Below the pieces are notes generated by a model. It was not told where the DNA came from. It worked only from the letters and a program-made list of their open reading frames with translations, and did no database searches. A DNA stretch of 64,000 nt, taken from positions 496,001-560,000 of the forward strand of contig NZ_CP025003.1 of the NCBI RefSeq assembly GCF_002812485.1. The letters run 5' to 3'. The stretch comes from Dickeya fangzhongdai (GTDB lineage: Bacteria > Pseudomonadota > Gammaproteobacteria > Enterobacterales > Enterobacteriaceae). A program made the position numbers and the translations under genes. Of the stretch, positions 1 to 64,000 are shown one piece after another (within the stretch, counting starts at the first letter, position 1; each line of letters opens with the position of its first letter).

Positions 1-2
1 AG

Positions 3-623
3 CTGGGCGGCGTATCGCTGCTGCTGGCGCTGACGGTGGCGATCCCGCTCGGGGTGCTGGCGGCGGTGTTCCGCGACACCTGGGTCGATCGCCTTGCCAT
101 GCTGGTGTCGGTGCTCGGTCAGGCGATGCCTAATTTCTGGTTCGCGCTGGTGCTGATTCTTATCTTCGCCGTCGGGCTGAAATGGCTGCCGGTGGCGGGC
201 AACGCCAGCTGGCAGAACTTCGTGCTGCCGGCGGTGGCGCTCGGCTACTACGCCATGCCGTCGCTGATGCGCCTGACCCGCTCCGGCATGCTGGACGTGC
301 TCGGCTCCGATTACATCCGTACCGCGCGCGCCAAAGGGTTGAGCGCCTTTAAGGTGGTGGTCAAACACGGCCTGCGCAACGCCATTATTCCGGTAGTGGC
401 GCTGGCGACGGTGGAACTGGGGTTCATGCTCGGCGGCTCGGTGGTGATCGAATCGGTGTTTTCGTTGCAGGGGCTGGGGCAACTGGCGTGGGACTCCATC
501 TCGCGTAACGACTTTCCGGTAGTACAGGCCATCGTATTGATTATCGCCGTGTTTTATATCGGGCTGACGTTTCTGGCGGATGTGCTTAACGCCGCGCTGG
601 ATCCACGACTGCGCAGCAAATAA
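3..623 (+). CDS. ABC transporter permease, DppB/OppB type (5' truncated)
   Basis: Inner-membrane permease of a peptide/opine/nickel-class ABC importer. The reading frame is open from base 3, so the N-terminus lies outside the window. What remains has several hydrophobic segments and the cytoplasmic EAA loop (YIRTARAKGLSAFKVV around codons 100-115) that docks on the ATPase, followed by the usual NAIIP turn, and it ends in the typical DPRLRSK tail. It is 6-9 bases from the second permease gene and clearly starts the visible part of a five-gene operon with both ATPases and an M20 peptidase. The substrate-binding protein is probably upstream of the window. Substrate cannot be read from the permease. 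Confidence 0.9.
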   Translation: MGGVSLLLALTVAIPLGVLAAVFRDTWVDRLAMLVSVLGQAMPNFWFALVLILIFAVGLKWLPVAGNASWQNFVLPAVALGYYAMPSLMRLTRSGMLDVLGSDYIRTARAKGLSAFKVVVKHGLRNAIIPVVALATVELGFMLGGSVVIESVFSLQGLGQLAWDSISRNDFPVVQAIVLIIAVFYIGLTFLADVLNAALDPRLRSK

Positions 624-632
624 GGAGCCGTG

Positions 633-1559
633 ATGAAAACTGCAATGGCACGACTGGCCGTGATGATGAAAACCGCTCCGCAGCCGGGCCTGCTGCCGGA
701 ACCTGGGCCGTGGCGGCGCTGGCAGCGCAAGGTGCTGGGTCACCACGGCATGACGCTGGGGCTGGTGATTCTGGGGGCGATCGTGCTGCTGGCGGTGCTG
801 GCGCCGTTCATCAGCCCGCACGACCCTTACGCGCAGGAGGTCAGCCGCCGGTTGATCCCGCCGGTGTGGCATGAAAAGGGCAGTTGGGAACATTGGCTCG
901 GCACCGACAAGCTGGGGCGGGATTACTTAAGCCGCCTGCTGTACGGCGCGCGGGTGTCGCTGACCATCGGGCTGGTGTCGGTCATGCTGGCGGGCACCAT
1001 CGGCATTGCGCTCGGGGTGCTGGCGGGCTATTTCGGCGGCCGGGTGGACGCGGCGGTGAGCTATTTCCTCACCGTGCGCCTGTCGATGCCGGTGATTCTG
1101 GTGGCGCTGGCGCTGGCCTCGCTGGTGGGCGGTTCGGTCAAGGTGGTGATCATGCTGCTGGGCCTGCTGCTGTGGGACCGCTTTCTGATCGTCTCCCGCT
1201 CGGTGACGCGCCAGTTGCGCGAGGCGGAATTTATCGCCGCCGCCCGCACGCTCGGCGCCTCGTCGCTGTTCATCATGCTGCGCGAGATTCTGCCCAACCT
1301 GCTGGGGCCGCTCACCGTGGTGGCGACGCTGGAGATCGCCCACGCCATTTTGCTGGAGGCGACGCTGTCGTTCCTCGGCCTCGGGGTACAGCCGCCGATG
1401 CCGTCCTGGGGACTGATGGTGGCGGAAGGCAAAGCCTACATGTTCTTCCAACCGTGGGTGATTGTGATTCCAGGCGTGGTGCTGGCGCTGCTGGTGCTGA
1501 GCATCAATCTGGTGGGTGACGGCCTGCGCGATATTACCGCGCTGGACGGGCGTGCGTAA
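633..1559 (+). CDS. ABC transporter permease, DppC/OppC type
   Basis: Second inner-membrane permease of the same importer. It has an N-terminal OppC-type leader helix, then about five more membrane segments; the EAA loop reads EFIAAARTLGASS near codons 205-220 and is followed by the conserved LREILPN turn. I chose ATG 633 (308 aa) because AAGGAG at 622-627 is well spaced for it; an in-frame GTG lies at 630. It follows the first permease by under ten bases and is followed by the ATPase pair, which is the standard Opp/Dpp order. Confidence 0.9.
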   Translation: MKTAMARLAVMMKTAPQPGLLPEPGPWRRWQRKVLGHHGMTLGLVILGAIVLLAVLAPFISPHDPYAQEVSRRLIPPVWHEKGSWEHWLGTDKLGRDYLSRLLYGARVSLTIGLVSVMLAGTIGIALGVLAGYFGGRVDAAVSYFLTVRLSMPVILVALALASLVGGSVKVVIMLLGLLLWDRFLIVSRSVTRQLREAEFIAAARTLGASSLFIMLREILPNLLGPLTVVATLEIAHAILLEATLSFLGLGVQPPMPSWGLMVAEGKAYMFFQPWVIVIPGVVLALLVLSINLVGDGLRDITALDGRA

Positions 1560-1561
1560 CT

Positions 1562-1590
1562 AAGAGCCTATTGGGATAGGCGCTAAGGAG
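1562..1590 (+). repeat. Short palindromic mini-repeat in a gene gap
   Basis: The gap holds AGAGCCTATTGGGATAGGCG, a small hairpin. The same AGAGCCTAT...AGGCG unit recurs at 24731-24750 between rhaS and rhaR, again directly after a stop codon. The AAGGAGG ribosome-binding site of the next gene directly follows it. Confidence 0.5.
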
Positions 1591-1596
1591 GTCGCT

Positions 1597-2622
1597 ATGC
1601 ATTCTGCTGTTAAGACAAACCCGTCGGCCAGTCGCTCGGACGAGGTGGTGCTGGAAGTGAAGAACCTGCGGGTCGATCTGACGACGCCGCGCGGCACGTT
1701 GCACGCGGTGCGCGGCATCGATTTTTCGGTACGGCGCGGCGAAATGCTGTGCCTGGTGGGGGAGTCGGGCTGCGGCAAGTCGATGACCTCGCTGGCGCTG
1801 ATGGACCTGCTGCCGCGCAACGCGGTGCGCACCGCCGATACGCTGCGTTTTCGGGATACCGACCTGCTGTCGCTGCGCCCGCGTGAACGGACGGCGCTGC
1901 GCGGCAACCAGATGGCGATGATCTTTCAGGAGCCGATGACCTCGCTCAACCCGTCGTTCACGCTGGGGGACCAACTGTGCGAAACCCTGCTGGCGCACCG
2001 CAAGGTCTCTAAAGCCGAGGCGCGCGAACGGGCGGTGTACCTGATGGATCGCGTCGGCATCCCGATGGCGGCGGAGCGGCTGCGGCAGTACCCGCATCAG
2101 CTCTCCGGCGGCCTGCGCCAGCGCATCATGATCGCCATGGCGCTGATGTGCGGCCCGGAACTGATCATCGCCGACGAACCGACGACTGCGCTGGACGTCA
2201 CCATTCAGGCGCAGATCCTGCGGATGCTGCGTGAACTGCAACAGGAGTTCGGCACCGCGGTTATCTTCATTACTCACGATCTGGGCGTGGTGGCGCGCAT
2301 CGCCGACCGGGTGGCGGTGATGTACGCCGGGCAGGTGGTGGAAACCGCGCCGGTGATGGAGCTGTTTCATCAGCCGTGTCACCCCTATACCCGCGGGCTG
2401 CTGGAATGCATTCCGGTAGCCGGGCGCACCGTGCCGGGTGAGCCGCTACACGCCATTCCCGGCGTGGTGCCGAGCCTGATCGGCCCGCAGCACGGCTGCG
2501 CGTTTCGCAACCGTTGCAGCCAGTGCCGCGATCGCTGCGCGCAGGAAACGCCCTACGTGCCGGTGACTGAGCAGCACGCGGTGCGCTGTGTCGATGCGCT
2601 GATGACGGAGGAGCCGGTATGA
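1597..2622 (+). CDS. ABC transporter ATP-binding protein, DppD/OppD type
   Basis: Cytoplasmic ATPase (341 aa) powering the importer. Walker A GESGCGKS is near residues 55-62, the signature LSGGLRQR near 168-175 and Walker [13 protein letters not shown] near 188-199, followed by the switch histidine in FITHDLG. The C-terminal oligopeptide domain carries the clustered cysteines [14 protein letters not shown] seen in DppD/OppD proteins. ATG 1597 follows a strong AAGGAGG. Its stop overlaps the next gene by ATGA, so the two ATPases are translationally coupled. Confidence 0.94.
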
Positions 2623-3482
2623 GCCAGATGGCGGAAGAACGCGGTCGCCCGCTGCCGCACATCCCAGGCAACGACGACATCGCGCTGGAACTGTGCGCGT
2701 TAAGCCGGGTGTTTCGCCTTAATCGCGGGCTGTTCTCACGGCCCGGCGAGATCCGCGCGGTGGACAATGTATCGCTGCGCATTCGCCGGGGCGAGACGCT
2801 GGGGCTGGTGGGCGAGTCCGGCTGCGGCAAGAGCACGCTGGCGAAAATGCTGCTCGGCCTGCTGCCGCCGACCTCCGGCAACGTGTTGATCGAAGGGCGC
2901 GAGATCGACGCCGGCGATCGCCGCGAGCTGGCGTCGCGCATCCAGCCGATCTTTCAGGATCCTTATTCCTCGCTCAATCCGCGCCGCACGGTGGCGGATA
3001 TCGTAGAGGTGGCGCTGCGGCTGCACGACATCGGCACGCCGGCGGAGCGCAAACAACGGGTGCGCGAGATGCTGGACGTGGTCGGGATGCCGGAACGTAC
3101 CCACGGCCAGTATCCCGGGCAGCTCTCCGGCGGTCAGCGCCAGCGGGTGGCGATCGCCCGTGCGCTGATCCTGCAGCCGGAGATTCTGATTTGCGACGAG
3201 CCGACTTCCGCGCTGGATGTGTCGGTGCAGGCGCAGATCCTCAACCTGCTGCTGACGCTGAAAAAAGAGTTCGGTCTGACCTACCTGTTCATCAGCCACA
3301 ACCTGTCGGTGGTGGAACATCTGGTGGATCACGTGGCGGTGATGAGCAAAGGCACGATTGTGGAGCAGGGCACCCGCGAGCAGGTATTCGGCGCGCCGCA
3401 GCATCCTTATACCCGCGCGCTGCTGGCGTCGGTACTGACGCCGGAGCCGGGGCTGGGCATTCCGGATATTGGGGCGGCGTAA
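2619..3482 (+). CDS. ABC transporter ATP-binding protein, DppF/OppF type
   Basis: Second ATPase of the heterodimer (287 aa). Walker [10 protein letters not shown] is near residues 68-76, signature LSGGQRQR near 169-176, Walker B LICDEPTSALD near 189-199 and the H-loop in FISHNLS. It is slightly short for OppF/DppF, mostly at the C-terminus, but all nucleotide-binding motifs are intact. It starts inside the stop codon of the first ATPase (ATGA overlap) and is followed by the M20 peptidase gene, suggesting import and hydrolysis of the same peptide-like substrate. Confidence 0.94.
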   Translation: MSQMAEERGRPLPHIPGNDDIALELCALSRVFRLNRGLFSRPGEIRAVDNVSLRIRRGETLGLVGESGCGKSTLAKMLLGLLPPTSGNVLIEGREIDAGDRRELASRIQPIFQDPYSSLNPRRTVADIVEVALRLHDIGTPAERKQRVREMLDVVGMPERTHGQYPGQLSGGQRQRVAIARALILQPEILICDEPTSALDVSVQAQILNLLLTLKKEFGLTYLFISHNLSVVEHLVDHVAVMSKGTIVEQGTREQVFGAPQHPYTRALLASVLTPEPGLGIPDIGAA

Positions 3483-3519
3483 GCCGCAAAGCCGGTATGG
3501 CGTGAACAAAAAAGGACAG

Positions 3520-4941
3520 ATGATGACACGTGAAGAGATGATGCAGGCCGCGGCGGCGTATTTCGAATCCGGCGCATTTCGCGACACTCTGGCGCGCCGG
3601 GTGGCCTGCCAGACCGAAAGTCAGAACGCGGATCGCGCGCCGGCGCTGATGGCCTACCTGACCGACGAGATGATTCCGTTACTGCAGGAAATGGGGTTCG
3701 AGTGCCGGATTGTTCCCAACCCAGTGGCGGACCGTGGGCCATTCCTGCTGGCGCGGCGCATTGAACCGGACGCGGCGCTGACGGTGCTGAGCTACGGTCA
3801 CGGCGATGTGGTGATGGGGGACGCGTCGCGCTGGCGCAGCGGGCTGTCGCCGTGGGAACTGACGCCGGACGGCAACCACTGGTACGGGCGCGGCACTGCC
3901 GACAACAAAGGCCAGCACACCATCAATCTGGCGGCGCTGGCGCTGGTGCTGGAGGCGCGCGGCGGCCGGCTGGGCTACAACGTGAAGCTGATTCTGGAAA
4001 TGGGCGAAGAGTGCGGTTCTCCCGGCCTGGAGGCGGTGTGCCAGCAATACCGCGACTGGCTGGCGGCGGATCTGTTTATCGCCTCGGACGGCCCGCGCGT
4101 ATCCGCCGACCGGCCGACGTTATTTCTCGGTTCGCGCGGGGTGTTCAACTTCGGCCTGCAACTGACGCTGCGCGACGGCGCGCACCATTCCGGCAACTGG
4201 GGCGGGTTGTTAAGCAATCCCGGTATCCGGCTGGCGCACGCCATCGGCTGTCTGGTGGACGCCAACGGCCGTATTCTGGTGCTGGAATTACTGCCGCCGC
4301 CGCTGTCGGCGTCGATCCGCAGCGCGTTATCGGATCTGGCTCTTGGCGGCGCGCCGGGCGACCCGGCTATCGATCCGCACTGGGGCGAGCCGGGGTTGAA
4401 CGCGGCGGAAAAGGTGTACGGCTGGAACACGCTGGATGTGCTGGCGTTCGTTACCGGCAATCCGGACAAACCGGAACACGCCATTCCGCCCAGCGCCCGC
4501 GCGCAATGCCATATGCGCTACGTGCCGGGCAGCGATGTCGATAATTTTGCCGTGCATATTCGCCGCCGTCTTGATGCCTGCGGGTTCGAGGATGTGGCGA
4601 TCGTCAAACCGGATAACTGTTTCGAAGCCACCCGCATCGACCCGGACGACCTCTGGGTGCGCTGGGGCGTGGATTCTATCGAACGCTCGGTCGGCAAGCA
4701 GGCGGCGGTGCTGCCCAACTTCGGCGGCGGCCTGCCCAACGCCTGCTTCCTGCGCACGCTCGGCCTGCCGACGTTGTGGGTGCCGCACTCCTATCCCGCC
4801 TGCTCCCAGCACGCTCCCAACGAGCACCTGCTGGCGGACGTGGCGCGCGAAGCGCTGCAAATCATGACCGGCCTATTTTGGGATCTGGCGGAAGAGGGCA
4901 GCAAGGTGAAGCAGTTAAGAGATCAACAGGTAATGTCGTAA
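3520..4941 (+). CDS. M20-family metallopeptidase / amidohydrolase
   Basis: Predicted zinc-dependent hydrolase (473 aa) of the ArgE/DapE/aminoacylase group. The metal-site motifs are visible: a GHGDVV segment near residue 92, GRGTADNKG near 125-133 (bridging Asp) and the acidic LEMGEECGSPG near 162-172; a dimerisation-type insert follows, and a late His lies in the PHSYPACSQHAPNEH segment. ATG 3520 (or the adjacent ATG 3523) is preceded by AAAGGA; a longer frame back to 3469 would overlap the ATPase and lacks a ribosome-binding site. Being last in the importer operon, it likely cleaves the imported N-acyl or dipeptide substrate. No signal peptide is seen, so it is cytoplasmic. Confidence 0.85.
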   Translation: MMTREEMMQAAAAYFESGAFRDTLARRVACQTESQNADRAPALMAYLTDEMIPLLQEMGFECRIVPNPVADRGPFLLARRIEPDAALTVLSYGHGDVVMGDASRWRSGLSPWELTPDGNHWYGRGTADNKGQHTINLAALALVLEARGGRLGYNVKLILEMGEECGSPGLEAVCQQYRDWLAADLFIASDGPRVSADRPTLFLGSRGVFNFGLQLTLRDGAHHSGNWGGLLSNPGIRLAHAIGCLVDANGRILVLELLPPPLSASIRSALSDLALGGAPGDPAIDPHWGEPGLNAAEKVYGWNTLDVLAFVTGNPDKPEHAIPPSARAQCHMRYVPGSDVDNFAVHIRRRLDACGFEDVAIVKPDNCFEATRIDPDDLWVRWGVDSIERSVGKQAAVLPNFGGGLPNACFLRTLGLPTLWVPHSYPACSQHAPNEHLLADVAREALQIMTGLFWDLAEEGSKVKQLRDQQVMS

Positions 4942-5000
4942 GTTCGCAGATGTCACTCATATCTTGATACTAGCGTGTTGTCTTCTGGCGTAAAAAATTT

Positions 5001-5185
5001 TGCTGAGGGATAAGTGGCCGTAGGGTGAGCCGCATGGACGCGGCGAAAGCTCGTGCCGCGCCGGGAGCGCGTCACGAGCGGCCCGTTAAGCGGCCGCGTA
5101 TTCCGAAGGGACCGCGTTAGCGGCAAAATTTAGCCAGCAGCCCGGGTTCACAGGGAGGCGGCGTTTGAGCCTCCCTGTGTCGGGC
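5001..5185 (-). repeat. Intergenic palindromic repeat element, copy A
   Basis: This 356-bp gap between the peptidase and LysR genes holds no gene but a structured element. It includes a 7-bp inverted repeat (GCTCGTG at 5049-5055 with CACGAGC at 5073-5079) and a perfect 11-bp hairpin (CACAGGGAGGC at 5149-5159 with GCCTCCCTGTG at 5169-5179). Most of it, including CCGAAGGGACCGCGTTAGCG and the TTTAGCCAGCAGCC stretch, recurs in inverted orientation at 7618-7642 plus 8864-9107 (copy B). Ends are approximate. The family name is unknown to me. Confidence 0.8.
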
Positions 5186-5297
5186 GGAGCGGTAGATATT
5201 AAAGAGAAAATATGAGGTTAATTCGCCCGAAATCCTCTCGGATTCTGAATGTGATGACATAACGTTTCCGAAAGATTCTATCTCTCGGAGATAATCC

Positions 5298-6230
5298 ATG
5301 CACAATAGCGAAATTCGTTACTTCATGGCGGTGGTGAATACCGGCTCCATCAGCGCCGCCAGTCAGCAGCTGTTTGTGGCGGTGTCCGCCATCAGCCGGC
5401 AGATCCAGCGGCTGGAAACCCGGCTGGGTATGCCGCTGTTTGAGCGCAGCACCCGCGGCATGATATTGAACGACGCCGGGCACATTCTGGCGAATCATGT
5501 GCGGCGCAGTATGGCCGACATGGAACTGGCGATGGCGGAAATCGAAGGCATGAAGTCGGCGCGCCAGACTACCCTGCGGGTGGTGTGCACCGATGGTCTG
5601 GCGCTCAACCTACTGCCGGCCCTCATGTCGCGCTTTCGCGAACAGCACCCGCGCGTCAATTTTTACCTGACGGTCGGCAGCGCCCGGCAGGTGCCGGAGC
5701 TGCTGCGTAACGGCGAATGCGACGTCGCCATCAAGTTCAGTCTGGCGCCGGAGCATGGTGTGGAGGTGTTGGCGTCGTTTCCGGCGCCGGTGCTGGTGTT
5801 TATGGCGGCGGACCACCCGCTGGCCAACCGGGATTTCCAACTGGCGGATCTCAACGCCTGGCCGGTGGTGTTGCCGGATCAGTCCGCCACCATTCGGCAA
5901 CTGTTTGATCTCTCCTGCCGGATGAACAACGTCTTTATCGAACCGGTATTCACCTGTAATCACTTTTCTTCATTGTACGAGTATGTGCGCAACACGCCGG
6001 CGGCGGTCAGCGTGTGCAGTCATTTCTCCATTCTGTGCAGCGCCCGGCGCGACGGCCTGACGATGAAGGCGGTCAATCTGGATCAACTGAGCCAGCGCAC
6101 GCTGCAACTGCAAACCGAAATGGGGAAACCCCGCACCGCCATTCTCAACAGCTTTTTTACCTTCCTGAAGCAGGCGTTGCAGCAATATGACCTGCAATGC
6201 CGGCAGGATTTCGGGCTGCCGCTGCGTTGA
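5298..6230 (+). CDS. LysR-family transcriptional regulator
   Basis: Cytoplasmic DNA-binding regulator of 310 aa, the usual LysR length. The N-terminal winged helix-turn-helix is clear (FMAVVNTGSISAASQQL... then SRQIQRLETRLGMPLFER, residues 7-60), followed by a LysR substrate-binding domain from about residue 90. ATG 5298 is preceded by CGGAG. It lies in the same direction after the importer/M20 operon but is separated from it by repeat copy A, so it probably has its own promoter. Control of the upstream operon or of acdS is possible; neither is shown by the sequence. Confidence 0.92.
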   Translation: MHNSEIRYFMAVVNTGSISAASQQLFVAVSAISRQIQRLETRLGMPLFERSTRGMILNDAGHILANHVRRSMADMELAMAEIEGMKSARQTTLRVVCTDGLALNLLPALMSRFREQHPRVNFYLTVGSARQVPELLRNGECDVAIKFSLAPEHGVEVLASFPAPVLVFMAADHPLANRDFQLADLNAWPVVLPDQSATIRQLFDLSCRMNNVFIEPVFTCNHFSSLYEYVRNTPAAVSVCSHFSILCSARRDGLTMKAVNLDQLSQRTLQLQTEMGKPRTAILNSFFTFLKQALQQYDLQCRQDFGLPLR

Positions 6231-6472
6231 GCGGCATCGGTTTTAATGCATCAAATTGTGATTTAATTTTATTTCTATTTTTCGTTTTTATTTTTATTTT
6301 AAGTTTCATAAAAATATAAATTGGTTAATTTTTTAAAAAAATAATGGTTAAAAACGCAATTTAAATCAAGTTGGTTTTGTGTAGTATCAGGGGTAAGCGA
6401 TGACGCGGTTTTCCTGCCGGAAAGCGGTCATCTGATGCCTGATTGACCCACGTTAGCCACCGGAGCCTGACT

Positions 6473-7489
6473 ATGAACCTGGAAAAATTTCCGCGTCACC
6501 CCTTAACCTTCGGACCGTCGCCGATTACCCCGATGAAACGCCTGAGTGAATACCTGGGCGGTGATGTGGAGATCTACGCCAAGCGTGAAGACTGCAACAG
6601 CGGTCTGGCGTTCGGCGGCAACAAGACCCGCAAGCTGGAGTACCTGATTCCGGAAGCGCTGGCGCAAGGCTGCGACACGCTGGTGTCGATTGGCGGCGTG
6701 CAGTCGAACCAGACCCGTCAGGTGGCCGCCGTCGCCGCGCATCTGGGCATGAAATGTATTCTGGTACAGGAAAACTGGGTGAATTACGCCGACGCGGTGT
6801 ACGACCGGGTGGGTAATATCGAGCTGTCGCGCATTATGGGCGCCGACGTGCGTCTCGATCCGGCCGGTTTCGACATCGGCATCCGCGAAAGCTGGAAGCA
6901 GGCGATGGACGAAGCGGCGCAGAACGGCGGCAAACCGTTCCCGATCCCGGCCGGCTGCTCCGAGCACCCTTACGGCGGTCTGGGTTTTGTTGGCTTCGCT
7001 GAAGAAGTGCGCCAGCAGGAAAAAGAGCTGGGCTTCAAATTTGACTACATCGTGGTGTGCTCGGTAACCGGCAGCACCCAGGCCGGCATGGTGGTAGGGT
7101 TTGCCGCCGACGGCCGTTCCCGCAATGTGATCGGCATTGACGCCTCCGCCAAGCCGGAAAAAACCAAGGCGCAGATCCTGCGCATCGCGCAGAACACCGC
7201 CGGGCTGGTGGAGCTGGGCCGCGAGATCACTGAAGAAGACGTGGTGCTGGATACCCGCTACGGCGGCCCGGAATACGGCTTGCCGAACGACGGCACGCTG
7301 GAAGCGATTCGCCTGTGCGCGCGTCTGGAAGGGGTGCTGACCGACCCGGTGTATGAAGGCAAGTCGATGCACGGCATGATCGACATGGTGCGCAACGGCG
7401 AATTCCCGAAAGGCTCCAAAGTGCTCTACGCCCACCTCGGCGGCGCGCCGGCATTGAGCGCTTACAGCTATATTTTCCGCAATGGCTGA
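6473..7489 (+). CDS. acdS: 1-aminocyclopropane-1-carboxylate (ACC) deaminase
   Basis: PLP enzyme converting ACC, the plant ethylene precursor, to 2-oxobutyrate and ammonia in the cytoplasm. Length is 338 aa, the family norm. The PLP lysine is in FGGNKTRK (K51) and the serine in VQSNQT (S78). The residues separating true ACC deaminase from D-cysteine desulfhydrase are both present: Tyr-Glu in DPVYEGKS (about Y294-E295) and Leu in AHLGGAPAL (about L322). The whole protein closely resembles, from memory, the Pseudomonas ACC deaminases. ATG 6473 fits GGAG upstream; an upstream in-frame start at 6443 adds ten unrelated residues. Expression would lower ethylene in host tissue. It is flanked downstream by an IS element. 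Confidence 0.93.
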
Positions 7490-7516
7490 GTACCATGCCG
7501 GGTATGTTCCGGCGTT

Positions 7517-7548
7517 GAGACTGTAGACAAACAGTCTCACTATTTTGT
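7517..7548 (+). terminator. Terminator after acdS
   Basis: GAGACTGT at 7517-7524 pairs perfectly with ACAGTCTC at 7531-7538 around a 6-nt loop and is followed by a T-rich stretch (ACTATTTTGTTAT). It sits 27 bases after the acdS stop. Confidence 0.6.
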
Positions 7549-7617
7549 TATCGTCGATTTATGCCAGAACGGTGCGTAGTTTCGTGCTTGACGGCATTGG
7601 TCATCCCTTGCACCACC

Positions 7618-7642
7618 ACCACACGCACGACAAGGAGAGGCT
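7618..7642 (+). repeat. Intergenic repeat copy B, left fragment
   Basis: Contains CAAGGAGAGGCT, the left arm of the hairpin whose right arm (CGCCGCCTCTCCTTG) is at 8870-8884 on the other side of the insertion sequence. In copy A, read on the minus strand, the arms are CACAGGGAGGC and GCCTCCCTGTG. Confidence 0.75.
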
Positions 7643-7653
7643 TGTATCTTGCT

Positions 7654-7840
7654 CATGTCGTGATTAGCTATCACGACATGAAACAGAGTGAGCTTCGAAG
7701 GAGAGCCAGGGCTATAAACCTTGTGGTTGAGTTTAAGCCCTCTGTTTCACCTTTCACGCCAGCATTAACATTGAACGGTTACCCAGAGCACTGACTCTGA
7801 ATGTACAAGCGGAACGGGCGTGATGGCTTCAGTGAAAGGG
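7654..7840 (+). ncRNA. Predicted bridge RNA of the IS110-family element
   Basis: Three modules can be folded by eye. (1) A 5' hairpin: 7654-7664 with 7670-7680, 11 bp perfect. (2) A target loop: outer stem 7679-7688 with 7740-7749 (10 bp). Its 5' side carries AAGGAGAG (7698-7705), identical to the left chromosomal flank at 7632-7639. Its 3' side carries GTTGAG (7726-7731), complementary to core plus right flank CTCAAC (8864-8869). (3) A donor loop: outer stem 7750-7757 with 7832-7839 (8 bp) and inner hairpin 7784-7788 with 7795-7799. It carries ACGGTTAC (7775-7782), identical to the right end at 8857-8864, and TACAAG (7804-7809), complementary to left end CTTGTA (7641-7646). This is the architecture described for the IS621 bridge RNA. 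Exact 5' and 3' ends are inferred. Confidence 0.82.
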
Positions 7841-7849
7841 GACATCATT

Positions 7850-8839
7850 ATGTATTACGTTGGTATTGATATCAGTAAGCGTTTTGTCGATGTGTGTTTG
7901 TTAGCTGATGGCATGAAAGGTAAACGGAAGACGAAAACGTTACCCAATGGCCCCAACGCCGTTCAGGCTTTGGCTGAATGGCTAACGCGACAAAAATGTG
8001 ACCCGGGTCAGGCCCATATCATCATGGAAGCCACGGGGGTTTATCACGAACACCTCGCTTATGGTCTTCATCAGTCAGGCATTGCCGTATCCGTGATAAA
8101 CCCTCATCGGTTGCGTGAATTCGCCAGGGGAATGGGGATACTCACGAAGACGGATAAAGTGGATGCCTATGTGCTGGCCTGTTATGGCGGTTTGCGCCAA
8201 CCGGAGGGCTGGAGCCCGCCTTCGCCAGAAATAAGGAAACTCAAGGCATTACTCCAGCACAGGGATAGTCTGCTGAGTGATAAACAACGCATAGAAAATC
8301 GGCTGAGCACGTTAGCATCCACACAGGCCCCGGAAGAGGTTGTGGCGTCGCTGGACTCGATGGTGCGGCATGTAAAGAGTGAACTGGAACGTATTGAGCG
8401 ACTGATAGAAGACCACATAGACAAGCATCCTGGACTAAAAAACGACCTGAAGCTCCTGAAATCGATTGATGGTGTTGGCGACCAAATCGGCTGGAATATG
8501 TTAGCCACCATCCGGAGCGGTCACTTCAGGAGCGCGGAGCAGGTGGCGGCGTATCTGGGGGTTATCCCGGTAGAGCGTCGCTCAGGCACCTCGGTACGAG
8601 GCAGAGCCAGGTTGTCGAAAATAGGGCCGCCCGCGATGCGGGCAAAGCTGTATATGGGAGCCATAGCCGCCATCAGTCACAATCGTCATGTAAAAGCGCA
8701 ATACGAGCGACTTTTGCTGAAAGGCAAGGCGAAGATGTTGGCGGTAGGCGCGGCGATGAGGAAACTGGTCCATCTGTGTTATGGCGTGCTGCATACGCAG
8801 CAGCGCTATGACAAGAATTATGGGTTGGTAGTCAGTTGA
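7850..8839 (+). CDS. IS110-family bridge-RNA-guided DNA recombinase (transposase)
   Basis: 329-aa recombinase with an N-terminal RuvC-like DEDD domain and C-terminal Transposase_20 domain. Acidic residues are visible as GID (D7), MEATG (E60) and KTDKVDA (D102 and D105); a long coiled segment spans about residues 125-195. The C-terminal half has SIDGVGDQ followed by AYLGVIP and the serine motif SGTSVRG (about 245-251), which holds the catalytic serine in IS621-type enzymes. ATG 7850 is chosen because it follows AAAGGGGAC and lies just beyond the bridge RNA; the frame stays open to 7820 but that part is RNA. All catalytic positions are intact, so the element looks active. Confidence 0.95.
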   Translation: MYYVGIDISKRFVDVCLLADGMKGKRKTKTLPNGPNAVQALAEWLTRQKCDPGQAHIIMEATGVYHEHLAYGLHQSGIAVSVINPHRLREFARGMGILTKTDKVDAYVLACYGGLRQPEGWSPPSPEIRKLKALLQHRDSLLSDKQRIENRLSTLASTQAPEEVVASLDSMVRHVKSELERIERLIEDHIDKHPGLKNDLKLLKSIDGVGDQIGWNMLATIRSGHFRSAEQVAAYLGVIPVERRSGTSVRGRARLSKIGPPAMRAKLYMGAIAAISHNRHVKAQYERLLLKGKAKMLAVGAAMRKLVHLCYGVLHTQQRYDKNYGLVVS

Positions 8840-8844
8840 AATAC

Positions 8845-8865
8845 TTGACTGGCAACACGGTTACT
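8845..8865 (+). promoter_or_regulatory. Right-end half of a circle-junction promoter
   Basis: TTGACT at 8845-8850 resembles a -35 box. When the right end (through CT at 8865) joins the left end at 7643 in a circle, it lies exactly 17 bp from TATCTT (7645-7650), a 4/6 match to a -10 box, reading into the bridge RNA. In the integrated state the two halves are 1.2 kb apart. This matches known behaviour of IS110-family circles; use as a promoter is inferred. Confidence 0.6.
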
Positions 8866-9107
8866 CAACGCCGCCTCTCCTTGACCACTGGCTGGTGGCT
8901 AAACTGTGCCGCTGACGCGGTTCCTTCGGCATTCGCCTTCGCTATTCGGACCGCCCGTGACGTGTTTACTCGCCCCATCCCTGGGGCTCGCCCTTCGTGC
9001 CAGCGTAAACGCTGTTCAAAAACGTTCCCGACGTTTTTGTCCAACACGGCACGGGCTTGCGCGGCTTCCCTGCCGCGCATCCGGCGAAGTCGTTTGCCTC
9101 AGCACAG
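8864..9107 (+). repeat. Intergenic repeat copy B, right fragment
   Basis: Read on the minus strand, it aligns with copy A at 5001-5168: shared blocks include TGCTGAGG, CGTCACGRGCGG, CCGAAGG then ACCGCG, AGCGGCA and TTTAGCCA. It is about 70 bases longer than copy A because of an extra hairpin-rich segment around 8990-9050, including ACGTTCCCGACGTTTTTG. Several overlapping open frames here (for example 8906-9208) are by-products of the GC-rich palindromes, not genes. Confidence 0.75.
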
Positions 9108-9162
9108 TTTTTAACGCCGGGAAAACCCTTAATCTGGCACTTATAGAATTTGTCAGCACTGT

Positions 9163-9194
9163 ACGCCGGGAATATCCCGGCGTTATTGTTTTGT
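9163..9194 (+). terminator. Rho-independent terminator
   Basis: ACGCCGGGA (9163-9171) pairs perfectly with TCCCGGCGT (9175-9183) around a 3-nt loop, followed by TATTGTTTTGT. It lies 22 bp downstream of the convergent Lrp-type gene and may originally have closed the acdS transcription unit. Confidence 0.65.
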
Positions 9195-9204
9195 GTGCTC
9201 GCCT

Positions 9205-9708
9205 TTAAAACACCAACTGCGTTGTCGACAGCACTTCCCGCAGGCCGATAAAAGAGCGGATCTGACGTACGCCCGGCAGGAACAGTAACTGTTCGGCATG
9301 CAGTTTGTTGAAGCTCTGGTTGTCTTTGGTGCGGATCATCAGGATGTAATCGAACTCGCCGGTGACCACGTGGCACTCCATGCAGCCGCTGATTTTCTGC
9401 ACCGCCGCTTCAAAGTCTTCAAAGCTTTTCGGGGTAGAGCGGTCAAGCACCACGCCGATTAACACCACCATGCCGACATTCAGCGCCTGCGGGTTCAACA
9501 GGGCGACATAACCTTTGATCAGCCCTATCTGTTTTAATCGCTCCACCCGGCGCAGGCAGGCCGGGGCGCTGAGCTTGACCTTTTCCGCCAGCGCCACGTT
9601 GGAGATGGAGGCGTCGGACTGGAGATAACGCAGGATGGCGAGATCAAAACGGTCAAGATTGAGGCTTTTTTCGTCCGGGCTATCGGCGGCGGCGGTTTTG
9701 GTTTTCAT
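9205..9708 (-). CDS. Lrp/AsnC-family transcriptional regulator
   Basis: 167-aa leucine-responsive-type regulator. The N-terminal helix-turn-helix (LDRFDLAILRYLQSDASISN then LAEKVKLSAPACLRRVERLK, residues 17-60) is followed by an AsnC ligand domain with the typical VVTGEFDYILMI strand near residue 115. It is convergent with acdS across the insertion element. ACC deaminase genes of other proteobacteria are controlled by the Lrp-type regulator AcdR, normally divergent from acdS, so this is a plausible AcdR counterpart relocated or separated by the IS; that link is inference. Confidence 0.88.
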   Translation of the reverse strand: MKTKTAAADSPDEKSLNLDRFDLAILRYLQSDASISNVALAEKVKLSAPACLRRVERLKQIGLIKGYVALLNPQALNVGMVVLIGVVLDRSTPKSFEDFEAAVQKISGCMECHVVTGEFDYILMIRTKDNQSFNKLHAEQLLFLPGVRQIRSFIGLREVLSTTQLVF

Positions 9709-9882
9709 GGTGGTTTAATCTCCACTGGAAGTCACATTGACGCAGCAAAATTGCGCATTAGATGAGTATGGCGCAATTTCCTTCAACATAACACCGACTA
9801 TTTCAGGGCGACGCGCTTGATGGCGGATAAGGGTATGTGCGGACGGCGTAAAACGGCGCGCATGAGGCGCGCCGTCTGAGGG

Positions 9883-10413
9883 TTATTTCTGTAATCTGGC
9901 CTGCTTCAGCGTGGTATATAACCGCGCCTTATCGTGCTCGCTGAGGTTCTTCTGGGTCACGGCGTGCATAAACGCAGCGTGATTCAGCCGGCTCAGGCTG
10001 CCGCCCTGTTTGTGCAGGGTATCGGCGAGTTGCTGTAGCAGCACGCCGTTCAGTTTGGCGATTTGGGCGCGCACTTCGTCCAGCGGGCGCGGCTGCCAGT
10101 CTTTCTCCGGCACAGCCAACCAGTCGGCGCGGTAGCGATACTGAATCGCCTTGGCGGCATCCATCTGCGCCTGAATGAACGGCGTAACCGAGTCGGCGTC
10201 CAGCCCGTACTGCGTCGCCTGCTGTCGGCTGGCTTTCAGTACGTTGTCTTCCTGTTGCAGATCCTCAATCGCCAGATGATGAGCCGCTTTGTAGCCCGCC
10301 ACATCCTTCATATAGCCGAGGCGTTGGTTAACCAGTGATGCCAGATCGGCGCTTTCCGCTGCCAGCGCACTGGTGCTGATCAGGCAGGCTACCAGACACA
10401 TTGTCCGTAACAT
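9883..10413 (-). CDS. aroQ: Periplasmic chorismate mutase, AroQ-gamma type
   Basis: Exported enzyme converting chorismate to prephenate outside the cytoplasm. Start at ATG 10413 (176 aa) gives a clean signal peptide (MLRTMCLVACLISTSALAA, cleavage after about residue 19) and follows a GGAG; the longer frame to 10503 lacks this. The mature part begins with SLVNQRLGYMKDVAGYKAAH, carrying the conserved Arg and Lys of the AroQ active site, and length matches the 155-160-residue gamma subclass. Such secreted mutases occur in several plant and animal pathogens. It stands alone, without pheA or tyrA neighbours. Confidence 0.88.
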   Translation of the reverse strand: MLRTMCLVACLISTSALAAESADLASLVNQRLGYMKDVAGYKAAHHLAIEDLQQEDNVLKASRQQATQYGLDADSVTPFIQAQMDAAKAIQYRYRADWLAVPEKDWQPRPLDEVRAQIAKLNGVLLQQLADTLHKQGGSLSRLNHAAFMHAVTQKNLSEHDKARLYTTLKQARLQK

Positions 10414-10804
10414 ATTGTCTCCAGGTGGTTGAAAGTAAGAAGGCAAAGCCGCCATATCGACCCTGCCGTCGCCACGGACGCCTGCGGCGAACACGGCAAT
10501 CATCGCGCCACCATCTTAAGTGCATGGCATAGCGTTGTGATCAACGCGGCGATGGCGGATTCGTAACCAGACGTACATGTTGTTTTGCATTCTGTGCGGT
10601 GATTACTGGATGTGATTGTATGAATTCGTGTTATCAGCCGATGCGGCTACCCTGATTCCACGCGCGCTGCCGTAGATTATTTCACCCGTAATCGCTGGAG
10701 CCGGAAAGGGAAGCGATAGTAGAAGCCGCTTCATTTTTATAAAATTTTCATACTGTTGGACATATATTGATACGTTCCGCCAGCGGGCGTGGCGGAACGC
10801 GGCG
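10414..10804 (+). other. Gene-free stretch before the chorismate mutase gene
   Basis: About 390 bp with no convincing coding frame. It should contain the promoter for the chorismate mutase gene. At 10774-10798 a perfect 9-bp hairpin (GTTCCGCCA with TGGCGGAAC) lies just beyond the stop of the MFS gene; it has no U-run, so a terminator role is weak. Confidence 0.5.
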
Positions 10805-12037
10805 TCATCCGGAGTGGTCGGGACGGGGCGATGGCAGCGATGTGTCCGCCAGTTTGCGCCGCAGACCGATCAGCAATCCGATGCCGGCCAGCAGCGAGAG
10901 CGCGATGGCGATATGCATGAACCAGGTCAGCGGCCAGTCGTAGCGCTCGGACAGAAACAGGAACACACCCATCAGCGGCAGCACCGACTGGTTCAGCATC
11001 AGGATCAGCGAGGAAACGCTGGCCAGCCGCTCGTAGGGAATCAGCGTCAGGCGCAGGGTGCGCATGATATTGCCGGTGAAGACCTTACCGACGATGCCCA
11101 GCGCGTAGAACGTCAGAAACGGCCCCAGGTGATCGAGCGTGGTGGTCAGCAGCAACGAAGCGACGACAATCAGGCCGAGTCCTGCCGCCAGCAGCGCTTC
11201 CCGGCTCAGGCGACTGAGCGCCGCGCCGTAAACCAGCGTGGATAAAAATCCTGCCGCGCCGGCGCAAATATCAATGAAACCAAAATATTTCACTGATAAC
11301 CCCATCTGATTTTCAATCAGGGCGGCGCCGCCGGACTCCACCAGCCCATCGAACATATTATTTCCGGCCGCCAGTACGATCATCAAAATAATAAATGGAT
11401 TTCTGATTATCATCAGTAGCGGGAATAATTTTTTTGGCGCTGGGCGAGGCGAGTTGATTTTATTTTCCGGCGCCGGGTCCGGGGTGAAAGAAAACAAGCG
11501 AGAGGTGAGGAAATAATAAGCGTTGCATAAATAGAATGTGGCGGCGATATACAAAAGCGTCAAAAAACCGTATTCATACAACAGTATGCCAATCAACGGC
11601 CCCAACACCATGCCGAGTAAATCCAGCCGGGTCAGCAGGTTGGCGTCCCGATCGATGTGGCGGCTATGGGCGGCGATCAGCTTTTCCACGGCGGTGAGGG
11701 TTTGCGCGTTGCCGATAGACACCCCGGCGCCCAGTAGCCCGCAGGCCAGCGCCAGCGTCAACGGTTGTTCGGCAAAATTCAGCACCAGACAGAGCAGCAG
11801 GCAGCCAAACGCCTTGACCGCGTCGGACGCGATAGAAATGGGGCGGACGCCCCAGCGATCAATCAGCGCGCCCAGCGCCGGGATCAGCACAATGCGCGGC
11901 AGCCACCATAACGTATAAGACAAACCGGAGTAGGTCAGGCTTTGGGTTTCGGCGTAGACCAGCACCGGAATCAGGAACACCATCAAACCATCGGCGATAA
12001 ACACCAATGCAAGAAAAAAAAGCAAAACCGGACTCAT
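10805..12037 (-). CDS. MFS transporter, MFS_3/EntS-like exporter family
   Basis: Inner-membrane major facilitator of about 410 aa with 12 predicted hydrophobic segments and the cytoplasmic loop motif GALIDRWGVRP near residue 60. I place the start at ATG 12037 (MSPVLLFFLALVF), directly at the first membrane helix. The open frame continues to 12166, but that part is a palindromic intergenic repeat. The pattern is closest to proton-driven exporters of siderophores or drugs of the MFS_3 type; substrate unknown. It is a lone gene. Confidence 0.82.
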   Translation of the reverse strand: MSPVLLFFLALVFIADGLMVFLIPVLVYAETQSLTYSGLSYTLWWLPRIVLIPALGALIDRWGVRPISIASDAVKAFGCLLLCLVLNFAEQPLTLALACGLLGAGVSIGNAQTLTAVEKLIAAHSRHIDRDANLLTRLDLLGMVLGPLIGILLYEYGFLTLLYIAATFYLCNAYYFLTSRLFSFTPDPAPENKINSPRPAPKKLFPLLMIIRNPFIILMIVLAAGNNMFDGLVESGGAALIENQMGLSVKYFGFIDICAGAAGFLSTLVYGAALSRLSREALLAAGLGLIVVASLLLTTTLDHLGPFLTFYALGIVGKVFTGNIMRTLRLTLIPYERLASVSSLILMLNQSVLPLMGVFLFLSERYDWPLTWFMHIAIALSLLAGIGLLIGLRRKLADTSLPSPRPDHSG

Positions 12038-12039
12038 GG

Positions 12040-12187
12040 GATAAATACCCCTGACAGCATAACCCTCCATAGCTGCAAGTTGCGGGGACATCGGTTTTCT
12101 CCGCCACCCCGGCCGCCTGCTGTTGTAAGCGCCTGGGGATTCACTGCGTCGCCGTCGTCCTGCCACTCGAATTATTTCGGGTATATC
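12040..12187 (+). repeat. Enterobacterial palindromic repeat, copy 1
   Basis: Contains AGCTGCAAGTTGCGG near the left end and CTGGGGATTCACTGCG ... CCACTCGAATTATTTCGGGTATA at the right (12139-12185). This is the same degenerate element as at 15639-15857 and 39150-39276, a type of roughly 130-220-bp palindromic repeat I know from other Enterobacterales genomes. It abuts the start of the MFS gene. The remaining stretch to 12455 is AT-rich and should hold two divergent promoters. Confidence 0.65.
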
Positions 12188-12455
12188 AGGTCATGTTTTG
12201 TAAATTAAAAAAATGACGTAAGCGGAAACAAAAAATAAACGCTACGGCACCGTATAAGCGCCTCAATATAATAATGTGTCGTCGGGAAAGTAAATGTTTA
12301 TTTATTGACAAAACCGGGGTAAACATTTTTTGTTTAAAATAATTTTACCGCTTATTATCAATTTTGAAAAATGCGCTGCCCACATCAGTCATGTTGCTGT
12401 CATTACTTTTTGGCTATTCTGTGGTGATCTAAATGGATTGGTGCAGGAGAACGGC

Positions 12456-13166
12456 ATGGATTTACTTGGTTTTGAACAGACGCTCAGTCAGTACGTCGCC
12501 CGGCATCTGGCGGACTCCGTGGATAGCGCGCACGATCACCACCATCTGGTGCGGGTGGCGAACAGCGCCCGGCACATTCAGCGCACGGAAGGGGGCGACC
12601 TGCGGGTAATTATCGCCGCCGCCTGGCTGCATGACATTGTTTTGATCCCGAAAAATCACCCGGATCGCAGCCGGGCTTCGCGCATGGCGGCGGAAGAAGC
12701 GGTGCGTATTCTGTCGCTGGATTTCCCCGATTTTCCCTACGCGCTGTACCCGGCGGTGTTTCATGCGGTTGAGGCGCACAGCTTCAGCGCCGGCATTACG
12801 GCGGAAACGCTGGAAGCCAAAATTGTGCAGGATGCCGACCGGTTAGATTCGCTCGGCGCGCTGGGGCTGGCGCGGGTGTTCTATGTGGCGGGCATGATGG
12901 GGCGGCCGTTGTTTGATCCGCAGGATCTGTTCGCTTGCGATCGCGAGCTGGACGATCGCCTCTACACGCTGGATCACTTCCGCGTCAAACTGATGCGCTT
13001 GCCGGAAACCATGAATACGGCGGAAGGCAAACGCATCGCCGAAGCCAATGCATCCTGGCTGGTGGATTTTCTGGCCAAGCTGGCCGGGGAAGTCAATGGC
13101 GACCCGACCTTGCTGGATCCGCTGGTTCGCGCGCAATTCAGCGCCTGGCATCCCTGGCTGACCTGA
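12456..13166 (+). CDS. yedJ: HD-domain phosphohydrolase, YedJ family
   Basis: Cytoplasmic metal-dependent phosphohydrolase (236 aa) resembling E. coli YedJ over its whole length. HD-domain ligands are visible: the histidine-rich SAHDHHH (about 26-32), WLHDIV (about 58-63), a distal His in AVEAHSFS and the Asp of QDADRLDSLGALGLARVF. ATG 12456 follows CAGGAG; the frame is open further upstream to 12330 but without a ribosome-binding site. Substrate is unknown. The gene is alone and ends at a strong bidirectional terminator. Confidence 0.88.
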   Translation: MDLLGFEQTLSQYVARHLADSVDSAHDHHHLVRVANSARHIQRTEGGDLRVIIAAAWLHDIVLIPKNHPDRSRASRMAAEEAVRILSLDFPDFPYALYPAVFHAVEAHSFSAGITAETLEAKIVQDADRLDSLGALGLARVFYVAGMMGRPLFDPQDLFACDRELDDRLYTLDHFRVKLMRLPETMNTAEGKRIAEANASWLVDFLAKLAGEVNGDPTLLDPLVRAQFSAWHPWLT

Positions 13167-13187
13167 CGCGCGCCAGCTAATCCCGAA

Positions 13188-13222
13188 GCGTCGTACCGGC
13201 TGTTGCCGGTACGACGCTTATC
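13188..13222 (+). terminator. Bidirectional terminator between yedJ and the SulP gene
   Basis: A perfect 13-bp stem (GCGTCGTACCGGC at 13188-13200, GCCGGTACGACGC at 13205-13217) with a TGTT loop fills the 56-bp gap between convergent genes. It is followed by TTATCT on the plus strand. Confidence 0.75.
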
Positions 13223-14692
13223 TCACACCGGCCACTGCGCCAGCCGGATGCCGCGCGCTGGCGCGTTATCGCGGAAATCCTGCAACACGGCCTGTACATC
13301 CGGGTCGATATAGTCCGCGTTGTCGTGTTCCACAATCACCACGCTGTTGGCCGGGATGCGGTTCAGCAGGCCCTGCAGACGCGGGTTGTGGACAAACGTC
13401 AGGTTCTGCTGGAAACGCAGCACGAAGTGATCGCTGTAGCGGGTGAGCTGCAGCGCGTTGCGGTGGCTGCCGTAGAAATTGATGAGCAACTGCGTCACCA
13501 TCCCCAGCGCGATCCCCGCCAGCATGCCCAGCGCGATAATGCCGACGATGGTGGTGATAAACGGTACGAACTGTTGCCAGCCCTGTTTCCACTGTTCGAC
13601 AAACAGCGACGGCGACGCCAGTTTGTAGCCGGTATAAAGCAGTACCGCCGCCAGGCTGGCCAGTGGAATGGCGTTGAGCAGGTCGGTTAGGTACAGCACG
13701 CTCAACAGCAACAGCACGCCATGCAGCAGGATGGAGATTTTACTGCGCGCGCCGGCGTTGACGTTGACCGAACTGCGCACGATCACCGCCGTGATGGGCA
13801 GACCGCCGAGAAAGCCGCTCAGAAAATTACCGATCCCCTGGGCGCGCAGTTCCTTGTCCGGCGATGGGGGTGGCGTCTGCGGCTTGATTTTCTTCAATGC
13901 TTCCTGGCTCAGCAGGGTTTCCAGGCTGGCGACCAGCGCCAGCGTAACCGCCACCATGTAGACGGCCGGGTTACGCCATGCCAGCCAGTCCGGGCGCAGC
14001 AGCTCGTCGGTCATTTCGGTGAAGCCGGCGAATTCCGGCAGTACGATGCGCGGCATGCTGCCGAGGATTTCCGGCATCGCCTGCGCGCCATACAGGGTGA
14101 ATATCCCGCCGAACAGCACCGCGACCAGCGGCCCTGGCAGCCAGGTCAGATAGCGGTGGTTTTTTACCGCCGAGGTTCCCCACAGCCATTGCAGCAGCAA
14201 ACCGCCGCCCGCGACGACGATAGCGCCGATAGAGAGCGCCGCGGCCGGGTTTTGCCACAGACTGCTGAACTTGGCTTTGGCGTCCGCCCCCAGCGCCAGC
14301 GGGAACTGCTGGATGATCAGCAGCAGACCGATGGCGGCCAGCATGCCGCGGATGACGCTGCCGGGAATCACCGAAATGAAGCGTCCGGCGCGGGCGACCC
14401 CCATCAGGAACTGCAACACGCCGGCCAGCATGATCGCCAGCAACAGCGCGGAGAATGAGCCCAGCGTTTCGATAGCGCCGGAAACAATGGTGACCAGCCC
14501 GGCGGCCGGGCCGCTGACTGCGAAACGGGATGGGCTGAACAGGGTGACCACCAGCCCGCCGATCAGGCCGGTCAGCAGGCCGACGAATGGCGGCAGACCG
14601 CTGGCCTGGGCGATGCCGAGGCACAGCGGCAACGCCACCAGGAAAACCACCAGACCGGCGGGAATATCCTGCCGAAGCGTACTCAGGTTCAT
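13223..14692 (-). CDS. SulP-family anion (probably bicarbonate) transporter
   Basis: Inner-membrane transporter of 489 aa: a SulP membrane domain of many hydrophobic segments (residues 1-400, with GLLTGLIGGLVVTLFSPSRF near 37-56 and PFVGL) and a short C-terminal STAS-like domain ending in DFRDNAPARGIRLAQWPV. Its start overlaps the stop of the carbonic anhydrase gene by ATGA, so the two are co-translated. SulP proteins linked to beta-carbonic anhydrases are commonly taken as sodium-bicarbonate or bicarbonate carriers, hence the call; sulfate or another anion cannot be excluded. Confidence 0.88.
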   Translation of the reverse strand: MNLSTLRQDIPAGLVVFLVALPLCLGIAQASGLPPFVGLLTGLIGGLVVTLFSPSRFAVSGPAAGLVTIVSGAIETLGSFSALLLAIMLAGVLQFLMGVARAGRFISVIPGSVIRGMLAAIGLLLIIQQFPLALGADAKAKFSSLWQNPAAALSIGAIVVAGGGLLLQWLWGTSAVKNHRYLTWLPGPLVAVLFGGIFTLYGAQAMPEILGSMPRIVLPEFAGFTEMTDELLRPDWLAWRNPAVYMVAVTLALVASLETLLSQEALKKIKPQTPPPSPDKELRAQGIGNFLSGFLGGLPITAVIVRSSVNVNAGARSKISILLHGVLLLLSVLYLTDLLNAIPLASLAAVLLYTGYKLASPSLFVEQWKQGWQQFVPFITTIVGIIALGMLAGIALGMVTQLLINFYGSHRNALQLTRYSDHFVLRFQQNLTFVHNPRLQGLLNRIPANSVVIVEHDNADYIDPDVQAVLQDFRDNAPARGIRLAQWPV

Positions 14693-15318
14693 GTCGATTC
14701 CTCCACGGCGTATTGATGAATAAGCTCTTTCAGATGACCGTTGTGCAGGTCGTAAACGCAGCCATAGACGCCCAGTTCGACGCCGTCGCGCCAGGCTTGC
14801 CGCACCGGCGGCGCGTTCACCAGCCGGGCGAACTGCTCCAGCACGTTGGCTTCCACCAGTTGATTCTGACGTTGGGCTGCGTCGTCCGCGCCGTCGTCCG
14901 GCAAAGCGATATGGTGGGCCAGCGAGGCGCGCAACGATCGGATGCGGCGGGACAGCGGCGAATCTTCATTCACCAGTGGCATGCCCGGCAGGTTGACCGC
15001 CGCCTGCACCCCGCCGCAGCCGTAGTGGCCGCACAGAACAATGCGCGACACTTTCAGGTATTCCAGCGCGTATTGCAGTACGCTCATGAAGTTGTCGTCG
15101 TCGTGGCTCACCATGTTGGCGATATTGCGGTGCACGAACAGTTCGCCCGGATCGGATCCGGTGAGCACTTCCGCCGGCACCCGGCTGTCGGAACAGCCGA
15201 TCCACAGCGAGTGAGGTTTTTGCACCAGCGCGTGCTTCCTGAAATAGTGGGGGTGGCGCTGCCGCCGTTGCAGTGCCCAACTGCGGTTTTTGGCGAGCAA
15301 AGGTTTTAGCGTCGTCAC
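14689..15318 (-). CDS. Beta-class carbonic anhydrase
   Basis: Zinc enzyme interconverting carbon dioxide and bicarbonate. The beta-class motif WIGCSDSRVPAE gives the first zinc Cys and the Asp-Arg dyad; GHYGCGGVQAA gives the zinc His and second Cys. It resembles E. coli Can. The start is uncertain: GTG 15318 (209 aa) aligns best with the family N-terminus and follows AGAGAG, while the frame extends to ATG 15390. Together with the SulP gene it forms a two-gene operon for bicarbonate supply. Confidence 0.92.
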   Translation of the reverse strand: MTTLKPLLAKNRSWALQRRQRHPHYFRKHALVQKPHSLWIGCSDSRVPAEVLTGSDPGELFVHRNIANMVSHDDDNFMSVLQYALEYLKVSRIVLCGHYGCGGVQAAVNLPGMPLVNEDSPLSRRIRSLRASLAHHIALPDDGADDAAQRQNQLVEANVLEQFARLVNAPPVRQAWRDGVELGVYGCVYDLHNGHLKELIHQYAVEEST

Positions 15319-15638
15319 AACAGAACTCTCTCTACCAGGTTGAACATAACTCACAATGAGAAGGTGCCTCGCCGGATAATGGCGGGACACGGCCTAATTA
15401 ACGCGTCGCATATTCACGGCGCGTATTTATCCGATACCGGAACTGTCACATCCGTTCTTATTCGGAATGATTTTTTCTGTTAAATAAGATAATTCCGATC
15501 AGTAATTACTGCGGTTTATCTCTGTCATTCTTTATTCAATAAGAAAAAAGAATGACGACATCTGTCAGTTGCTGCTGTGGGGAAATAACGACAGTTCAGG
15601 AGGTAATAATATTACCCAGTCCCAGTCAGCATTATTTT

Positions 15639-15857
15639 TATACCCTTCATACTTCAAGTCGCAGGTACGTTGGCTTTATTACATTACCCGGCCATCCATC
15701 TCGGCCATACATGAGCCTCGCTCCTTCGGGGCCGCAGCACGTGGCGTTTAACGCTGCTCAAAGAATATTTATCATTCATCTCAGTCACTTAATCGAGTAA
15801 GCTCCTGGGGATTCGCTGCGTCGCCGCCTTTCTGCAACTCGAATTATGTTGGATACG
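15639..15857 (+). repeat. Enterobacterial palindromic repeat, copy 2
   Basis: Begins TATACCCTTCATACTTCAAG and ends TGCAACTCGAATTATGTTGG, with GAGTAAGCTCCTGGGGATTC inside. Compared with copy 3 it carries an additional GC-rich middle segment (about 15690-15770). Confidence 0.7.
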
Positions 15858-16509
15858 CTCGTTATGCTTTGTTTTATTTAGTTATTTTACGGCGCCGGTC
15901 GTCCTGCATCGTGGATCGCCGTCTGGTTTATTCATGGCAAGCGCCAGCCGCCGCAGGCGATAGCAGATAAGCCTGTGGGGATGTCATAAAAAATTAACAG
16001 TATGATTTTTATCAAATTATCTTCTAATTTAAGTATCAGGTTTCTCTGTAAAAATCATCGTATGTACAGCGGAAATACGCCGGAGGGAAAGGCATCCTTA
16101 CCCGTTTTAACACAGCGATTATCACCAGGGTGACAATGTGTTTTTCTGTTGTGTTGTTGTCCTTTTACGTCGTCGTCCTGTCACGGTTTGACTGTCACCC
16201 TTATTTTCAACACTGCCTAAATGTATAGCAACAATAATCTGACAATACCAGTCCGATGATAAAATTTATTTTCAATAAATCCACATCAAGAGACGGGTTT
16301 TATTTTTAGTTAAGACGGTTAATCCGGAAAGTGAATTGACTTTGGACTGGTTTTGTTCCTGGTGTGTATTATTTTTCTTATCGAATAAATAACGGATAAT
16401 ATGTTTATCTTCTTTTTTGAAGATAAAAAAGGCGACTCGAATTTATTTGGTATTGCGGAAATAGATAATTTTTTCTTTTTCGTTGTAAATGATTGTCAGC
16501 TATTGTCGC

Positions 16510-16550
16510 GCCGCGTAGAAAGTGTCCGTACTACTTAGGCGGCTTTTTTT
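16510..16550 (+). terminator. Terminator-like hairpin with T7 tract, orphan
   Basis: GCCGC (16510-16514) pairs with GCGGC (16539-16543), continued by GTAG (16515-16518) with CTAC (16531-16534), then seven T residues (16544-16550). No plus-strand gene lies upstream within 3 kb, so it may end an unannotated transcript. Confidence 0.45.
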
Positions 16551-16644
16551 CTGACGATGTGAAGCAGAGCGGGCTGGGATCACGTCATGTTGCGCTGAAT
16601 CGTGGTATCGATAGACGCTAATGTTTAGCCAGAGGGAGCGATGC

Positions 16645-17451
16645 ATGGAAACGATGTCGCGCGGTCATGACAAACCCGCGGGGAACCAAAGCCTGCTGCG
16701 GGGATTTCTGCTGCTTGAGATTTTAAGCAATTACCCGAACGGGTGCCCGCTGGCGCATTTGGCCGGGCTGGCCCGGCTCAACAAAAGCACCGTGCATCGC
16801 CTGTTGCAGGGATTGCAGGCGTGTGGCTACGTCACCCCGGCGCCCGCCGCAGGCAGTTATCGTCTGACCACCAGGTTCATTACGGTTGGGCTGACATCGC
16901 TGGCGCCGCCAGAGGTGATCCGGCTGATTACACCGCCGTTGCAGGCGCTGAACGCCGCGACCGGAGAAACCGTCAATTTTTCCCGGCGCGACGGCGATTA
17001 CTGCATTCTGCTCCACAAGCTGGAGCCCACCACCGGTATGTTGCGCACCCGCGCTTACCTCGGGCAGCAGATGACCTTGTTCAGTTCGGCGATGGGGAAA
17101 CTGTTTCTGGCTGACGACACCAAAGACGCGCTCTTTTCCTACTGGGGCCGCCATCAACCGCATATCCGCAAGCTAACCCCGTATACCATTACCGATCCGG
17201 GACACATGCAGCGAGAGCTGGAAGACGTGCGCCAGCGCAAGGTGGCGTTCGATCGGGAAGAGCACGAAGTCGGGGTGTCCTGCATGGCGGCGCCGGTATT
17301 TGATGCGCAGCAGCGCGTGAAATACGCCATTTCGTTATCGCTTTCTTCGGCCAAGCTGCGCCAAATCGATGAGGAAACTCTGTTGACGCCGTTGCGCCAG
17401 ACCGCTGACGCGCTTTCTCAGGCGCTGAAAACCCTGCCCGACGACATGTAA
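16645..17451 (+). CDS. IclR-family transcriptional regulator
   Basis: 268-aa regulator with an N-terminal winged helix (SLLRGFLLLEILSNYPNGCP ... LNKSTVHRLLQGLQACGY, about 15-65) and a C-terminal IclR effector domain (about 90-260, with the GQQMTLFSSAMGKLFLA and EEHEVGVSCMAAPVFD segments). ATG 16645 is preceded by GAGGGAG at 6 bp; the ATG at 16621 has none. The family includes KdgR, the pectinolysis repressor of soft-rot bacteria, but this protein is not obviously KdgR. No catabolic gene adjoins it, so its target is unknown. Confidence 0.9.
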   Translation: METMSRGHDKPAGNQSLLRGFLLLEILSNYPNGCPLAHLAGLARLNKSTVHRLLQGLQACGYVTPAPAAGSYRLTTRFITVGLTSLAPPEVIRLITPPLQALNAATGETVNFSRRDGDYCILLHKLEPTTGMLRTRAYLGQQMTLFSSAMGKLFLADDTKDALFSYWGRHQPHIRKLTPYTITDPGHMQRELEDVRQRKVAFDREEHEVGVSCMAAPVFDAQQRVKYAISLSLSSAKLRQIDEETLLTPLRQTADALSQALKTLPDDM

Positions 17452-17504
17452 ATAAGCGCGAATCCGTACAGCGGGGCGAGGGGGTAAGAAGGAAGGCAGG
17501 AAAA

Positions 17505-17530
17505 CCGGGCCGTCGACGCGACGACCCGGC
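17505..17530 (-). terminator. Terminator of the chemoreceptor gene
   Basis: On the minus strand, CCGGGTCGTCG and CGACGGCCCGG form a stem with one mismatch and are followed by TTTTCC. It lies 10 bp past the stop of the minus-strand chemoreceptor gene. Confidence 0.65.
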
Positions 17531-17538
17531 GGGATGGA

Positions 17539-19128
17539 TCAGTTGAGGCGCAGCGGAGACTGTTGTGCTTCCAGATGGAAGAAGCGCACGGAGTCGCGTA
17601 ACTGCTCACCCTGTTCCGTCATGGACTGGGCGGCGGTGGCGGCCTGCTCGACCAGCGCGGCGTTCTGCTGGGTCACGCGGTCCATTTGGTCAATGGCGAT
17701 GCCGATTTCCTTGATCCCCTGATGCTGTTCGTTGGAAGCCATCGAGATTTCCGCCACGATGTCGGTGACCTTGGTGACCGAACTGACGATCTCTTCCATC
17801 GCGTGGCTGGCGGTGTCGGCGTGGCGGGAGCCATCGGTGATTTTCTCCACCGTGCCTTCGATCAGCGTTTTGATCTCTTTGGCGGCGTTCGCGCTCTTCT
17901 GCGCCAGATTGCGGACTTCCCCGGCAACGACGGCGAACCCTTTGCCTTGCTCACCGGCACGCGCCGCTTCCACCGCGGCGTTGAGCGCCAGGATGTTGGT
18001 CTGGAAGGCGATGCCTTCGATCACCGAGATAATGTTGACGATTTTCTGCGAACTGTCGGAAATTTCATGCATACGCTTGAGCATGTCGTCCACCACGTTG
18101 CCGCCGTGCACCGCGGTTTGCGACGTCTGACGCGCCAGTTCGCTGGCCTGATGGGCATTATCGGCGTTGCGTTTCACGGTTTCGGTGATCTGCTGCATGT
18201 TGGAGGAGGTTTGCACCAGCGACGCCGCCTGTTCCTCGGTACGCTGCGACAGGTCACTGTTGCCCTGAGCGATTTCGCTGGCCGCCAGCGAGATGGATTC
18301 GCTGCCGTTCACGATGTTGTGGATGATGTCAGCCAGCTTTTCATTCATGTTCTTCATGGTGGCCAGCAGGCTCTGGGTGTCGCCAGCGCGCAGGTTGATG
18401 GCGGTATTGAGGTGCCCGGCGGCGATCTGGTTCATGATCGATACCGCATAGGCCGGCTCGCCGCCAAGCTGACGGGACAGGTTGCGGGCAATCAGCGTGG
18501 CGATAACGCCGGTTGCGATCAGCGCCAGCAGTAACAAACCGGACAGAATATAAAGCGCGGTACGATAACCCGTTGCTGCCTCAACGGCGGCCTGATCGCC
18601 GCTGGCGATCTCCATTTCCACCAGTTTCGCCAGATCCTTCATCAACTGGGTGCGGTATTTAGCCGAAACCGCGCCGCTGATTTTGCTGGCATCGTCCAGT
18701 TTTTCACTGTTGACCGCGTCAATCACTTTGGCGTTGACGTCCACGAAATTCTTGAAATTATCCGTTACCTGGCCGAACAGCGCTTGTTTGTCCTGTGCGT
18801 CGTTTTTCACCAGTTTGGCGTAATTGGCCTGGGCGTTCAGAAATACATCCTGATTCTGCAACAGTTCCTTGCGATGGCCCTCTCGCTCGTCGGGCGTTTT
18901 GGAAGAGATGTACTGTATCTGCTGCAGACGTAATTCAGACAGGACGCCACGCATTTCCAGCGTATAGCGCACCCCCGGCAGGCGATTGTCGCGGTAGGCG
19001 TCGATACGGTCATTATTGGCGCTGAGTTGATAGATGGAAACGGCGCCAATCAGCAACATCATCACGATCAGCACGGAAAAACCGAACAGCAGCTTGGAAA
19101 AGACGGTTAATTGCGAGAATTTTTTCAT
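17539..19128 (-). CDS. Methyl-accepting chemotaxis protein, four-helix-bundle sensor
   Basis: Inner-membrane chemoreceptor of 529 aa. TM1 is at about 11-31, a periplasmic four-helix-bundle sensor at 32-190, TM2 at about 191-213, HAMP at 214-266, then the signalling domain with the invariant hairpin tip [20 protein letters not shown] near residues 375-395. The C-terminus (SPLRLN) lacks the CheR/CheB-binding pentapeptide, so it behaves like a minor receptor. A sigma28-like promoter lies 33 bp upstream. Ligand unknown. Confidence 0.93.
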
Positions 19129-19160
19129 AGTTTTTTTCTTGGCAAGGGAAAGTATCTTTA

Positions 19161-19187
19161 ATAACGGCAGGGTAATTCAAAAATTTA
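19161..19187 (-). promoter_or_regulatory. Sigma28 (FliA)-like promoter of the chemoreceptor gene
   Basis: Minus strand reads TAAATTTT, 11 bp spacer, GCCGTTAT, against the enterobacterial FliA consensus TAAAGTTT-N11-GCCGATAA (13 of 16 with exact spacing). It ends 32 bp before the ATG. The remaining gap to 19473 shows nothing else. Confidence 0.6.
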
Positions 19188-19473
19188 TTCCCTTCATAGG
19201 GGGGAGTCGTCATTTTGACGAATTGTTTTTTATTTTTTGAATGGTGATTTTGTGATGCCGATTTATGATTTTTTGTTCTTTTTGTGAATATGCCCAACAT
19301 AATGCAGGTTGCAGGAGCAGCGCGTCACGCTGTGCAAGGCGCGGGCGCGTTGTCCTGCGCCTCAAGTTATTGGGGAGAAAGGGAAGTTTTCTATTTGCGA
19401 GACGAATTCATACAAAATAAATAATCGTATGATTCGGCGCTATTAATTTTAGCGGCTGGCGTGCTGACGCGAA

Positions 19474-19788
19474 TTAATCCAGATAAAAAACCGCCTTGAG
19501 CTCGGTGCTGACCGGGCTATTATCCGGGTTGGCGGGCATCACCTCTTTCATGTATTTCCACCAGCGCTGGCAGGCGTCGGTTTGCGCGACGGCGTTCCAG
19601 CGTTCTTCCGATTCAATTTCCACGTACGCGAACAGTAGGTTGCGCGCCGGGTCGAGGAAGATGTTGTAGTGGTGTGCGCCGTGCGCTTTCAGTTCCGCTT
19701 CCAGCTCCGGCCAGATTGGGTTGTGGCGACGCTGATATTCCTCGTGGCAATCCGGAAAGATCGGCATCACAAAGGCTTTTTTCAACAT
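19474..19788 (-). CDS. rhaM: L-rhamnose mutarotase
   Basis: Interconverts alpha and beta anomers of L-rhamnose. At 104 aa from ATG 19788 (preceded by AGGATGACG) it matches E. coli RhaM in length and almost residue by residue, including [15 protein letters not shown], the active-site His region [10 protein letters not shown] and RWWKYM. The frame continues upstream to 19851 without similarity. It follows rhaD by about 200 bp and is probably the last gene of the rha operon. Confidence 0.96.
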
Positions 19789-19960
19789 ATTCGTCATCCT
19801 GTAGACAGTGACAGTGGCCCGCATTCGGCGGGAAACATCCTTGTGTTCCATGCCGGCCGCGCACGACGTCAGGGTTCCGCCTGCTTTTCACCATTACCGG
19901 TGAACCCCGACGGCGTTTCTGCCCGCATGGTATCCTGATGGTTATATTCACCCGGCATGA

Positions 19961-19995
19961 CGCCATTTACCCGACATAGCGCCATTTACCCGACA
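19961..19995 (+). repeat. 16-bp direct repeat duplicating the 3' end of rhaD
   Basis: CGCCATTTACCCGACA occurs at 19961-19976 and again at 19980-19995. The second copy contains the rhaD stop codon (19986-19988), so the end of the gene has been tandemly duplicated into the spacer with a 19-bp period. Confidence 0.8.
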
Positions 19996-20813
19996 CGTAA
20001 GGCGGACGCCATCGGCGTGACCCCAAACCGCTCGCCGAGCGCGATCAACTCTTCAGTCGAGATCGTCTGCTTCTTCCCGCCCATCGCGCGCACCTTGACC
20101 ATCACCTCTGCCGATTTTTCGGCGGTATCGATCAGACCGAAGGCGTCATCCAGCGACGGGCCGGTGCCGAAGATGCCGTGAAACGGCCACAGCACCAGCG
20201 AATGGTGTTGCATCTGTTCGGCGGTGGCGCTGCCGATGGCATCGGTGCCCGGCACCATCCACGGAACAATGCCGACGCCGTCCGGGAATACCACCAGACA
20301 TTCGGTGCTGCCTTCCCACAGCTCGCGGGTAAACGCCGCGCTGTTCAGTTCCAGCATGTAGCTCAGGGCGATCAGGTTGGTGGCGTGGCAGTGCATGATG
20401 ACCCGATCCCGCCCGTCGCTGAGGTTCATGCGCACGATGTGCGACTGAAAATGCGCCGCCAGCTCCGAGGTCGGCAGGCCGCCGTGGGTCAGCCCCCAGA
20501 AGATACGGTAACCGCGGCCATCATCATCCACCTGCAACAGCGCCAGACTGTCGGCCGGGTCCAGTTGGACATTGCGAAAGAACTTGCCGGAGCCGGTGAC
20601 GATAAACCAGCAGCCTGCCAGTTCCGGCATCGGCTGGGACAGCGCTTCGTGCCGCGGTTGCGGATAAAAGTCGCTTTCGAACGGCGTTACGTCGTCTGTG
20701 GTCAGACGCAGGCTGATGTTGCCGCCGTTGCGTTCATCCCAGCCTTTGAGCCACATGTCGCCGGTGGCCTTGATCATTCCCTGTACAAACCAGGAGGTGA
20801 GTAGTGATTGCAT
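19986..20813 (-). CDS. rhaD: L-rhamnulose-1-phosphate aldolase
   Basis: Class II zinc aldolase cleaving L-rhamnulose 1-phosphate to dihydroxyacetone phosphate and L-lactaldehyde. At 275 aa it matches E. coli RhaD (274 aa). The zinc ligands are visible as HCHATN (two His near 141-143) and WPFHG (third His near 212), with the glutamate of the TSELAAHF segment near 117. It follows rhaA by nine bases in the rhaBADM operon. Confidence 0.97.
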
Positions 20814-20822
20814 GGCAAATCC

Positions 20823-22079
20823 TTAACGTTGACAGAGAACGGTGTTTTCGTAATGACGCACGGACTGCAGCCAGTCGCCGCCGGGCGTGACGTCATGCTG
20901 CTGGCAGTAGTGTTCCCACACCGCCTGCCACGGCAGCGATTTCTGCTCTTCCAGCAGCGCCAGCCGGGCGGTGTAGTCGCCGTTTTGTTCCAGCGTACGC
21001 AAGGTGTCGGTGGGTTCCAGCAGCGCGCGCAGCAGCGCTTTTTTCATGTTGCGGGTGCCGATAATCCAGGCGGCGATGCGGTTGATGGAAGCATCGAAGA
21101 AATCCAGCCCGATATGCACCCGATCGAACAGTCGGTGGCGCACGACTTCGTGGGCGATGGCCTGCGTTTCGTCGTCCAGCAGCACCACGTGGTCGCTGTC
21201 CCAGCGCACCGGTCGGCTGACGTGCAGCAACAGGCGCGGTACGAACAGGCTGGCGCTGGAGATTTTGTCGGAAATCACTTCGGTGGGGTGGAAGTGACCG
21301 GCGTCCAGACACAGCGCGGTCTGGCGGCTGGTGGCGTAGCCCAGATAAAACTCGCTGGAGCCGACGGTAAAACTTTCCGCCCCCAGCCCGAACAGTTTGC
21401 TCTCCACCGCGTCGATATGGTGCGCCGGGTCCAGTTTTTCGGCGAGAACCTCGTCGAGCGACGCCAGCAGCCGCTGACGGAACGCCAGCCGGTCGACGGT
21501 CAGGTCCTTCATGCCGTCCGGAATCCAGATATTCATTACCGAAGCGGTGCCCAGTTCCTGGCCGAACCAGGCGGAAATACGGCGGCTGGCCTGACAGTGC
21601 TCAATCCAGAAACGGCGCACGTTTTCATCCGGGTGCGACAGGGTAAAACCGTCGCGGCTAAGCGGGTGCGAAAAACAGGTGGGGTTGAAGTCCAGCCCCA
21701 GTTGATGTGTTTTGGCCCAGGTTACCCAGTGGCTGAAATGGTGCGGTTCGATGGCGTTGCGCGCCACCGGCGTATCCGATTCCAGATAGATGGCGTGCAG
21801 ATTCAACCGCTTCGGGCCGGGGATCTGGCGGAACGCCTGCTCCAGATCGGCGCGCAGATCGGCGGCGTTGCGCGCTTTGCCAGGATAGTTGCCGGTGGCC
21901 TGAATACCGCCGGTCAGCGCGCCGCTGTCGTGCTCGAAGCCAGCGACGTCGTCGCCCTGCCAGCAGTGGATGGAGACCGGAATCTGATCCAGCTGGCGCA
22001 GCGCGGCATCCACATCAATATTCAGTCGGGCGTAACGTTCTCTGGCCAGCCGCCAGGCGGTTTCTATCGCGGTATTCAT
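20823..22079 (-). CDS. rhaA: L-rhamnose isomerase
   Basis: Converts L-rhamnose to L-rhamnulose in the cytoplasm. Length 418 aa equals the family. The TIM-barrel metal site segments are visible ([12 protein letters not shown] near 154-165, [11 protein letters not shown] near 267-277, RWDSDHVV near 300-307). Its ATG overlaps the rhaB stop (ATGA), showing translational coupling. Confidence 0.97.
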
Positions 22080-23548
22080 ACGGTAAGCTCCTCGTTAACC
22101 TGGCACAGCGCCTGAAAACGGCGCCAGTGACCAGCAAAATCACTATCCTGTCGGGGGATAAACGGTTGCAGCGGGATGTTGTCGGTGAGCAGACGGCGAA
22201 AGGCGTCCAGATCCGCCACGTCGCCCTGCGCCATCAGCTGACAGCCGATGTTGCCGAGGGTCGAGGCTTCGGCCGGGCCGGCCAGCACCGGCACCTGACA
22301 GACATCGGCGCACAGTTGGTTCAGCAGGCTATTACGACTGCCGCCGCCCACCACATGCAGATGGCGCAGCGGCGCACCGCGTAGCTCACCCAGCGTCAGC
22401 AGGCCCTGACGGTAGGACAGCGCCAGGCTGTCCAGAATGCAGCGCGCCAGCGCGGCGGTATTGGCAGGCCGCGGCTGGCCGTGTTCGCGGCAGAGTTCAT
22501 ACAGCGCGTCGCTCATCGACGGCGGATTAATCAGCCGCGCGTCGTTCGGATTGATCAGGCTGACGAAGCCCGGCTGCGCCGCCGCGGCGTCAAGCAGCGC
22601 CGGCAGGTCTGCGATCTGCTGTTCCTGACACACCTGCTGCAACAGCCAGAGTCCCATAATATTTTTCAGTACCCGGTAACGGCCGCCGACCCCGCCTTCA
22701 TTGGTGATATTGGCGGCCAGCGCCGCCGGACCGGTCAACGGTTCACGGCTTTCAATACCGATCAGCGACCAGGTGCCGGAGCTGAGGTAGGCGCTGTCCG
22801 CGTCGGTCAGCGGGGTGGCGACCACCGCGCTGGCGGTATCGTGGGTGGCGACCGTCACTACCGGCACGGCGCGGCCGCTGGGTGCTACCCAGTCGCCCAC
22901 CCGGCGGCCCGGCCGGCGCGGCGCGGCGAGCCAGTTGGGCGGCACGCCCAGATAATCCAGCAGACAGCGGTCCCAGTCGCCGCTATCCAGATTCAGCAAC
23001 TGGGTGGTGCTGGCGTTGGTGTATTCGCAGGCCATCTGGCCGGTCAGCCGGTAGTGGAAGTAGTCCGGGATCATCAGCAGGTGCGCCACCTGCCCCCAGA
23101 CGTCCGGATCCTGCTGGCGCAGCGCCCGCAGTTGGTAGAGGGTGTTGAACGGCAGAAACTGGATGCCGGTCTGCCGGTAGAGGCGCTCGCGGCCCAGTTC
23201 GGCGATGACTTGCGCCATCTGGCCGTCGGTGCGGTGGTCGCGATAGGCGTAAGACAGGCCCAGACGGTTGCCTTGTCGGTCCAGCGGCACCATGTCTACG
23301 CCCCAGCTATCGATACCGATGCTGACGGGGTGAATGCCGCACGCGTCGACGGCTTCAAGCCCGTGGCGAATCTGGCGTTCCAGTTCGTCCAGATCCCACA
23401 GATGATGCCCCTGCCAGTGCCGCAGCGGATTGTTGAAACGGTGAATTTCCGCCAGCGTCAACCGCCGGGTTTCGACCTCCAGCGACGCCAACATCACCCG
23501 CCCGCTGGATGCGCCGAGATCGACCGCTACGTAATGCTTGACCGCCAT
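22076..23548 (-). CDS. rhaB: Rhamnulokinase
   Basis: Phosphorylates L-rhamnulose using ATP. FGGY-type kinase of 490 aa from ATG 23548, matching E. coli RhaB (489 aa). Visible are the N-terminal phosphate loop [14 protein letters not shown] (8-21), catalytic-Asp region [10 protein letters not shown], and the ATP-site segments [11 protein letters not shown] and [15 protein letters not shown]. The open frame extends to 23668 but without similarity. It is first in the rhaBADM operon and divergent from rhaSR. Confidence 0.97.
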
Positions 23549-23675
23549 TGCCGTTCTCTCCGTTGTCGTTATGGTGTGTTTGTGACTGTGTTCGGCAGTG
23601 TAGGAGAGTTGGAACGGCGGCACCTTTGGGTGAGTGCCATCTGAAAAATGGGGTTGGCAAAATGGCAAAGTTGAC

Positions 23676-23691
23676 TGTGAATCGGCTCACA
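23676..23691 (+). promoter_or_regulatory. CRP-binding site in the rhaB-rhaS regulatory region
   Basis: TGTGAATCGGCTCACA is a perfect match to TGTGA-N6-TCACA, centred about 135 bp upstream of the rhaB start, as expected for CRP activation of rhaBAD next to RhaS sites. The 347-bp divergent region has no gene. Confidence 0.85.
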
Positions 23692-23742
23692 GTTTATGGC
23701 GATAGTCAGCTTGTAACCCTGTAATAACGAGTTGTAAACGCT

Positions 23743-23758
23743 TGTGATCCTGCACACA
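23743..23758 (+). promoter_or_regulatory. Second CRP-like site, nearer rhaS
   Basis: TGTGATCCTGCACACA matches TGTGA-N6-TCACA at nine of ten positions and lies 138 bp upstream of the rhaS start. In E. coli, CRP also acts on rhaSR, so a site on this side is expected. Confidence 0.7.
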
Positions 23759-23895
23759 GTTCAGTGATTTAACCGCCGGATCTTGAAAAAATGACCTCGC
23801 GACGGCGATGTCGCGGCGCTATTTTAAGGCGCGGGGGCCTGCCTTCTGACTACTATCCGGACATGCGGATGCGTCGCTGAGGGGAGGAACGCGAC

Positions 23896-24732
23896 ATGAC
23901 ACAACTTCATGGCGAAGAGTTTTTTGCTTCACAAGCGGCGACGGTGGCGGTGGAACCTCGCATGCCGCAATGCGCCTTTCCTGAGCATTATCACGACTTC
24001 TGGGAAATCGTGCTGGTGGAGCAGGGGGCCGGCGTGCACGTGTTCAACGACCAGCCTTTTGCCCTGTGCAGCGGGGCGGTGTTCTTCGTGCGGGACAACG
24101 ATCGCCATCTGTTTGAACAGGTGGAGGAACTGCACCTGACCAATGTGCTGTATCGGTCGCCGCGCGGGTTTCGCTTTTTGTCGGACATCGCGCCGTTTCT
24201 GCCGTATGGCGCCAATGGCGAGTGGCTGGGGCAGTGGCAGGTGAACGCCGCCGCCCAGCAGCAGGTCAAGCAGTTGATCCTGCAACTGGCGGCGCTGGCG
24301 CATCATGATCAGCCGGAGGATATCGCCGCCAGCGAAAGCCTGTTCCTGCAAATTCTGGTGCTGCTGCGGCAAAAGCGTTTCCAGACGCAGGGCGACGGCA
24401 GCGAACGGCTGGGCATCCAGGCGTTACTGGGCTGGTTGCAGCACAATTTTTGTGAAGAGGTGGATTGGGAAACGCTGGCGGACCGCTTTTCGCTGTCGTT
24501 ACGCACGCTACACCGGCAACTGAAGCAGCACACCGGCATGACGCCGCAGCGCTATCTGAACCGGTTGCGGCTGCTGGAGGCCCGGCGTCGGTTGCAGCAC
24601 AGCGATGACTCCATCACCACCATCGCCCATGATTGCGGCTTTAGCGACAGCAATCATTTTTCCACGCAGTTTCGCAAAGCCTTTTCGCTGGCCCCCAAAA
24701 CGTTGCGCCATCAGGCGCTGTGTGAGGACTAA
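23896..24732 (+). CDS. rhaS: AraC-family activator of rhaBAD
   Basis: 278 aa, the same length as E. coli RhaS. The N-terminal cupin sensor (HYHDFWEIVLVEQGAGVHVF, about 27-50) binds rhamnose; the C-terminal double helix-turn-helix runs from about 180 (WETLADRFSLSLRTLHRQLK) to IAHDCGFSDSNHFSTQFRK near 245-263. It activates rhaBAD from the divergent region. It is followed after 37 bp, including a mini-repeat, by rhaR. Confidence 0.94.
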   Translation: MTQLHGEEFFASQAATVAVEPRMPQCAFPEHYHDFWEIVLVEQGAGVHVFNDQPFALCSGAVFFVRDNDRHLFEQVEELHLTNVLYRSPRGFRFLSDIAPFLPYGANGEWLGQWQVNAAAQQQVKQLILQLAALAHHDQPEDIAASESLFLQILVLLRQKRFQTQGDGSERLGIQALLGWLQHNFCEEVDWETLADRFSLSLRTLHRQLKQHTGMTPQRYLNRLRLLEARRRLQHSDDSITTIAHDCGFSDSNHFSTQFRKAFSLAPKTLRHQALCED

Positions 24733-24756
24733 GAGCCTATCCCAGTAGGCGTTATA
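24731..24756 (+). repeat. Short palindromic mini-repeat, second copy
   Basis: AGAGCCTATCCCAGTAGGCG directly after the rhaS stop, the same unit as at 1562-1581. Confidence 0.5.
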
Positions 24757-24769
24757 GGGGCGACAGGCT

Positions 24770-25624
24770 GTGCCATCCCGCGGGTTGAAGTTACGAACGG
24801 AAGATTACTTTCTTACCGACAAGAATACGGTCACGGTGGCGGAGCGCAGCCCGCAGCCGGCGTTTCCGTTGCATCATCACGACTTCGACGAGCTGGTGAT
24901 CGTCTGGCGCGGCAATGGCCTGCACCTGTGGAATGATGTTCCCTACCGTATTACCTGCGGCGACCTGTTCTATGTCACCGCCCGCGACCGTCACAGCTAC
25001 GAATCGGTGCATGACCTGGAGCTGGACAATATCCTTTATATCCGTGACCGCCTGACGCTGCCCACCGACTGGCAAAACCTGCTGCCGGGCGGCGAGGTGC
25101 CGCAGCAACAACGCTACTGGCGGCTGGCGACCCAGAGCATGGATACCTTGCGCGACAAAGTGGAAAATCTGACGCAGGAATGCATGAAATCGGACCCGCT
25201 GTCGTTACAGCTCAGCGAAGTGCTGCTGTTGCAGATTGCGTTGCTGGCGCTGCGTTATCGCTACGCGCCGGACAGCACGCAACTGGCCGACGCCCAACAG
25301 CTGGACCTGCTGATGAATGCGTTACGCGCCAGCATCGCCCGGCCGTTCCGGCTGGAGGATTTCTGCCGGTTGCACGACATCGGCATGCGCAGCCTGCGCA
25401 GTCGCTTCAAACAGCAGACCGGCATGAGCGTTGCGCAGTATCTGCGCCAGTTGCGGCTGTGCCGGGCGATGGAGCTGCTGCGCCACAATCGCCAGACCAT
25501 CAGCGAAGTGGCGGCCGAATGCGGCTTTGACGACAGCAACTATTTTTCCGTGGTGTTCCATCAGGCGTTCGGCGTCACGCCGAGCGGTTACCGGCAGCGT
25601 TTTCAGGTTGGTGGCAAAGCGTGA
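24770..25624 (+). CDS. rhaR: AraC-family activator of rhaSR
   Basis: 284 aa against 282 in the mature-length E. coli RhaR. The cupin segment HHHDFDELVIVWRGNGLHLW (about 36-55) closely matches RhaR, and the helix-turn-helix ends in VAAECGFDDSNYFSVVF. GTG 24770 is the likely start, with AGGGG upstream, but TTG alternatives exist. It activates rhaSR in response to rhamnose. Confidence 0.93.
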   Translation: MPSRGLKLRTEDYFLTDKNTVTVAERSPQPAFPLHHHDFDELVIVWRGNGLHLWNDVPYRITCGDLFYVTARDRHSYESVHDLELDNILYIRDRLTLPTDWQNLLPGGEVPQQQRYWRLATQSMDTLRDKVENLTQECMKSDPLSLQLSEVLLLQIALLALRYRYAPDSTQLADAQQLDLLMNALRASIARPFRLEDFCRLHDIGMRSLRSRFKQQTGMSVAQYLRQLRLCRAMELLRHNRQTISEVAAECGFDDSNYFSVVFHQAFGVTPSGYRQRFQVGGKA

Positions 25625-25642
25625 GGCGATGGGAGGCTATCG

Positions 25643-25927
25643 TTATTTCGATGACGGCTGACGTGTTGAGCGTGAGGTGTGGTAATAGCGCCAGAGTTTT
25701 ATGATAAGTAAATAGGCCAGTATTGCTGTGATGAATTCAATAACCATCATTGCCGAAATATAAAGATCTTCAGGATCGCGGATACTGAGAGCATCAGACA
25801 GCCTAAACAGCAACGTTACTTGATCTTTGGTCATAGGAACGGGGTAGGTATGAACATAACGTACCGATAAGAAAAATAAAATAATAAATAAAATCGACTT
25901 TAGTGCTCTGCGGGTAAATGTGGTCAT
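25643..25927 (-). CDS. Small membrane protein, tandem paralogue 1, unknown
   Basis: 94 aa with two hydrophobic segments (about 10-27 and 58-80) and a basic C-terminal tail. I do not recognise the family. It is clearly related to the next gene: both share the opening MT-FSRR-K, LS-RYIH-YP and RDPE followed by a second membrane helix. The pair are 26 bp apart, same direction, so probably co-transcribed. No clear ribosome-binding site is seen. The gene lies between rhaR and the dpp-type importer and has no evident functional tie to either. Confidence 0.7.
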   Translation of the reverse strand: MTTFTRRALKSILFIILFFLSVRYVHTYPVPMTKDQVTLLFRLSDALSIRDPEDLYISAMMVIEFITAILAYLLIIKLWRYYHTSRSTRQPSSK

Positions 25928-25953
25928 TAGTGATTATATTTTTATTTTTCTGG

Positions 25954-26217
25954 TTAACGTTTCATGGATTGATGGTATTTCCATGCTCGCATACCTAACC
26001 CGTACAACACCACGGTGATAACCATATTAATCAGCAGTACTGCCAGCAGGTAAAACCACTCCGGATCACGGAACCCCAGACTGTTAGCAACCGTGACGAG
26101 CCAGTCGGTCATGTTCCGCGTGAATGTTATCGGGTAGGGATGGATATACCTCAGTGATAGGTAATAAAGGGTGAAAAATAATAGAGTCTTAAACACCCTA
26201 CGGGAAAATATTGTCAT
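25954..26217 (-). CDS. Small membrane protein, tandem paralogue 2, unknown
   Basis: 87 aa, two predicted membrane helices (about 10-27 and 57-76), starting MTIFSRRVFKTLLFF and ending in a basic tail (KYHQSMKR). It is the upstream member of the tandem pair and shares the RYIHPYP and FRDPE blocks with its neighbour. The paralogy and conserved spacing of motifs support both being real genes. Function unknown. Confidence 0.7.
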   Translation of the reverse strand: MTIFSRRVFKTLLFFTLYYLSLRYIHPYPITFTRNMTDWLVTVANSLGFRDPEWFYLLAVLLINMVITVVLYGLGMRAWKYHQSMKR

Positions 26218-26356
26218 CAGTCACGACCTTAATATTCTTGTTGGCGTTGTCACAACGCGCTGCCTATAGATTAGCACGTCTATCAAAGGTATTTATTGCC
26301 GTGGCTGGAGCATTTTATGCTGAAGTGATTTTAGGTTGCCGTTCTGGACGTAATGG

Positions 26357-26413
26357 GCGCCATCATGCACTACATTTTCATTTTAATTGAAAACGTAACG
26401 TACATGATGGCGC
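26357..26413. repeat. Long imperfect hairpin downstream of the importer operon
   Basis: GCGCCATCATG (26357-26367) and CATGATGGCGC (26403-26413) form an 11-bp stem. Inside it TAC-TTTTCA and TGAAAA-GTA form a second stem around an AT-rich loop. There is no U-run on the minus strand, so it may be a small palindromic element or a stabilising 3' structure rather than a classical terminator. Confidence 0.6.
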
Positions 26414-26425
26414 GCTGAAATAACG

Positions 26426-28126
26426 TCAGGCGTAAATATCGTTATTTTGTCGGTTAATCGCTACCGGGGCGACGGTGGAAAGTAATTGCCGGGTGTACGG
26501 GTGTTGCGGTTGGTTAAAAATCTGCTCTACGGTGCCGCGTTCCACCACGTCGCCGTCTTTCATGACCGCAATCCGGTGACTCATGTGTTGTACCACCCCC
26601 AGATCGTGGGAGATAAACACCATCGACAGTTGCAAGCGTTGCTGCAACGCCACCAGCAGGTCCAGCACCTGCGCCTGAGTGGTGACATCCAGCGCCGATA
26701 CCGGTTCGTCGCAAATCAGCACATCCGGCTCCGCCGCCAGCGCCTGGGCGATGGAGATGCGCTGGCGCTGCCCGCCGGATAACGATTGTGGTCGTCTGGA
26801 GAGCAGCGTCGGCGACAACCCCACCAGTTCCAGCAGCGCAAGAATACGCTGCTGGCGGGCTTGTGGGCTGAGATCGCGCCGTAGGCGCAACGGTTGCTGT
26901 AGGATCTGCTCAATGGTGAACTGCGGATCGAACGAACTGAGCGGATCCTGCGTGATGGTTTGAATACGGGCGCGTAACGGGCGGCGTTCTCGTTCGGCCA
27001 GCGAGCTCCACGGTTGGCCGGACAGGCGCACTTCACCGCTGTCCGGTTGCTGCAATGCCAGAATCACTTTCCCCAGCGTGGTCTTGCCGGAGCCGGATTC
27101 GCCGACAATGCCCAGCGTCTCACCTCGTTCCACCGTCAGCGAAATGTTGTTCACCGCCGTCATACGGCTGCCGTCCGGGCGTTTGAACGAGACGGATACG
27201 CCGTCTACCTGCAACGCCAGCCCGTTCTTTTCGCCTGATTCGCCGGCGGAAGAGAGCAGAGTCGACGCCTGCGGGCTAAGCGGGTTTTCTCCCGCCAGCC
27301 AGTTGCCGCGGGTGGCGGCGGTCGGGATAGCCGCCAACAGCCTGCGGGTGTAAGGGTGCTGGGGAGCGGACAGCACCTGCCGCGCCGGGCCGCGTTCCAC
27401 CAGCGTACCTTTCTGCATCACCATCACCTGATCGGCGACCTGCGACACCACCGCCAGATCGTGGGTGATCAGCAGCACGCCGTGTCCGGCCTGCGCTAGC
27501 GCGGTGAACAGTTTCAGTACCTGCTGCTGGACGGTGGCATCCAGCGCGGTGGTGGGTTCGTCGGCGATCAATAGTTTTGGCCCGGCGGCCAGCGCCGAGG
27601 CGATCAGCGCCCGCTGGCGCAGCCCGCCGGACAGTTCATGCGGGTACTGCGCCGCGCGGTTGGCCGGATCGGGAATACCGACCTGGGCCAGCAACTCAGC
27701 GACGCGCGTCGCCACATCATTACGCGACGCCAGTTTATGGGTCAGCAGCGGTTCCGCCACCTCCTGCCCGATGCGCCGTAACGGATCGAGCGACACCAGT
27801 GCGTCTTGCAGCACGAAGCCGATCTCCCGGCCGCGCACCTGTTGCCACTGCCGATCGCTGAGTTTTTGCAGGTCGCACCGGCTGCCGTCGTGGCGCACCA
27901 GTTCGATAGCGTTGGCCTGAATCTGCGCCCGTTCACCCGCCAGCCCGACCAGCGTTCGGGCGGTGACCGATTTGCCGGAGCCGGATTCGCCCACCAGCGC
28001 CAGAATTTCACCCGGATTGACCTGAAACGACAGGTTGCGCACCGATTCCACCGGCCCGTGCGGGCTGGGGAAGGTCACGTTTAATCCATCAACGCGCAGC
28101 AACGGCTGCAAAACAGACTGACTCAT
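26426..28126 (-). CDS. Dual ABC ATPase of a peptide/nickel-type importer (DppD-DppF fusion)
   Basis: 566-aa protein with two complete nucleotide-binding domains. The first has Walker A GESGSGKSVT near 46-55, LSGGLRQR near 165 and [12 protein letters not shown] near 185. The second has GESGSGKTTLGK near 344, LSGGQRQR near 450 and LICDEPVSALD near 470. Such fused ATPases occur in GsiA/YejF-like importers. Its start overlaps the permease stop by ATGA. It is the last gene of the four-gene operon. Confidence 0.94.
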   Translation of the reverse strand: MSQSVLQPLLRVDGLNVTFPSPHGPVESVRNLSFQVNPGEILALVGESGSGKSVTARTLVGLAGERAQIQANAIELVRHDGSRCDLQKLSDRQWQQVRGREIGFVLQDALVSLDPLRRIGQEVAEPLLTHKLASRNDVATRVAELLAQVGIPDPANRAAQYPHELSGGLRQRALIASALAAGPKLLIADEPTTALDATVQQQVLKLFTALAQAGHGVLLITHDLAVVSQVADQVMVMQKGTLVERGPARQVLSAPQHPYTRRLLAAIPTAATRGNWLAGENPLSPQASTLLSSAGESGEKNGLALQVDGVSVSFKRPDGSRMTAVNNISLTVERGETLGIVGESGSGKTTLGKVILALQQPDSGEVRLSGQPWSSLAERERRPLRARIQTITQDPLSSFDPQFTIEQILQQPLRLRRDLSPQARQQRILALLELVGLSPTLLSRRPQSLSGGQRQRISIAQALAAEPDVLICDEPVSALDVTTQAQVLDLLVALQQRLQLSMVFISHDLGVVQHMSHRIAVMKDGDVVERGTVEQIFNQPQHPYTRQLLSTVAPVAINRQNNDIYA

Positions 28127-29004
28127 GCTGCCCCCTTAGCCAAAATGGCCTGCAAACGCCGGCCCAGCAGGGTGATGACGATTACCGACAGCGCAACGAC
28201 GCTGGCGGGAAACAGGCTGACCCAGGGGGCGATATCCAGGAAGTTGCGGCCGTCGGCCAGCAACGCGCCCCATTCCGCCGTGGGCGGCACCACGCCAAGC
28301 CCGAGGAAACTCAGCGCAGAGGCGGACAGCACCGCGTTGCCGACGCCGATGGTCGCCAGAATCAGCAACGGCCGTAATGTGTTGGGAATGATATGGCGCA
28401 CCACGATGTACAGTGGATGCTCGCCCAGCGCGACGGCGTGTTCCACGTAGCCGGACAGTTTCACCTGCAGCACCTGCGAGCGCACCAGCCGCGCATAGCT
28501 GGCGACGCCGGCCAGCCCTACCGCCAGCAGCGTATTTTCCGGGCCGCGCCCCAGCACCGCGATCACCAGCAGCGCCAGCAGCATTTCCGGAAACGCCAGC
28601 ATGATATCCAGTAGCCGCACCAGTACGCGGCGTACCGGTAACGGCACCAGCGCCGACAAAGTGCCCAGCAGCACGCCGCCGAGGCAGGCGATTAACATCG
28701 CGCCGACGCCGATACTCAGCGACAGTGACGTGCCATAGACGACGCGGGTGAACACGTCGCGCCCGAGCGGGTCGGTGCCGAACCAGTGGTCCGCGCTGGG
28801 CGGCTGGAGCACCGCCCCCATGTCCATCTCATCCGGCAGGCGGTGGGTGAACAGCGCAGGGAAAAACACCGCCAGCAGTAAAAGCAGTACGGCAGCGGCA
28901 GGAAGCAGGGTTGCCGGCGCCAGCCAGGGGCTACGATAGACCGTGCGATAAGGGGTATGCATCAGTGTCAGAGGCTCACGACTGGTTAAAGGTTCACTGC
29001 TCAT
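28123..29004 (-). CDS. ABC transporter permease, DppC type
   Basis: 293-aa inner-membrane permease. An N-terminal segment ends in the first helix near 30-50, and the EAA loop is GYVEHAVALGEHPLYIVVRHIIPN near 185-208, followed by LGLGVVPPTAEWG typical of DppC. It starts within the last codons of the preceding permease gene (11-bp overlap), with AAGG upstream. Confidence 0.92.
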   Translation of the reverse strand: MSSEPLTSREPLTLMHTPYRTVYRSPWLAPATLLPAAAVLLLLLAVFFPALFTHRLPDEMDMGAVLQPPSADHWFGTDPLGRDVFTRVVYGTSLSLSIGVGAMLIACLGGVLLGTLSALVPLPVRRVLVRLLDIMLAFPEMLLALLVIAVLGRGPENTLLAVGLAGVASYARLVRSQVLQVKLSGYVEHAVALGEHPLYIVVRHIIPNTLRPLLILATIGVGNAVLSASALSFLGLGVVPPTAEWGALLADGRNFLDIAPWVSLFPASVVALSVIVITLLGRRLQAILAKGAA

Positions 29005-29956
29005 GGGCGTTCGCCTTTTTTCTCAAACGGGGGTCGATAATCAGATACAGCGCATCCACCAGCAGGTTGATGACCACAAACAGCAGGGCGGACAGCATCA
29101 CCAGCCCCAGCACTAGCGGCATGTCGCGGCTTTCGATGGCGTGCAGGGTAATCTGGCCGATGCCGGCGCGGCCGAACACGGTTTCGGTCAGCACCGAGCC
29201 GCTCAGCACGCCCGCCAGCAGGGTGCCGGTCAGGGTGGACGCCGCCAGCGCGCCGTGGCGCAGGCCGTGCCGAACGCGCAGCCAGGTTTCGCTGACGCCG
29301 CGGGTGCGCACCGTCAGCGCGAACGGCTGCGATAGCGCCTCTTCCAGCCCGTCGCGCAGCACCTGGCTTAGCAGAGCAGCCAGCGGCAGACTCAAGGTGA
29401 CGACCGGCAGCACCAGCGATATCAACCCGTCGTTGCCCATTACCGGGAACCATTGCAGACGGAAGCTGAAAACGCTGAGCAACACGATGCCGACCCAGTA
29501 GACCGGCGTGCTGAGCAGCGTCAGTTCCAGCCAGGACATCAGCGCCCGCAGCCGGGCATGGCGTCCGGCGGTCAGCAAGGCGTTGAGGATCGACAGCAGC
29601 AGCGCCAGCACCAGCGCGCTGAGCGCCAGCTGGACGGTTTCCCGCATGGCGTCGCCGACCAACGCCACTACCGGCTGCCGGTACTGATAGCTGATGCCGA
29701 AATCGCCTTGCAACGCTTGTCCGCAGTAGCGCAGGTATTGCATCCACAGCGGCTGATCGAGCCCGAATTGCTTGATCAGCGCTGCCCGGTACGCCTCATC
29801 CACCACGTTATCGCCGCCGCTCAGGATCGCCACCGGATCGCCGGGGATCAGCTTGACGGCAATAAACGTCAGCGTGGCTGCGCCCCAGAGCACAGCCACG
29901 ATGGTGAAGAGTCGCTGGAGAGCCGTGACGGCCAGGTTACGGTTTAATCCAGACAT
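28994..29956 (-). CDS. ABC transporter permease, DppB type
   Basis: About 320 aa with six membrane segments, the LIPGDPVAIL segment after TM1 typical of DppB, and a C-terminal DPRLRKK tail. The EAA loop lies near LTVRTRGVSETWLRVRHGLR. ATG 29956 (or 29959) overlaps the end of the binding-protein gene by about 20 bp, so translation is probably coupled. The longer frame to 30052 is antisense-free overlap without similarity. Confidence 0.9.
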   Translation of the reverse strand: MSGLNRNLAVTALQRLFTIVAVLWGAATLTFIAVKLIPGDPVAILSGGDNVVDEAYRAALIKQFGLDQPLWMQYLRYCGQALQGDFGISYQYRQPVVALVGDAMRETVQLALSALVLALLLSILNALLTAGRHARLRALMSWLELTLLSTPVYWVGIVLLSVFSFRLQWFPVMGNDGLISLVLPVVTLSLPLAALLSQVLRDGLEEALSQPFALTVRTRGVSETWLRVRHGLRHGALAASTLTGTLLAGVLSGSVLTETVFGRAGIGQITLHAIESRDMPLVLGLVMLSALLFVVINLLVDALYLIIDPRLRKKANAHEQ

Positions 29957-31565
29957 CATAGAAGTTCGGTTTAGCGTTGGTGGCCCAGCTGATGCCCTGT
30001 ACTTTCTTCGACAGGCCCAGTTGGTAGGCCGGGACGAACAGCGGCACGGCATAAGCCTGGTCGAGCAGTTCGTGCTGGATCTGGCTGTAGAGCTGCTGAC
30101 GCTCGGCGTCGCCGGCGCCGATGGCTTTTCTCAGCTTGTCATCCAGCGAGTGGGTGCGGCTGAAGTTGTTGCCGTTGGGGGGAATATAGTTGGAATCAAA
30201 CACGGTACGCAGGATATCCGGCTCGGCGCGCACAAAGTAGTTGGACGCGATGTCGTAGTCGTTATCGTTGGTGCGGCTGATGAAGCCCCCGCTGTCCACC
30301 GGATTAAGCTGGACATCGATACCGGCCTGTTTCACCTGGAACTGCACTGCCTGGAACAGGGTGATTTCCGCTGCTTCCGATGAACCGGTGCTGTAGACGA
30401 AATGTACGGTCAGGCGTTTGCCGTCTTTGGTGCGGTAGCCTTCGCCGTCTTTGGTTTTCCAGCCTGCGTCATCCAGCAACTGGTTGGCTTTCTTCAGATC
30501 AAAACCGCCCAGCGATGCGGCTGACTTGTCGTAATACAGCGTGGAAGGACCAAGAATATTATCCGCGGCTTTCAGGGTGCCGAAGAACGCCACTTTTGTC
30601 GCTGACGCGGCATCCACCGCGTGCAGGAAGGCGCGGCGCACGCTGACATCCTGGAATGGGCCTTTGGAGGTGTTGAGGTAAAGCACCCGGTTAACGCCAG
30701 GGTTCTCGCGGGCGATCAGTTCCAGACGGTTGTCTTTTTTCAGCGCGGCGGCGTTGGCGGGCGGCACGGCGTCAATCGCCTGCACCTGGCCGCTGCTCAA
30801 CGCGCCAAGGCGCACTGAGGATTCCGGCAGGTATTTGAATTCGATTTTATCCAGATAGGCCGGACCGGTGTGGGCGGCATAGCCCGGTCCCCAGTGATAA
30901 TCCGGACGTTTTTTCAGGCGGCTGCCGCTGCCTTTTACGAAGGATTCCAGAATGAACGGACCGGAGCCGACGATGGTGTTACTGGTATTCGGCGTGTTTT
31001 TCAGGTACGTCGGCGACTGAATGCCCAAATACGGCAGGCTCAGCCCCTGCAATAGCGCGGCGAACGGGCTCTTATAGCTGATCACCAGCGTGTAGTCGTC
31101 CGGCGTGGTAATGCTGTCGATTGGCCCCAGCAGGGATTTGGCGTAGCTGGAGGTGGTTTTCGGGTCGAGAATACGGTCCAGGTTGTATTTTACCGCCGCC
31201 GCGTCCAGTTTGGTGCCGTCGCTGAACGTCACGTCCTTACGCAGGTGGAAGGTATAACGGGTGTTGTTGTCGCCGATTTCCCAGCGTTCGGCCAGCCAGG
31301 GCGTAAAACGGTTGTCTTCCGCCTGACCAACCAGCGAATCCACCACGTTGCGGGCGACCAGCGCCGCCACGGAATAAGCGGTGATGGATGGATCGATGAC
31401 CGGGGTATCGCTGCCCAGCCCGATATTCAGCGTGCCGCCTTGCACGGGCGTAACGGTGGCGTCTGCCGCGTGGGCGAAAGGCGATGCGCCCACCGCCAGA
31501 GACAGCAGCCCTGCGGTGAGTAAGGAGATCCGTGATGTTTTGCTTGCCGGAGATAATGTCGCCAT
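29937..31565 (-). CDS. ABC transporter periplasmic substrate-binding protein, SBP_bac_5 family
   Basis: Periplasmic receptor of 542 aa for the importer. ATG 31565 is preceded by GAGGAC and gives a signal peptide ending in SPFAHAADA (about residue 34). The mature protein has the family 5 layout: LNIGLGSDTPVIDPSITAY at the start, then YTFHLRKDVTFSDGTKLDA and an IVGSGPF strand. Ligand may be a peptide, opine or nickel complex; it cannot be assigned. It is first in the operon, followed by two permeases and the fused ATPase. Confidence 0.92.
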   Translation of the reverse strand: MATLSPASKTSRISLLTAGLLSLAVGASPFAHAADATVTPVQGGTLNIGLGSDTPVIDPSITAYSVAALVARNVVDSLVGQAEDNRFTPWLAERWEIGDNNTRYTFHLRKDVTFSDGTKLDAAAVKYNLDRILDPKTTSSYAKSLLGPIDSITTPDDYTLVISYKSPFAALLQGLSLPYLGIQSPTYLKNTPNTSNTIVGSGPFILESFVKGSGSRLKKRPDYHWGPGYAAHTGPAYLDKIEFKYLPESSVRLGALSSGQVQAIDAVPPANAAALKKDNRLELIARENPGVNRVLYLNTSKGPFQDVSVRRAFLHAVDAASATKVAFFGTLKAADNILGPSTLYYDKSAASLGGFDLKKANQLLDDAGWKTKDGEGYRTKDGKRLTVHFVYSTGSSEAAEITLFQAVQFQVKQAGIDVQLNPVDSGGFISRTNDNDYDIASNYFVRAEPDILRTVFDSNYIPPNGNNFSRTHSLDDKLRKAIGAGDAERQQLYSQIQHELLDQAYAVPLFVPAYQLGLSKKVQGISWATNAKPNFYDVWIKP

Positions 31566-32053
31566 TCCCTGAGTCCTCGAAATTAGCATAGTAATAAGGA
31601 GTGTAGTCTTAACAACCTACTCTAGGGAGTTGCCGGAAGTGTGTAAAAGCATAAAAAATTATTTTTAATTCCCAAAATGATATAAAAACCAGCCGGTTGT
31701 CATCGCATGCTTTGTTAGTGATGGTTGTCGTTGCGAACGACAGCATGAGTCTGATCGCATGATAAATAGAAACAAAATAGGGCAACGGCTCCTCCATATC
31801 TGTGATAAATAAACGCCGTTTGCCTCACTAAATTGCCGTGATGATTCTTGTTGTTCAGCAGCCAGTCTGGTCGGCTGGCGAATGCTCGCTCTGGGCTATG
31901 TACCACAATTAACGCAGATAAAATTGTGGCACGCTATGCGTTTCCCTATATAGCTTCGTACATTAATATTTGGCTCTTTTCATGCTAAAAAGTGGTGTTG
32001 TACCTTTTCCATTTGAACGGAGAAATCAGTTTTATCGCTAATATGCAAAGCTG
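31566..32053 (-). other. Gene-free stretch upstream of the importer operon
   Basis: About 490 bp, AT-rich, with no convincing gene. A perfect 7-bp inverted repeat, TGTCGTT / AACGACA at 31726-31742 with a 3-nt spacer, is a possible operator or the terminator of the next gene. The operon promoter should be here. Confidence 0.45.
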
Positions 32054-32407
32054 TTAGTTCTTGACGCTATATTCAATAGCGCCAGTCGCGCATTCATATA
32101 TGGCAAATAGTTGATGAGTTTTCAGAGGGCCAGATACCTGAAACGCCACCAGGTAGGTATCTGATGACACGGATTCGGGGTGTTGAGAAAACTGAATCGT
32201 AGGGGCACTGGTTCCAAGATTGGATGGTTGAAGAAGATGCCAGCGTGACATAGGGGGCTGGGAAAGATCTTTTTTTACAGAGGCAATTACTTGCTCGTAA
32301 GTGATTTCGTTACATGAAGGCCCGGTAAACCAGATGGCGTATTCATAAGCACTCAGGGCGCCAACAGTCACCAGGAAACACAATGTTATCTTCTTTTTCC
32401 ATCCCAA
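32054..32407 (-). CDS. Small exported or membrane-anchored protein, unknown
   Basis: 117 aa. A basic start (MGWKKK) and hydrophobic segment (about 7-22) indicate a signal anchor or signal peptide, with the rest periplasmic, including two cysteines (PSCNE and YECATG) that could pair. I favour the TTG start at 32407, because AGGAAGA is 7 bp upstream and the next in-frame start is lost in the domain. Not recognised. Codon use is more AT-rich than the surrounding genes, hinting at recent acquisition. Confidence 0.6.
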   Translation of the reverse strand: MGWKKKITLCFLVTVGALSAYEYAIWFTGPSCNEITYEQVIASVKKDLSQPPMSRWHLLQPSNLGTSAPTIQFSQHPESVSSDTYLVAFQVSGPLKTHQLFAIYECATGAIEYSVKN

Positions 32408-32678
32408 GATTCATCTTCCTGATTTGTCATGGCTATATGCTAAGCTATCTGAAAAATATAATTCTATTATATAAATATAAAAAAAAATTTCACTGAAAGG
32501 CAGAACATATGAATCTGCCGCCGAGCGGTTTTTTGCCATTCACGATGCGGTTTTATTCTATTGTGATATGTCGTAGATATGTCGCGGTGTTTGGTTGACG
32601 ATCAACTCTTCCGATAAATCATTTTTTCATCATTTCAGACAGGCCACCCATTCGGATGGCCTTTGATGATGAAGATGA

Positions 32679-33221
32679 TTACTGCGCGTGTTGTGTAGTC
32701 AGCGCGTTGTCTTCTGACTGGTGGGTGATGCGGTTACGCAGATCGCGCCGCGCCAGTTCGGCAACCCAGAAGCAGAACATGTGGCCGAAGATTTCTGAGA
32801 AGTGCTCGGCGAACGGCTGGTCCCACGGTGCCGGTACGGTACCGAACAGCGGCAGCAGCACCACATGGAAGACGGCCCACAGCACCAGACCGTAAAAAGC
32901 GCCTTGCCAGAGCTTGATGCGCGGCCAGAATTCCGCTGCTACGCAATAAAGCACGGTAAAGGTAATCGAGAAGCCGAAATGCATGATGAAACTCATGATC
33001 GGCCGCGGATTGCCGTTGAACAGATAGGTCAGATGCGAGAGATCAAACGACATGCCAAGCTGTTGCAATAGCTGCTGAGGCGGGTTGGTAAGATCCCTTT
33101 CCGGGGTACGAGGCGGGAAGGGAATTTCCCAGCCGAATTTGGCGATCGCGCAAATGATGCCGGCAATAATGCCAATCATCACCGCCAATATAATTTTTTC
33201 CTTAACGGTACGAGCCTGCAT
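32679..33221 (-). CDS. yagU: YagU-family inner-membrane protein (DUF1440)
   Basis: 180-aa membrane protein with about four hydrophobic segments. The C-terminal SEIFGHMFCFWVAELARRDL is almost the same as in E. coli YagU, as are GWEIPFPPRTP near 30 and AAEFWPRIKLWQGAFYG near 90-110. YagU has been linked to acid resistance in E. coli. ATG 33221 follows AGGAGA. Confidence 0.88.
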   Translation of the reverse strand: MQARTVKEKIILAVMIGIIAGIICAIAKFGWEIPFPPRTPERDLTNPPQQLLQQLGMSFDLSHLTYLFNGNPRPIMSFIMHFGFSITFTVLYCVAAEFWPRIKLWQGAFYGLVLWAVFHVVLLPLFGTVPAPWDQPFAEHFSEIFGHMFCFWVAELARRDLRNRITHQSEDNALTTQHAQ

Positions 33222-33629
33222 GGTATTTCTCCTTGGGAATAAAACAAAAAAAAGAAAAGACGAACAGTGAATAATTCACTCTCCTTTAAATAGTTACGAT
33301 CGTCTTTGCCGATAGCATACGCCTTTAAATCACGATGTTCGAGTGTTAGTCATCAAGGCTATCTATCTGATGTGTTAATTGTTTTTTCCAATCATGATAG
33401 ATGTTCTTTTAATGCGACAGATATTAAATGCTGTGGCTTATTGTAATGAAAATGTATTGTGATTTATCTGAGGAATGGATAATTCCGTCGGTAAATATTA
33501 ATCCGTTATCGAATGTGGCGAAAATAATTGGTGGTGCTTATTTTACTGTTATTATGAAATCTGAATGCTGCGTAACTGCCTGGACATTATTCAGACGAAA
33601 ATAACATCTGCGCCTGACAAGGATGATCA
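33222..33629 (+). other. Gene-free divergent promoter region
   Basis: About 408 bp, very AT-rich, between the divergent YagU-like and lipoprotein genes. It should contain both promoters. I see no clear operator or RNA gene. Confidence 0.5.
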
Positions 33630-34664
33630 ATGAGAAAAGTGATGTGGCTGGCAATGTTGCTGGTCGTGCCGTTACTGGCGTCCTGTATCCGTTTTTCCAA
33701 TCCCGCTCCTTATAAAAAGATGCTGCGCGCCCAGTTCGGCGAGCAGTTGCAGTACCTCGATATGACCCGGCTTTCCCCCTCGGAACCGTTTAAATCCTGG
33801 CAAGGCGCGTATGCGCTCTACCTGCTCGATCGCAGCGACGACCAGACCTTTATGGTCCGCTTTGCCGAAACCGACGCACCGGCGCAGTTTGTGGCGCGGG
33901 TGCAGGCGGAACGGGCAGAGAAGACAGCGTTCGTCAAACGACAGCAGGCGTACCTCGATCGGTTGCTGAAACTGAATCTGACGGGCGATTTTTTCTCGCT
34001 GGCAGGTGAGGATTTGCAGGATCGGGATGAGTGGCTGGTGGCTTATTTTGCCGATCTTTCACAGCTTGGTCAGGATCGGTTTTTTATGTCAGACGCCAGT
34101 CTGAAAGCGCTGGCGGCCGTGCTGGCGCAGAATCGCGATCCCAAACCGACGATCCGGATTTACGACGCCAGCCTGAAAGACAAGTACGCCGGCGTATTGA
34201 AAAAACACTATCACGGCATTAATGAACCGATCGGCGGCGAGCGTTATACCTATCGCATCAGTCTGGCGGATGGCGGCGCTGTCGCTTATGGTATCGATAA
34301 TACTGTTTCTCCCGCGCCGGGCATTGTCGAAGAAAAAAAGACCCCGCTCTATGATCGCTGCTATCAGGTTATTGCCCGGCAGATTAGCGAAAATTATTTT
34401 TATCGCACCTATGGCGTCTATATTTCACCGCTTGGTTTTTATCTGGGCGATTCGGTTATCCGCGAACGTATTCAGGAAAAATTGGGAACCCGGCCTTATT
34501 TTTCTTTTTCGCTGCTGGATCAAGTGAACGGTCAGAAGGTGGTGCGAGGCATCGTGGAATATACCGACTGGAAGAACGGCGATGGCAAACAGCAACTGTT
34601 TGAATATACCTATTTCTTTGCCGGCGAGCGGGTCGTACTGCGGGATTTGCGGGCCGCGCCATAA
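33630..34664 (+). CDS. Putative lipoprotein, unknown function
   Basis: 344 aa. The N-terminus MRKVMWLAMLLVVPLLASC is a lipoprotein signal with lipobox LASC, giving a lipidated Cys at residue 19; Ile at +2 favours the outer membrane. The rest is a soluble, charged alpha/beta protein with no motif I recognise. It has no operon partner: YagU is divergent and ubiI convergent. Confidence 0.8.
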   Translation: MRKVMWLAMLLVVPLLASCIRFSNPAPYKKMLRAQFGEQLQYLDMTRLSPSEPFKSWQGAYALYLLDRSDDQTFMVRFAETDAPAQFVARVQAERAEKTAFVKRQQAYLDRLLKLNLTGDFFSLAGEDLQDRDEWLVAYFADLSQLGQDRFFMSDASLKALAAVLAQNRDPKPTIRIYDASLKDKYAGVLKKHYHGINEPIGGERYTYRISLADGGAVAYGIDNTVSPAPGIVEEKKTPLYDRCYQVIARQISENYFYRTYGVYISPLGFYLGDSVIRERIQEKLGTRPYFSFSLLDQVNGQKVVRGIVEYTDWKNGDGKQQLFEYTYFFAGERVVLRDLRAAP

Positions 34665-34702
34665 TGCACGCGGCCTGATATTCTCAGGTTATGCGGCATG
34701 GA

Positions 34703-35914
34703 TCAGCCGGCATGATCCAGCCAGTCCGGTAGATCGTTAAGCCCCATCGCCTGACGCACCAGAGTCGGTTTTATGCCCGGCAGCGTGTCCGCCAGTTTCA
34801 GGCCGATGTCGCGCAGCAGGCCGCCGACCGGATGGGACGCGGCGAACAGGGTGCGAAAGCCCTGCATACTCGCCAGCATCAGCGCGGCGCTGTGCTTGCG
34901 ACGCCGTTCGTAGCGCCGCAGATACAGGTGCTGGCCGATGTCTTTGCCCTGCGCTTGCAACCGCTTGAGCTCGGCAATCAGCTCCGCCACGTCCATAAAT
35001 CCGAGGTTGACGCCCTGGCCGGCCAGCGGATGAATGGTGTGCGCCGCATCGCCCGTCAGCACCAGCCGATGGGCGGCAAAGCTGCGGGCATAGCGCGCGG
35101 TGAGCGGGAAGGTTTGACGGTCGCCCTCCAGCTGGCACAGCCCCAGCCGCATATCGAAGGTCATCGCCAACTGCCTGGCGAACTCGTCGGCGGGCAGCTC
35201 GCGCAGCTGTTGAGCGCGTTCCGGCGGCAGCGACCAGACAATCGAACAGAGGTGCGGATCGCTCAGCGGCAGAAACGCCAGAATGCCGTCGCCGTGGAAC
35301 ACCTGGCTGGCGATGGCGCCGTGCGGCCGCTCGGTGCGGATGTTGGCGACCAGCGCATGATGGCCGTAATCCCAGAAAGTCAGCGGAATGTCGGCGTGCT
35401 GGCGCAGCCAGGAGTGCGCGCCGTCCGCCCCCACCACCAGCCGGGCGGTGAGCATGCTGCCGTCTTCCAGCGTAATGAAGGCTTCGTTTTCGCCCCAGGC
35501 GACCTGCCGCAGCGCGGCGGGCGCCAGCAGGGTGATGTCCCGCGACTGGCTTGCCTGCTGCCACAGCGCCCACTGGATGACGTCGTTTTCAATAATGTGG
35601 CCGAGACGGGAGAAGCCGAACTCTTCCCCGCAAAAACGGATATTGCCGAAGCTGTCTTTGTCCCAGACATACATTTCGTTGTAAGGACTCAGCCGCTGCG
35701 CGGCAATACCCGGCCAGACGTTGAGCTTGCGCAGCAGCGCCTCGCTGGCGGCATTGATGGCGGAGACGCGCAGCGCGTGCGGGCCGTTCGCCAGCGGTTC
35801 GGTCGCGGTCTGTTTTTCCAACACGGCGACGCTCAGGCCGCTGCCTTGCAGACCGCAGGCCAGCGCCAGTCCAACCATTCCCCCGCCCGCGATGACCACA
35901 TCAAATGATTGCAT
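34703..35914 (-). CDS. ubiI: 2-octaprenylphenol hydroxylase (ubiquinone biosynthesis)
   Basis: FAD monooxygenase adding the C5 hydroxyl in ubiquinone synthesis (formerly VisC). It has 403 aa from ATG 35914, against 400 in E. coli. The Rossmann motif VIAGGGMVGLALA is at about 7-19, the second FAD motif at LVVGADGAHSWLR and GDAAHTIHPLAGQGVNLGFMD near 300. It lies just downstream of ubiH and pepP in the conserved pepP-ubiH-ubiI order. Confidence 0.95.
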   Translation of the reverse strand: MQSFDVVIAGGGMVGLALACGLQGSGLSVAVLEKQTATEPLANGPHALRVSAINAASEALLRKLNVWPGIAAQRLSPYNEMYVWDKDSFGNIRFCGEEFGFSRLGHIIENDVIQWALWQQASQSRDITLLAPAALRQVAWGENEAFITLEDGSMLTARLVVGADGAHSWLRQHADIPLTFWDYGHHALVANIRTERPHGAIASQVFHGDGILAFLPLSDPHLCSIVWSLPPERAQQLRELPADEFARQLAMTFDMRLGLCQLEGDRQTFPLTARYARSFAAHRLVLTGDAAHTIHPLAGQGVNLGFMDVAELIAELKRLQAQGKDIGQHLYLRRYERRRKHSAALMLASMQGFRTLFAASHPVGGLLRDIGLKLADTLPGIKPTLVRQAMGLNDLPDWLDHAG

Positions 35915-35936
35915 AGAGCATGAATTCCTGTCTGTG

Positions 35937-37115
35937 TTAACGTTCCACCCAACCCAGCGTACGCCGCGCCAGCACATCCCGCAGCAACGGCAGGCTGTTC
36001 ATCGCCATCAGCCCCAGATTCCGCCCGACTTCCATCGGGAACAGGTGATTGGAGAAGACGCGTACCAGCCCGTCGGTCAAGGCTACCGTGGTGTGCTGAT
36101 CCGGCTGGCGGCGGCGCTGATAGCGTTGCAACACCGCCTGACTGCCCGGGTCTTCGCCCTGTTCAACGGCGGCCGTCAGCGTTTCCGCCAGCGTCATCAC
36201 GTCGCGCAGACCGAGGTTAAATCCTTGCCCGGCGATGGGATGCAGAGTTTGCGCCGCGTTGCCCACCAACGCCAGCCGATGGCTAATATGCTGACTGGCG
36301 GTCACCAGCGTCAGCGGATAACTGTGGCGATCGCCGACCTGCGTTATCGCGCCCAGCCGCCAGCCGAAAGCGCGCTGCAACTGCTGGCGAAACTGTGCGT
36401 CGCTCCAGTTATCCACTTCGGCCTGTTGTGACAGCGGGTGGCACCACACCAGCGAACTGCGGCCTTTGCTCATCGGCAGCAGCGCCAGCGGGCCGTGCTC
36501 GGTGAAGCGCTCATAGGCGCGGCCCTGATGTGCTTCGGCGGTGGCGACGTTGGCGATGATCGCCACCTGTTCATACGGCGCCTGCTGCCACTGAATGCCG
36601 GCGTGTTGCGCCAGTTGGGAACGGGAGCCGTCGGCCGCCACCAGCAGTTGCCCGCTGAGGCGGGCGCCGTTGTCCAGCAGCAGCGATGCGCCGTCAGCCT
36701 CCCGGTTGACCTCCACCACCGTTGCCGGGCAGTGCAGCCGTACGCCGGGCGCGTTCTGTAGCAGTGAAAACAGCCGCTTGCCGGCGTCATGCAGTTCGAC
36801 CACGTGGCCCAGCGCCGGCACCCGGTAGTCGCTGGCCTGTAGCCGCACCCGTCCCGCATGCCCCTGATCGCTGACGTGCACGCTGGCGATGGGGGTGGCG
36901 ACGGGCGCGAGCGCCTGCCAGACGCCGATGGCGTCCAACTGCATGCAGGTGCCCTGCGCCAGCGCGATGGCGCGGGCGTCAAAGCCGGGGTGGTGGTGTT
37001 CCTGCGGCGAGCGAGCTTCGATCAGATCCACCGGGATCCGGCCGCCCGACAGGCGGGAGATCGCCAGCGCCAGCGTTGCGCCCGCCATTCCGCCGCCGAC
37101 AATCATGACGGTCAT
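35937..37115 (-). CDS. ubiH: 2-octaprenyl-6-methoxyphenol hydroxylase (ubiquinone biosynthesis)
   Basis: FAD monooxygenase for C1 hydroxylation in the ubiquinone pathway, 392 aa, same as E. coli. Motifs: VGGGMAGATLALAI near 6-19, LVAADGSRSQLAQHAG near 155 and GNAAQTLHPIAGQGFNLGLRD near 283-303. Its start overlaps the pepP stop (ATGA), and ubiI follows after 22 bp. Confidence 0.95.
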   Translation of the reverse strand: MTVMIVGGGMAGATLALAISRLSGGRIPVDLIEARSPQEHHHPGFDARAIALAQGTCMQLDAIGVWQALAPVATPIASVHVSDQGHAGRVRLQASDYRVPALGHVVELHDAGKRLFSLLQNAPGVRLHCPATVVEVNREADGASLLLDNGARLSGQLLVAADGSRSQLAQHAGIQWQQAPYEQVAIIANVATAEAHQGRAYERFTEHGPLALLPMSKGRSSLVWCHPLSQQAEVDNWSDAQFRQQLQRAFGWRLGAITQVGDRHSYPLTLVTASQHISHRLALVGNAAQTLHPIAGQGFNLGLRDVMTLAETLTAAVEQGEDPGSQAVLQRYQRRRQPDQHTTVALTDGLVRVFSNHLFPMEVGRNLGLMAMNSLPLLRDVLARRTLGWVER

Positions 37116-38440
37116 GAGGCTTGTCCTGCCGCCCTTGCCATTAATGCTTCAATCTCGTCCGGATCTTTCACCACGTCGCCGGTCAGCACTTCATTGCCGT
37201 TCTCGGTGATGACGATATCGTCTTCGATACGAATGCCGATGCCGCGATACTCCGGCGGCACATCGGCGTCCGGCGCGATGTACAGACCCGGCTCGACCGT
37301 CAGCACCATGCCCGGCTCCAGCGTACGGCCGCGATCGGCGGTGCCGTAGTCGCCGACGTCATGCACATCCATACCCAACCAGTGGCTCAGGCCGTGCATG
37401 AAGAACTGGCGGTGCGTCTGCTCGGCGAACAGGGTGTCGACGTCGCCTTGCAGGAGGCCGAGTTTGATCAGGCCGCGCAGCATGATGCGCACCACTTCCT
37501 CGTTCACTTCGCGGATGCTGCGGCCCGGCGCGAACATCTCGATAGCGCGCACTTCCGATTCCAGCACGATGTCGTAAATGGCGCGCTGCGCCGGAGTGAA
37601 TTTGCCGTTGACCGGGAAGGTGCGGGTGATGTCGCCGGCGTAGCCCTGATATTCGCAACCGGCATCGATCAGCACCAGATCGCCGTCGCGCATCTGACAT
37701 TCATTTTCGGTGTAGTGCAGAATACAGGCGTTTTCGCCGCTGCCGACAATGGTGTTATAGGACGGGTAGCGCGCGCCGTGGCGGTTAAATTCGTGGTGGA
37801 TTTCCCCTTCCAACTGGTATTCGAACATACCGGGGCGGCATTTCTCCATGGCGCGGGTGTGGGCCAGCGCGCTGATTTCACCGGCGCGGCGCAGGATGTC
37901 GATTTCCGCCGGCGATTTAAACAGGCGCATATCGTGCACCCACGGCCGCCAGTCGGTCAGCGTCGCCGGCGCGTGGAAGCCTTTGCGCGTACCGCCGGTG
38001 CGCAGGGTTTCCAGCGCGGCGAACACCAGCTTGTCGGCATAGGCGTATTCGCCCTGCGCATGGTAGACCACATCCAGGCCGTTGAGCAGCAGATGCAGCT
38101 GTTCGCCGATTTCGCTGAACGGCAGCGCGCGGTCTACGCCCAGCCTGGCGGGGGCCGCTTCCTGGCCGAGGCGACGGCCGAACCAGATTTCAGCGGTGAC
38201 GTCGCGCACCCGGTTGAACAGCACGCTGTGATGGTGATTCTCGTCGCTTTTGATCAGCAGCAAGGCCGCTTCCGGCTCATTGAAGCCGGTGAAATACCAG
38301 AAATCGCTGCTCTGGCGGTAAGGGTAGTCGCTGTCTGCGTTACGTTGCGCTTCCGGCGCGGCAAACAGGATAGCCGCGCTGCCGGGCGCCATCTTGTCCA
38401 GCAGGGCCAGACGGCGGCGGAGGTATTCTTGTTGATTCAT
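37112..38440 (-). CDS. pepP: Xaa-Pro aminopeptidase P
   Basis: Manganese aminopeptidase releasing N-terminal residues before proline, 442 aa (E. coli 441). The creatinase-type N-terminal domain is followed by the M24 domain with all five metal ligands visible: LIDAGCEY, GDITRTF, HGLSHWLGMDVHD, TVEPGLY and GIRIEDD. It heads the pepP-ubiH-ubiI operon, after ygfB by 39 bp. Confidence 0.97.
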   Translation of the reverse strand: MNQQEYLRRRLALLDKMAPGSAAILFAAPEAQRNADSDYPYRQSSDFWYFTGFNEPEAALLLIKSDENHHHSVLFNRVRDVTAEIWFGRRLGQEAAPARLGVDRALPFSEIGEQLHLLLNGLDVVYHAQGEYAYADKLVFAALETLRTGGTRKGFHAPATLTDWRPWVHDMRLFKSPAEIDILRRAGEISALAHTRAMEKCRPGMFEYQLEGEIHHEFNRHGARYPSYNTIVGSGENACILHYTENECQMRDGDLVLIDAGCEYQGYAGDITRTFPVNGKFTPAQRAIYDIVLESEVRAIEMFAPGRSIREVNEEVVRIMLRGLIKLGLLQGDVDTLFAEQTHRQFFMHGLSHWLGMDVHDVGDYGTADRGRTLEPGMVLTVEPGLYIAPDADVPPEYRGIGIRIEDDIVITENGNEVLTGDVVKDPDEIEALMARAAGQAS

Positions 38441-38479
38441 TACCTGCTCCTGAAAAGGGCATCAAATGCAGAATGTGTG

Positions 38480-39064
38480 TTAATGCAGTGTCGGTTTTTT
38501 TTGCTCCGGCGCAGTGACCACCGGACGGGTAAATTCGTTATGGCACATGATGGCCGCTACCCGTACATACTCGATCACTTCTTCCAGCGACTGCTCCAGT
38601 TCATCTTTATCTTCGTCTTCGTCGTAACCGAGCTGGGCGATGTTGCGCAGATCGTCAATCGCTTCTTTCAGCTCGCCCTGCGTTTTGCCAAGGCGGGGCT
38701 GGACGACGCCGAGGCCGAGCAGAAAATGGTTGACCCAGCCGGCCAGCGCGTCGGCGCGGTCGAATATGCTGACGTGCTCCAGCGTGTCGTCCGGCAGGAA
38801 CAGCTGGAACAGAAAGCCGTCGTCCTCCAGCGCGTCGCGGGTAGCCTGATACAGATGTTGCAGCGGCTGGGCCAGCGTCTGCGGAAAGGCCATACCGTCG
38901 TTGGTCAGTTCGAACGTCAGCGTTTTCCAGCTATCATCATGGTTGCCGCCGCACAGCATGCCGCTTATCAGTCCGTGCATTTCGGCGGCGGTCAGGGCCA
39001 CCTGATGCTGTTGCAGTAGCTGGTCGATAGCTTCGTAACCGGGGAGTGTATTCTGTATAGACAT
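38480..39064 (-). CDS. ygfB: YgfB family protein (UPF0149)
   Basis: 194-aa acidic protein, closely matching E. coli YgfB, including [14 protein letters not shown] and [23 protein letters not shown] 39064 (MSIQN) agrees with the family; the frame also includes ATG 39070. It lies upstream of pepP and divergent from zapA, as in E. coli. Molecular function is not established for most homologues. Confidence 0.94.
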
Positions 39065-39149
39065 GAGCATTCATCGTCGTTGGCAGGTCGTTCGTGTTAT
39101 GCTACCACCAAGCTCCGCTGCTATACCAGCAAGCTCCGTCGCCAGACCA

Positions 39150-39276
39150 GATACCCAATAGATTTCAAGCGACAGAAAGGCGGCAAGTGAGCGAATCCCG
39201 ATGAGCTTACTCAGGTAAGTGATTCGGGTGAGTGAGCGCAGCCAACGCCTCTGCGGCTTGAAGTATGGCGGGTATA
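39150..39276 (-). repeat. Enterobacterial palindromic repeat, copy 3
   Basis: Bounded by ATACCCAATAGATTTCAAG and GGCTTGAAGTATGGCGGGTATA, with CCCGATGAGCTTACTCAGGT in the middle. It is the minus-strand counterpart of copies at 12040 and 15639 and fills much of the ygfB-zapA gap, which also holds their divergent promoters. Confidence 0.75.
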
Positions 39277-39398
39277 AAGGGCTTGTATCTTCTATTGTGG
39301 ATATATATAGTAGCGCCCGCTTTTTCCCGGCCCCGTCACGGGCCGCGCAGCGGATGTCCCTCATGCGGGCGTGAAACGAAATAAGGCAGGAAGGTGAC

Positions 39399-39728
39399 AT
39401 GTCTGCACAACCGGTAGATATTCAGATTTTTGGCCGTTCGTTAAGAGTCAATTGTCCGCCAGAACAGCAGGATGCGCTGAATCAGGCTGCGGAGGATCTT
39501 AACCAGCGGTTGCAGGACCTCAAGGTTCGTACCCGGGTGACGAACACGGAGCAACTGGTGTTCATCGCGGCGCTCAACGTGTGCCACGAGCTGGCGCAGG
39601 AGCGGTTGAAAACCCGCGATTATGCCGCCAATATGGAACAGCGTATTCGCATGTTGCAGCAGACGATTGAACAGGCGTTGCTGGAGCAGGGCCGTATTAC
39701 CGAGCGTCAGGGCGCGCAATTTGAGTAG
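39399..39728 (+). CDS. zapA: Cell division protein ZapA
   Basis: 109-aa FtsZ-ring stabiliser matching E. coli ZapA in length and context. The N-terminal globular part ([20 protein letters not shown]) is followed by a long coiled coil (about 60-105). GGAAGGTG precedes ATG 39399. It is directly upstream of 6S RNA and ygfA, a conserved trio. Confidence 0.96.
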
Positions 39729-39810
39729 CGTGTCTCGTTTTGACAAAAGTACGGTTTTTTGGGGTAACACATCGCTGCCAGACATGATAAGGTAGCCTTG
39801 AAAGAACAAA

Positions 39811-39993
39811 ATTTCTCTGAGATGTTCGTCAGCGGGCAAGTCCCCTGAGCCGATATTTCAACCAACAGAATGTAACGATCCGTGGTTGGTGAGCATGCTC
39901 GGTTCGACCGAGAAGCCTTAAGACTGCGACGTTGCGTTCACCTTGAACCAAGGGTTCAAGGGTTACAGCCTGCGGCGGCATCTCGGAGATTCC
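39811..39993 (+). ncRNA. ssrS: 6S RNA
   Basis: The 183-nt sequence matches E. coli 6S RNA strongly: it starts ATTTCTCTGAGATGTTCG, has the GTTGGTGAGCATGCTCGG block and CCTTGAACCAAGGGTTCAAG, and ends ATCTCGGAGATTCC, with the closing stem between CTCTGAGAT and ATCTCGGAG. It binds sigma70 RNA polymerase in stationary phase. It is followed 52 bp later by ygfA, as elsewhere. Confidence 0.96.
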
Positions 39994-40045
39994 CTCTCGT
40001 TTATTCCCCTTTGATTGCATGTTAATTGCATGAAAGTGACTGCGC

Positions 40046-40660
40046 ATGAATCCAGCCAGTGCTTCTTCCGACCTTTCTTCCGTAGCGGCATTACGCCAGC
40101 AAATCCGTCAGCAGGTTCGTCAGCGTCGTCGCGCGTTAAATCGTGAACAGCAAGCTGCTTTTGCCGCACAGGCTGCCGAACGGGCGATGGCGCACCCGCG
40201 TCTTGGCGACGCCAGTCGGGTGGCGCTGTTTCTGTCGTTTGACGGCGAGCTGGATACCCGGCCGTTGATCGATGCGTTATGGCAGCGACACAAACAGGTT
40301 TACCTGCCGGTGCTGCATCCGTTCTGCAACGGGCATCTGCTGTTTTTGCGTTATGCGCCGGATACCGAACTGGTGTGGAACCGGCTGAAGATTCAGGAGC
40401 CGCGGCTGGATGTGCGCCAGGTGTTGCCGGTTGAGCAACTGGATGTGCTGCTGACGCCGCTGGTGGCGTTCGACGCTGCCGGGCAGCGGCTTGGCATGGG
40501 CGGCGGGTTTTATGACCGCACGCTGCAGCACTGGCGGTCGCGCGGTCCGTATCCCATCGGGCTGGCGCACGATTGTCAGCAGGTGGATGTGCTGCCGGCG
40601 GAAAGCTGGGATGTGCCGCTGCCGGAAATTATCACCCCGTCCCGCAGTTGGCGCTGGTGA
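40046..40660 (+). CDS. ygfA: 5-formyltetrahydrofolate cyclo-ligase
   Basis: ATP-dependent enzyme returning 5-formyl-THF to the folate pool, 204 aa. The N-terminal RQQIRQQVRQRRRALNREQQ basic helix and the active-site loop RLGMGGGFYDRTL near 149-161 are diagnostic. It is co-located with 6S RNA, from whose transcript it is probably made. Confidence 0.94.
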   Translation: MNPASASSDLSSVAALRQQIRQQVRQRRRALNREQQAAFAAQAAERAMAHPRLGDASRVALFLSFDGELDTRPLIDALWQRHKQVYLPVLHPFCNGHLLFLRYAPDTELVWNRLKIQEPRLDVRQVLPVEQLDVLLTPLVAFDAAGQRLGMGGGFYDRTLQHWRSRGPYPIGLAHDCQQVDVLPAESWDVPLPEIITPSRSWRW

Positions 40661-40673
40661 AAGCGCGGCGGGA

Positions 40674-41930
40674 TTAACTCGCCGCCGGCATCGGCGTTTG
40701 CCGGTCGTGTCCCAGCATTTGCTGCACCAGCTCCACGCAGCGCAGAAAGCGGCTGTCGTAGTCTGATTCGGTGACGTGGACGTACGGCACGTTATTTTCC
40801 GCCAGCATACTTTTGAGCACGTCCTGAAACGCCTTGCGATCCGCCGCGCTGCCCAGACTGCGCAGGCCGTCCGCCACCCAGGGGGTGTTGTTCTCCAGCA
40901 GAATCACCAGATCAAAGCGGTACTCCTCAACCAGCGCCTGTACGAACGGGTGCTCACGGCCTTCGTATTTTTTGCAAAACGCCTGCGTGGTGATGAAGTC
41001 GGTGTCGATAAACGCCACTTTGTTGGCATATTTCACGGCGAAATCAATGTACTGGGCCTGGCCGAGCGCGATTTTGTCGTAGTCCGAATACTGTAGCGCC
41101 ATTTCGTCGCCGCCCAGGTGGGAGAACACGTAATCGCGGCCGTATTCCCAGGCGCTGGTGGTATTGAAAATATTGGCCAGCTTGTTGACCAGCGTGGACT
41201 TGCCGCTGGACTCGCCGCCCAAAACCGCCACGGTGCGCACGAAGAACGGTTTCACCTCGGTGGGGATATATTCCCAGTAGCGGAACGGATCCTGACGGAT
41301 CTGCGCGCCGCTGATGCTCATAAAGGAGCGTTTAGGGTCGATCAGCACGGTTTCGATGCCGAGATGTTCCTTGTACTGCGGCGCGTCCTGCTCTTCGCTG
41401 GTGTAGACGTAGCTAGGGTCGATGCCTTTTTCCGACATGAACTGCTTAATGCCGCGGCTCCACACATCCCAGCCGTGCGGATAGGGTTCCATGCCCTGTT
41501 CGTTGAAGGCGTGAATGTGGATATTTTTCTGATATTTGAAGGTTTGCAGCAGCCAGCGCAGGCGGTCGCTGACGGTCGGCTGTTGCGACATGGAACTGTG
41601 CTCGAACAGCTGGCGGTCGCGCGGCTCGTCGTAGCCCAGAATCACGTGCAGTTCGTCTATCTGGCTGCAGGCGCGCTGAATCAGGTAAATGTGGCCGGTG
41701 TGCAGCGGATAAAACTTGCCGAACACCACGCCGATGCTTTTTTGCTGATAAGGAAATTCCAGCCCCAGAAAACGGTGCAGCGACTCCAGCTTCTGGGCGC
41801 TGGGGCTTTTGATTTTGGCGTTGAGCAACTGGCTTAAGTAGCCTTTGGTCATACCCGCGGCATCGGCGACCTGTTGCAGGGTACAGCCTTTTTGTCTGAT
41901 GGCTGTTTTCAGGTAATCGTAGGGAGACAT
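40674..41930 (-). CDS. nadR: NAD biosynthesis regulator / NMN adenylyltransferase / ribosylnicotinamide kinase
   Basis: 418 aa, three domains as in E. coli NadR. An N-terminal helix-turn-helix (TLQQVADAAGMTKGYLSQLL, 16-35) represses NAD genes. The NMN adenylyltransferase domain starts VVFGKFYPLHTGHIYLIQ near 68. The C-terminal ribosylnicotinamide kinase has Walker A GGESSGKSTLVNKL near 238. It lies downstream of radA in the serB-radA-nadR order. Confidence 0.96.
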   Translation of the reverse strand: MSPYDYLKTAIRQKGCTLQQVADAAGMTKGYLSQLLNAKIKSPSAQKLESLHRFLGLEFPYQQKSIGVVFGKFYPLHTGHIYLIQRACSQIDELHVILGYDEPRDRQLFEHSSMSQQPTVSDRLRWLLQTFKYQKNIHIHAFNEQGMEPYPHGWDVWSRGIKQFMSEKGIDPSYVYTSEEQDAPQYKEHLGIETVLIDPKRSFMSISGAQIRQDPFRYWEYIPTEVKPFFVRTVAVLGGESSGKSTLVNKLANIFNTTSAWEYGRDYVFSHLGGDEMALQYSDYDKIALGQAQYIDFAVKYANKVAFIDTDFITTQAFCKKYEGREHPFVQALVEEYRFDLVILLENNTPWVADGLRSLGSAADRKAFQDVLKSMLAENNVPYVHVTESDYDSRFLRCVELVQQMLGHDRQTPMPAAS

Positions 41931-41954
41931 GGTCTGATACTCCGATGTGGCGGA

Positions 41955-42005
41955 TAACGCTCTGCTATATTAACGCGTTACGATGTTAACGCTCTGCCAT
42001 ATTAA
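41955..42005 (+). repeat. Near-perfect 19-bp direct repeat between nadR and radA
   Basis: TAACGCTCTGCTATATTAA (41955-41973) and TAACGCTCTGCCATATTAA (41987-42005) differ at one base with a 32-bp period; a partial third unit follows (GGCTCTGAC). Confidence 0.75.
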
Positions 42006-42033
42006 GGCTCTGACGAGCAAAGCCTAATGGAAA

Positions 42034-43419
42034 TTACAGATCATCAAGGATCGCCAGCGCGTCCGACAGTTTTTTCACGCCCATCACCTGCATGTTGGCG
42101 GGTGGTTTTTTCGGCATGTTGGCAAACGGCACTATGGCGCGTTTAAAGCCGTGTTTGGCGGCTTCGGTGATACGTTCCTGACCGCTCGGCACCGGGCGAA
42201 TTTCCCCGGCCAGCCCGACTTCGCCGAACACCACCAAATCCTGCGGCAGCGGCCGATCGCGGAAGCTGGACACCAGCGACAGCAGCAGCGCCAGGTCGGC
42301 GCTGGTTTCCGTTACCTTGACGCCGCCCACCACGTTGACGAACACGTCCTGATCCGACATTTGCAGCCCGCCGTGACGGTGCAGCACCGCCAGCAAGATC
42401 GCCAGCCGGTTCTGTTCCAGCCCGACCGCTACCCGACGCGGATTCGCCATCATCGAGTGATCTACCAGCGCCTGAATTTCCACCAGCAGCGGCCGGGTGC
42501 CTTCCCATACCACCATCACCGAACTGCCGGAGGTGATTTCATCGCCCCGGCTCAGGAAGATGGCGGACGGGTTGCTGACTTCCCGCAGCCCTTGTTCGGT
42601 CATGGCGAAGACGCCCAGCTCGTTGACGGCGCCGAAGCGGTTTTTGTGGCTGCGCAGGGTGCGGAAACGGGAGTCGGCGTCGCCGTCCAGCAGCACCGAA
42701 CAGTCGATACAGTGCTCCAGCACTTTCGGGCCGGCCAGCGAGCCGTCTTTGGTGACATGGCCGACCATGATGATGGCGACGCCGCGGGTTTTGGCGAAGC
42801 GTGTCAGGTAGGCGGCGGTTTCCCGCACCTGCGCCACGCTGCCGGGAGACGACTGAATGTCCGCCAGATGCATCACCTGAATGGAGTCGATCACCATCAG
42901 TTTCGGCTGTTCCTGTTCGGCAATCAGGCAGATCTGCTCGATGCTGGTTTCCGACAGCATATTGATGTGCTGGGCGGGCAGGCCAAGACGGTGAGCGCGC
43001 ATCGCCACCTGCTGGAGGGATTCCTCGCCGGTGACATACAGGGTCTTCATCTGTTCGGCCAGTTTGCACAGGGTTTGCAGCAACAGGGTACTTTTGCCGG
43101 CGCCGGGGTTGCCGCCGATCAGAATGGCGCTGCCGGGTACTACGCCGCCGCCCAGCACCCGGTCGAATTCCAGAAAGCCGGTGGAGAAACGCGGCAGCGC
43201 TTCCAGGCTGATGTCCGACAGTTTCTGTACCCGGCTGACGTTGCCGCTGTCCCCGGCGTAACCGGAGAAACGGTCGTTGCGTGACGAGGAGGACGCGGCG
43301 GCCAGACGCACCTCGGTGATGGTATTCCAGGCGTGACAGGCGCTGCACTGCCCCTGCCAACGCGGATAGTCGGCCCCGCATTCATTACAGACAAAGGCGC
43401 GTTTGACGGCTTTGGCCAT
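42034..43419 (-). CDS. radA: DNA repair protein RadA
   Basis: 461-aa RecA-like helicase acting in recombination intermediates, same size as E. coli RadA. Zinc finger CNECGADYPRWQGQCSAC near 11-28, Walker A GGNPGAGKSTLL near 97-108, the RadA-specific KNRFG motif near 258, and a Lon-protease-like C-terminal domain. ATG 43419 follows GGAGG. Confidence 0.97.
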   Translation of the reverse strand: MAKAVKRAFVCNECGADYPRWQGQCSACHAWNTITEVRLAAASSSSRNDRFSGYAGDSGNVSRVQKLSDISLEALPRFSTGFLEFDRVLGGGVVPGSAILIGGNPGAGKSTLLLQTLCKLAEQMKTLYVTGEESLQQVAMRAHRLGLPAQHINMLSETSIEQICLIAEQEQPKLMVIDSIQVMHLADIQSSPGSVAQVRETAAYLTRFAKTRGVAIIMVGHVTKDGSLAGPKVLEHCIDCSVLLDGDADSRFRTLRSHKNRFGAVNELGVFAMTEQGLREVSNPSAIFLSRGDEITSGSSVMVVWEGTRPLLVEIQALVDHSMMANPRRVAVGLEQNRLAILLAVLHRHGGLQMSDQDVFVNVVGGVKVTETSADLALLLSLVSSFRDRPLPQDLVVFGEVGLAGEIRPVPSGQERITEAAKHGFKRAIVPFANMPKKPPANMQVMGVKKLSDALAILDDL

Positions 43420-43437
43420 GAATTACCTCCTTTTTAC

Positions 43438-43492
43438 TGCTCTTTACTACATCTGCTCTTTACTACATCAGTGCTCTTTACTGCACTGCATC
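43438..43492 (+). repeat. 16-bp tandem repeat upstream of radA
   Basis: TGCTCTTTACTACATC occurs twice head to tail (43438-43453, 43454-43469), followed by a degenerate third unit starting TGCTCTTTACT at 43472. It fills the radA-serB gap and lies in the radA leader, so copy-number change could differ between strains. Confidence 0.8.
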
Positions 43493-43507
43493 TCGGTATG
43501 GCGTGGC

Positions 43508-44485
43508 TCAGCCTTTTTCATGCCTCAGGCTGCCGCTGAGAATGCATAACACGCCGGTCAAGTCGGCATGGCGGATGCTGACCGCGCTCTGTTCGTTGAC
43601 CTTGGGTTTGGCGTGGTAGGCGATGCCCAGCCCGGCCGCTTTGATCATCAGCAGGTCGTTGGCGCCGTCGCCGATGGCGACCGTCTGGTGTGGCGGGATC
43701 GAAAGCTTTTCCGCCAGCTGACGCAGCGTATCGGCTTTATATTTCGCATCGACGATCGGGCCGACCACGTCGCCGGTCAGTTTGCCGTCGCGCATGCCCA
43801 TTTCGTTGGCGACCGCCGCCACCAGCCCGAGTTCATCACGCAGGTAGTCGGCGAAATAGGTGAAGCCGCCGGAAGCGATGGCCAGATGCCAGCCCGCGTC
43901 CTGCAACTGTTTGACCATGTTTTTCAGACCCGGCATCAGCGGCAGGGCGTCCCGCACCTGACGCAGAATGTTGGCGTCCGCGTCTTTCAGGGTGCCGACG
44001 CGCTGGCGCAGGCTGGCGGAGAAATCCAGCTCGCCGCGCATGGCGCGCTCGGTGACCTCGGCCACTTGCTCGCCGGTGCCCGCCAGTTTGGCGATCTCAT
44101 CGATACATTCGATCTGGATCGCGGTGGAATCCATGTCCATGACCAGCAGACCGGGTGAGCGCAGGCTCGGGGTGTTGTACATTGGCGTCACGTCCAGCCC
44201 CAGTTCGTGGGCTACCTTGGTGATGCGCGGCGTCAGGATGCCGGCCAACCGTACCACCTGATAATCATCTACGCTCCAGGCGCTGACGATCACCAGCGGC
44301 TCATCCAGACGGCGCTGAATGCGAGATAACAGATATTTGTCGAGCACGTCGCCGTACATCAGCCAGCCGGTATTGCCGGCGCGGTAGTCGAGCGGCATTA
44401 CCTCGTCGTCACTCAACGACAGCGGTAAATTTGGCCAGCAGTTGATCTCATCGGGCAGATCGCTATAGGTCAAACGGTTCGACAT
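43508..44485 (-). CDS. serB: Phosphoserine phosphatase
   Basis: HAD-family enzyme for the last step of serine synthesis, 325 aa (E. coli 322). HAD motif I MDMDSTAIQ near 115-123 with IECIDEIAKLAG following, motif II IASGGFTYFAD and motif III/IV AIGDGANDLLMI near 270. It is divergent from smp and upstream of radA, as in E. coli. Confidence 0.97.
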   Translation of the reverse strand: MSNRLTYSDLPDEINCWPNLPLSLSDDEVMPLDYRAGNTGWLMYGDVLDKYLLSRIQRRLDEPLVIVSAWSVDDYQVVRLAGILTPRITKVAHELGLDVTPMYNTPSLRSPGLLVMDMDSTAIQIECIDEIAKLAGTGEQVAEVTERAMRGELDFSASLRQRVGTLKDADANILRQVRDALPLMPGLKNMVKQLQDAGWHLAIASGGFTYFADYLRDELGLVAAVANEMGMRDGKLTGDVVGPIVDAKYKADTLRQLAEKLSIPPHQTVAIGDGANDLLMIKAAGLGIAYHAKPKVNEQSAVSIRHADLTGVLCILSGSLRHEKG

Positions 44486-44614
44486 GGGTTAAATATCCTT
44501 TCCTGCGGGTAGTGAAGAATTGACGGGGTGGACGGTCACAAATCAACGCAACAAGCTATCCTATCGCCAACGCTTCTGGCAACATGAAAGTATCCAAATC
44601 GCGCAGGTATTCCC

Positions 44615-45295
44615 ATGGTTCGGGCCCGGATAAAATTTCGCTTACATCGTACGGCCATTGTGCTGATCTGTCTGGCTCTGCTGGTGGTGTTGCTGCAGGG
44701 TGCGTCCTATTTCAGCCTCAGTCATCAAATGGCCCGTTCCGAGCAGGTGGAAGAGCTGGCGCGCACGCTGGTGAAGCAGGTGGCGTTCAGTCTGACGCCG
44801 CTGATGGAAAGCAACAGCGACAACAGCGGCAGAATCGGGGAAACGCTGCGACAGCTCACCGACCACAACCGTATTCTGGATGCCGCGTTGTACCAGCAGG
44901 ACGGCACGCTGGTGGCGCGCGCCGGCGAACAGATTGAGGTGCGCGACCGGCTGGCGCTGGATGGCAGCCGCGCCGGCAGCTACTTCAACCACCAACTGGT
45001 GGAGCCGATCAACAGTAAGGACGGGCCGATCGGTTTTCTGCGCATCACGCTGGATACCCACGTGCTGGCGACCGAAGCCCGCCAGGTCGACAACACCACC
45101 AACATTCTGCGATTGATGATTCTGATGGCGCTGGCCATCGGCATTATTTTGGCCCGCACCCTGCTGCAGCATCGCCGTTCCCGCTGGCAGCAGTCTCCTT
45201 ATTTGCTGACGGCCAACGCGTCGGCGCAGGATGATGAACCGGCTAACGACGATGAGCCGTCCACGCAGGATGGCGATCAGACCCGCAAACCCTGA
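44615..45295 (+). CDS. smp: Smp/YtjB membrane protein
   Basis: 226-aa inner-membrane protein matching E. coli Smp. TM1 is at about 13-33, a periplasmic domain with EVRDRLALDGSRAGSYFNHQ at about 109-128, TM2 at about 166-184, then an acidic tail. It is divergent from serB. Function unknown despite wide conservation. Confidence 0.92.
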   Translation: MVRARIKFRLHRTAIVLICLALLVVLLQGASYFSLSHQMARSEQVEELARTLVKQVAFSLTPLMESNSDNSGRIGETLRQLTDHNRILDAALYQQDGTLVARAGEQIEVRDRLALDGSRAGSYFNHQLVEPINSKDGPIGFLRITLDTHVLATEARQVDNTTNILRLMILMALAIGIILARTLLQHRRSRWQQSPYLLTANASAQDDEPANDDEPSTQDGDQTRKP

Positions 45296-45309
45296 GTTGG
45301 GCTGTCGTA

Positions 45310-46086
45310 TCACTGGCGTTTGGTCGCCACCATAAACAGGCGCGGATAGGTCAGCAGGCTGTTGCCGTCCGCCTGAGCCGGGTAGGCCGTTTGCAGGCAC
45401 AGCTGGTACTGTTGCAGAAAATCCTGCTGTTCCTGCTCGTTCAGTTCCGCCAGAAACGGGCGCAGACCGGTGCCTTTCAACCACTCGATGATTGCCTGCG
45501 GCCCGCTCATCACGTGATAGTAGGTGGTGTGCCAGATATCCACGTCGCAGCCGTGACTGACCAACAGATCGTAGTACTGCCCGGTGCTGAGCAACGCCTG
45601 CCTGACCTTGTCCACATCACCGAATCGTTCCCACCACGGCCCTTCGGCGGCGATTTTGCGCATCAGTTGATGTGTGGGCTGGCTGAGGGTATCCGGCATT
45701 TGCACCGCCAGCACCCCGCCCGGCGTCAGATGTTCGATCAGCGCAGGCAGCAGTTGGTCATGATCCGGCAACCATTGCAGCGAGGCGTTGGCGTAGATGA
45801 TGTCCTGCGGCGTATCCGGCTGCCAACTGGCGATATCCGCCTCCTGAAACGTGCAGCCCGGCAGACGCTGTCGCGCCTGTTGCAGCATGGCGCTTGAGTT
45901 ATCCACGCCGGTGACCCGCGCCTGCGGCCAGGCCTGATGCAATAGCTCGGTACTGTTGCCGGGGCCGCAGCCCAAATCGGTGATGGCAATAGGAGCAGGG
46001 TGGGAAATGCGGGATAACAGTTCAAGGGCGGGGCGGGTACGTTCGCCGGCAAAGCGCAGGTAAAGCTCGGGGTTCCAGTCTTGCAT
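45310..46086 (-). CDS. tam: Trans-aconitate 2-methyltransferase
   Basis: SAM-dependent methyltransferase of 258 aa methylating trans-aconitate, an aconitase by-product. Closely follows E. coli Tam: ITDLGCGPGNSTELL (SAM motif I) near 35-49, YANASLQWLPDH near 96 and DIWHTTYYHVM. ATG 46086 (MQDWNP) has AGAGG 8 bp upstream and matches the family start; the frame is open to 46188. Confidence 0.93.
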   Translation of the reverse strand: MQDWNPELYLRFAGERTRPALELLSRISHPAPIAITDLGCGPGNSTELLHQAWPQARVTGVDNSSAMLQQARQRLPGCTFQEADIASWQPDTPQDIIYANASLQWLPDHDQLLPALIEHLTPGGVLAVQMPDTLSQPTHQLMRKIAAEGPWWERFGDVDKVRQALLSTGQYYDLLVSHGCDVDIWHTTYYHVMSGPQAIIEWLKGTGLRPFLAELNEQEQQDFLQQYQLCLQTAYPAQADGNSLLTYPRLFMVATKRQ

Positions 46087-46245
46087 AGCCATATCCTCTG
46101 CAGGTGGGTGCGATGGGTAAAGCCGAGGAGTAGCAGCATAAGAAGTTGTGGCGGCTTTTTCCATCCGCCGTCGGGGAATGCAGCACAATCAGTCCTTGAT
46201 AATCGGTCCCTGATCATCGGTCCCGGATTGTGCTGCGGGCGCCGG

Positions 46246-47196
46246 TTACCCCAGCTGTTGCTGGAACTGTTGCCATTGCGCCTGGAACTGGCCGATGGCC
46301 GACAGATAGTCGCTTTTGGTGTAAGGGTCGGCGAAGGTTCTGGATACATAATTGCGGAGCTGATCGAACCAGCTATCGACGCTGCCGGATTCGGTCAGCG
46401 CAAACACCTTCTTGCGTTCCAGTTGACTGGTCGAGATACCCTCACTGTTTTTCTGCAGCTCACGCTGTGCCGCCTCTGCCCGTTGGGTATCGCCGGTGTC
46501 GGTACTGTATTGATATACACTCTCCAGCGTGCCTTTCTCCATCCTGTCGAAAGCGGCGATCCGGTCACTGACGTACTGCGTAATATCCTGACTGGCTTGC
46601 TGCTGGTAATTGCTGTCGATGTAGCGGTTTTTCAGCGCTTCCAGCTTGGCTTGTTTGATCGGCAACTCCAGGTTGTCGGTGACGCTGCTCCAGGTGGGCA
46701 GTGGGGTATCAGACAAGGCGCTGTGAACGAGATCGAGAAAGTCATCTTTACTGATGCCGCTGTCGGCCTTGAGGTTATTGGCCCAGACGCCGAATACCGC
46801 GGATTCGTCGGTCAGAAAACGGTCGGTGAACAGCGGGTGGTTCATATTAACCCCCGGGATCATCACGATTGGCGTACCAACCAGATTGACTGACTGCGTC
46901 GGATCGCCGGAATTGCCGGTAGGGATCGCACTGGCTTCTCTGCGATCGCGCAGCTGTTTCGCCAGTTCCTCTTCAAGAGACGTGCCTTGCTGTGCGTACT
47001 TGGTGTTTGCCTTGTCGATAAGGTCGCGCAGGTGAGCCCGCGCTTCTTCGGATAGCTCGGTGGCGGCGGAGTCAACCGTGGTTCCATTCCGATCGACAAT
47101 CTTGGCCGGATTGCCGACTGAGGTGTTGGTGGCTGACGTGGTAAGGCTCTGGGTTTGAGAATTGCTATAACCCGTATTGATAACAGACAAGCTCAT
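46246..47196 (-). CDS. Unknown protein, tandem paralogue 1 (MSLSVxNTGYS family)
   Basis: 316 aa, not recognised. It starts MSLSVINTGYSNSQTQ, followed by a Ser/Thr-rich region to about 30, then mainly helical sequence; no signal peptide, no cysteine and no membrane segment. It is related to the next gene along its whole length: shared blocks are WANN-KADSGISK, a Q-containing segment DS-YQQQA, and the end Q-QWQQF-Q-LG. The ribosome-binding site GGAGAGAG is the same in both. An almost identical upstream block contains a sigma28-like promoter. The cysteine-free, disordered, Ser/Thr-rich N-terminus is typical of proteins leaving by a type III or flagellar route; this is inference. Confidence 0.8.
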   Translation of the reverse strand: MSLSVINTGYSNSQTQSLTTSATNTSVGNPAKIVDRNGTTVDSAATELSEEARAHLRDLIDKANTKYAQQGTSLEEELAKQLRDRREASAIPTGNSGDPTQSVNLVGTPIVMIPGVNMNHPLFTDRFLTDESAVFGVWANNLKADSGISKDDFLDLVHSALSDTPLPTWSSVTDNLELPIKQAKLEALKNRYIDSNYQQQASQDITQYVSDRIAAFDRMEKGTLESVYQYSTDTGDTQRAEAAQRELQKNSEGISTSQLERKKVFALTESGSVDSWFDQLRNYVSRTFADPYTKSDYLSAIGQFQAQWQQFQQQLG

Positions 47197-47234
47197 ACTC
47201 TCTCCTTAAATGCAATTAAGCGTTAGCCTGTCTG

Positions 47235-47262
47235 TTATCGGTAAGTGTAAATTAGATCTTTA
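47235..47262 (-). promoter_or_regulatory. Conserved promoter-like block upstream of paralogue 1 (sigma28-like)
   Basis: On the minus strand: TAAAGATC, 12-bp spacer, ACCGATAA, then 38 bp to the ATG. The -10 matches FliA consensus GCCGATAA at seven of eight; the spacer is one base longer than the usual 11. The surrounding 64 bp (47221-47284) are about 92% identical to 48231-48293. Confidence 0.5.
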
Positions 47263-47314
47263 CAAATGTTTCTAAATGTTATTATCCGCGTGGATCTTAA
47301 TAGCGTGATGCGTA

Positions 47315-48205
47315 TTACCCCAGACGCTGGCGGAACTGCTGCCATTGGTTCTGCAGCGCATTGATGTTCTGCTGTTCCCAGTCGCTGCCGTAGGACGAGG
47401 CCTTCAGGTAATGGCTGAAACTGTCGAACCAGCCGTCCACGTTGCCGCCGCTCGCCAGCGTAAAGATTTGCTGGCGTTTGACCTGCAAATCGCTGGTGCC
47501 GGCGTCGTATTTCTGTAGCTGGCTTTGTGCCCACACCGCGCGAGCGGTATCGCCCACTTCGATGCCGATGCGGTATTCGCCTTCCATCAGCGCCTTGCCG
47601 ATGGTGTCTTCATCGCTGATTTTCTGATTGACGTAGCTGTTGATGGCCGCTTCCGCCTGCTGCTGGTAGCTGCTGTCCAGATACTTGTCTTTGATCGCGG
47701 TCAGTTCGGCTTTTTTCACGCTCAGTTGCATGGCGCTGGTGATATTGCTCTGCTGATTGGCGAAGCCGTAGGCCAGCACATCGTGGACCAGCGTCAGGAG
47801 GTCTTCCTTGCTGATGCCGCTGTCGGCTTTGATGTTATTGGCCCAGCTGCTAAATGTCAGGCCGTCGCTGGACGTGATGGGGTCGCGAAACAGCAGGTTG
47901 TTCAGACTGACGCCGGAGGAGGTGCGCGTAATCACATCGTTGCGCAGGTCGCGAATGGCGAGCGTCAGTTTTTCCTGTTCTTCTTTACTCAGTGTTTCTT
48001 TACTCAGTGTTTCATTCAGCGGCGTGGCGCTGCGCCAGCGCGCCAGCGTTTCTTCGGATACTTTGATGCTGGTAGGGAGTTCAATCGTTTTTCCGGTCAG
48101 AGGATCGATTTTTACCGGATCGCCGTTGGACGAAGCGCCGGCGGATGGTGCGTTAATCTGGGTCTGAGAACTGCTATAACCCGTATTGTCGACAGACAGG
48201 CTCAT
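47315..48205 (-). CDS. Unknown protein, tandem paralogue 2 (MSLSVxNTGYS family)
   Basis: 296 aa, starts MSLSVDNTGYSSSQTQ. No signal peptide, cysteine or membrane helix. Shares with paralogue 1 the N-terminal motif, the SSWANNIKADSGISKED block near 130, DSSYQQQAEAAINSYV near 190 and the QNQWQQFRQRLG end. Near residue 67 it has an in-frame duplication, ETLSK-ETLSK, from a perfect 15-bp tandem repeat at 47981-48010. The two genes are about 110 bp apart, each with its own copy of the promoter block. Function unknown. Confidence 0.8.
   Translation of the reverse strand: MSLSVDNTGYSSSQTQINAPSAGASSNGDPVKIDPLTGKTIELPTSIKVSEETLARWRSATPLNETLSKETLSKEEQEKLTLAIRDLRNDVITRTSSGVSLNNLLFRDPITSSDGLTFSSWANNIKADSGISKEDLLTLVHDVLAYGFANQQSNITSAMQLSVKKAELTAIKDKYLDSSYQQQAEAAINSYVNQKISDEDTIGKALMEGEYRIGIEVGDTARAVWAQSQLQKYDAGTSDLQVKRQQIFTLASGGNVDGWFDSFSHYLKASSYGSDWEQQNINALQNQWQQFRQRLG
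47981..48010 (+). repeat. 15-bp perfect tandem duplication inside a coding region
   Basis: TTCTTTACTCAGTGT at 47981-47995 and again at 47996-48010; it adds five residues in frame in paralogue 2 and is absent from paralogue 1. Confidence 0.9.
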
Positions 48206-48242
48206 GCTCTCTCCTTAATTATGATAAGCGTTAACCTGTCTG

Positions 48243-48270
48243 TTATCGGTAAGTGTAAAACAGATCTTTA
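48243..48270 (-). promoter_or_regulatory. Conserved promoter-like block upstream of paralogue 2 (sigma28-like)
   Basis: Minus strand TAAAGATC, 12-bp spacer, ACCGATAA, as upstream of paralogue 1. The rest of the gap to 48635 has no gene; it contains GTTTGCGTTA-type repeats near 48315-48365 and presumably the prfC promoter. Confidence 0.5.
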
Positions 48271-48635
48271 CAAATGTTTCTGAATGTTATTATCAGGTGG
48301 CGGGCCTAATGCGCTGTTTGCGTTATCACCGACTGTGTTTGCGTTATGGTCGATCGTGTTTACGTTATGATTGATTGTGCCGGGCTGGCAAATCGGGGAA
48401 AATGGACGGCTTATTTATGTCTGTCGCTACTTATGCCTGTCATTTAAGCCTGTGTGGGGGAAAACGCGTGTAAAAATGCTTAATAGAATCTCTCAGCCAT
48501 GCGGCTGCGCTTACTGCGTGTGCCGATGGCTTAACTGATTGGCATTATACAGCTTGATGTCTGTATTTTCCGCTTTGCCTGATGCGGCGTGCGATGCGCG
48601 TGTCGGGCGGCTAACTATTAAGAAGCCTGAATAAC

Positions 48636-50225
48636 ATGTCTCCAAGTGAATACGCACGCGAAGTCTCGAAACGTCGGACATTCGCCATTATCTCTCACCC
48701 CGACGCCGGTAAAACCACCATTACGGAAAAGGTGCTGCTGTTCGGACAGGCGATTCAGGTCGCCGGTACGGTGAAAGGACGCGGCTCCAGCCAGCACGCC
48801 AAATCCGACTGGATGGAAATGGAAAAGCAGCGTGGTATCTCGATTACCACCTCGGTGATGCAGTTCCCTTACCGTGAATGTCTGGTCAACCTGCTGGATA
48901 CGCCGGGGCACGAAGACTTTTCCGAAGATACCTACCGTACGCTGACCGCGGTCGACTGCTGCCTGATGGTGATCGACGCCGCCAAGGGCGTTGAGGATCG
49001 GACCCGTAAGCTGATGGAAGTTACCCGTCTGCGCGACACGCCGATCCTGACCTTCATGAACAAACTCGACCGCGACATCCGCGACCCGATGGAGCTGCTG
49101 GATGAAGTGGAAAGCGAGCTGAACATCGCCTGTGCGCCGATTACCTGGCCGATCGGCTGCGGCAAGCTGTTCAAGGGCGTCTATCACCTCTACAAAGATG
49201 AAACCTATCTTTATCAGAGCGGCATGGGCCACACCATTCAGGCCGTGCGCATCGTCAAAGGGCTGGATAATCCGGAACTGGATCAGGCGGTGGGCGAGGA
49301 TCTGGCCGCGCAGTTGCGCGATGAGCTGGAACTGGTAAAAGGCGCTTCCCACGAGTTTGAACAGGACGCGTTCCTGAACGGCGAATTGACGCCGGTGTTC
49401 TTCGGCACCGCGCTGGGCAACTTCGGCGTAGACCATATGCTGGACGGGCTGGTGGCATGGGCGCCTGCGCCGATGCCGCGTAAGACCGACGCGCGCGTGG
49501 TCAGCGCCGACGAAGAGAAGTTCAGCGGCTTTGTATTCAAGATTCAGGCCAATATGGACCCGAAACACCGCGACCGCGTGGCGTTCATGCGCGTGGTGTC
49601 CGGCCGGTACGATAAAGGCATGAAACTGCGTCAGGTGCGTACCGGCAAAGACGTGGTGATCTCCGACGCGCTGACCTTCATGGCGGGCGACCGCTCCCAC
49701 GTGGAAGAAGCCTATCCGGGCGACATCATCGGCTTGCACAACCACGGTACGATCCAGATAGGCGATACCTTTACTCAGGGCGAAGAGCTGAAATTCACCG
49801 GTATTCCCAACTTTGCGCCGGAACTGTTCCGTCGTATCCGCCTGCGTGACCCGCTCAAGCAGAAACAGCTGTTGAAAGGGCTGGTGCAGCTTTCCGAAGA
49901 GGGCGCGGTGCAGGTGTTCCGTCCGCTGATCAACAACGATCTGATCGTGGGTGCGGTTGGGGTGCTGCAGTTTGACGTGGTGGTGGCGCGCCTGAAAACC
50001 GAATACAACGTGGAAGCGGTGTACGAGTCGGTGAACGTCTCCACGGCCCGGTGGGTCGAGTGCGGCGACGTGAAGAAATTCGAGGAGTTCAAGCGCAAGA
50101 ACGAACAGCATCTGGCGCTTGATGGCGGCGACAATCTGGCCTATGTGGCGCCGACCATGGTTAACCTCAACCTGGCGCAGGAACGTTATCCTGACGTACG
50201 GTTCCATAAAACCCGCGAGCATTAA
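48636..50225 (+). CDS. prfC: Peptide chain release factor 3
   Basis: GTPase that recycles RF1/RF2 from the ribosome; 529 aa, same as E. coli. G1 [13 protein letters not shown] near 18-30, G2/G3 with [14 protein letters not shown] near 88-101, G4 FMNKLDRD near 140. Followed by a strong terminator and osmY. Confidence 0.98.
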
Positions 50226-50238
50226 TCGCCGGTTTACC

Positions 50239-50272
50239 GCCCACTCCGTCCGGAGTGGGCTGCTTTCTGCTT
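50239..50272 (+). terminator. prfC terminator
   Basis: GCCCACTCCG (50239-50248) and CGGAGTGGGC (50251-50260) form a perfect 10-bp stem, followed by TGCTTTCTGCTT. Confidence 0.75.
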
Positions 50273-50564
50273 ATTCCTTAACGATCAATCTGTTGTTGCT
50301 GCCTTCCCCGCGGTTTTTCCGCCACGGACAAATCTGAAATCACCGCCAGCCGGCCGCTCTGCGCTGGGCTTTTCACTCTCATTGGCTATAGTTAACGGTG
50401 TGTTACGTATTTGGTTTATTTAACTGCCATTGGTTTTCGTAGTGGTTTGTTATGTTGATTTTATACTTTTAGTTAACGAGATAATCTGACGAATCATGAC
50501 GAATCGCTCCGGGCTAATGGGTAAACCTGTTGTGAAACAGGCAATAACGATAAGGAAGGTATCG

Positions 50565-51203
50565 ATGAAAAAGACCAAGATTGCACTTTCGACTAAATTT
50601 GCATTTTCGCTGGCGACGGTGGTTCTGGGGACGGTACTGGCGGGCGGTCAGGCGCAGGCTGAGCAGCAAACGCTGGTGCAGCAGGCGCAGCGTATCGCGG
50701 ATACCGCCGGTAAAAAAATCGATAGTTCCGTACAACAGGCCGCGGGCTTTGTGGATGACAGCACCCTCACCGCCAGGGTGAAAAGCGCGCTGCTGAAAGA
50801 TGAAACGCTCGACAGCAATGACATTTCCGTTTCCACCCGCGATGGCGTGGTGACGCTCAGCGGTTTTATCAGCAGCCAGCAGATGGCGACCGGCGCGGTG
50901 AAAATCGCCGCCCAGACCGAAGGGGTCAAGTCGGTCAGTGATAAATTGCAGGTGAAGGATAACAGCGGCGTGCAGTCGGTCGGCGCGTATGCCGACGACA
51001 CCCTCACCACCAGCACCATCAAGGCCAAACTGTTGGCGGATGACATTGTTCCTTCCCGTCACGTTAAGGTTGAAACCCACGACGGCGTGGTGCTGCTGAC
51101 CGGTCAGGTGACGAGTCAGGCGCAGGCCGATCGGGCGGAAGCCATCGCTAAAGCCGTAAGCGGCGTCAAAAGCGTCAAGAACGCGCTGACGGTGAAATCC
51201 TGA
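50565..51203 (+). CDS. osmY: Osmotically inducible periplasmic protein OsmY
   Basis: 212 aa from ATG 50565, preceded by AAGGAAGG. Signal peptide to about residue 30 (cleavage after GGQAQA), then two BON domains (about 60-125 and 140-208), each with the DGVVTLSG / DGVVLLTG turn. E. coli OsmY is a sigmaS-dependent periplasmic chaperone-like protein. The 340-bp leader is AT-rich with no other gene; position between prfC and ytjA is conserved. Confidence 0.94.
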   Translation: MKKTKIALSTKFAFSLATVVLGTVLAGGQAQAEQQTLVQQAQRIADTAGKKIDSSVQQAAGFVDDSTLTARVKSALLKDETLDSNDISVSTRDGVVTLSGFISSQQMATGAVKIAAQTEGVKSVSDKLQVKDNSGVQSVGAYADDTLTTSTIKAKLLADDIVPSRHVKVETHDGVVLLTGQVTSQAQADRAEAIAKAVSGVKSVKNALTVKS

Positions 51204-51367
51204 TGCGCTTCGCCGCCGGGAGCACCGGCGGCAGAGCGGCGGCGCGATGCTCGCCGCCGTTATTCCCTTTCTGACTGACTATGGACGCCGCCCGGCATAC
51301 GCAGCCCGGTTCAGGGGCGTACGTACTGGCGGCGACTCCCTCGCCTGTTCGCTCGCCAGGAGGTCTG

Positions 51368-51529
51368 ATGTTTCGCTGGGGCATTATCTTTTTGATTATT
51401 GCGGTCATTGCCGCCGCTTTCGGGTTCGGCGGCCTCGCCGGTACTGCCGCCGCCGCGGCTAAAATCGTCTTTGTGGTGGGGATTATCCTGTTCCTGCTCA
51501 GCCTGTTTATGGGGCGACGCCGGCGATAG
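51368..51529 (+). CDS. ytjA: YtjA family small membrane protein (DUF1328)
   Basis: 53 aa, same as E. coli YtjA. Two hydrophobic helices ([20 protein letters not shown] and [16 protein letters not shown]) and a basic end. AGGAGG lies 7 bp before ATG 51368. It is a common osmY neighbour. Confidence 0.92.
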
Positions 51530-51614
51530 CTTGAAGCCATACGGTTGTCATATTTTTCCGCCACACTGTCCGTGCTGTTTTTTGTCCGACGTTTGTCCTG
51601 TTCTGGGGGTCATC

Positions 51615-51806
51615 ATGATGAATCTGGATGTCGCCATCGGCAGATGGAAGCAGTGGAAAGGGTGTCTGTGGGAACTGTGGGCCGAGTGCTTTGACAGCGA
51701 CGGCGCCTGGGTGTCGGGAAACCACGGTTTTCTGGCCGGTGTGATGCAGGAATATTACGGAAAAGAGCAGGACAAGGTATCCTCGGAGCATGACCGTTTG
51801 CACTGA
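51615..51806 (+). CDS. CsbD/YjbJ-like small stress protein (divergent)
   Basis: 63 aa (or 62 from ATG 51618). The pattern RWKQWKGCLWELWAECFDSD ... LAGVMQEYYGKEQDK lines up with the CsbD-family signature WKQFKG ... QWG ... D ... LVGKIQERYG of E. coli YjbJ, so I take it as a divergent CsbD member, shorter by about six residues. GGGGG precedes the start. Its neighbours osmY and ytjA are also stress-linked. The yjjV gene follows 10 bp later. Confidence 0.65.
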   Translation: MMNLDVAIGRWKQWKGCLWELWAECFDSDGAWVSGNHGFLAGVMQEYYGKEQDKVSSEHDRLH

Positions 51807-51816
51807 GGGATAACCG

Positions 51817-52683
51817 TTGCCCACCCACTCTTTATCCGATGACGCGATGGCGGCCGAGCCCGATCGCGCGCAGGCAGCGAGCGTCGGGTTTATCGATACC
51901 CATTGCCATTTTGATTTTCCCCTGTTCGCTGAGGATGACGCGGGCAGCCTGACGCGGGCGGCGCAGGCGGGCGTACACCGCCTGATTGTGCCGGCCGTGG
52001 CCGCCGAACATTTTGAACGGGTGCTGGAACTCAGCCAGCGCTGGCCTGCCCTGTACGCCGCGCTGGGGCTGCATCCGCTGTATATCGCCGGGCATCAGGA
52101 CGCCCATCTGGCCGAACTGGCGTCCCTGCTGGCGCAGCCGCATCCCCGTCTGGTGGCGGTGGGCGAGATCGGCCTGGATCTCTACATGCCGGAACCGCAA
52201 TTTGAACGGCAGAAAGCGTTTCTGGGCGCGCAGCTTCAGCTGGCGGCCCGGCGCGATCTGCCGGTTATTCTCCATTCCCGTCGTAGTCACGATCAACTGG
52301 CGCAAATACTGCGCCGTTACCCGGTTCCCTGTACCGGCGTAGTGCATGGTTTTGCCGGCAGCTACGATCAGGCCATGACGTTTATCCGCCTTGGCTACTA
52401 CATCGGCGTGGGCGGCACTATTACCTATCCGCGCGCCAACAAGACTCGGCAGGCGATTGCGCGCCTGCCGCTCGACCGGCTGCTGTTGGAAACCGATGCG
52501 CCGGATATGCCGGTGTGCGGGTTTCAGGGGCAACCGAATCGCCCGGAGCGTATTACTTCGGTGTTCGAAACGCTGTGCGAATTACGTCCGGAATGGCCGC
52601 AGGTCATTGCGGGCGCCATTCTCGCCAATACCCTGCGGCTGTTCCCGGGGTTGCAGTCGCCGGAGCCGCATCAATCCGCCTGA
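51817..52683 (+). CDS. yjjV: TatD-family metallohydrolase YjjV
   Basis: 288 aa TatD-like DNase/deoxyribonuclease relative. Metal-site motifs: FIDTHCHFDFP near 25-35, VGEIGLDLY near 118, VILHSRRSHDQL near 148, VHGFAGS near 173 and LLLETDAPDMP near 226. TTG 51817 fits the GAGGGA 6 bp upstream; ATG 51847 is an alternative. The order ytjA-yjjU-yjjV of E. coli is kept except that yjjU is absent and replaced by the small CsbD-like gene. Confidence 0.93.
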   Translation: MPTHSLSDDAMAAEPDRAQAASVGFIDTHCHFDFPLFAEDDAGSLTRAAQAGVHRLIVPAVAAEHFERVLELSQRWPALYAALGLHPLYIAGHQDAHLAELASLLAQPHPRLVAVGEIGLDLYMPEPQFERQKAFLGAQLQLAARRDLPVILHSRRSHDQLAQILRRYPVPCTGVVHGFAGSYDQAMTFIRLGYYIGVGGTITYPRANKTRQAIARLPLDRLLLETDAPDMPVCGFQGQPNRPERITSVFETLCELRPEWPQVIAGAILANTLRLFPGLQSPEPHQSA

Positions 52684-52892
52684 TGCCGCCGCCATACTAT
52701 TGGCGTTTATTGCATTAGTTGCTTTACTTTACGGTATCCTTGGCGACATCGGCGACGGGGTCAATGACTCCCGGTTGTCGATTAAACGGATGCTGGGCTG
52801 GGTTTTCTCGCCGCTGGCGGCGGTTGGTGTTTCGCCGGATGCGTTCACGTTCAGTCGGCGATACATCGTCTTATTTACCGGAGGGCCTGCTC

Positions 52893-53648
52893 GTGGACGG
52901 CTCACACCCGGTTGCAGAGTGCAGTGACATGCTTTCTTCATTTATCAAAAATATCGAATGGTTGACTGTCCGTCAGGCCGGGAATGAAACCACTTACCCT
53001 GGGCATTGTGCGCGCTGTTATTTCGACCTGTCGGCGTACCGCGATGATCTGTTTTCCCGGGCAGGTATTCCCGTCCCGGCGGAAATCACCCGCTCGGTGC
53101 CGAAACGTCGGGCGGAATATCTGGCGGGGCGTTATCTGGCAAAAATGGTGCTGTCCCGGCTGGGGGTGAATGGCTATGTGCTGACCAGCGCGGCCGATCG
53201 CTCGCCGCAGTGGCCGGAGCGTATCATCGGATCGCTCAGCCACAACGTCGACAGTGTGCTGTGCGCTGCGCATCAATGCCGCCACGACGCGTCCTGCGTC
53301 GGGCTGGATATCGAAACCCGGATGAACGCCGAGCGCGCCAATAACCTGTGGCCCGGCATCGCCGATGAGATTGAGTATGACTGGCTGCACTCCCACAACC
53401 CCATCAGTTTCGCCAGTATGCTGACGCTGAGTTTTTCCGCCAAAGAGAGCTTGTACAAGGCGTTGTATCCACAGGTAAAACGTTACTTCGATTTTCTGGA
53501 TGTCCGCATGGTCGGGCTGGATACCGTACAGCAAACCTTCACGTTGCAGTTGCTGACCGACCTGTCGCCAGATTATCTGGCGGGGCGTCGTTTCTCGGGA
53601 ACCTACCAATTGCGGGAAAGCGATATCACCACGTTTCTGTTTGACTGA
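52893..53648 (+). CDS. 4'-phosphopantetheinyl transferase, EntD/Sfp-type
   Basis: Transfers the phosphopantetheine arm of CoA to carrier proteins of non-ribosomal peptide or polyketide synthases. About 252 aa. Conserved motifs: RRAEYLAGRYLAK near 78-90, GSLSHNVDSVLCAA near 118, VGLDIET near 138 (magnesium Asp) and FSAKESLYKALYP near 193. GTG 52893 has GGAGGG 7 bp upstream; ATG 52929 is the alternative. No synthase lies nearby, so its client cluster (for example siderophore synthesis) is elsewhere. Confidence 0.9.
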   Translation: MDGSHPVAECSDMLSSFIKNIEWLTVRQAGNETTYPGHCARCYFDLSAYRDDLFSRAGIPVPAEITRSVPKRRAEYLAGRYLAKMVLSRLGVNGYVLTSAADRSPQWPERIIGSLSHNVDSVLCAAHQCRHDASCVGLDIETRMNAERANNLWPGIADEIEYDWLHSHNPISFASMLTLSFSAKESLYKALYPQVKRYFDFLDVRMVGLDTVQQTFTLQLLTDLSPDYLAGRRFSGTYQLRESDITTFLFD

Positions 53649-53689
53649 ACAGGATGCCATTGACGTCACGACAACAGGGAGCGACGAAC

Positions 53690-54448
53690 ATGAAGATGAC
53701 CGGCAACACGATACTGATTACCGGCGGCGGCTCGGGCATTGGGCTGGGGCTGGCGGCGGCGTTTCACCAGCGCGGCAACCAGGTGATCATCGCCGGACGG
53801 CGCGAGGCGACGCTGCGCCAGGCCGCCGCCGCCTTCCCCGGCATGGTCTGGCGGGTGTTGGATCAGCGCGATCCTGAGGCCATCAGCGCCTTTGTCGATC
53901 AGCTGACGCGGGATTATCCGGCGCTCAATGTGTTGATCAATAACGCCGGTATTCAGCGGCGTGAAGATCTTACCCAGCCGGATCCGCAACTTATCAACGA
54001 CACGGTGTCGACCAATTTGCTGGGGCCGTTGTGGCTGACCGGCGCGTTGATACCCCATCTGCTGCGTCAGCCGCACGCGGCAGTGCTGAATGTGACGTCG
54101 GAACTGGCGTTTCTGCCGCAGGCGATTACCCCGACTTACTGCGCCAGCAAGGCGGCGCTGCATGCCTATACCGATGCGCTGCGCTGTCAGTTGCGCCAGA
54201 CGCCGGTGCAGGTCATCGAAATTATTCCGCCCTGGGTGCAGACCGGATTGCAGGGCGAATGGGGCTATGACCCGCGCGCCATGCCGTTGCCGGACTTTAT
54301 TGATGAAACGCTGGCTTTGCTGTCGCAGCAGCCGGAGGCCGACGAGATCGTGGTGGAACGCGCCCGCGCGTTGCGATTTGCCGAACGGGAAGGCGCTTAC
54401 GCCGAGCGTTTTCGGGCATTCAATCTTGACCCGGACACAGGCGATTAA
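53690..54448 (+). CDS. Short-chain dehydrogenase/reductase, DltE-like
   Basis: 252-aa NAD(P)-dependent oxidoreductase. TGGGSGIG cofactor motif near 11-18, NNAG near 84-87, catalytic Ser in NVTSEL, and Tyr/Lys in TYCASKAA near 150-157. ATG 53690 has AGGGAG upstream. It resembles uncharacterised DltE/YdfG-like oxidoreductases; substrate unknown. It begins 41 bp after the transferase gene and could be co-transcribed. Confidence 0.88.
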   Translation: MKMTGNTILITGGGSGIGLGLAAAFHQRGNQVIIAGRREATLRQAAAAFPGMVWRVLDQRDPEAISAFVDQLTRDYPALNVLINNAGIQRREDLTQPDPQLINDTVSTNLLGPLWLTGALIPHLLRQPHAAVLNVTSELAFLPQAITPTYCASKAALHAYTDALRCQLRQTPVQVIEIIPPWVQTGLQGEWGYDPRAMPLPDFIDETLALLSQQPEADEIVVERARALRFAEREGAYAERFRAFNLDPDTGD

Positions 54449-54816
54449 AACGTAGTCGGTTAGGGGGATGGCTGACGGCCTCTCTCCCGGTCGGTTATCC
54501 GGAGGCAACACGGTATCTGGGGGTAATATTGTGTCCGGATGTAATATTTCATGTTTTCTGATGAGTTACGGTTTGGGCAACCGCCTTAATTTTAATCTGC
54601 TATTGCCGGTGTTTTTTCCATATATTTTGTATTGATTTTATTTTATCTTTTAAAATCAGTTATTTGATGTCTATTTATTCATTTCCTTATTCTACGAATG
54701 CGGCTTTTCTCCGGTTTTTTTCCCGTTGGACAGATTAATCTCTGACGTTAACACGCCGATAACTAATGTAATGTTTTGTATAAATTCAGCGACCATGTGC
54801 CCTCTTAAAGGAAAAA
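54449..54816 (+). other. Gene-free stretch upstream of the second chemoreceptor
   Basis: About 370 bp, AT-rich after 54560. It contains the sigma28-like promoter at 54736-54762; nothing else is recognised. Confidence 0.5.
54736..54762 (+). promoter_or_regulatory. Sigma28 (FliA) promoter of the second chemoreceptor
   Basis: TAATCTCT, 11-bp spacer, GCCGATAA: the -10 is a perfect FliA consensus with exact spacing; the -35 matches five of eight. It ends 54 bp before the ATG. Confidence 0.7.
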
Positions 54817-56538
54817 ATGATGAATACAACTACTCTGCCTCCTTCGTCGTCCGGTGTGAGTTTCTGGCACAACTGGCGGCTGATGCCGATGTTCAGCTCG
54901 ATTATCGGCGTTATCCTGATCCTGTTTGCACTGGCGATTGGCTTTTCAGTCCATTTTCTGATGCGCAGCAACAGCTCCCTTAACGACGTGACGGCGGAAA
55001 TTCAGGTCCGTCTGGGGGTTTCCAACAGTTCCAACCATTTACGTACCGCTCGCCTGATGTTGATTCAGGCCGCCGCCGCCGCCAAAGAGGGCGATAAAGA
55101 CACCGCCAGCAGCAGTATTCAGCAGGCGGAAGGCCGCCTGAAGCAGTCGGCGGACAGCTTTGCCGCCTACCAGAATCGTGAAGTGAAAACCCCGGCCGAT
55201 CTGGCGCTGGATGACGCGCTGCAACAGCGCTACAACGACTACGTCAATAATGGCGTCAGGCCGATGCTGGATGCGGTGAAAGCCGGTCGTTACGACGATG
55301 TGGTGGCGACCGAATGGAAACAGACCCGTAAGCTCGATCTGGCCTATAACGAGGTATTGCTGAAAGTGGTGGCGATTCGCACCCAGCGGGCGGAAGCGCT
55401 CAACAACGAGGCGCAGCAGGAGTCGGTGCTGGGTTACAGCGTGATGGCCGCCAGCTTTGTGGTGGCGGTGCTGGTGTCGCTGTTTACCTACCTGTGTCTG
55501 CGCCGGGTGATCATCAAACCGATGCGTTCGCTGGTTGAACGTATTGAACATATCGCCGCGGGCGATCTCACCATGCCGCTGGCGCAGTGGGGACGCGGTG
55601 AAATCGGCCAGTTGGGGCACTATCTGCAGAACATGCAGCAGTCGCTGGCACGCACCGTCAGCAATGTACGTCACGGGGTGGAAGCCATTTATCAGGGTAT
55701 TACCGAAATTTCCGCCGGCAACAGCGATCTCTCTTCCCGCACCGAAGAGCAGGCGTCGGCGCTGGAGCAAACTGCTTCCAGCATGGAAGAGCTGACCTCT
55801 ACCGTGCGTCATAACGCCGACAACGCCAACCACGCCAGCCAACTGGCCGGCAACGCTTCCGGCAAGGCGCGTCAGGGCGGCGAACTGGTGGAAGGCGTGG
55901 TGAAAACCATGGGCAACATCCACCAGAGTTCGAAGAAGATTTCCGAAATCACCAATATCATCAACGGCATCGCTTTCCAGACCAACATTCTGGCGCTTAA
56001 CGCCGCGGTGGAAGCGGCGCGTGCCGGCGAACAGGGCCGCGGTTTTGCGGTGGTGGCCGGCGAAGTGCGTTCGCTGGCGCAGCGCAGCGCCCAGGCCGCC
56101 AAAGAGATCGAAGGGCTGATCACCGAATCCGTGGCGCTGGTGGAAACCGGCTCCGGTCAGGTCAGCCGCGCCGGGGAAACCATGCAGGATATCGTCAACG
56201 CCGTTACCAGCGTGACGGATATCATGGCGGAAATTTCGGTGGCGTCGCAGGAGCAGAGCAAAGGCATCGATCAGGTCGGGCAGGCGATTAACTCTATCGA
56301 TAATGTCACCCAGCAGAACGCCGCGCTGGTGGAGCAGGCTACCGCTGCCGCCACGTCGCTGGCGGAACAGGCCGCCGGGCTGAATGAGGCGGTGTCGGCG
56401 TTTCGTATCGACGGCGCGGAACGCCGCCCGGCCATCAGCATCGGGGCCCGTCCGGCTTCTTCGCCGGCGGCGTTGCCCAAAACGCTCCCCGGCGCGAAGA
56501 AAGCTAAAAGCAGCAACGACGGCTGGGAAACCTTCTGA
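54817..56538 (+). CDS. Methyl-accepting chemotaxis protein, Tar/Tsr type
   Basis: 573-aa inner-membrane receptor. TM1 is at about 26-50, a helical periplasmic sensor at 51-208 (Tar-type: NHLRTARLMLIQAA), TM2 at about 210-232, then HAMP and a signalling domain with the [20 protein letters not shown] tip. The last residues GWETF form the CheR/CheB-tethering pentapeptide, marking a high-abundance receptor. ATG 54817 follows AAAGGA. Confidence 0.95.
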   Translation: MMNTTTLPPSSSGVSFWHNWRLMPMFSSIIGVILILFALAIGFSVHFLMRSNSSLNDVTAEIQVRLGVSNSSNHLRTARLMLIQAAAAAKEGDKDTASSSIQQAEGRLKQSADSFAAYQNREVKTPADLALDDALQQRYNDYVNNGVRPMLDAVKAGRYDDVVATEWKQTRKLDLAYNEVLLKVVAIRTQRAEALNNEAQQESVLGYSVMAASFVVAVLVSLFTYLCLRRVIIKPMRSLVERIEHIAAGDLTMPLAQWGRGEIGQLGHYLQNMQQSLARTVSNVRHGVEAIYQGITEISAGNSDLSSRTEEQASALEQTASSMEELTSTVRHNADNANHASQLAGNASGKARQGGELVEGVVKTMGNIHQSSKKISEITNIINGIAFQTNILALNAAVEAARAGEQGRGFAVVAGEVRSLAQRSAQAAKEIEGLITESVALVETGSGQVSRAGETMQDIVNAVTSVTDIMAEISVASQEQSKGIDQVGQAINSIDNVTQQNAALVEQATAAATSLAEQAAGLNEAVSAFRIDGAERRPAISIGARPASSPAALPKTLPGAKKAKSSNDGWETF

Positions 56539-56560
56539 GTTACAAAGGTAAAAGCCGTTA

Positions 56561-56592
56561 ACGGGTAGCCTTTGGCTACCCGTTTTCTTTTA
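56561..56592 (+). terminator. Terminator of the second chemoreceptor gene
   Basis: ACGGGTAGCC (56561-56570) and GGCTACCCGT (56574-56583) with a TTT loop, followed by TTTCTTTTAG. Confidence 0.85.
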
Positions 56593-57111
56593 GTGAAACG
56601 TCGGGCGGCCGGTAAAATGCCCGACCCAGCCGGACGGATTGGTAAAAATGCGAATGGCGGTGAAATCGGGAAACTCGCCGCTATCGAACCAGTGTGGAGT
56701 ATTGGCGGGCACCCGCAACAGGTCGCCGGCCTGGCAGGTGAGGCGATACACCTGTTCGCCCGCCGGGACGAAAAAGGTGCCGCTGCCGCGGACAAAGAAA
56801 CGCACTTCATCTTCGCTGTGGGTGTGCTCCTGCAAAAATTTCTCCCGCAGCGCCGCCCGGTCCGGGTGCTCTGGGGTCAGGCTGATGACGTCCGCCGAGG
56901 TATAACCCTCGCGCTGACTGAGCCGGTCGATATCCTGACGAAAACGCGCCAGCAACGCGTCGCCGTCAACGTCGGCAGGGGTGTCGCCGGTGTGCCAGCG
57001 CTCCAGTTGCAGGCCCGCCGCCGCCAGCAGGGCGGCAATCTGGTCGAATTCGTCGAACTGCTGAGTGGGATATTCGAGGTGAGGACGGTGGAAAATCGCC
57101 AGTGTGGTCAT
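56590..57111 (-). CDS. mtnD: Acireductone dioxygenase (methionine salvage)
   Basis: Cupin enzyme oxidising acireductone, to the methionine precursor with iron or to a dead-end product with nickel. 173 aa. Metal ligands fall at H96, H98, E102 (EHTHSEDEVRFF) and H140 (ANTPHWF), exactly the numbering known for Klebsiella. The other mtn genes are not adjacent, unlike in many relatives. Convergent with the chemoreceptor gene. Confidence 0.93.
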   Translation of the reverse strand: MTTLAIFHRPHLEYPTQQFDEFDQIAALLAAAGLQLERWHTGDTPADVDGDALLARFRQDIDRLSQREGYTSADVISLTPEHPDRAALREKFLQEHTHSEDEVRFFVRGSGTFFVPAGEQVYRLTCQAGDLLRVPANTPHWFDSGEFPDFTAIRIFTNPSGWVGHFTGRPTFH

Positions 57112-57424
57112 GGTGGTTACTCTCAGTAAAAGGGATATGGCGTTAACCTTTCACTCTGCATGGTTAAAAAACAAGATGCTTTATTTATATCTTATTACCA
57201 GATCTTTTTTTGATACGAGCGTGTAAAACAGTATTTACCTTTGCTTAACCGCGTGGAAGGGATTAGTGATATCACGCTTTTTGGGGAGCGTTCCCGCGTT
57301 TATTCCGGTTGAGGATATTTGGGGCGTTCTCTGGCTGCACCAGCCGCATAATCTATTCTTTTGAGATTTTATTAATATAGGCTGTTATTTATTTTCTATT
57401 TTATTATTTATTTTGTATTAATTA
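57112..57424 (-). other. AT-rich spacer
   Basis: About 310 bp between mtnD and the FlhE-like gene; contains the mtnD promoter region. No gene or clear element seen. Confidence 0.4.
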
Positions 57425-57456
57425 AGAATAAAACAGGGAAGCGATATACTTCCCTG
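57425..57456 (-). terminator. Terminator of the FlhE-like gene
   Basis: Minus strand CAGGGAAG / CTTCCCTG 8-bp stem (57434-57441 with 57449-57456) followed by TTTTATTCTT. Confidence 0.75.
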
Positions 57457-57468
57457 CGGCCTGAATAT

Positions 57469-57891
57469 TTATTGCCAGTTCACGATGATTTGCGCCTGCT
57501 GGCCGGAAACCGGTATTTTTCCGCCACTTATTACGCGCATGGCAAAGAAGAACGGCAGCGCCGGGCTTTTGCCTTTAAATACTTCGGTTGACATTCTTCT
57601 TGTGCGGGAAACATCAACACAATTACTGGTGCTGCCCTGACACAGATAAACATTTAGGCCATCGGGAAAACCTGCCACATTCCAGGTCCAGCTTACGTAG
57701 GTAATCGCACCGTTGGCCGGCGGATTGCCCTTAACCGGGACATCAACGGTTTCGAGGAAATTACGAGCGTATACGGTGGGAAGAACCACACTGGAGGTGT
57801 AGCTGCCTGCCGCGATGGCCACCTGAGAAAGTGAAGCTGCCAGAAGCGCGCCGCCCAGAGCGAGACGTGTAAAAACTGATTTCCGTTTCAT
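57469..57891 (-). CDS. FlhE-like periplasmic protein
   Basis: 140 aa from ATG 57891. Signal peptide MKRKSVFTRLALGGALLAAS...AIAAG (about 27 residues). The mature part resembles flagellar FlhE: ITYVSWTWNVAGFPDGLNVYLC with a second Cys after six residues (likely disulfide, as in FlhE LCSQSRC), and an identical end type QAQIIVNWQ. FlhE normally sits behind flhBA; here it stands alone, so it may be a paralogue with another role. The assignment rests on remembered family pattern. Confidence 0.7.
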   Translation of the reverse strand: MKRKSVFTRLALGGALLAASLSQVAIAAGSYTSSVVLPTVYARNFLETVDVPVKGNPPANGAITYVSWTWNVAGFPDGLNVYLCQGSTSNCVDVSRTRRMSTEVFKGKSPALPFFFAMRVISGGKIPVSGQQAQIIVNWQ

Positions 57892-58614
57892 ATAAATAAC
57901 TCTCAATATGAGATAAATTGACCGACAGAAAATAGGTTATGCCTGTCCATGCTGGCTATTTTATGGCTCAACCAGACCATGGAAGAGCGTTTTTTCGGTA
58001 GTGTAAATAATACCTGCCGATAAATAGATGGTTATTTTCTGTCGACGAACGCCATTCCCCAGAGGTGAGAACTGGAATGGCCGTCGCTACATTCTAATAA
58101 TTAGTCATTGATGTCAATTTTATATTTATTAACTGCGTTTTAAATATGAAAATAAAAAGGCGGAAATAATTCTACTGATATTTATTTCTGACGATGGGTA
58201 AATAGGACGAAAAATCACCTGAACAATGCCGGCGAAAAAAACAGGTGAACAACACCGCGGCAAGCCGGATGGTCGGGGTGGGGAGGCGGGAAAAATTACA
58301 CGTGTCGGCGGCGCCTGAGTCGGCGTTCGCATGGCGGTGAGGGCGTTGTCTGTGGATGAACGGCGGGCTATCAATCGTGCTTTAGTGCAACGAGCAGGGC
58401 GTGTGTCACCACCTATTTTTCGAGTTCACCCCCCCGGAGTTTATTCTTCAATAAAAAAATAGTTTATTCTTAAATAATAAGCTAGCCGTAGCCTGATGGC
58501 GTTTTTCAGCATTATGATCGCTGTGCCCCGTGTATCAGGGACTGCAACAGGGTTGTTGTGATGACGCCGCGAATGCATGACGATAGGCATTGACTCCATT
58601 TAAGGAGCGCGAAA
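57892..58614 (+). other. Gene-free stretch of 720 bp
   Basis: AT-rich with no convincing gene; an 81-codon minus-strand frame at 58129-58374 has no ribosome-binding site and low-complexity Pro/Arg composition. Divergent promoters for the FlhE-like and HD-domain genes must be here. Confidence 0.45.
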
Positions 58615-59238
58615 ATGACACTCACTGAACGAGCCAGGATCTTCGCTACCGCGGCACATGCCGCCTGCGAGCAGAAACGGAAATATACCGGCGAACCCTA
58701 TATTGTTCACCCGGCGGCGGTGGTCGCCCTGTTGATGCAGATTGACCCATCGCCGGAAATGATTGCCGCCGCCTGGCTGCATGACACGGTGGAAGATACC
58801 GGCGTAACGCTGGAACTGGTGGCCGAATTGTTTGGCGCGCCGGTGGCGCGTTATGTGGAAATGCTGACCGATGTGCGCACCCGGCAAGCCGGCGGCGAGC
58901 GCATTCACCGCAAAAACGCCAATCTGCTGCACAGCGCGGTCGCCTGCCCGGAGGCGCAGAGCATCAAGCTGTGCGATCTGATTGATAACAGCCGCAGTGT
59001 GCTGGAACATGACCCGGTGTTCGCCCGTCCGTACATGGTGGAGATGCGCCGCTTGCTGGCGGTGCTGACGCAGGGCGACCCGAGGCTGTACGACGTCGCG
59101 ACCCGCCAGTGCGATCACACGATTCTCTCTATTCACCGCGCACAGGGCGATGAAGGTTGGTATCAGCAGTTATGGCAACAGTATGAAGCCCATCTGCCGC
59201 TGAGCGTGGTGCTGGCGCGAACGCGGGAACTAGCGTGA
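58615..59238 (+). CDS. HD-domain protein, small alarmone hydrolase (MESH1/SpoT-hydrolase-like)
   Basis: 207 aa, made only of an HD domain of the RelA/SpoT hydrolase type. Visible: YTGEPYIVHPAAVV near 25-38 (first His), AAWLHDTVEDTGV near 57-69 (HD plus the ED pair of ppGpp hydrolases) and KLCDLIDNS near 122-130 (last Asp and Asn). There is no synthetase, TGS or ACT domain. It probably removes pyrophosphate from (p)ppGpp or a related nucleotide. TAAGGAG precedes ATG 58615. It overlaps the next small frame by GTGA. Confidence 0.82.
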   Translation: MTLTERARIFATAAHAACEQKRKYTGEPYIVHPAAVVALLMQIDPSPEMIAAAWLHDTVEDTGVTLELVAELFGAPVARYVEMLTDVRTRQAGGERIHRKNANLLHSAVACPEAQSIKLCDLIDNSRSVLEHDPVFARPYMVEMRRLLAVLTQGDPRLYDVATRQCDHTILSIHRAQGDEGWYQQLWQQYEAHLPLSVVLARTRELA

Positions 59239-59474
59239 GCGTACGGATTGTGCGTGTCGGGGCATTGCCGGACGCGCTGGCGACGCTGATTGCCGAAAGT
59301 CAGCGGCAAGGCTTCCGTTTTCTGCAGCGGTTGCGGGAGGAGTTTCAGTCCGGCGCCAATCAATTCCGGCTGCCCGGCGAAGGGCTGGGATATTTACCGG
59401 TTAATTATTCCCATATCAGTCATAGTAAGACTCTGGCCGCCGGTCAGAAATCTCAGCCTGCTGAGTCAGAATAA
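59235..59474 (+). pseudogene. Truncated GNAT N-acetyltransferase fragment
   Basis: 79 codons from GTG 59235 (GTGA overlap with the HD gene). The first 53 residues fit the N-terminus of GNAT acetyltransferases (LIAESQRQGFRFLQRLREEF then SGANQFRLPGE), but the sequence then changes to unrelated residues and the acetyl-CoA core is missing. No other frame downstream continues it. It looks like the 5' remnant of a gene once co-translated with the HD protein. Confidence 0.6.
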
Positions 59475-59826
59475 CCTCATTGGTCATCAGATTATTTCCC
59501 CGCTTTTTATCGATTCACGTGTGCCGAAATATACCCGAAACAGGGCGGAAATAACGCCAGGGTGATTTTTTCAAGACGTTATTTTTATTCTTTGAGGGAA
59601 TTAATTATTCTCGCCTTATATTGATTTCATTATAACTCATGATGAAATGTGATTCGCTGTCGCCTTTTCCGCCTCCTATGATGAGTGAACGCAATCTGTT
59701 CCATTTATCGTCGGCGGCTGGGAGGAAATATGAAGTTATGTCACGGGTCTGATCGGTTGATTGCCGGGGCCATCGCGTCTGACGGCGCTTGCTGTTGTGA
59801 CGCGGACATGACGTGAGGAACGCCTG
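59475..59826 (+). other. Gene-free stretch before the amidohydrolase
   Basis: About 350 bp of mixed composition that may include decayed remains of the GNAT gene and the promoter of the next gene; no structure recognised. Confidence 0.4.
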
Positions 59827-60999
59827 ATGACGGAGATCCCACGGCACATTATTGAGCAGGCCATCGAATGGCGGCGTGACTTTCATGCTCACCCGGAAAT
59901 CGGCCTGCGCGAGCACCGCACCTCGGCGCGGGTGGCCGAATTGCTGGAGTCTTTTGGGCTGGACGTGCATCAGGGGATGGCGCAGACCGGCGTCGTTGGG
60001 ACGCTGCGCCACGGCAACGGGCCGGCTATCGGCCTGCGGGCAGACATGGACGCGCTGCCGATTCAGGAACTGAACGCTTTTTCCCATCGTTCTCGTACCG
60101 ACGGCCGCATGCACGCCTGCGGACACGATGGCCACACCGCGATGCTGCTGGCGGCAGCGCGCTATCTGAGCGAAACCCGCCGTTTTCGCGGTACGGTGCA
60201 TTTTGTGTTTCAGCCGGCGGAGGAGAATGCCGGCGGCGGCAAAATGATGGTGCGGGAAGGGTTGTTCGAGCGTTTCCCGATGCAGGCGATCTATGCGCTG
60301 CACAACTGGCCGGGTCTGGCGGCGGGCGAGGTGGCGGTTAACCCTGGTCCGATGATGGCTTCGCAGGACAGCTTCCGCATTATCCTGACCGGTGTGGGAT
60401 GCCATGCCGCGATGCCGGAGCGCGGCACCGATCCGATCGTGGCCGCCGCCCAGCTGATTCTGGCGTTACAGACCATTACCGCCCGCCGGTTGTCGCCGCT
60501 GGAACAGGCGGTGATCAGCATCACCCGCATTGAAGGCGGAGAAGCCGTCAACGCTATTCCGGGTCAGGTCACGCTGGCGGGCACGTTGCGTTGCCTGACG
60601 GCGGACACGCGTGAGCGGGCGCGGCAGCTGATTGGCGAGTATGTGCAGGCGGTGCCGCAGCCGATGGGGGTACAAAGCGAGTTGCACTGGCGTCCTGGCT
60701 ATCCGGTAACGCAGAACCAGCCCGACGCGGCCGAGACGGTGCGCGAAGCGGCGATCGCGGCGCTGGGCGCCTCGCGGGTGCACTGGAATCAGCCACCCTC
60801 AATGGCGGCGGAAGATTTCTCTTACCTGCTGCAGGCTTGCCCCGGCGCTTATTTCTGGCTGGGCGCGGACGGCGCATCGCCATCGGCTTCGCTGCACAAT
60901 GCGGAATACGATTTTAACGATGAGATTATCGCCAACGGCGTTCAGGTGTGGGTGGCGCTGGTGGAACGATCGTTGCGTGCAAGCGATGCCGATTTATAA
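59827..60999 (+). CDS. M20D-family amidohydrolase (hippurate/N-acyl amino acid hydrolase type)
   Basis: 390-aa metal-dependent hydrolase. Typical M20D motifs: RRDFHAHPEIGLREH near 16-30, GLRADMDALPIQE near 68-80, MHACGHDGHTAML near 94-106 (metal Cys/His), FQPAEENAGGGKMM near 131-144 and SMAAEDFSYLLQ near 322-333. Relatives cleave hippurate, N-acetyl amino acids or indole-acetyl amino acid conjugates; the last is worth noting in a plant-associated organism but is not shown. GAGGAACG precedes ATG 59827. Lone gene. Confidence 0.92.
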   Translation: MTEIPRHIIEQAIEWRRDFHAHPEIGLREHRTSARVAELLESFGLDVHQGMAQTGVVGTLRHGNGPAIGLRADMDALPIQELNAFSHRSRTDGRMHACGHDGHTAMLLAAARYLSETRRFRGTVHFVFQPAEENAGGGKMMVREGLFERFPMQAIYALHNWPGLAAGEVAVNPGPMMASQDSFRIILTGVGCHAAMPERGTDPIVAAAQLILALQTITARRLSPLEQAVISITRIEGGEAVNAIPGQVTLAGTLRCLTADTRERARQLIGEYVQAVPQPMGVQSELHWRPGYPVTQNQPDAAETVREAAIAALGASRVHWNQPPSMAAEDFSYLLQACPGAYFWLGADGASPSASLHNAEYDFNDEIIANGVQVWVALVERSLRASDADL

Positions 61000-61073
61000 C
61001 GACGATATAGCCGGCCCGGCGTATTCAGGCGGATAGCGCTTTGCAATACGTGTACGGCGGCTGGCGCTGATAG

Positions 61074-61316
61074 TCAACGACCGATACTTCTCAACTGGGT
61101 GCAGAACGGGCAGTTGCAACCGCTGACCGACGTCGCATCGCAGATCCCCAACTGACCGACTTTCTGGCCGGTAGCGACGTGACCGTTACTGAACGCCGTT
61201 TCCACCTGCGCCAGTTTCATGGCGTCATCCGGGTTGACCGGCGCCAGTTTGGCCTGAAACGCCGAAGCGTTGGCTGCTGCAAACGAGAGAAAAACCAGCG
61301 ACATCCTGAGTTTCAT
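61074..61316 (-). CDS. Small exported Cys-rich protein, unknown
   Basis: 80 aa from ATG 61316 (MKLRMSLVFLSFAAANASAF), with a signal peptide cleaved near residue 19-20. The mature peptide of about 60 residues ends in a cysteine cluster, GICDATSVSGCNCPFC, four Cys near 64-75 that could bind metal or form disulfides. The frame is open to 61445 but without a start signal. It is divergent from the FecCD-type importer, and a Zur-like palindrome lies 57 bp upstream, so metal control is plausible. Not recognised. Confidence 0.72.
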   Translation of the reverse strand: MKLRMSLVFLSFAAANASAFQAKLAPVNPDDAMKLAQVETAFSNGHVATGQKVGQLGICDATSVSGCNCPFCTQLRSIGR

Positions 61317-61372
61317 GACAGACCGCCTGTGGGTTGCAAAGCAAATCATGTTGCGAAGGAGTAATGACGGCT

Positions 61373-61386
61373 TGTTATAACATAAC
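61373..61386. promoter_or_regulatory. Zur-like operator half-region near the Cys-rich gene
   Basis: TGTTATAACATAAC repeats 14 bases of the palindrome at 61516-61535. It lies 57 bp upstream of the Cys-rich gene start. Confidence 0.5.
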
Positions 61387-61515
61387 CTTTCTCGCTTCGC
61401 ATCCCTCGTTCTCGTCCCACAATCGTACAGTTTGTAAGCGTTCATGACGGTTATACCGGCGTATCCGGCGGCAGGTTGGATGGTGTTTTTGGGGTTCTTT
61501 TTTAAAACCTCAATG

Positions 61516-61535
61516 TGTTATGTTATAACATAACA
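61516..61535. promoter_or_regulatory. 20-bp perfect palindrome upstream of the importer, Zur-like
   Basis: TGTTATGTTATAACATAACA is a perfect inverted repeat 25 bp before the ATPase start. It resembles the gamma-proteobacterial Zur box (TGTTATA-N-TATAACA) with one mismatch. Another Fur-superfamily or MarR-type repressor is possible. Confidence 0.6.
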
Positions 61536-61560
61536 TATATAATTCGGGAGGTGCGCTCAA

Positions 61561-62400
61561 ATGTGGCAGGCCATGCCGCCTTTATTGCGGGTAGAACATC
61601 TGCGGGTAGGACATCTGGGACATCTGAATGTGGCGCATTCCGCCGGTCAGCCGTTGCTTACCGATATTCATTTTACGGTCGGGAGCGGGGAATGCCTGGC
61701 GATTGTCGGCCCCAACGGTAGCGGCAAATCCACGCTGTTGCGCGCTTTGCTGCATGACCCGCCGCCGGCAGGCGGATGTATCTGGCTGGGCGATAAGCCG
61801 CTGGCGCAGCTGTCCCGGGCGCAACGAGCACGACGTATCGCGCTGATGAGCCAGCATGACTCCCCCAGCCTGACGTTAACGGTGGAGGAATACGTGTCGC
61901 TCGGCTGCCTGCCGCATGCGGATGTGCTGTCGCTGTCGGCACAACAGGCCACGGTGGAACAGGTGCTGGATGAAACCGGCTTGTCGCCATTACGGCAGCG
62001 CAGTCTGGCGGCGTTGTCCGGCGGCGAACGCCAACGGGCGTTTCTGGCGCGCGCGCTGGCGCAGCGTCCGGACGTGCTGCTGCTGGACGAGCCGACCAAC
62101 CATCTGGATCCGCTCGGGCGGGCGGCGTTGCTGGCGCTGGTGCGACAGCGCGGCATCGCCGTAGTGGCGGTATTACACGATCTGTCGCTGGTGGAACCGT
62201 TCGCCGACCGGGTGCTGGTGCTGTGCCGGGGCCGGCAAGTGTGTTGGGACGCGCCGTCCCAGGCGCTTGCCAGCGATTGCCTGTATCCGGTGTTTGGCAT
62301 TCGCAGCTTCACGGTTCCCCATCCGCAAACCGGCCTCCCGTTCCGCTTGTTTGACGTGCCCGCGGGCGCGTGTGCATTCACCACCAGAGGAAGTCTATGA
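61561..62400 (+). CDS. ABC importer ATP-binding protein, FecE/BtuD type
   Basis: 279-aa cytoplasmic ATPase for a metal-chelate importer. Walker A GPNGSGKST near 50-58, signature LSGGERQR near 154, Walker B VLLLDEPTNHLD near 174-185, H-loop VLHDLS. GGGAGG precedes ATG 61561. Its stop overlaps the binding-protein start (ATGA). Order ATPase, binding protein, permease is less common than the reverse. Confidence 0.92.
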   Translation: MWQAMPPLLRVEHLRVGHLGHLNVAHSAGQPLLTDIHFTVGSGECLAIVGPNGSGKSTLLRALLHDPPPAGGCIWLGDKPLAQLSRAQRARRIALMSQHDSPSLTLTVEEYVSLGCLPHADVLSLSAQQATVEQVLDETGLSPLRQRSLAALSGGERQRAFLARALAQRPDVLLLDEPTNHLDPLGRAALLALVRQRGIAVVAVLHDLSLVEPFADRVLVLCRGRQVCWDAPSQALASDCLYPVFGIRSFTVPHPQTGLPFRLFDVPAGACAFTTRGSL

Positions 62401-63389
62401 AAATATCATTCGGCGGCGTATCGCCATTCAACGGTTCTGTCGGGCTGATTAGCCTGCTGCTGGGATTCAGCGCCATGACGGCGCAGGCATCGGGGTTTCC
62501 GGTTACCGTGCAGAGTTGCGGCAAGCCGCTGACCTTCACCCAGGCGCCGCAGCGCGCCGTCATCAACGATCTCAACATGTCCGAAATGGCGTTCGCGCTG
62601 CATCTGCAACCGCAGATCGTCGGCCTGACCGGTATCAGCGGCTGGTACAAGATGACGCCGGAATTCCGCCGGCAAATGGGGGCGATTCCGGAGTTGTCGC
62701 CGAAATACCCGTCGCTGGAAACCCTGCTGGGCGCTAACCCGGACTTTTTCTTCGCCGGCTGGAACTACGGCATGAAAGTAGGCGGCGAAGTCACGCCGGA
62801 CACGCTGGCGAAATACGGCGTCAAAACGCTGGTGCTGAGTGAAAGCTGTATTTTCGAAGACCGCCATCGCCCGCGCGCCAGCATGGATTTGCTGTACGGC
62901 GACGTGCTGACGCTGGGGCAAATTTTCGGCCGCGCGGAACAGGCGCAGGCGCTGGTGGATCAGTGGAAGGCGCGGCTGGCGGCGGTGCCTAAACCGCCGT
63001 CGGGTCAGGCGCCGCTCAAGGTATTCGTCTATGACTCCGGTGAGGATAAACCCTTTACCAGCGGCGTTTACGCCATGCCGACCGCCATTATCGACGCGGC
63101 CGGCGGCCGTAATGTGATGGATGATATGGCGGCGAGCTGGGCCACCACCTCCTGGGAGACGGTGTCGGCGGCGGAGCCGGATCTGATCATTCTGCTGGAT
63201 TACCAGAACGGCGGCGGCGCGGCGGCCTTGCAGCATTTTCTGGAGTCCCACCCGCTGATGAAACACACCCCGGCGGTGGAACATCGGCGTTACCTGAAGC
63301 TGCAATACGCCGAGCTGACGCCGGGGCCGGCCAATATCACCGCGATTGAAAAACTCGCGCACGCGCTTTATCCGGCTGCGGCGCAATGA
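62397..63389 (+). CDS. Periplasmic metal-chelate/siderophore-binding protein (TroA-like fold)
   Basis: 330 aa. Signal peptide to about residue 31 (MTAQASG). The mature protein starts FPVTVQSCGKPLTFTQAPQR, the standard opening of FecB/BtuF-type proteins, with a long central helix and VSAAEPDLIILLDY near 260. Ligand may be a siderophore, cobalamin or zinc/iron chelate. ATGA overlaps on both sides couple it to the ATPase and permease. AGAGGA precedes the start. Confidence 0.9.
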   Translation: MKISFGGVSPFNGSVGLISLLLGFSAMTAQASGFPVTVQSCGKPLTFTQAPQRAVINDLNMSEMAFALHLQPQIVGLTGISGWYKMTPEFRRQMGAIPELSPKYPSLETLLGANPDFFFAGWNYGMKVGGEVTPDTLAKYGVKTLVLSESCIFEDRHRPRASMDLLYGDVLTLGQIFGRAEQAQALVDQWKARLAAVPKPPSGQAPLKVFVYDSGEDKPFTSGVYAMPTAIIDAAGGRNVMDDMAASWATTSWETVSAAEPDLIILLDYQNGGGAAALQHFLESHPLMKHTPAVEHRRYLKLQYAELTPGPANITAIEKLAHALYPAAAQ

Positions 63390-64000
63390 GGGCGCGCCGC
63401 CATTATGCGCTGATCTGCCTGCTGGTATTGGCTCTGCTCCTGGCGATGATGCTGGTCAGCACCGCGGTGGGCGCGATTCGTATTCCGCTGGCGCAGGTGC
63501 TGGCGGCGCTGACGCCGAATCACGGCGACGCGCCGGACAGCGTGCGCCGCATCGTCATGGAACTGCGCCTGCCGCGCACTCTGTTGGCCGCCGTCACTGG
63601 CGCCGGGCTGGCGATGGTCGGCGCGTTGCTGCAAACCACCACCCGCAACGATCTGGCGGATCCGTTCCTGTTCGGCTTGTCCTCCGGCGCGTCGGCGGGC
63701 GCGGTGCTGGTGATTACCCGTTTCGGCGAGTGGTTCGGCGCGTTCACCCTGCCGGCGGCGGCGTTTGGCGGCGGCATTTGTTCGGCGCTGGCGGTGATGG
63801 CGCTGTTTTTCCTGCGACAGGGGCGGCAGGCGGAGCACCTGGTGATTTGCGGGTTGGCTATTTCGTTTCTGTTTGGCGCGCTCACCAGCTATCTGGTGTT
63901 TTCCGGCGACCAGCGCGCCGCCGGTTCGGTGCTGTTCTGGTCGCTGGGCGGGCTGGGGCTGGCGCGCTGGGAGAATCTGCCGGTGGCGTTGTGCAGCCTG
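63386..64000 (+). CDS. FecCD-family permease (3' truncated by the window)
   Basis: 205 codons visible. ATG 63386 overlaps the binding-protein stop. It has an N-terminal helix (YALICLLVLALLLAMMLV), the family motif RLPRTLLAAVTGAGLAMVGALLQ near 60-82 followed by NDLADPFLFGLSSGAS, then further helices. FecCD permeases form the channel for iron-siderophore, haem or cobalamin uptake. Confidence 0.93.
   Translation, partial: MRARRHYALICLLVLALLLAMMLVSTAVGAIRIPLAQVLAALTPNHGDAPDSVRRIVMELRLPRTLLAAVTGAGLAMVGALLQTTTRNDLADPFLFGLSSGASAGAVLVITRFGEWFGAFTLPAAAFGGGICSALAVMALFFLRQGRQAEHLVICGLAISFLFGALTSYLVFSGDQRAAGSVLFWSLGGLGLARWENLPVALCSL

Follow-up and report, generated by a model that had tools for sequence, protein, structure and literature searches.

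Positions 7641-8865 of the window, the 64,000-nt stretch of Dickeya fangzhongdai DNA analysed here, contain a single gene, which encodes a recombinase and lies between non-coding ends (Table 1). The protein shares 98% identity with one named Dickeya fangzhongdai. Its Pfam domains PF01548 (91.2 bits) and PF02371 (81.4 bits) both exceed the cut-off, and the features of the IS110 family are present, namely a DEDD RuvC-like N-terminal domain and a Transposase_20 domain in which the alignment places a counterpart of the catalytic serine. The non-coding left end extends for 207 nt upstream of the gene and 24 nt separate the stop codon from the core, a layout that corresponds to the IS110 group. We rejected membership of the IS1111 group, defined by a guide RNA downstream of the gene and long subterminal inverted repeats, as here the right end measures 24 nt and the RNA-like region precedes the gene. 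The CT core is found at both ends and is restored in empty sites (AAGGAGAGG-CT-CA); some repeat copies have TT or CG instead. Because this core is common to 7641-7642 and 8864-8865, the element can be written as 7641-8863 or as 7643-8865. On comparative grounds we consider it very likely (probability about 0.93) that window positions 7641-8865 are an IS110-group insertion sequence whose movement relies on recombination guided by a bridge RNA; this kind of system was published in 2024.

Among proteins of solved structure in the PDB, the only relatives of the recombinase found are those of IS621 and ISCro4 (E about 1e-53). In the alignment with IS621, residues D7, E60, D102, D105 and S245 correspond to D11, E60, D102, D105 and S241, which are required for recombination by IS621 (PMC11208158; this and the other papers cited were available in part).

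Table 1. Coordinates of the element, its predicted RNA and its target repeat (positions in the window)
Feature	Position	Strand	Evidence or remark
IS110-group insertion sequence, right CT core included	7643..8865	+	3 intact copies, 0-2 substitutions
CT core, left copy	7641..7642	+	sole dinucleotide common to both junctions; empty repeats AAGGAGAGG-CT-CA
CT core, right copy	8864..8865	+	
Left donor = right end of IS	8857..8863	+	
IS110-family recombinase, 329 aa	7850..8839	+	Pfam; PDB relatives; residue alignment
5' stem-loop of predicted bridge RNA	7653..7681	+	12-bp perfect inverted repeat; conserved helix
Predicted target-binding loop	7680..7748	+	stem 7680-7688/7740-7748, both-side changes across 15 left ends
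Predicted donor-binding loop	7755..7822	+	conserved stem and inner helix
Left target guide AAGGAGAG, then C7706 opposite target position 7 and C7707 opposite core C	7698..7707	+	covaries with target in relatives
Right target guide GGTTGAG	7725..7731	+	6/7 pair with CTCAAC
Left donor guide ACGGTTAC	7775..7782	+	equals 8857-8864
Right donor guide TACAAG	7804..7809	+	reverse complement of 7641-7646
Target-loop handshake base T, predicted to pair with donor position 7 (A8863)	7732	+	sequence; model from PMC11208158, seen in part
Donor-loop handshake base C, predicted to pair with target position 7 (G7640)	7810	+	42/44 scorable left ends pair here
-10-like TATCTT	7645..7650	+	joined to 8845-8850 box only in circle
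-35-like TTGACT	8845..8850	+	17 bp from TATCTT across circle junction
Dispersed host repeat, about 400 bp without IS, split by IS; approximate ends	7515..9159	+	BLAST; 15-copy alignment, ends by eye
Left arm of repeat hairpin = left target (CAAGGAGAGG)	7631..7640	+	pairs with 8874-8883
Right target and right hairpin arm	8866..8883	+	

A preliminary description of the locus had proposed four guides in the left end, and each was recovered letter for letter. The left target guide (AAGGAGAG, 7698-7705) is identical to 7632-7639 and the left donor guide (ACGGTTAC, 7775-7782) to 8857-8864, while the right target guide (GTTGAG, 7726-7731) and the right donor guide (TACAAG, 7804-7809) are the reverse complements of 8864-8869 and 7641-7646, respectively. 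Their claimed agreement with the order and sense of the IS621 guides also stands, at 28 of 28 letters. Each of the four words is unique within 7643-7849. Guide matching reached a maximum of 24 both in 3,000 dinucleotide shuffles of the left end (mean 19.84) and in 3,000 random CT-anchored end pairs (mean 19.68). When 1,508 nearby pairs of positions sharing a dinucleotide were ranked, the pair 7641/8864 came first with its 28, and the next three scored 25. The left guide lies about 58 bp from the left target, and local copying could yield the match. Even so, the probability that the matches are due to chance, or to a functionless duplication of flanking sequence, seems to us negligible, given four fully matching guides in the correct order and sense, donor guides that are kept in 13 complete copies, and a conserved left-end fold.

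The left end had also been described as folding into a 5' hairpin and two guide loops. The hairpin is a perfect 12-bp inverted repeat (7653-7664/7670-7681). The full arrangement was recovered when 15 left ends were compared (they share 37 pairs, and in 16 of these both sides have changed), whereas the fold of the single sequence beats shuffles only moderately (z -1.98; 7 of 200 shuffles equally good). We therefore base the predicted bridge-RNA structure on what the 15 left ends share rather than on the single-sequence fold. An Rfam scan at the gathering score found no family in the left end; across the window it matched only 6S RNA, the gene for which lies at 39811-39993 (RF00013, 138.8 bits).

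Joining the two ends places TTGACT and TATCTT 17 bp apart, a promoter-like arrangement that is a consensus match only, and the integrated left end contains no such site. An equally good match was found in 99 of 2,000 random 123-bp stretches, so the weight of this putative promoter lies in its location across the junction, as in IS621, where the promoter spans the circle junction (PMC11208158).

The element splits a dispersed host repeat. The right part of this repeat has at least 54 BLAST places in the genome (40 of 53 first-look candidates were scored), and there are at least 26 distinct repeat units. Folded as DNA, an empty repeat copy gives a 37-nt hairpin (z -5.18), and the insertion point is on the loop side of the left arm in the hairpin CAAGGAGAGG-CTCAACGC-CGCCTCTCCTTG. 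In addition to two remnants, the genome carries three intact copies of the IS, whose left ends are identical and which show 0, 1 and 2 substitutions relative to the window. All five insertions occupy one point of the repeat, as seen from both flanks in four cases (L001-L004) and from the right flank only in the fifth (L005). The preliminary description had staked its reading on other copies sitting at matching sites, and they do: all three intact copies are flanked by GGAGAG(G/A)-CT-CA(A/G), and both remnants are in the same repeat. Uninterrupted GGAGAGNCTCA sites number 14 in the genome, versus 2 for the reversed control pattern; nine have G at position 7, seven of which are repeat units, and five have C at position 7, none of them in the repeat.

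In four sister genomes the same gene interval measures 61-74 bp and is without the repeat. Thus, the repeat and the IS arrived there later, and the insertion in the window postdates that split. In a fifth sister genome (L196) a search for the right-hand gene gave no match, and AAGGAGAG is absent from the 600 bp inspected. The absence of the repeat from the interval in the four genomes is also why the repeat itself seems to be mobile and MITE-like. Without the IS, the repeat at 7515-9159 opens with the conserved sequence TTGAGGCTGTTGACAAACAGCC, and its end is partly inverted. We provisionally set aside a RAYT-type source for it, as Y1_Tnp gives four equal-score matches to 171-aa frames that look IS200-type; these genes (L157-L160, at G000:C1:82735, 1430749, 2615333 and 3722752) probably represent an IS200-type element.

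The two remnants differ in form. L004 (G000:C1:1872643-1872695) consists of 53 bp from the left of the IS joined directly to the repeat's right half, and the joint falls at a CT within the element (..GAGCT followed by CAAACG); its left core is TT, not CT, and it is either a 2-bp-homology deletion or the product of miscarried recombination. L005 (G000:C1:3028516-3028565) is a right end of 50 bp, 96% identical, that adjoins an altered right repeat arm. Such remnants, together with the mismatch of the left guide at position 7, could mean that the element formerly worked as proposed but is now inactive in this genome, its copies being relics. We think this unlikely, as three copies differ at 0-2 positions and have an open frame, the catalytic residues align, and the repeat is missing from the same interval in the four sister genomes.

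The match of the left target guide has eight letters and stops one base before the core. It pairs with target positions -1 to 6 and mismatches at 7 and T9, where the IS621 pattern covers positions 1-7 plus the core. A single mismatch, C7706 against G7640, had been pointed out before, and it is real. In IS621 numbering the core forms positions 8-9 and C7706 stands opposite position 7; the mismatch thus falls on the published handshake position. The handshake base is the one that follows the right donor guide, and it pairs with target position 7 following strand exchange (PMC11208158). From 56 left ends we scored the 44 with exactly one ACAAG (11 have none and one has two), and in 42 of these the donor-loop base pairs with position 7 (30 C:G, 11 G:C and 1 T:A, target base first); because the rows are related, they are not 42 independent events. 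The G:C state is found both in this clade and in L077, whose place is elsewhere in a tree of 30 recombinases; L080 has the T:A state. One exception is L002, where position 7 is A, paired by neither C7706 nor C7810, and the right side reads CTCAAAC. The other, L116, is kept among the 44 and is probably not a left end; none was found before its gene. In the element studied here, target position 7 would be matched by the donor-loop handshake base instead of the left target guide.

Relatives with 80-89% DNA identity occur in Dickeya and Pectobacterium, the latter being the genus of G158 as judged by agreement with named loci (L051-L054). Relatives turned up in 2 of the 9 genomes from the genus (its own included), in 17 of the 295 family genomes and in 7 of the 25 from the G158 genus. 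Across them the donor guides are kept and there are four left target guides. The 13 complete copies share the donor guides, the ends and both handshake bases and have the left target guide in three versions; the fourth version is in contig-end pieces. On the right, 13 of 13 flanks read CTCA; the next letter, A or G, pairs or wobbles at the fifth place, and further out differences are tolerated.

Guides and targets change together in these relatives. The test covered the 13 complete copies and three contig-end left ends; left out of scoring were L178 (72% DNA identity), the contig-end right ends L179, L189, L191 and L192, and the fragment L132. Each pair was scored in two registers that differ by one base and the higher value was kept, a rule chosen after the Dickeya copies had been seen; on this basis the 16 insertions (11 distinct guide-target pairs) reached 80, against a mean of 60.7 and a maximum of 79 after permutation (0 of 20,000 permutations reach 80). 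By class, the mean match to a guide's own targets versus those of other classes was 8.00 versus 3.25-6.00 for GAAGGAGAG, 8.75 versus 3.00-6.20 for CGCAGGGCG, 7.33 versus 4.25-6.00 for AAAGGCGCG and just 6.20 versus 4.25-5.75 for AACGGGCGG. The targets of the last class (L133, L177, L182, L186 and L188) fit the sister guide CGCAGGGCG equally (6.20/9 for both). Two observations weigh against the reading: the AACGGGCGG class, which does no better than its sister guide, and L183, which lies outside the repeat. L183 (G308:C5, at a contig end) is a Pectobacterium relative at AAGGCGCAG-CT, still a guide-like site; its partner may be the right flank of L191, also non-repeat.

The hairpin arms differ between the host genera. 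Nine Dickeya genomes have AAGGAGAG(G/A) and near variants, and 12 Pectobacterium genomes have CACGGGGCGG, CACAGGGCGG, CACGGGACGG and variants, the latter retrieved with a pattern that fixed CCGACAC and missed other arms. Between L175 and L187, 5 of the 9 guide bases differ, as against 1 of 81 in the comparable rest of the left end; for the Dickeya element and L175 the counts are 6 of 9 in the guide and 11 of 197 elsewhere in the left end. Change in the guide is therefore much more rapid than in the sequence around it. Beyond this lineage, relatives at about 50% protein identity have guides of their own that match flanks of different sequence. In L056-L060 and L079 a palindrome-like motif of the type TCCGCTATGAGCGAAAAGCGGA lies downstream of the gene; it is either the target or part of the IS.

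Every scored insertion but L183 is in a hairpin, and palindromic repeats serve as targets for five families of IS elements (PMC1525189, in the part available). The recombinase might therefore read the hairpin (palindrome) to choose its target, the match of the left guide being incidental. We regard this as very improbable, in view of the exact eight-letter match, the change of the guide together with the arm sequence in relatives, and the agreement of the approximately 50%-identity relatives with other flanks through their own guides.

Targeting by the left guide leaves a difference in register to be considered. In a gapless alignment to relatives, the target match of the Dickeya guide is one base further from the core, with position 7 unpaired or bulged. 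The offset is present in four intact Dickeya copies (three here and one in G002), and L183 is best matched at the same offset. A guide made for a one-base-shorter repeat (AAGGAGAG-CTCA) was considered but found no support: a pattern search allowing that form returned 0 cases in 9 genomes. A tentative account, which we hold to be more probably wrong than right, is that the left target guide is replaced as a block that follows the host hairpin, with one base of play in the spacing from guide to core, and that the handshake base alone reads position 7. The block might be copied from the target arm, which in the inserted element is about 58 bp distant.

The guides, the ends, the five insertions at one point of the repeat and the guide-target covariation in relatives are read from the sequences themselves; transcription, binding and activity we infer by analogy with IS621. 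In such a cycle, an excised circle would join the right and left ends, and the promoter TTGACT-17-TATCTT formed in this way would drive the left-end RNA. The first loop of the RNA would pair with the host hairpin repeat AAGGAGAG-N-CT-CA and the second with the circle junction ACGGTTA-CT-TGTA, and the recombinase would exchange strands at the CT core. With the donor guides fixed and the left target guide tracking the host hairpin arm, landing would therefore continue in a dispersed, presumably harmless repeat.

The closest counterpart is IS621 of Escherichia coli. Both have a left-end RNA with the target loop before the donor loop, a CT core, left guides in the same sense and right guides antisense, a junction promoter (putative here), a recombinase with DEDD plus Ser, and insertion in dispersed palindromic repeats. 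In contrast, the target is ATCAGGC-CT-AC in IS621 and AAGGAGAG-N-CT-CA here, the recombinase here is a distant match (phmmer 185 bits), the left guide stops short of the core by one base, the right donor guide is a contiguous 6 nt, and the donor-loop handshake base is C here and G there. ISCro4, the second relative of solved structure (9t56), belongs to the same family and was compared by protein sequence only. ISEc11 and ISXne4, from the seekRNA paper, are likewise relatives whose guide RNA has changed to a new target; however, they belong to the IS1111 group, with the RNA downstream of the gene, and they are two elements with 72% protein identity, as against four guide versions at 80-89% DNA identity and one repeat family here (PMC11187229, in part). 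ISPpu9, ISPpu10, ISPa11 and ISRm19 are IS110-family elements with listed copies in extragenic palindromic repeats (PMC1525189, in part); their hosts and repeats are others, and the comparison covers the insertion site.

Published work already covers bridge RNAs and their covariation with targets, the location of 144 of 173 mapped IS621 insertions in REP elements, and target motifs that depart from the guides at zero to two positions (PMC11208160), as well as handshake covariation (PMC11208158), natural reprogramming of an IS1111 element pair (PMC11187229) and IS110-family insertion in palindromic repeats (PMC1525189). The element therefore belongs to a known kind of system. In the available parts of this literature we found no description of a guide series in one lineage that tracks one repeat family, or of the one-base offset. 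A search of titles and abstract openings returned no paper on the element, which is possibly catalogued already in supplementary files or in ISfinder, both outside that search.

Natural acquisition of new targets by IS110 elements has hardly been documented. Here, one lineage has four versions of a guide, with the rest of the element nearly unchanged, and all of them are directed at a single repeat family that varies with the host genus. This lineage makes it possible to test the turnover of guides, the flexibility of the guide-to-core spacing, and the ability of the handshake base to specify position 7 on its own. The element also adds a natural target specificity together with an orthologous recombinase. 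Rather than a new kind of system, it is a tidy natural example of retargeting.
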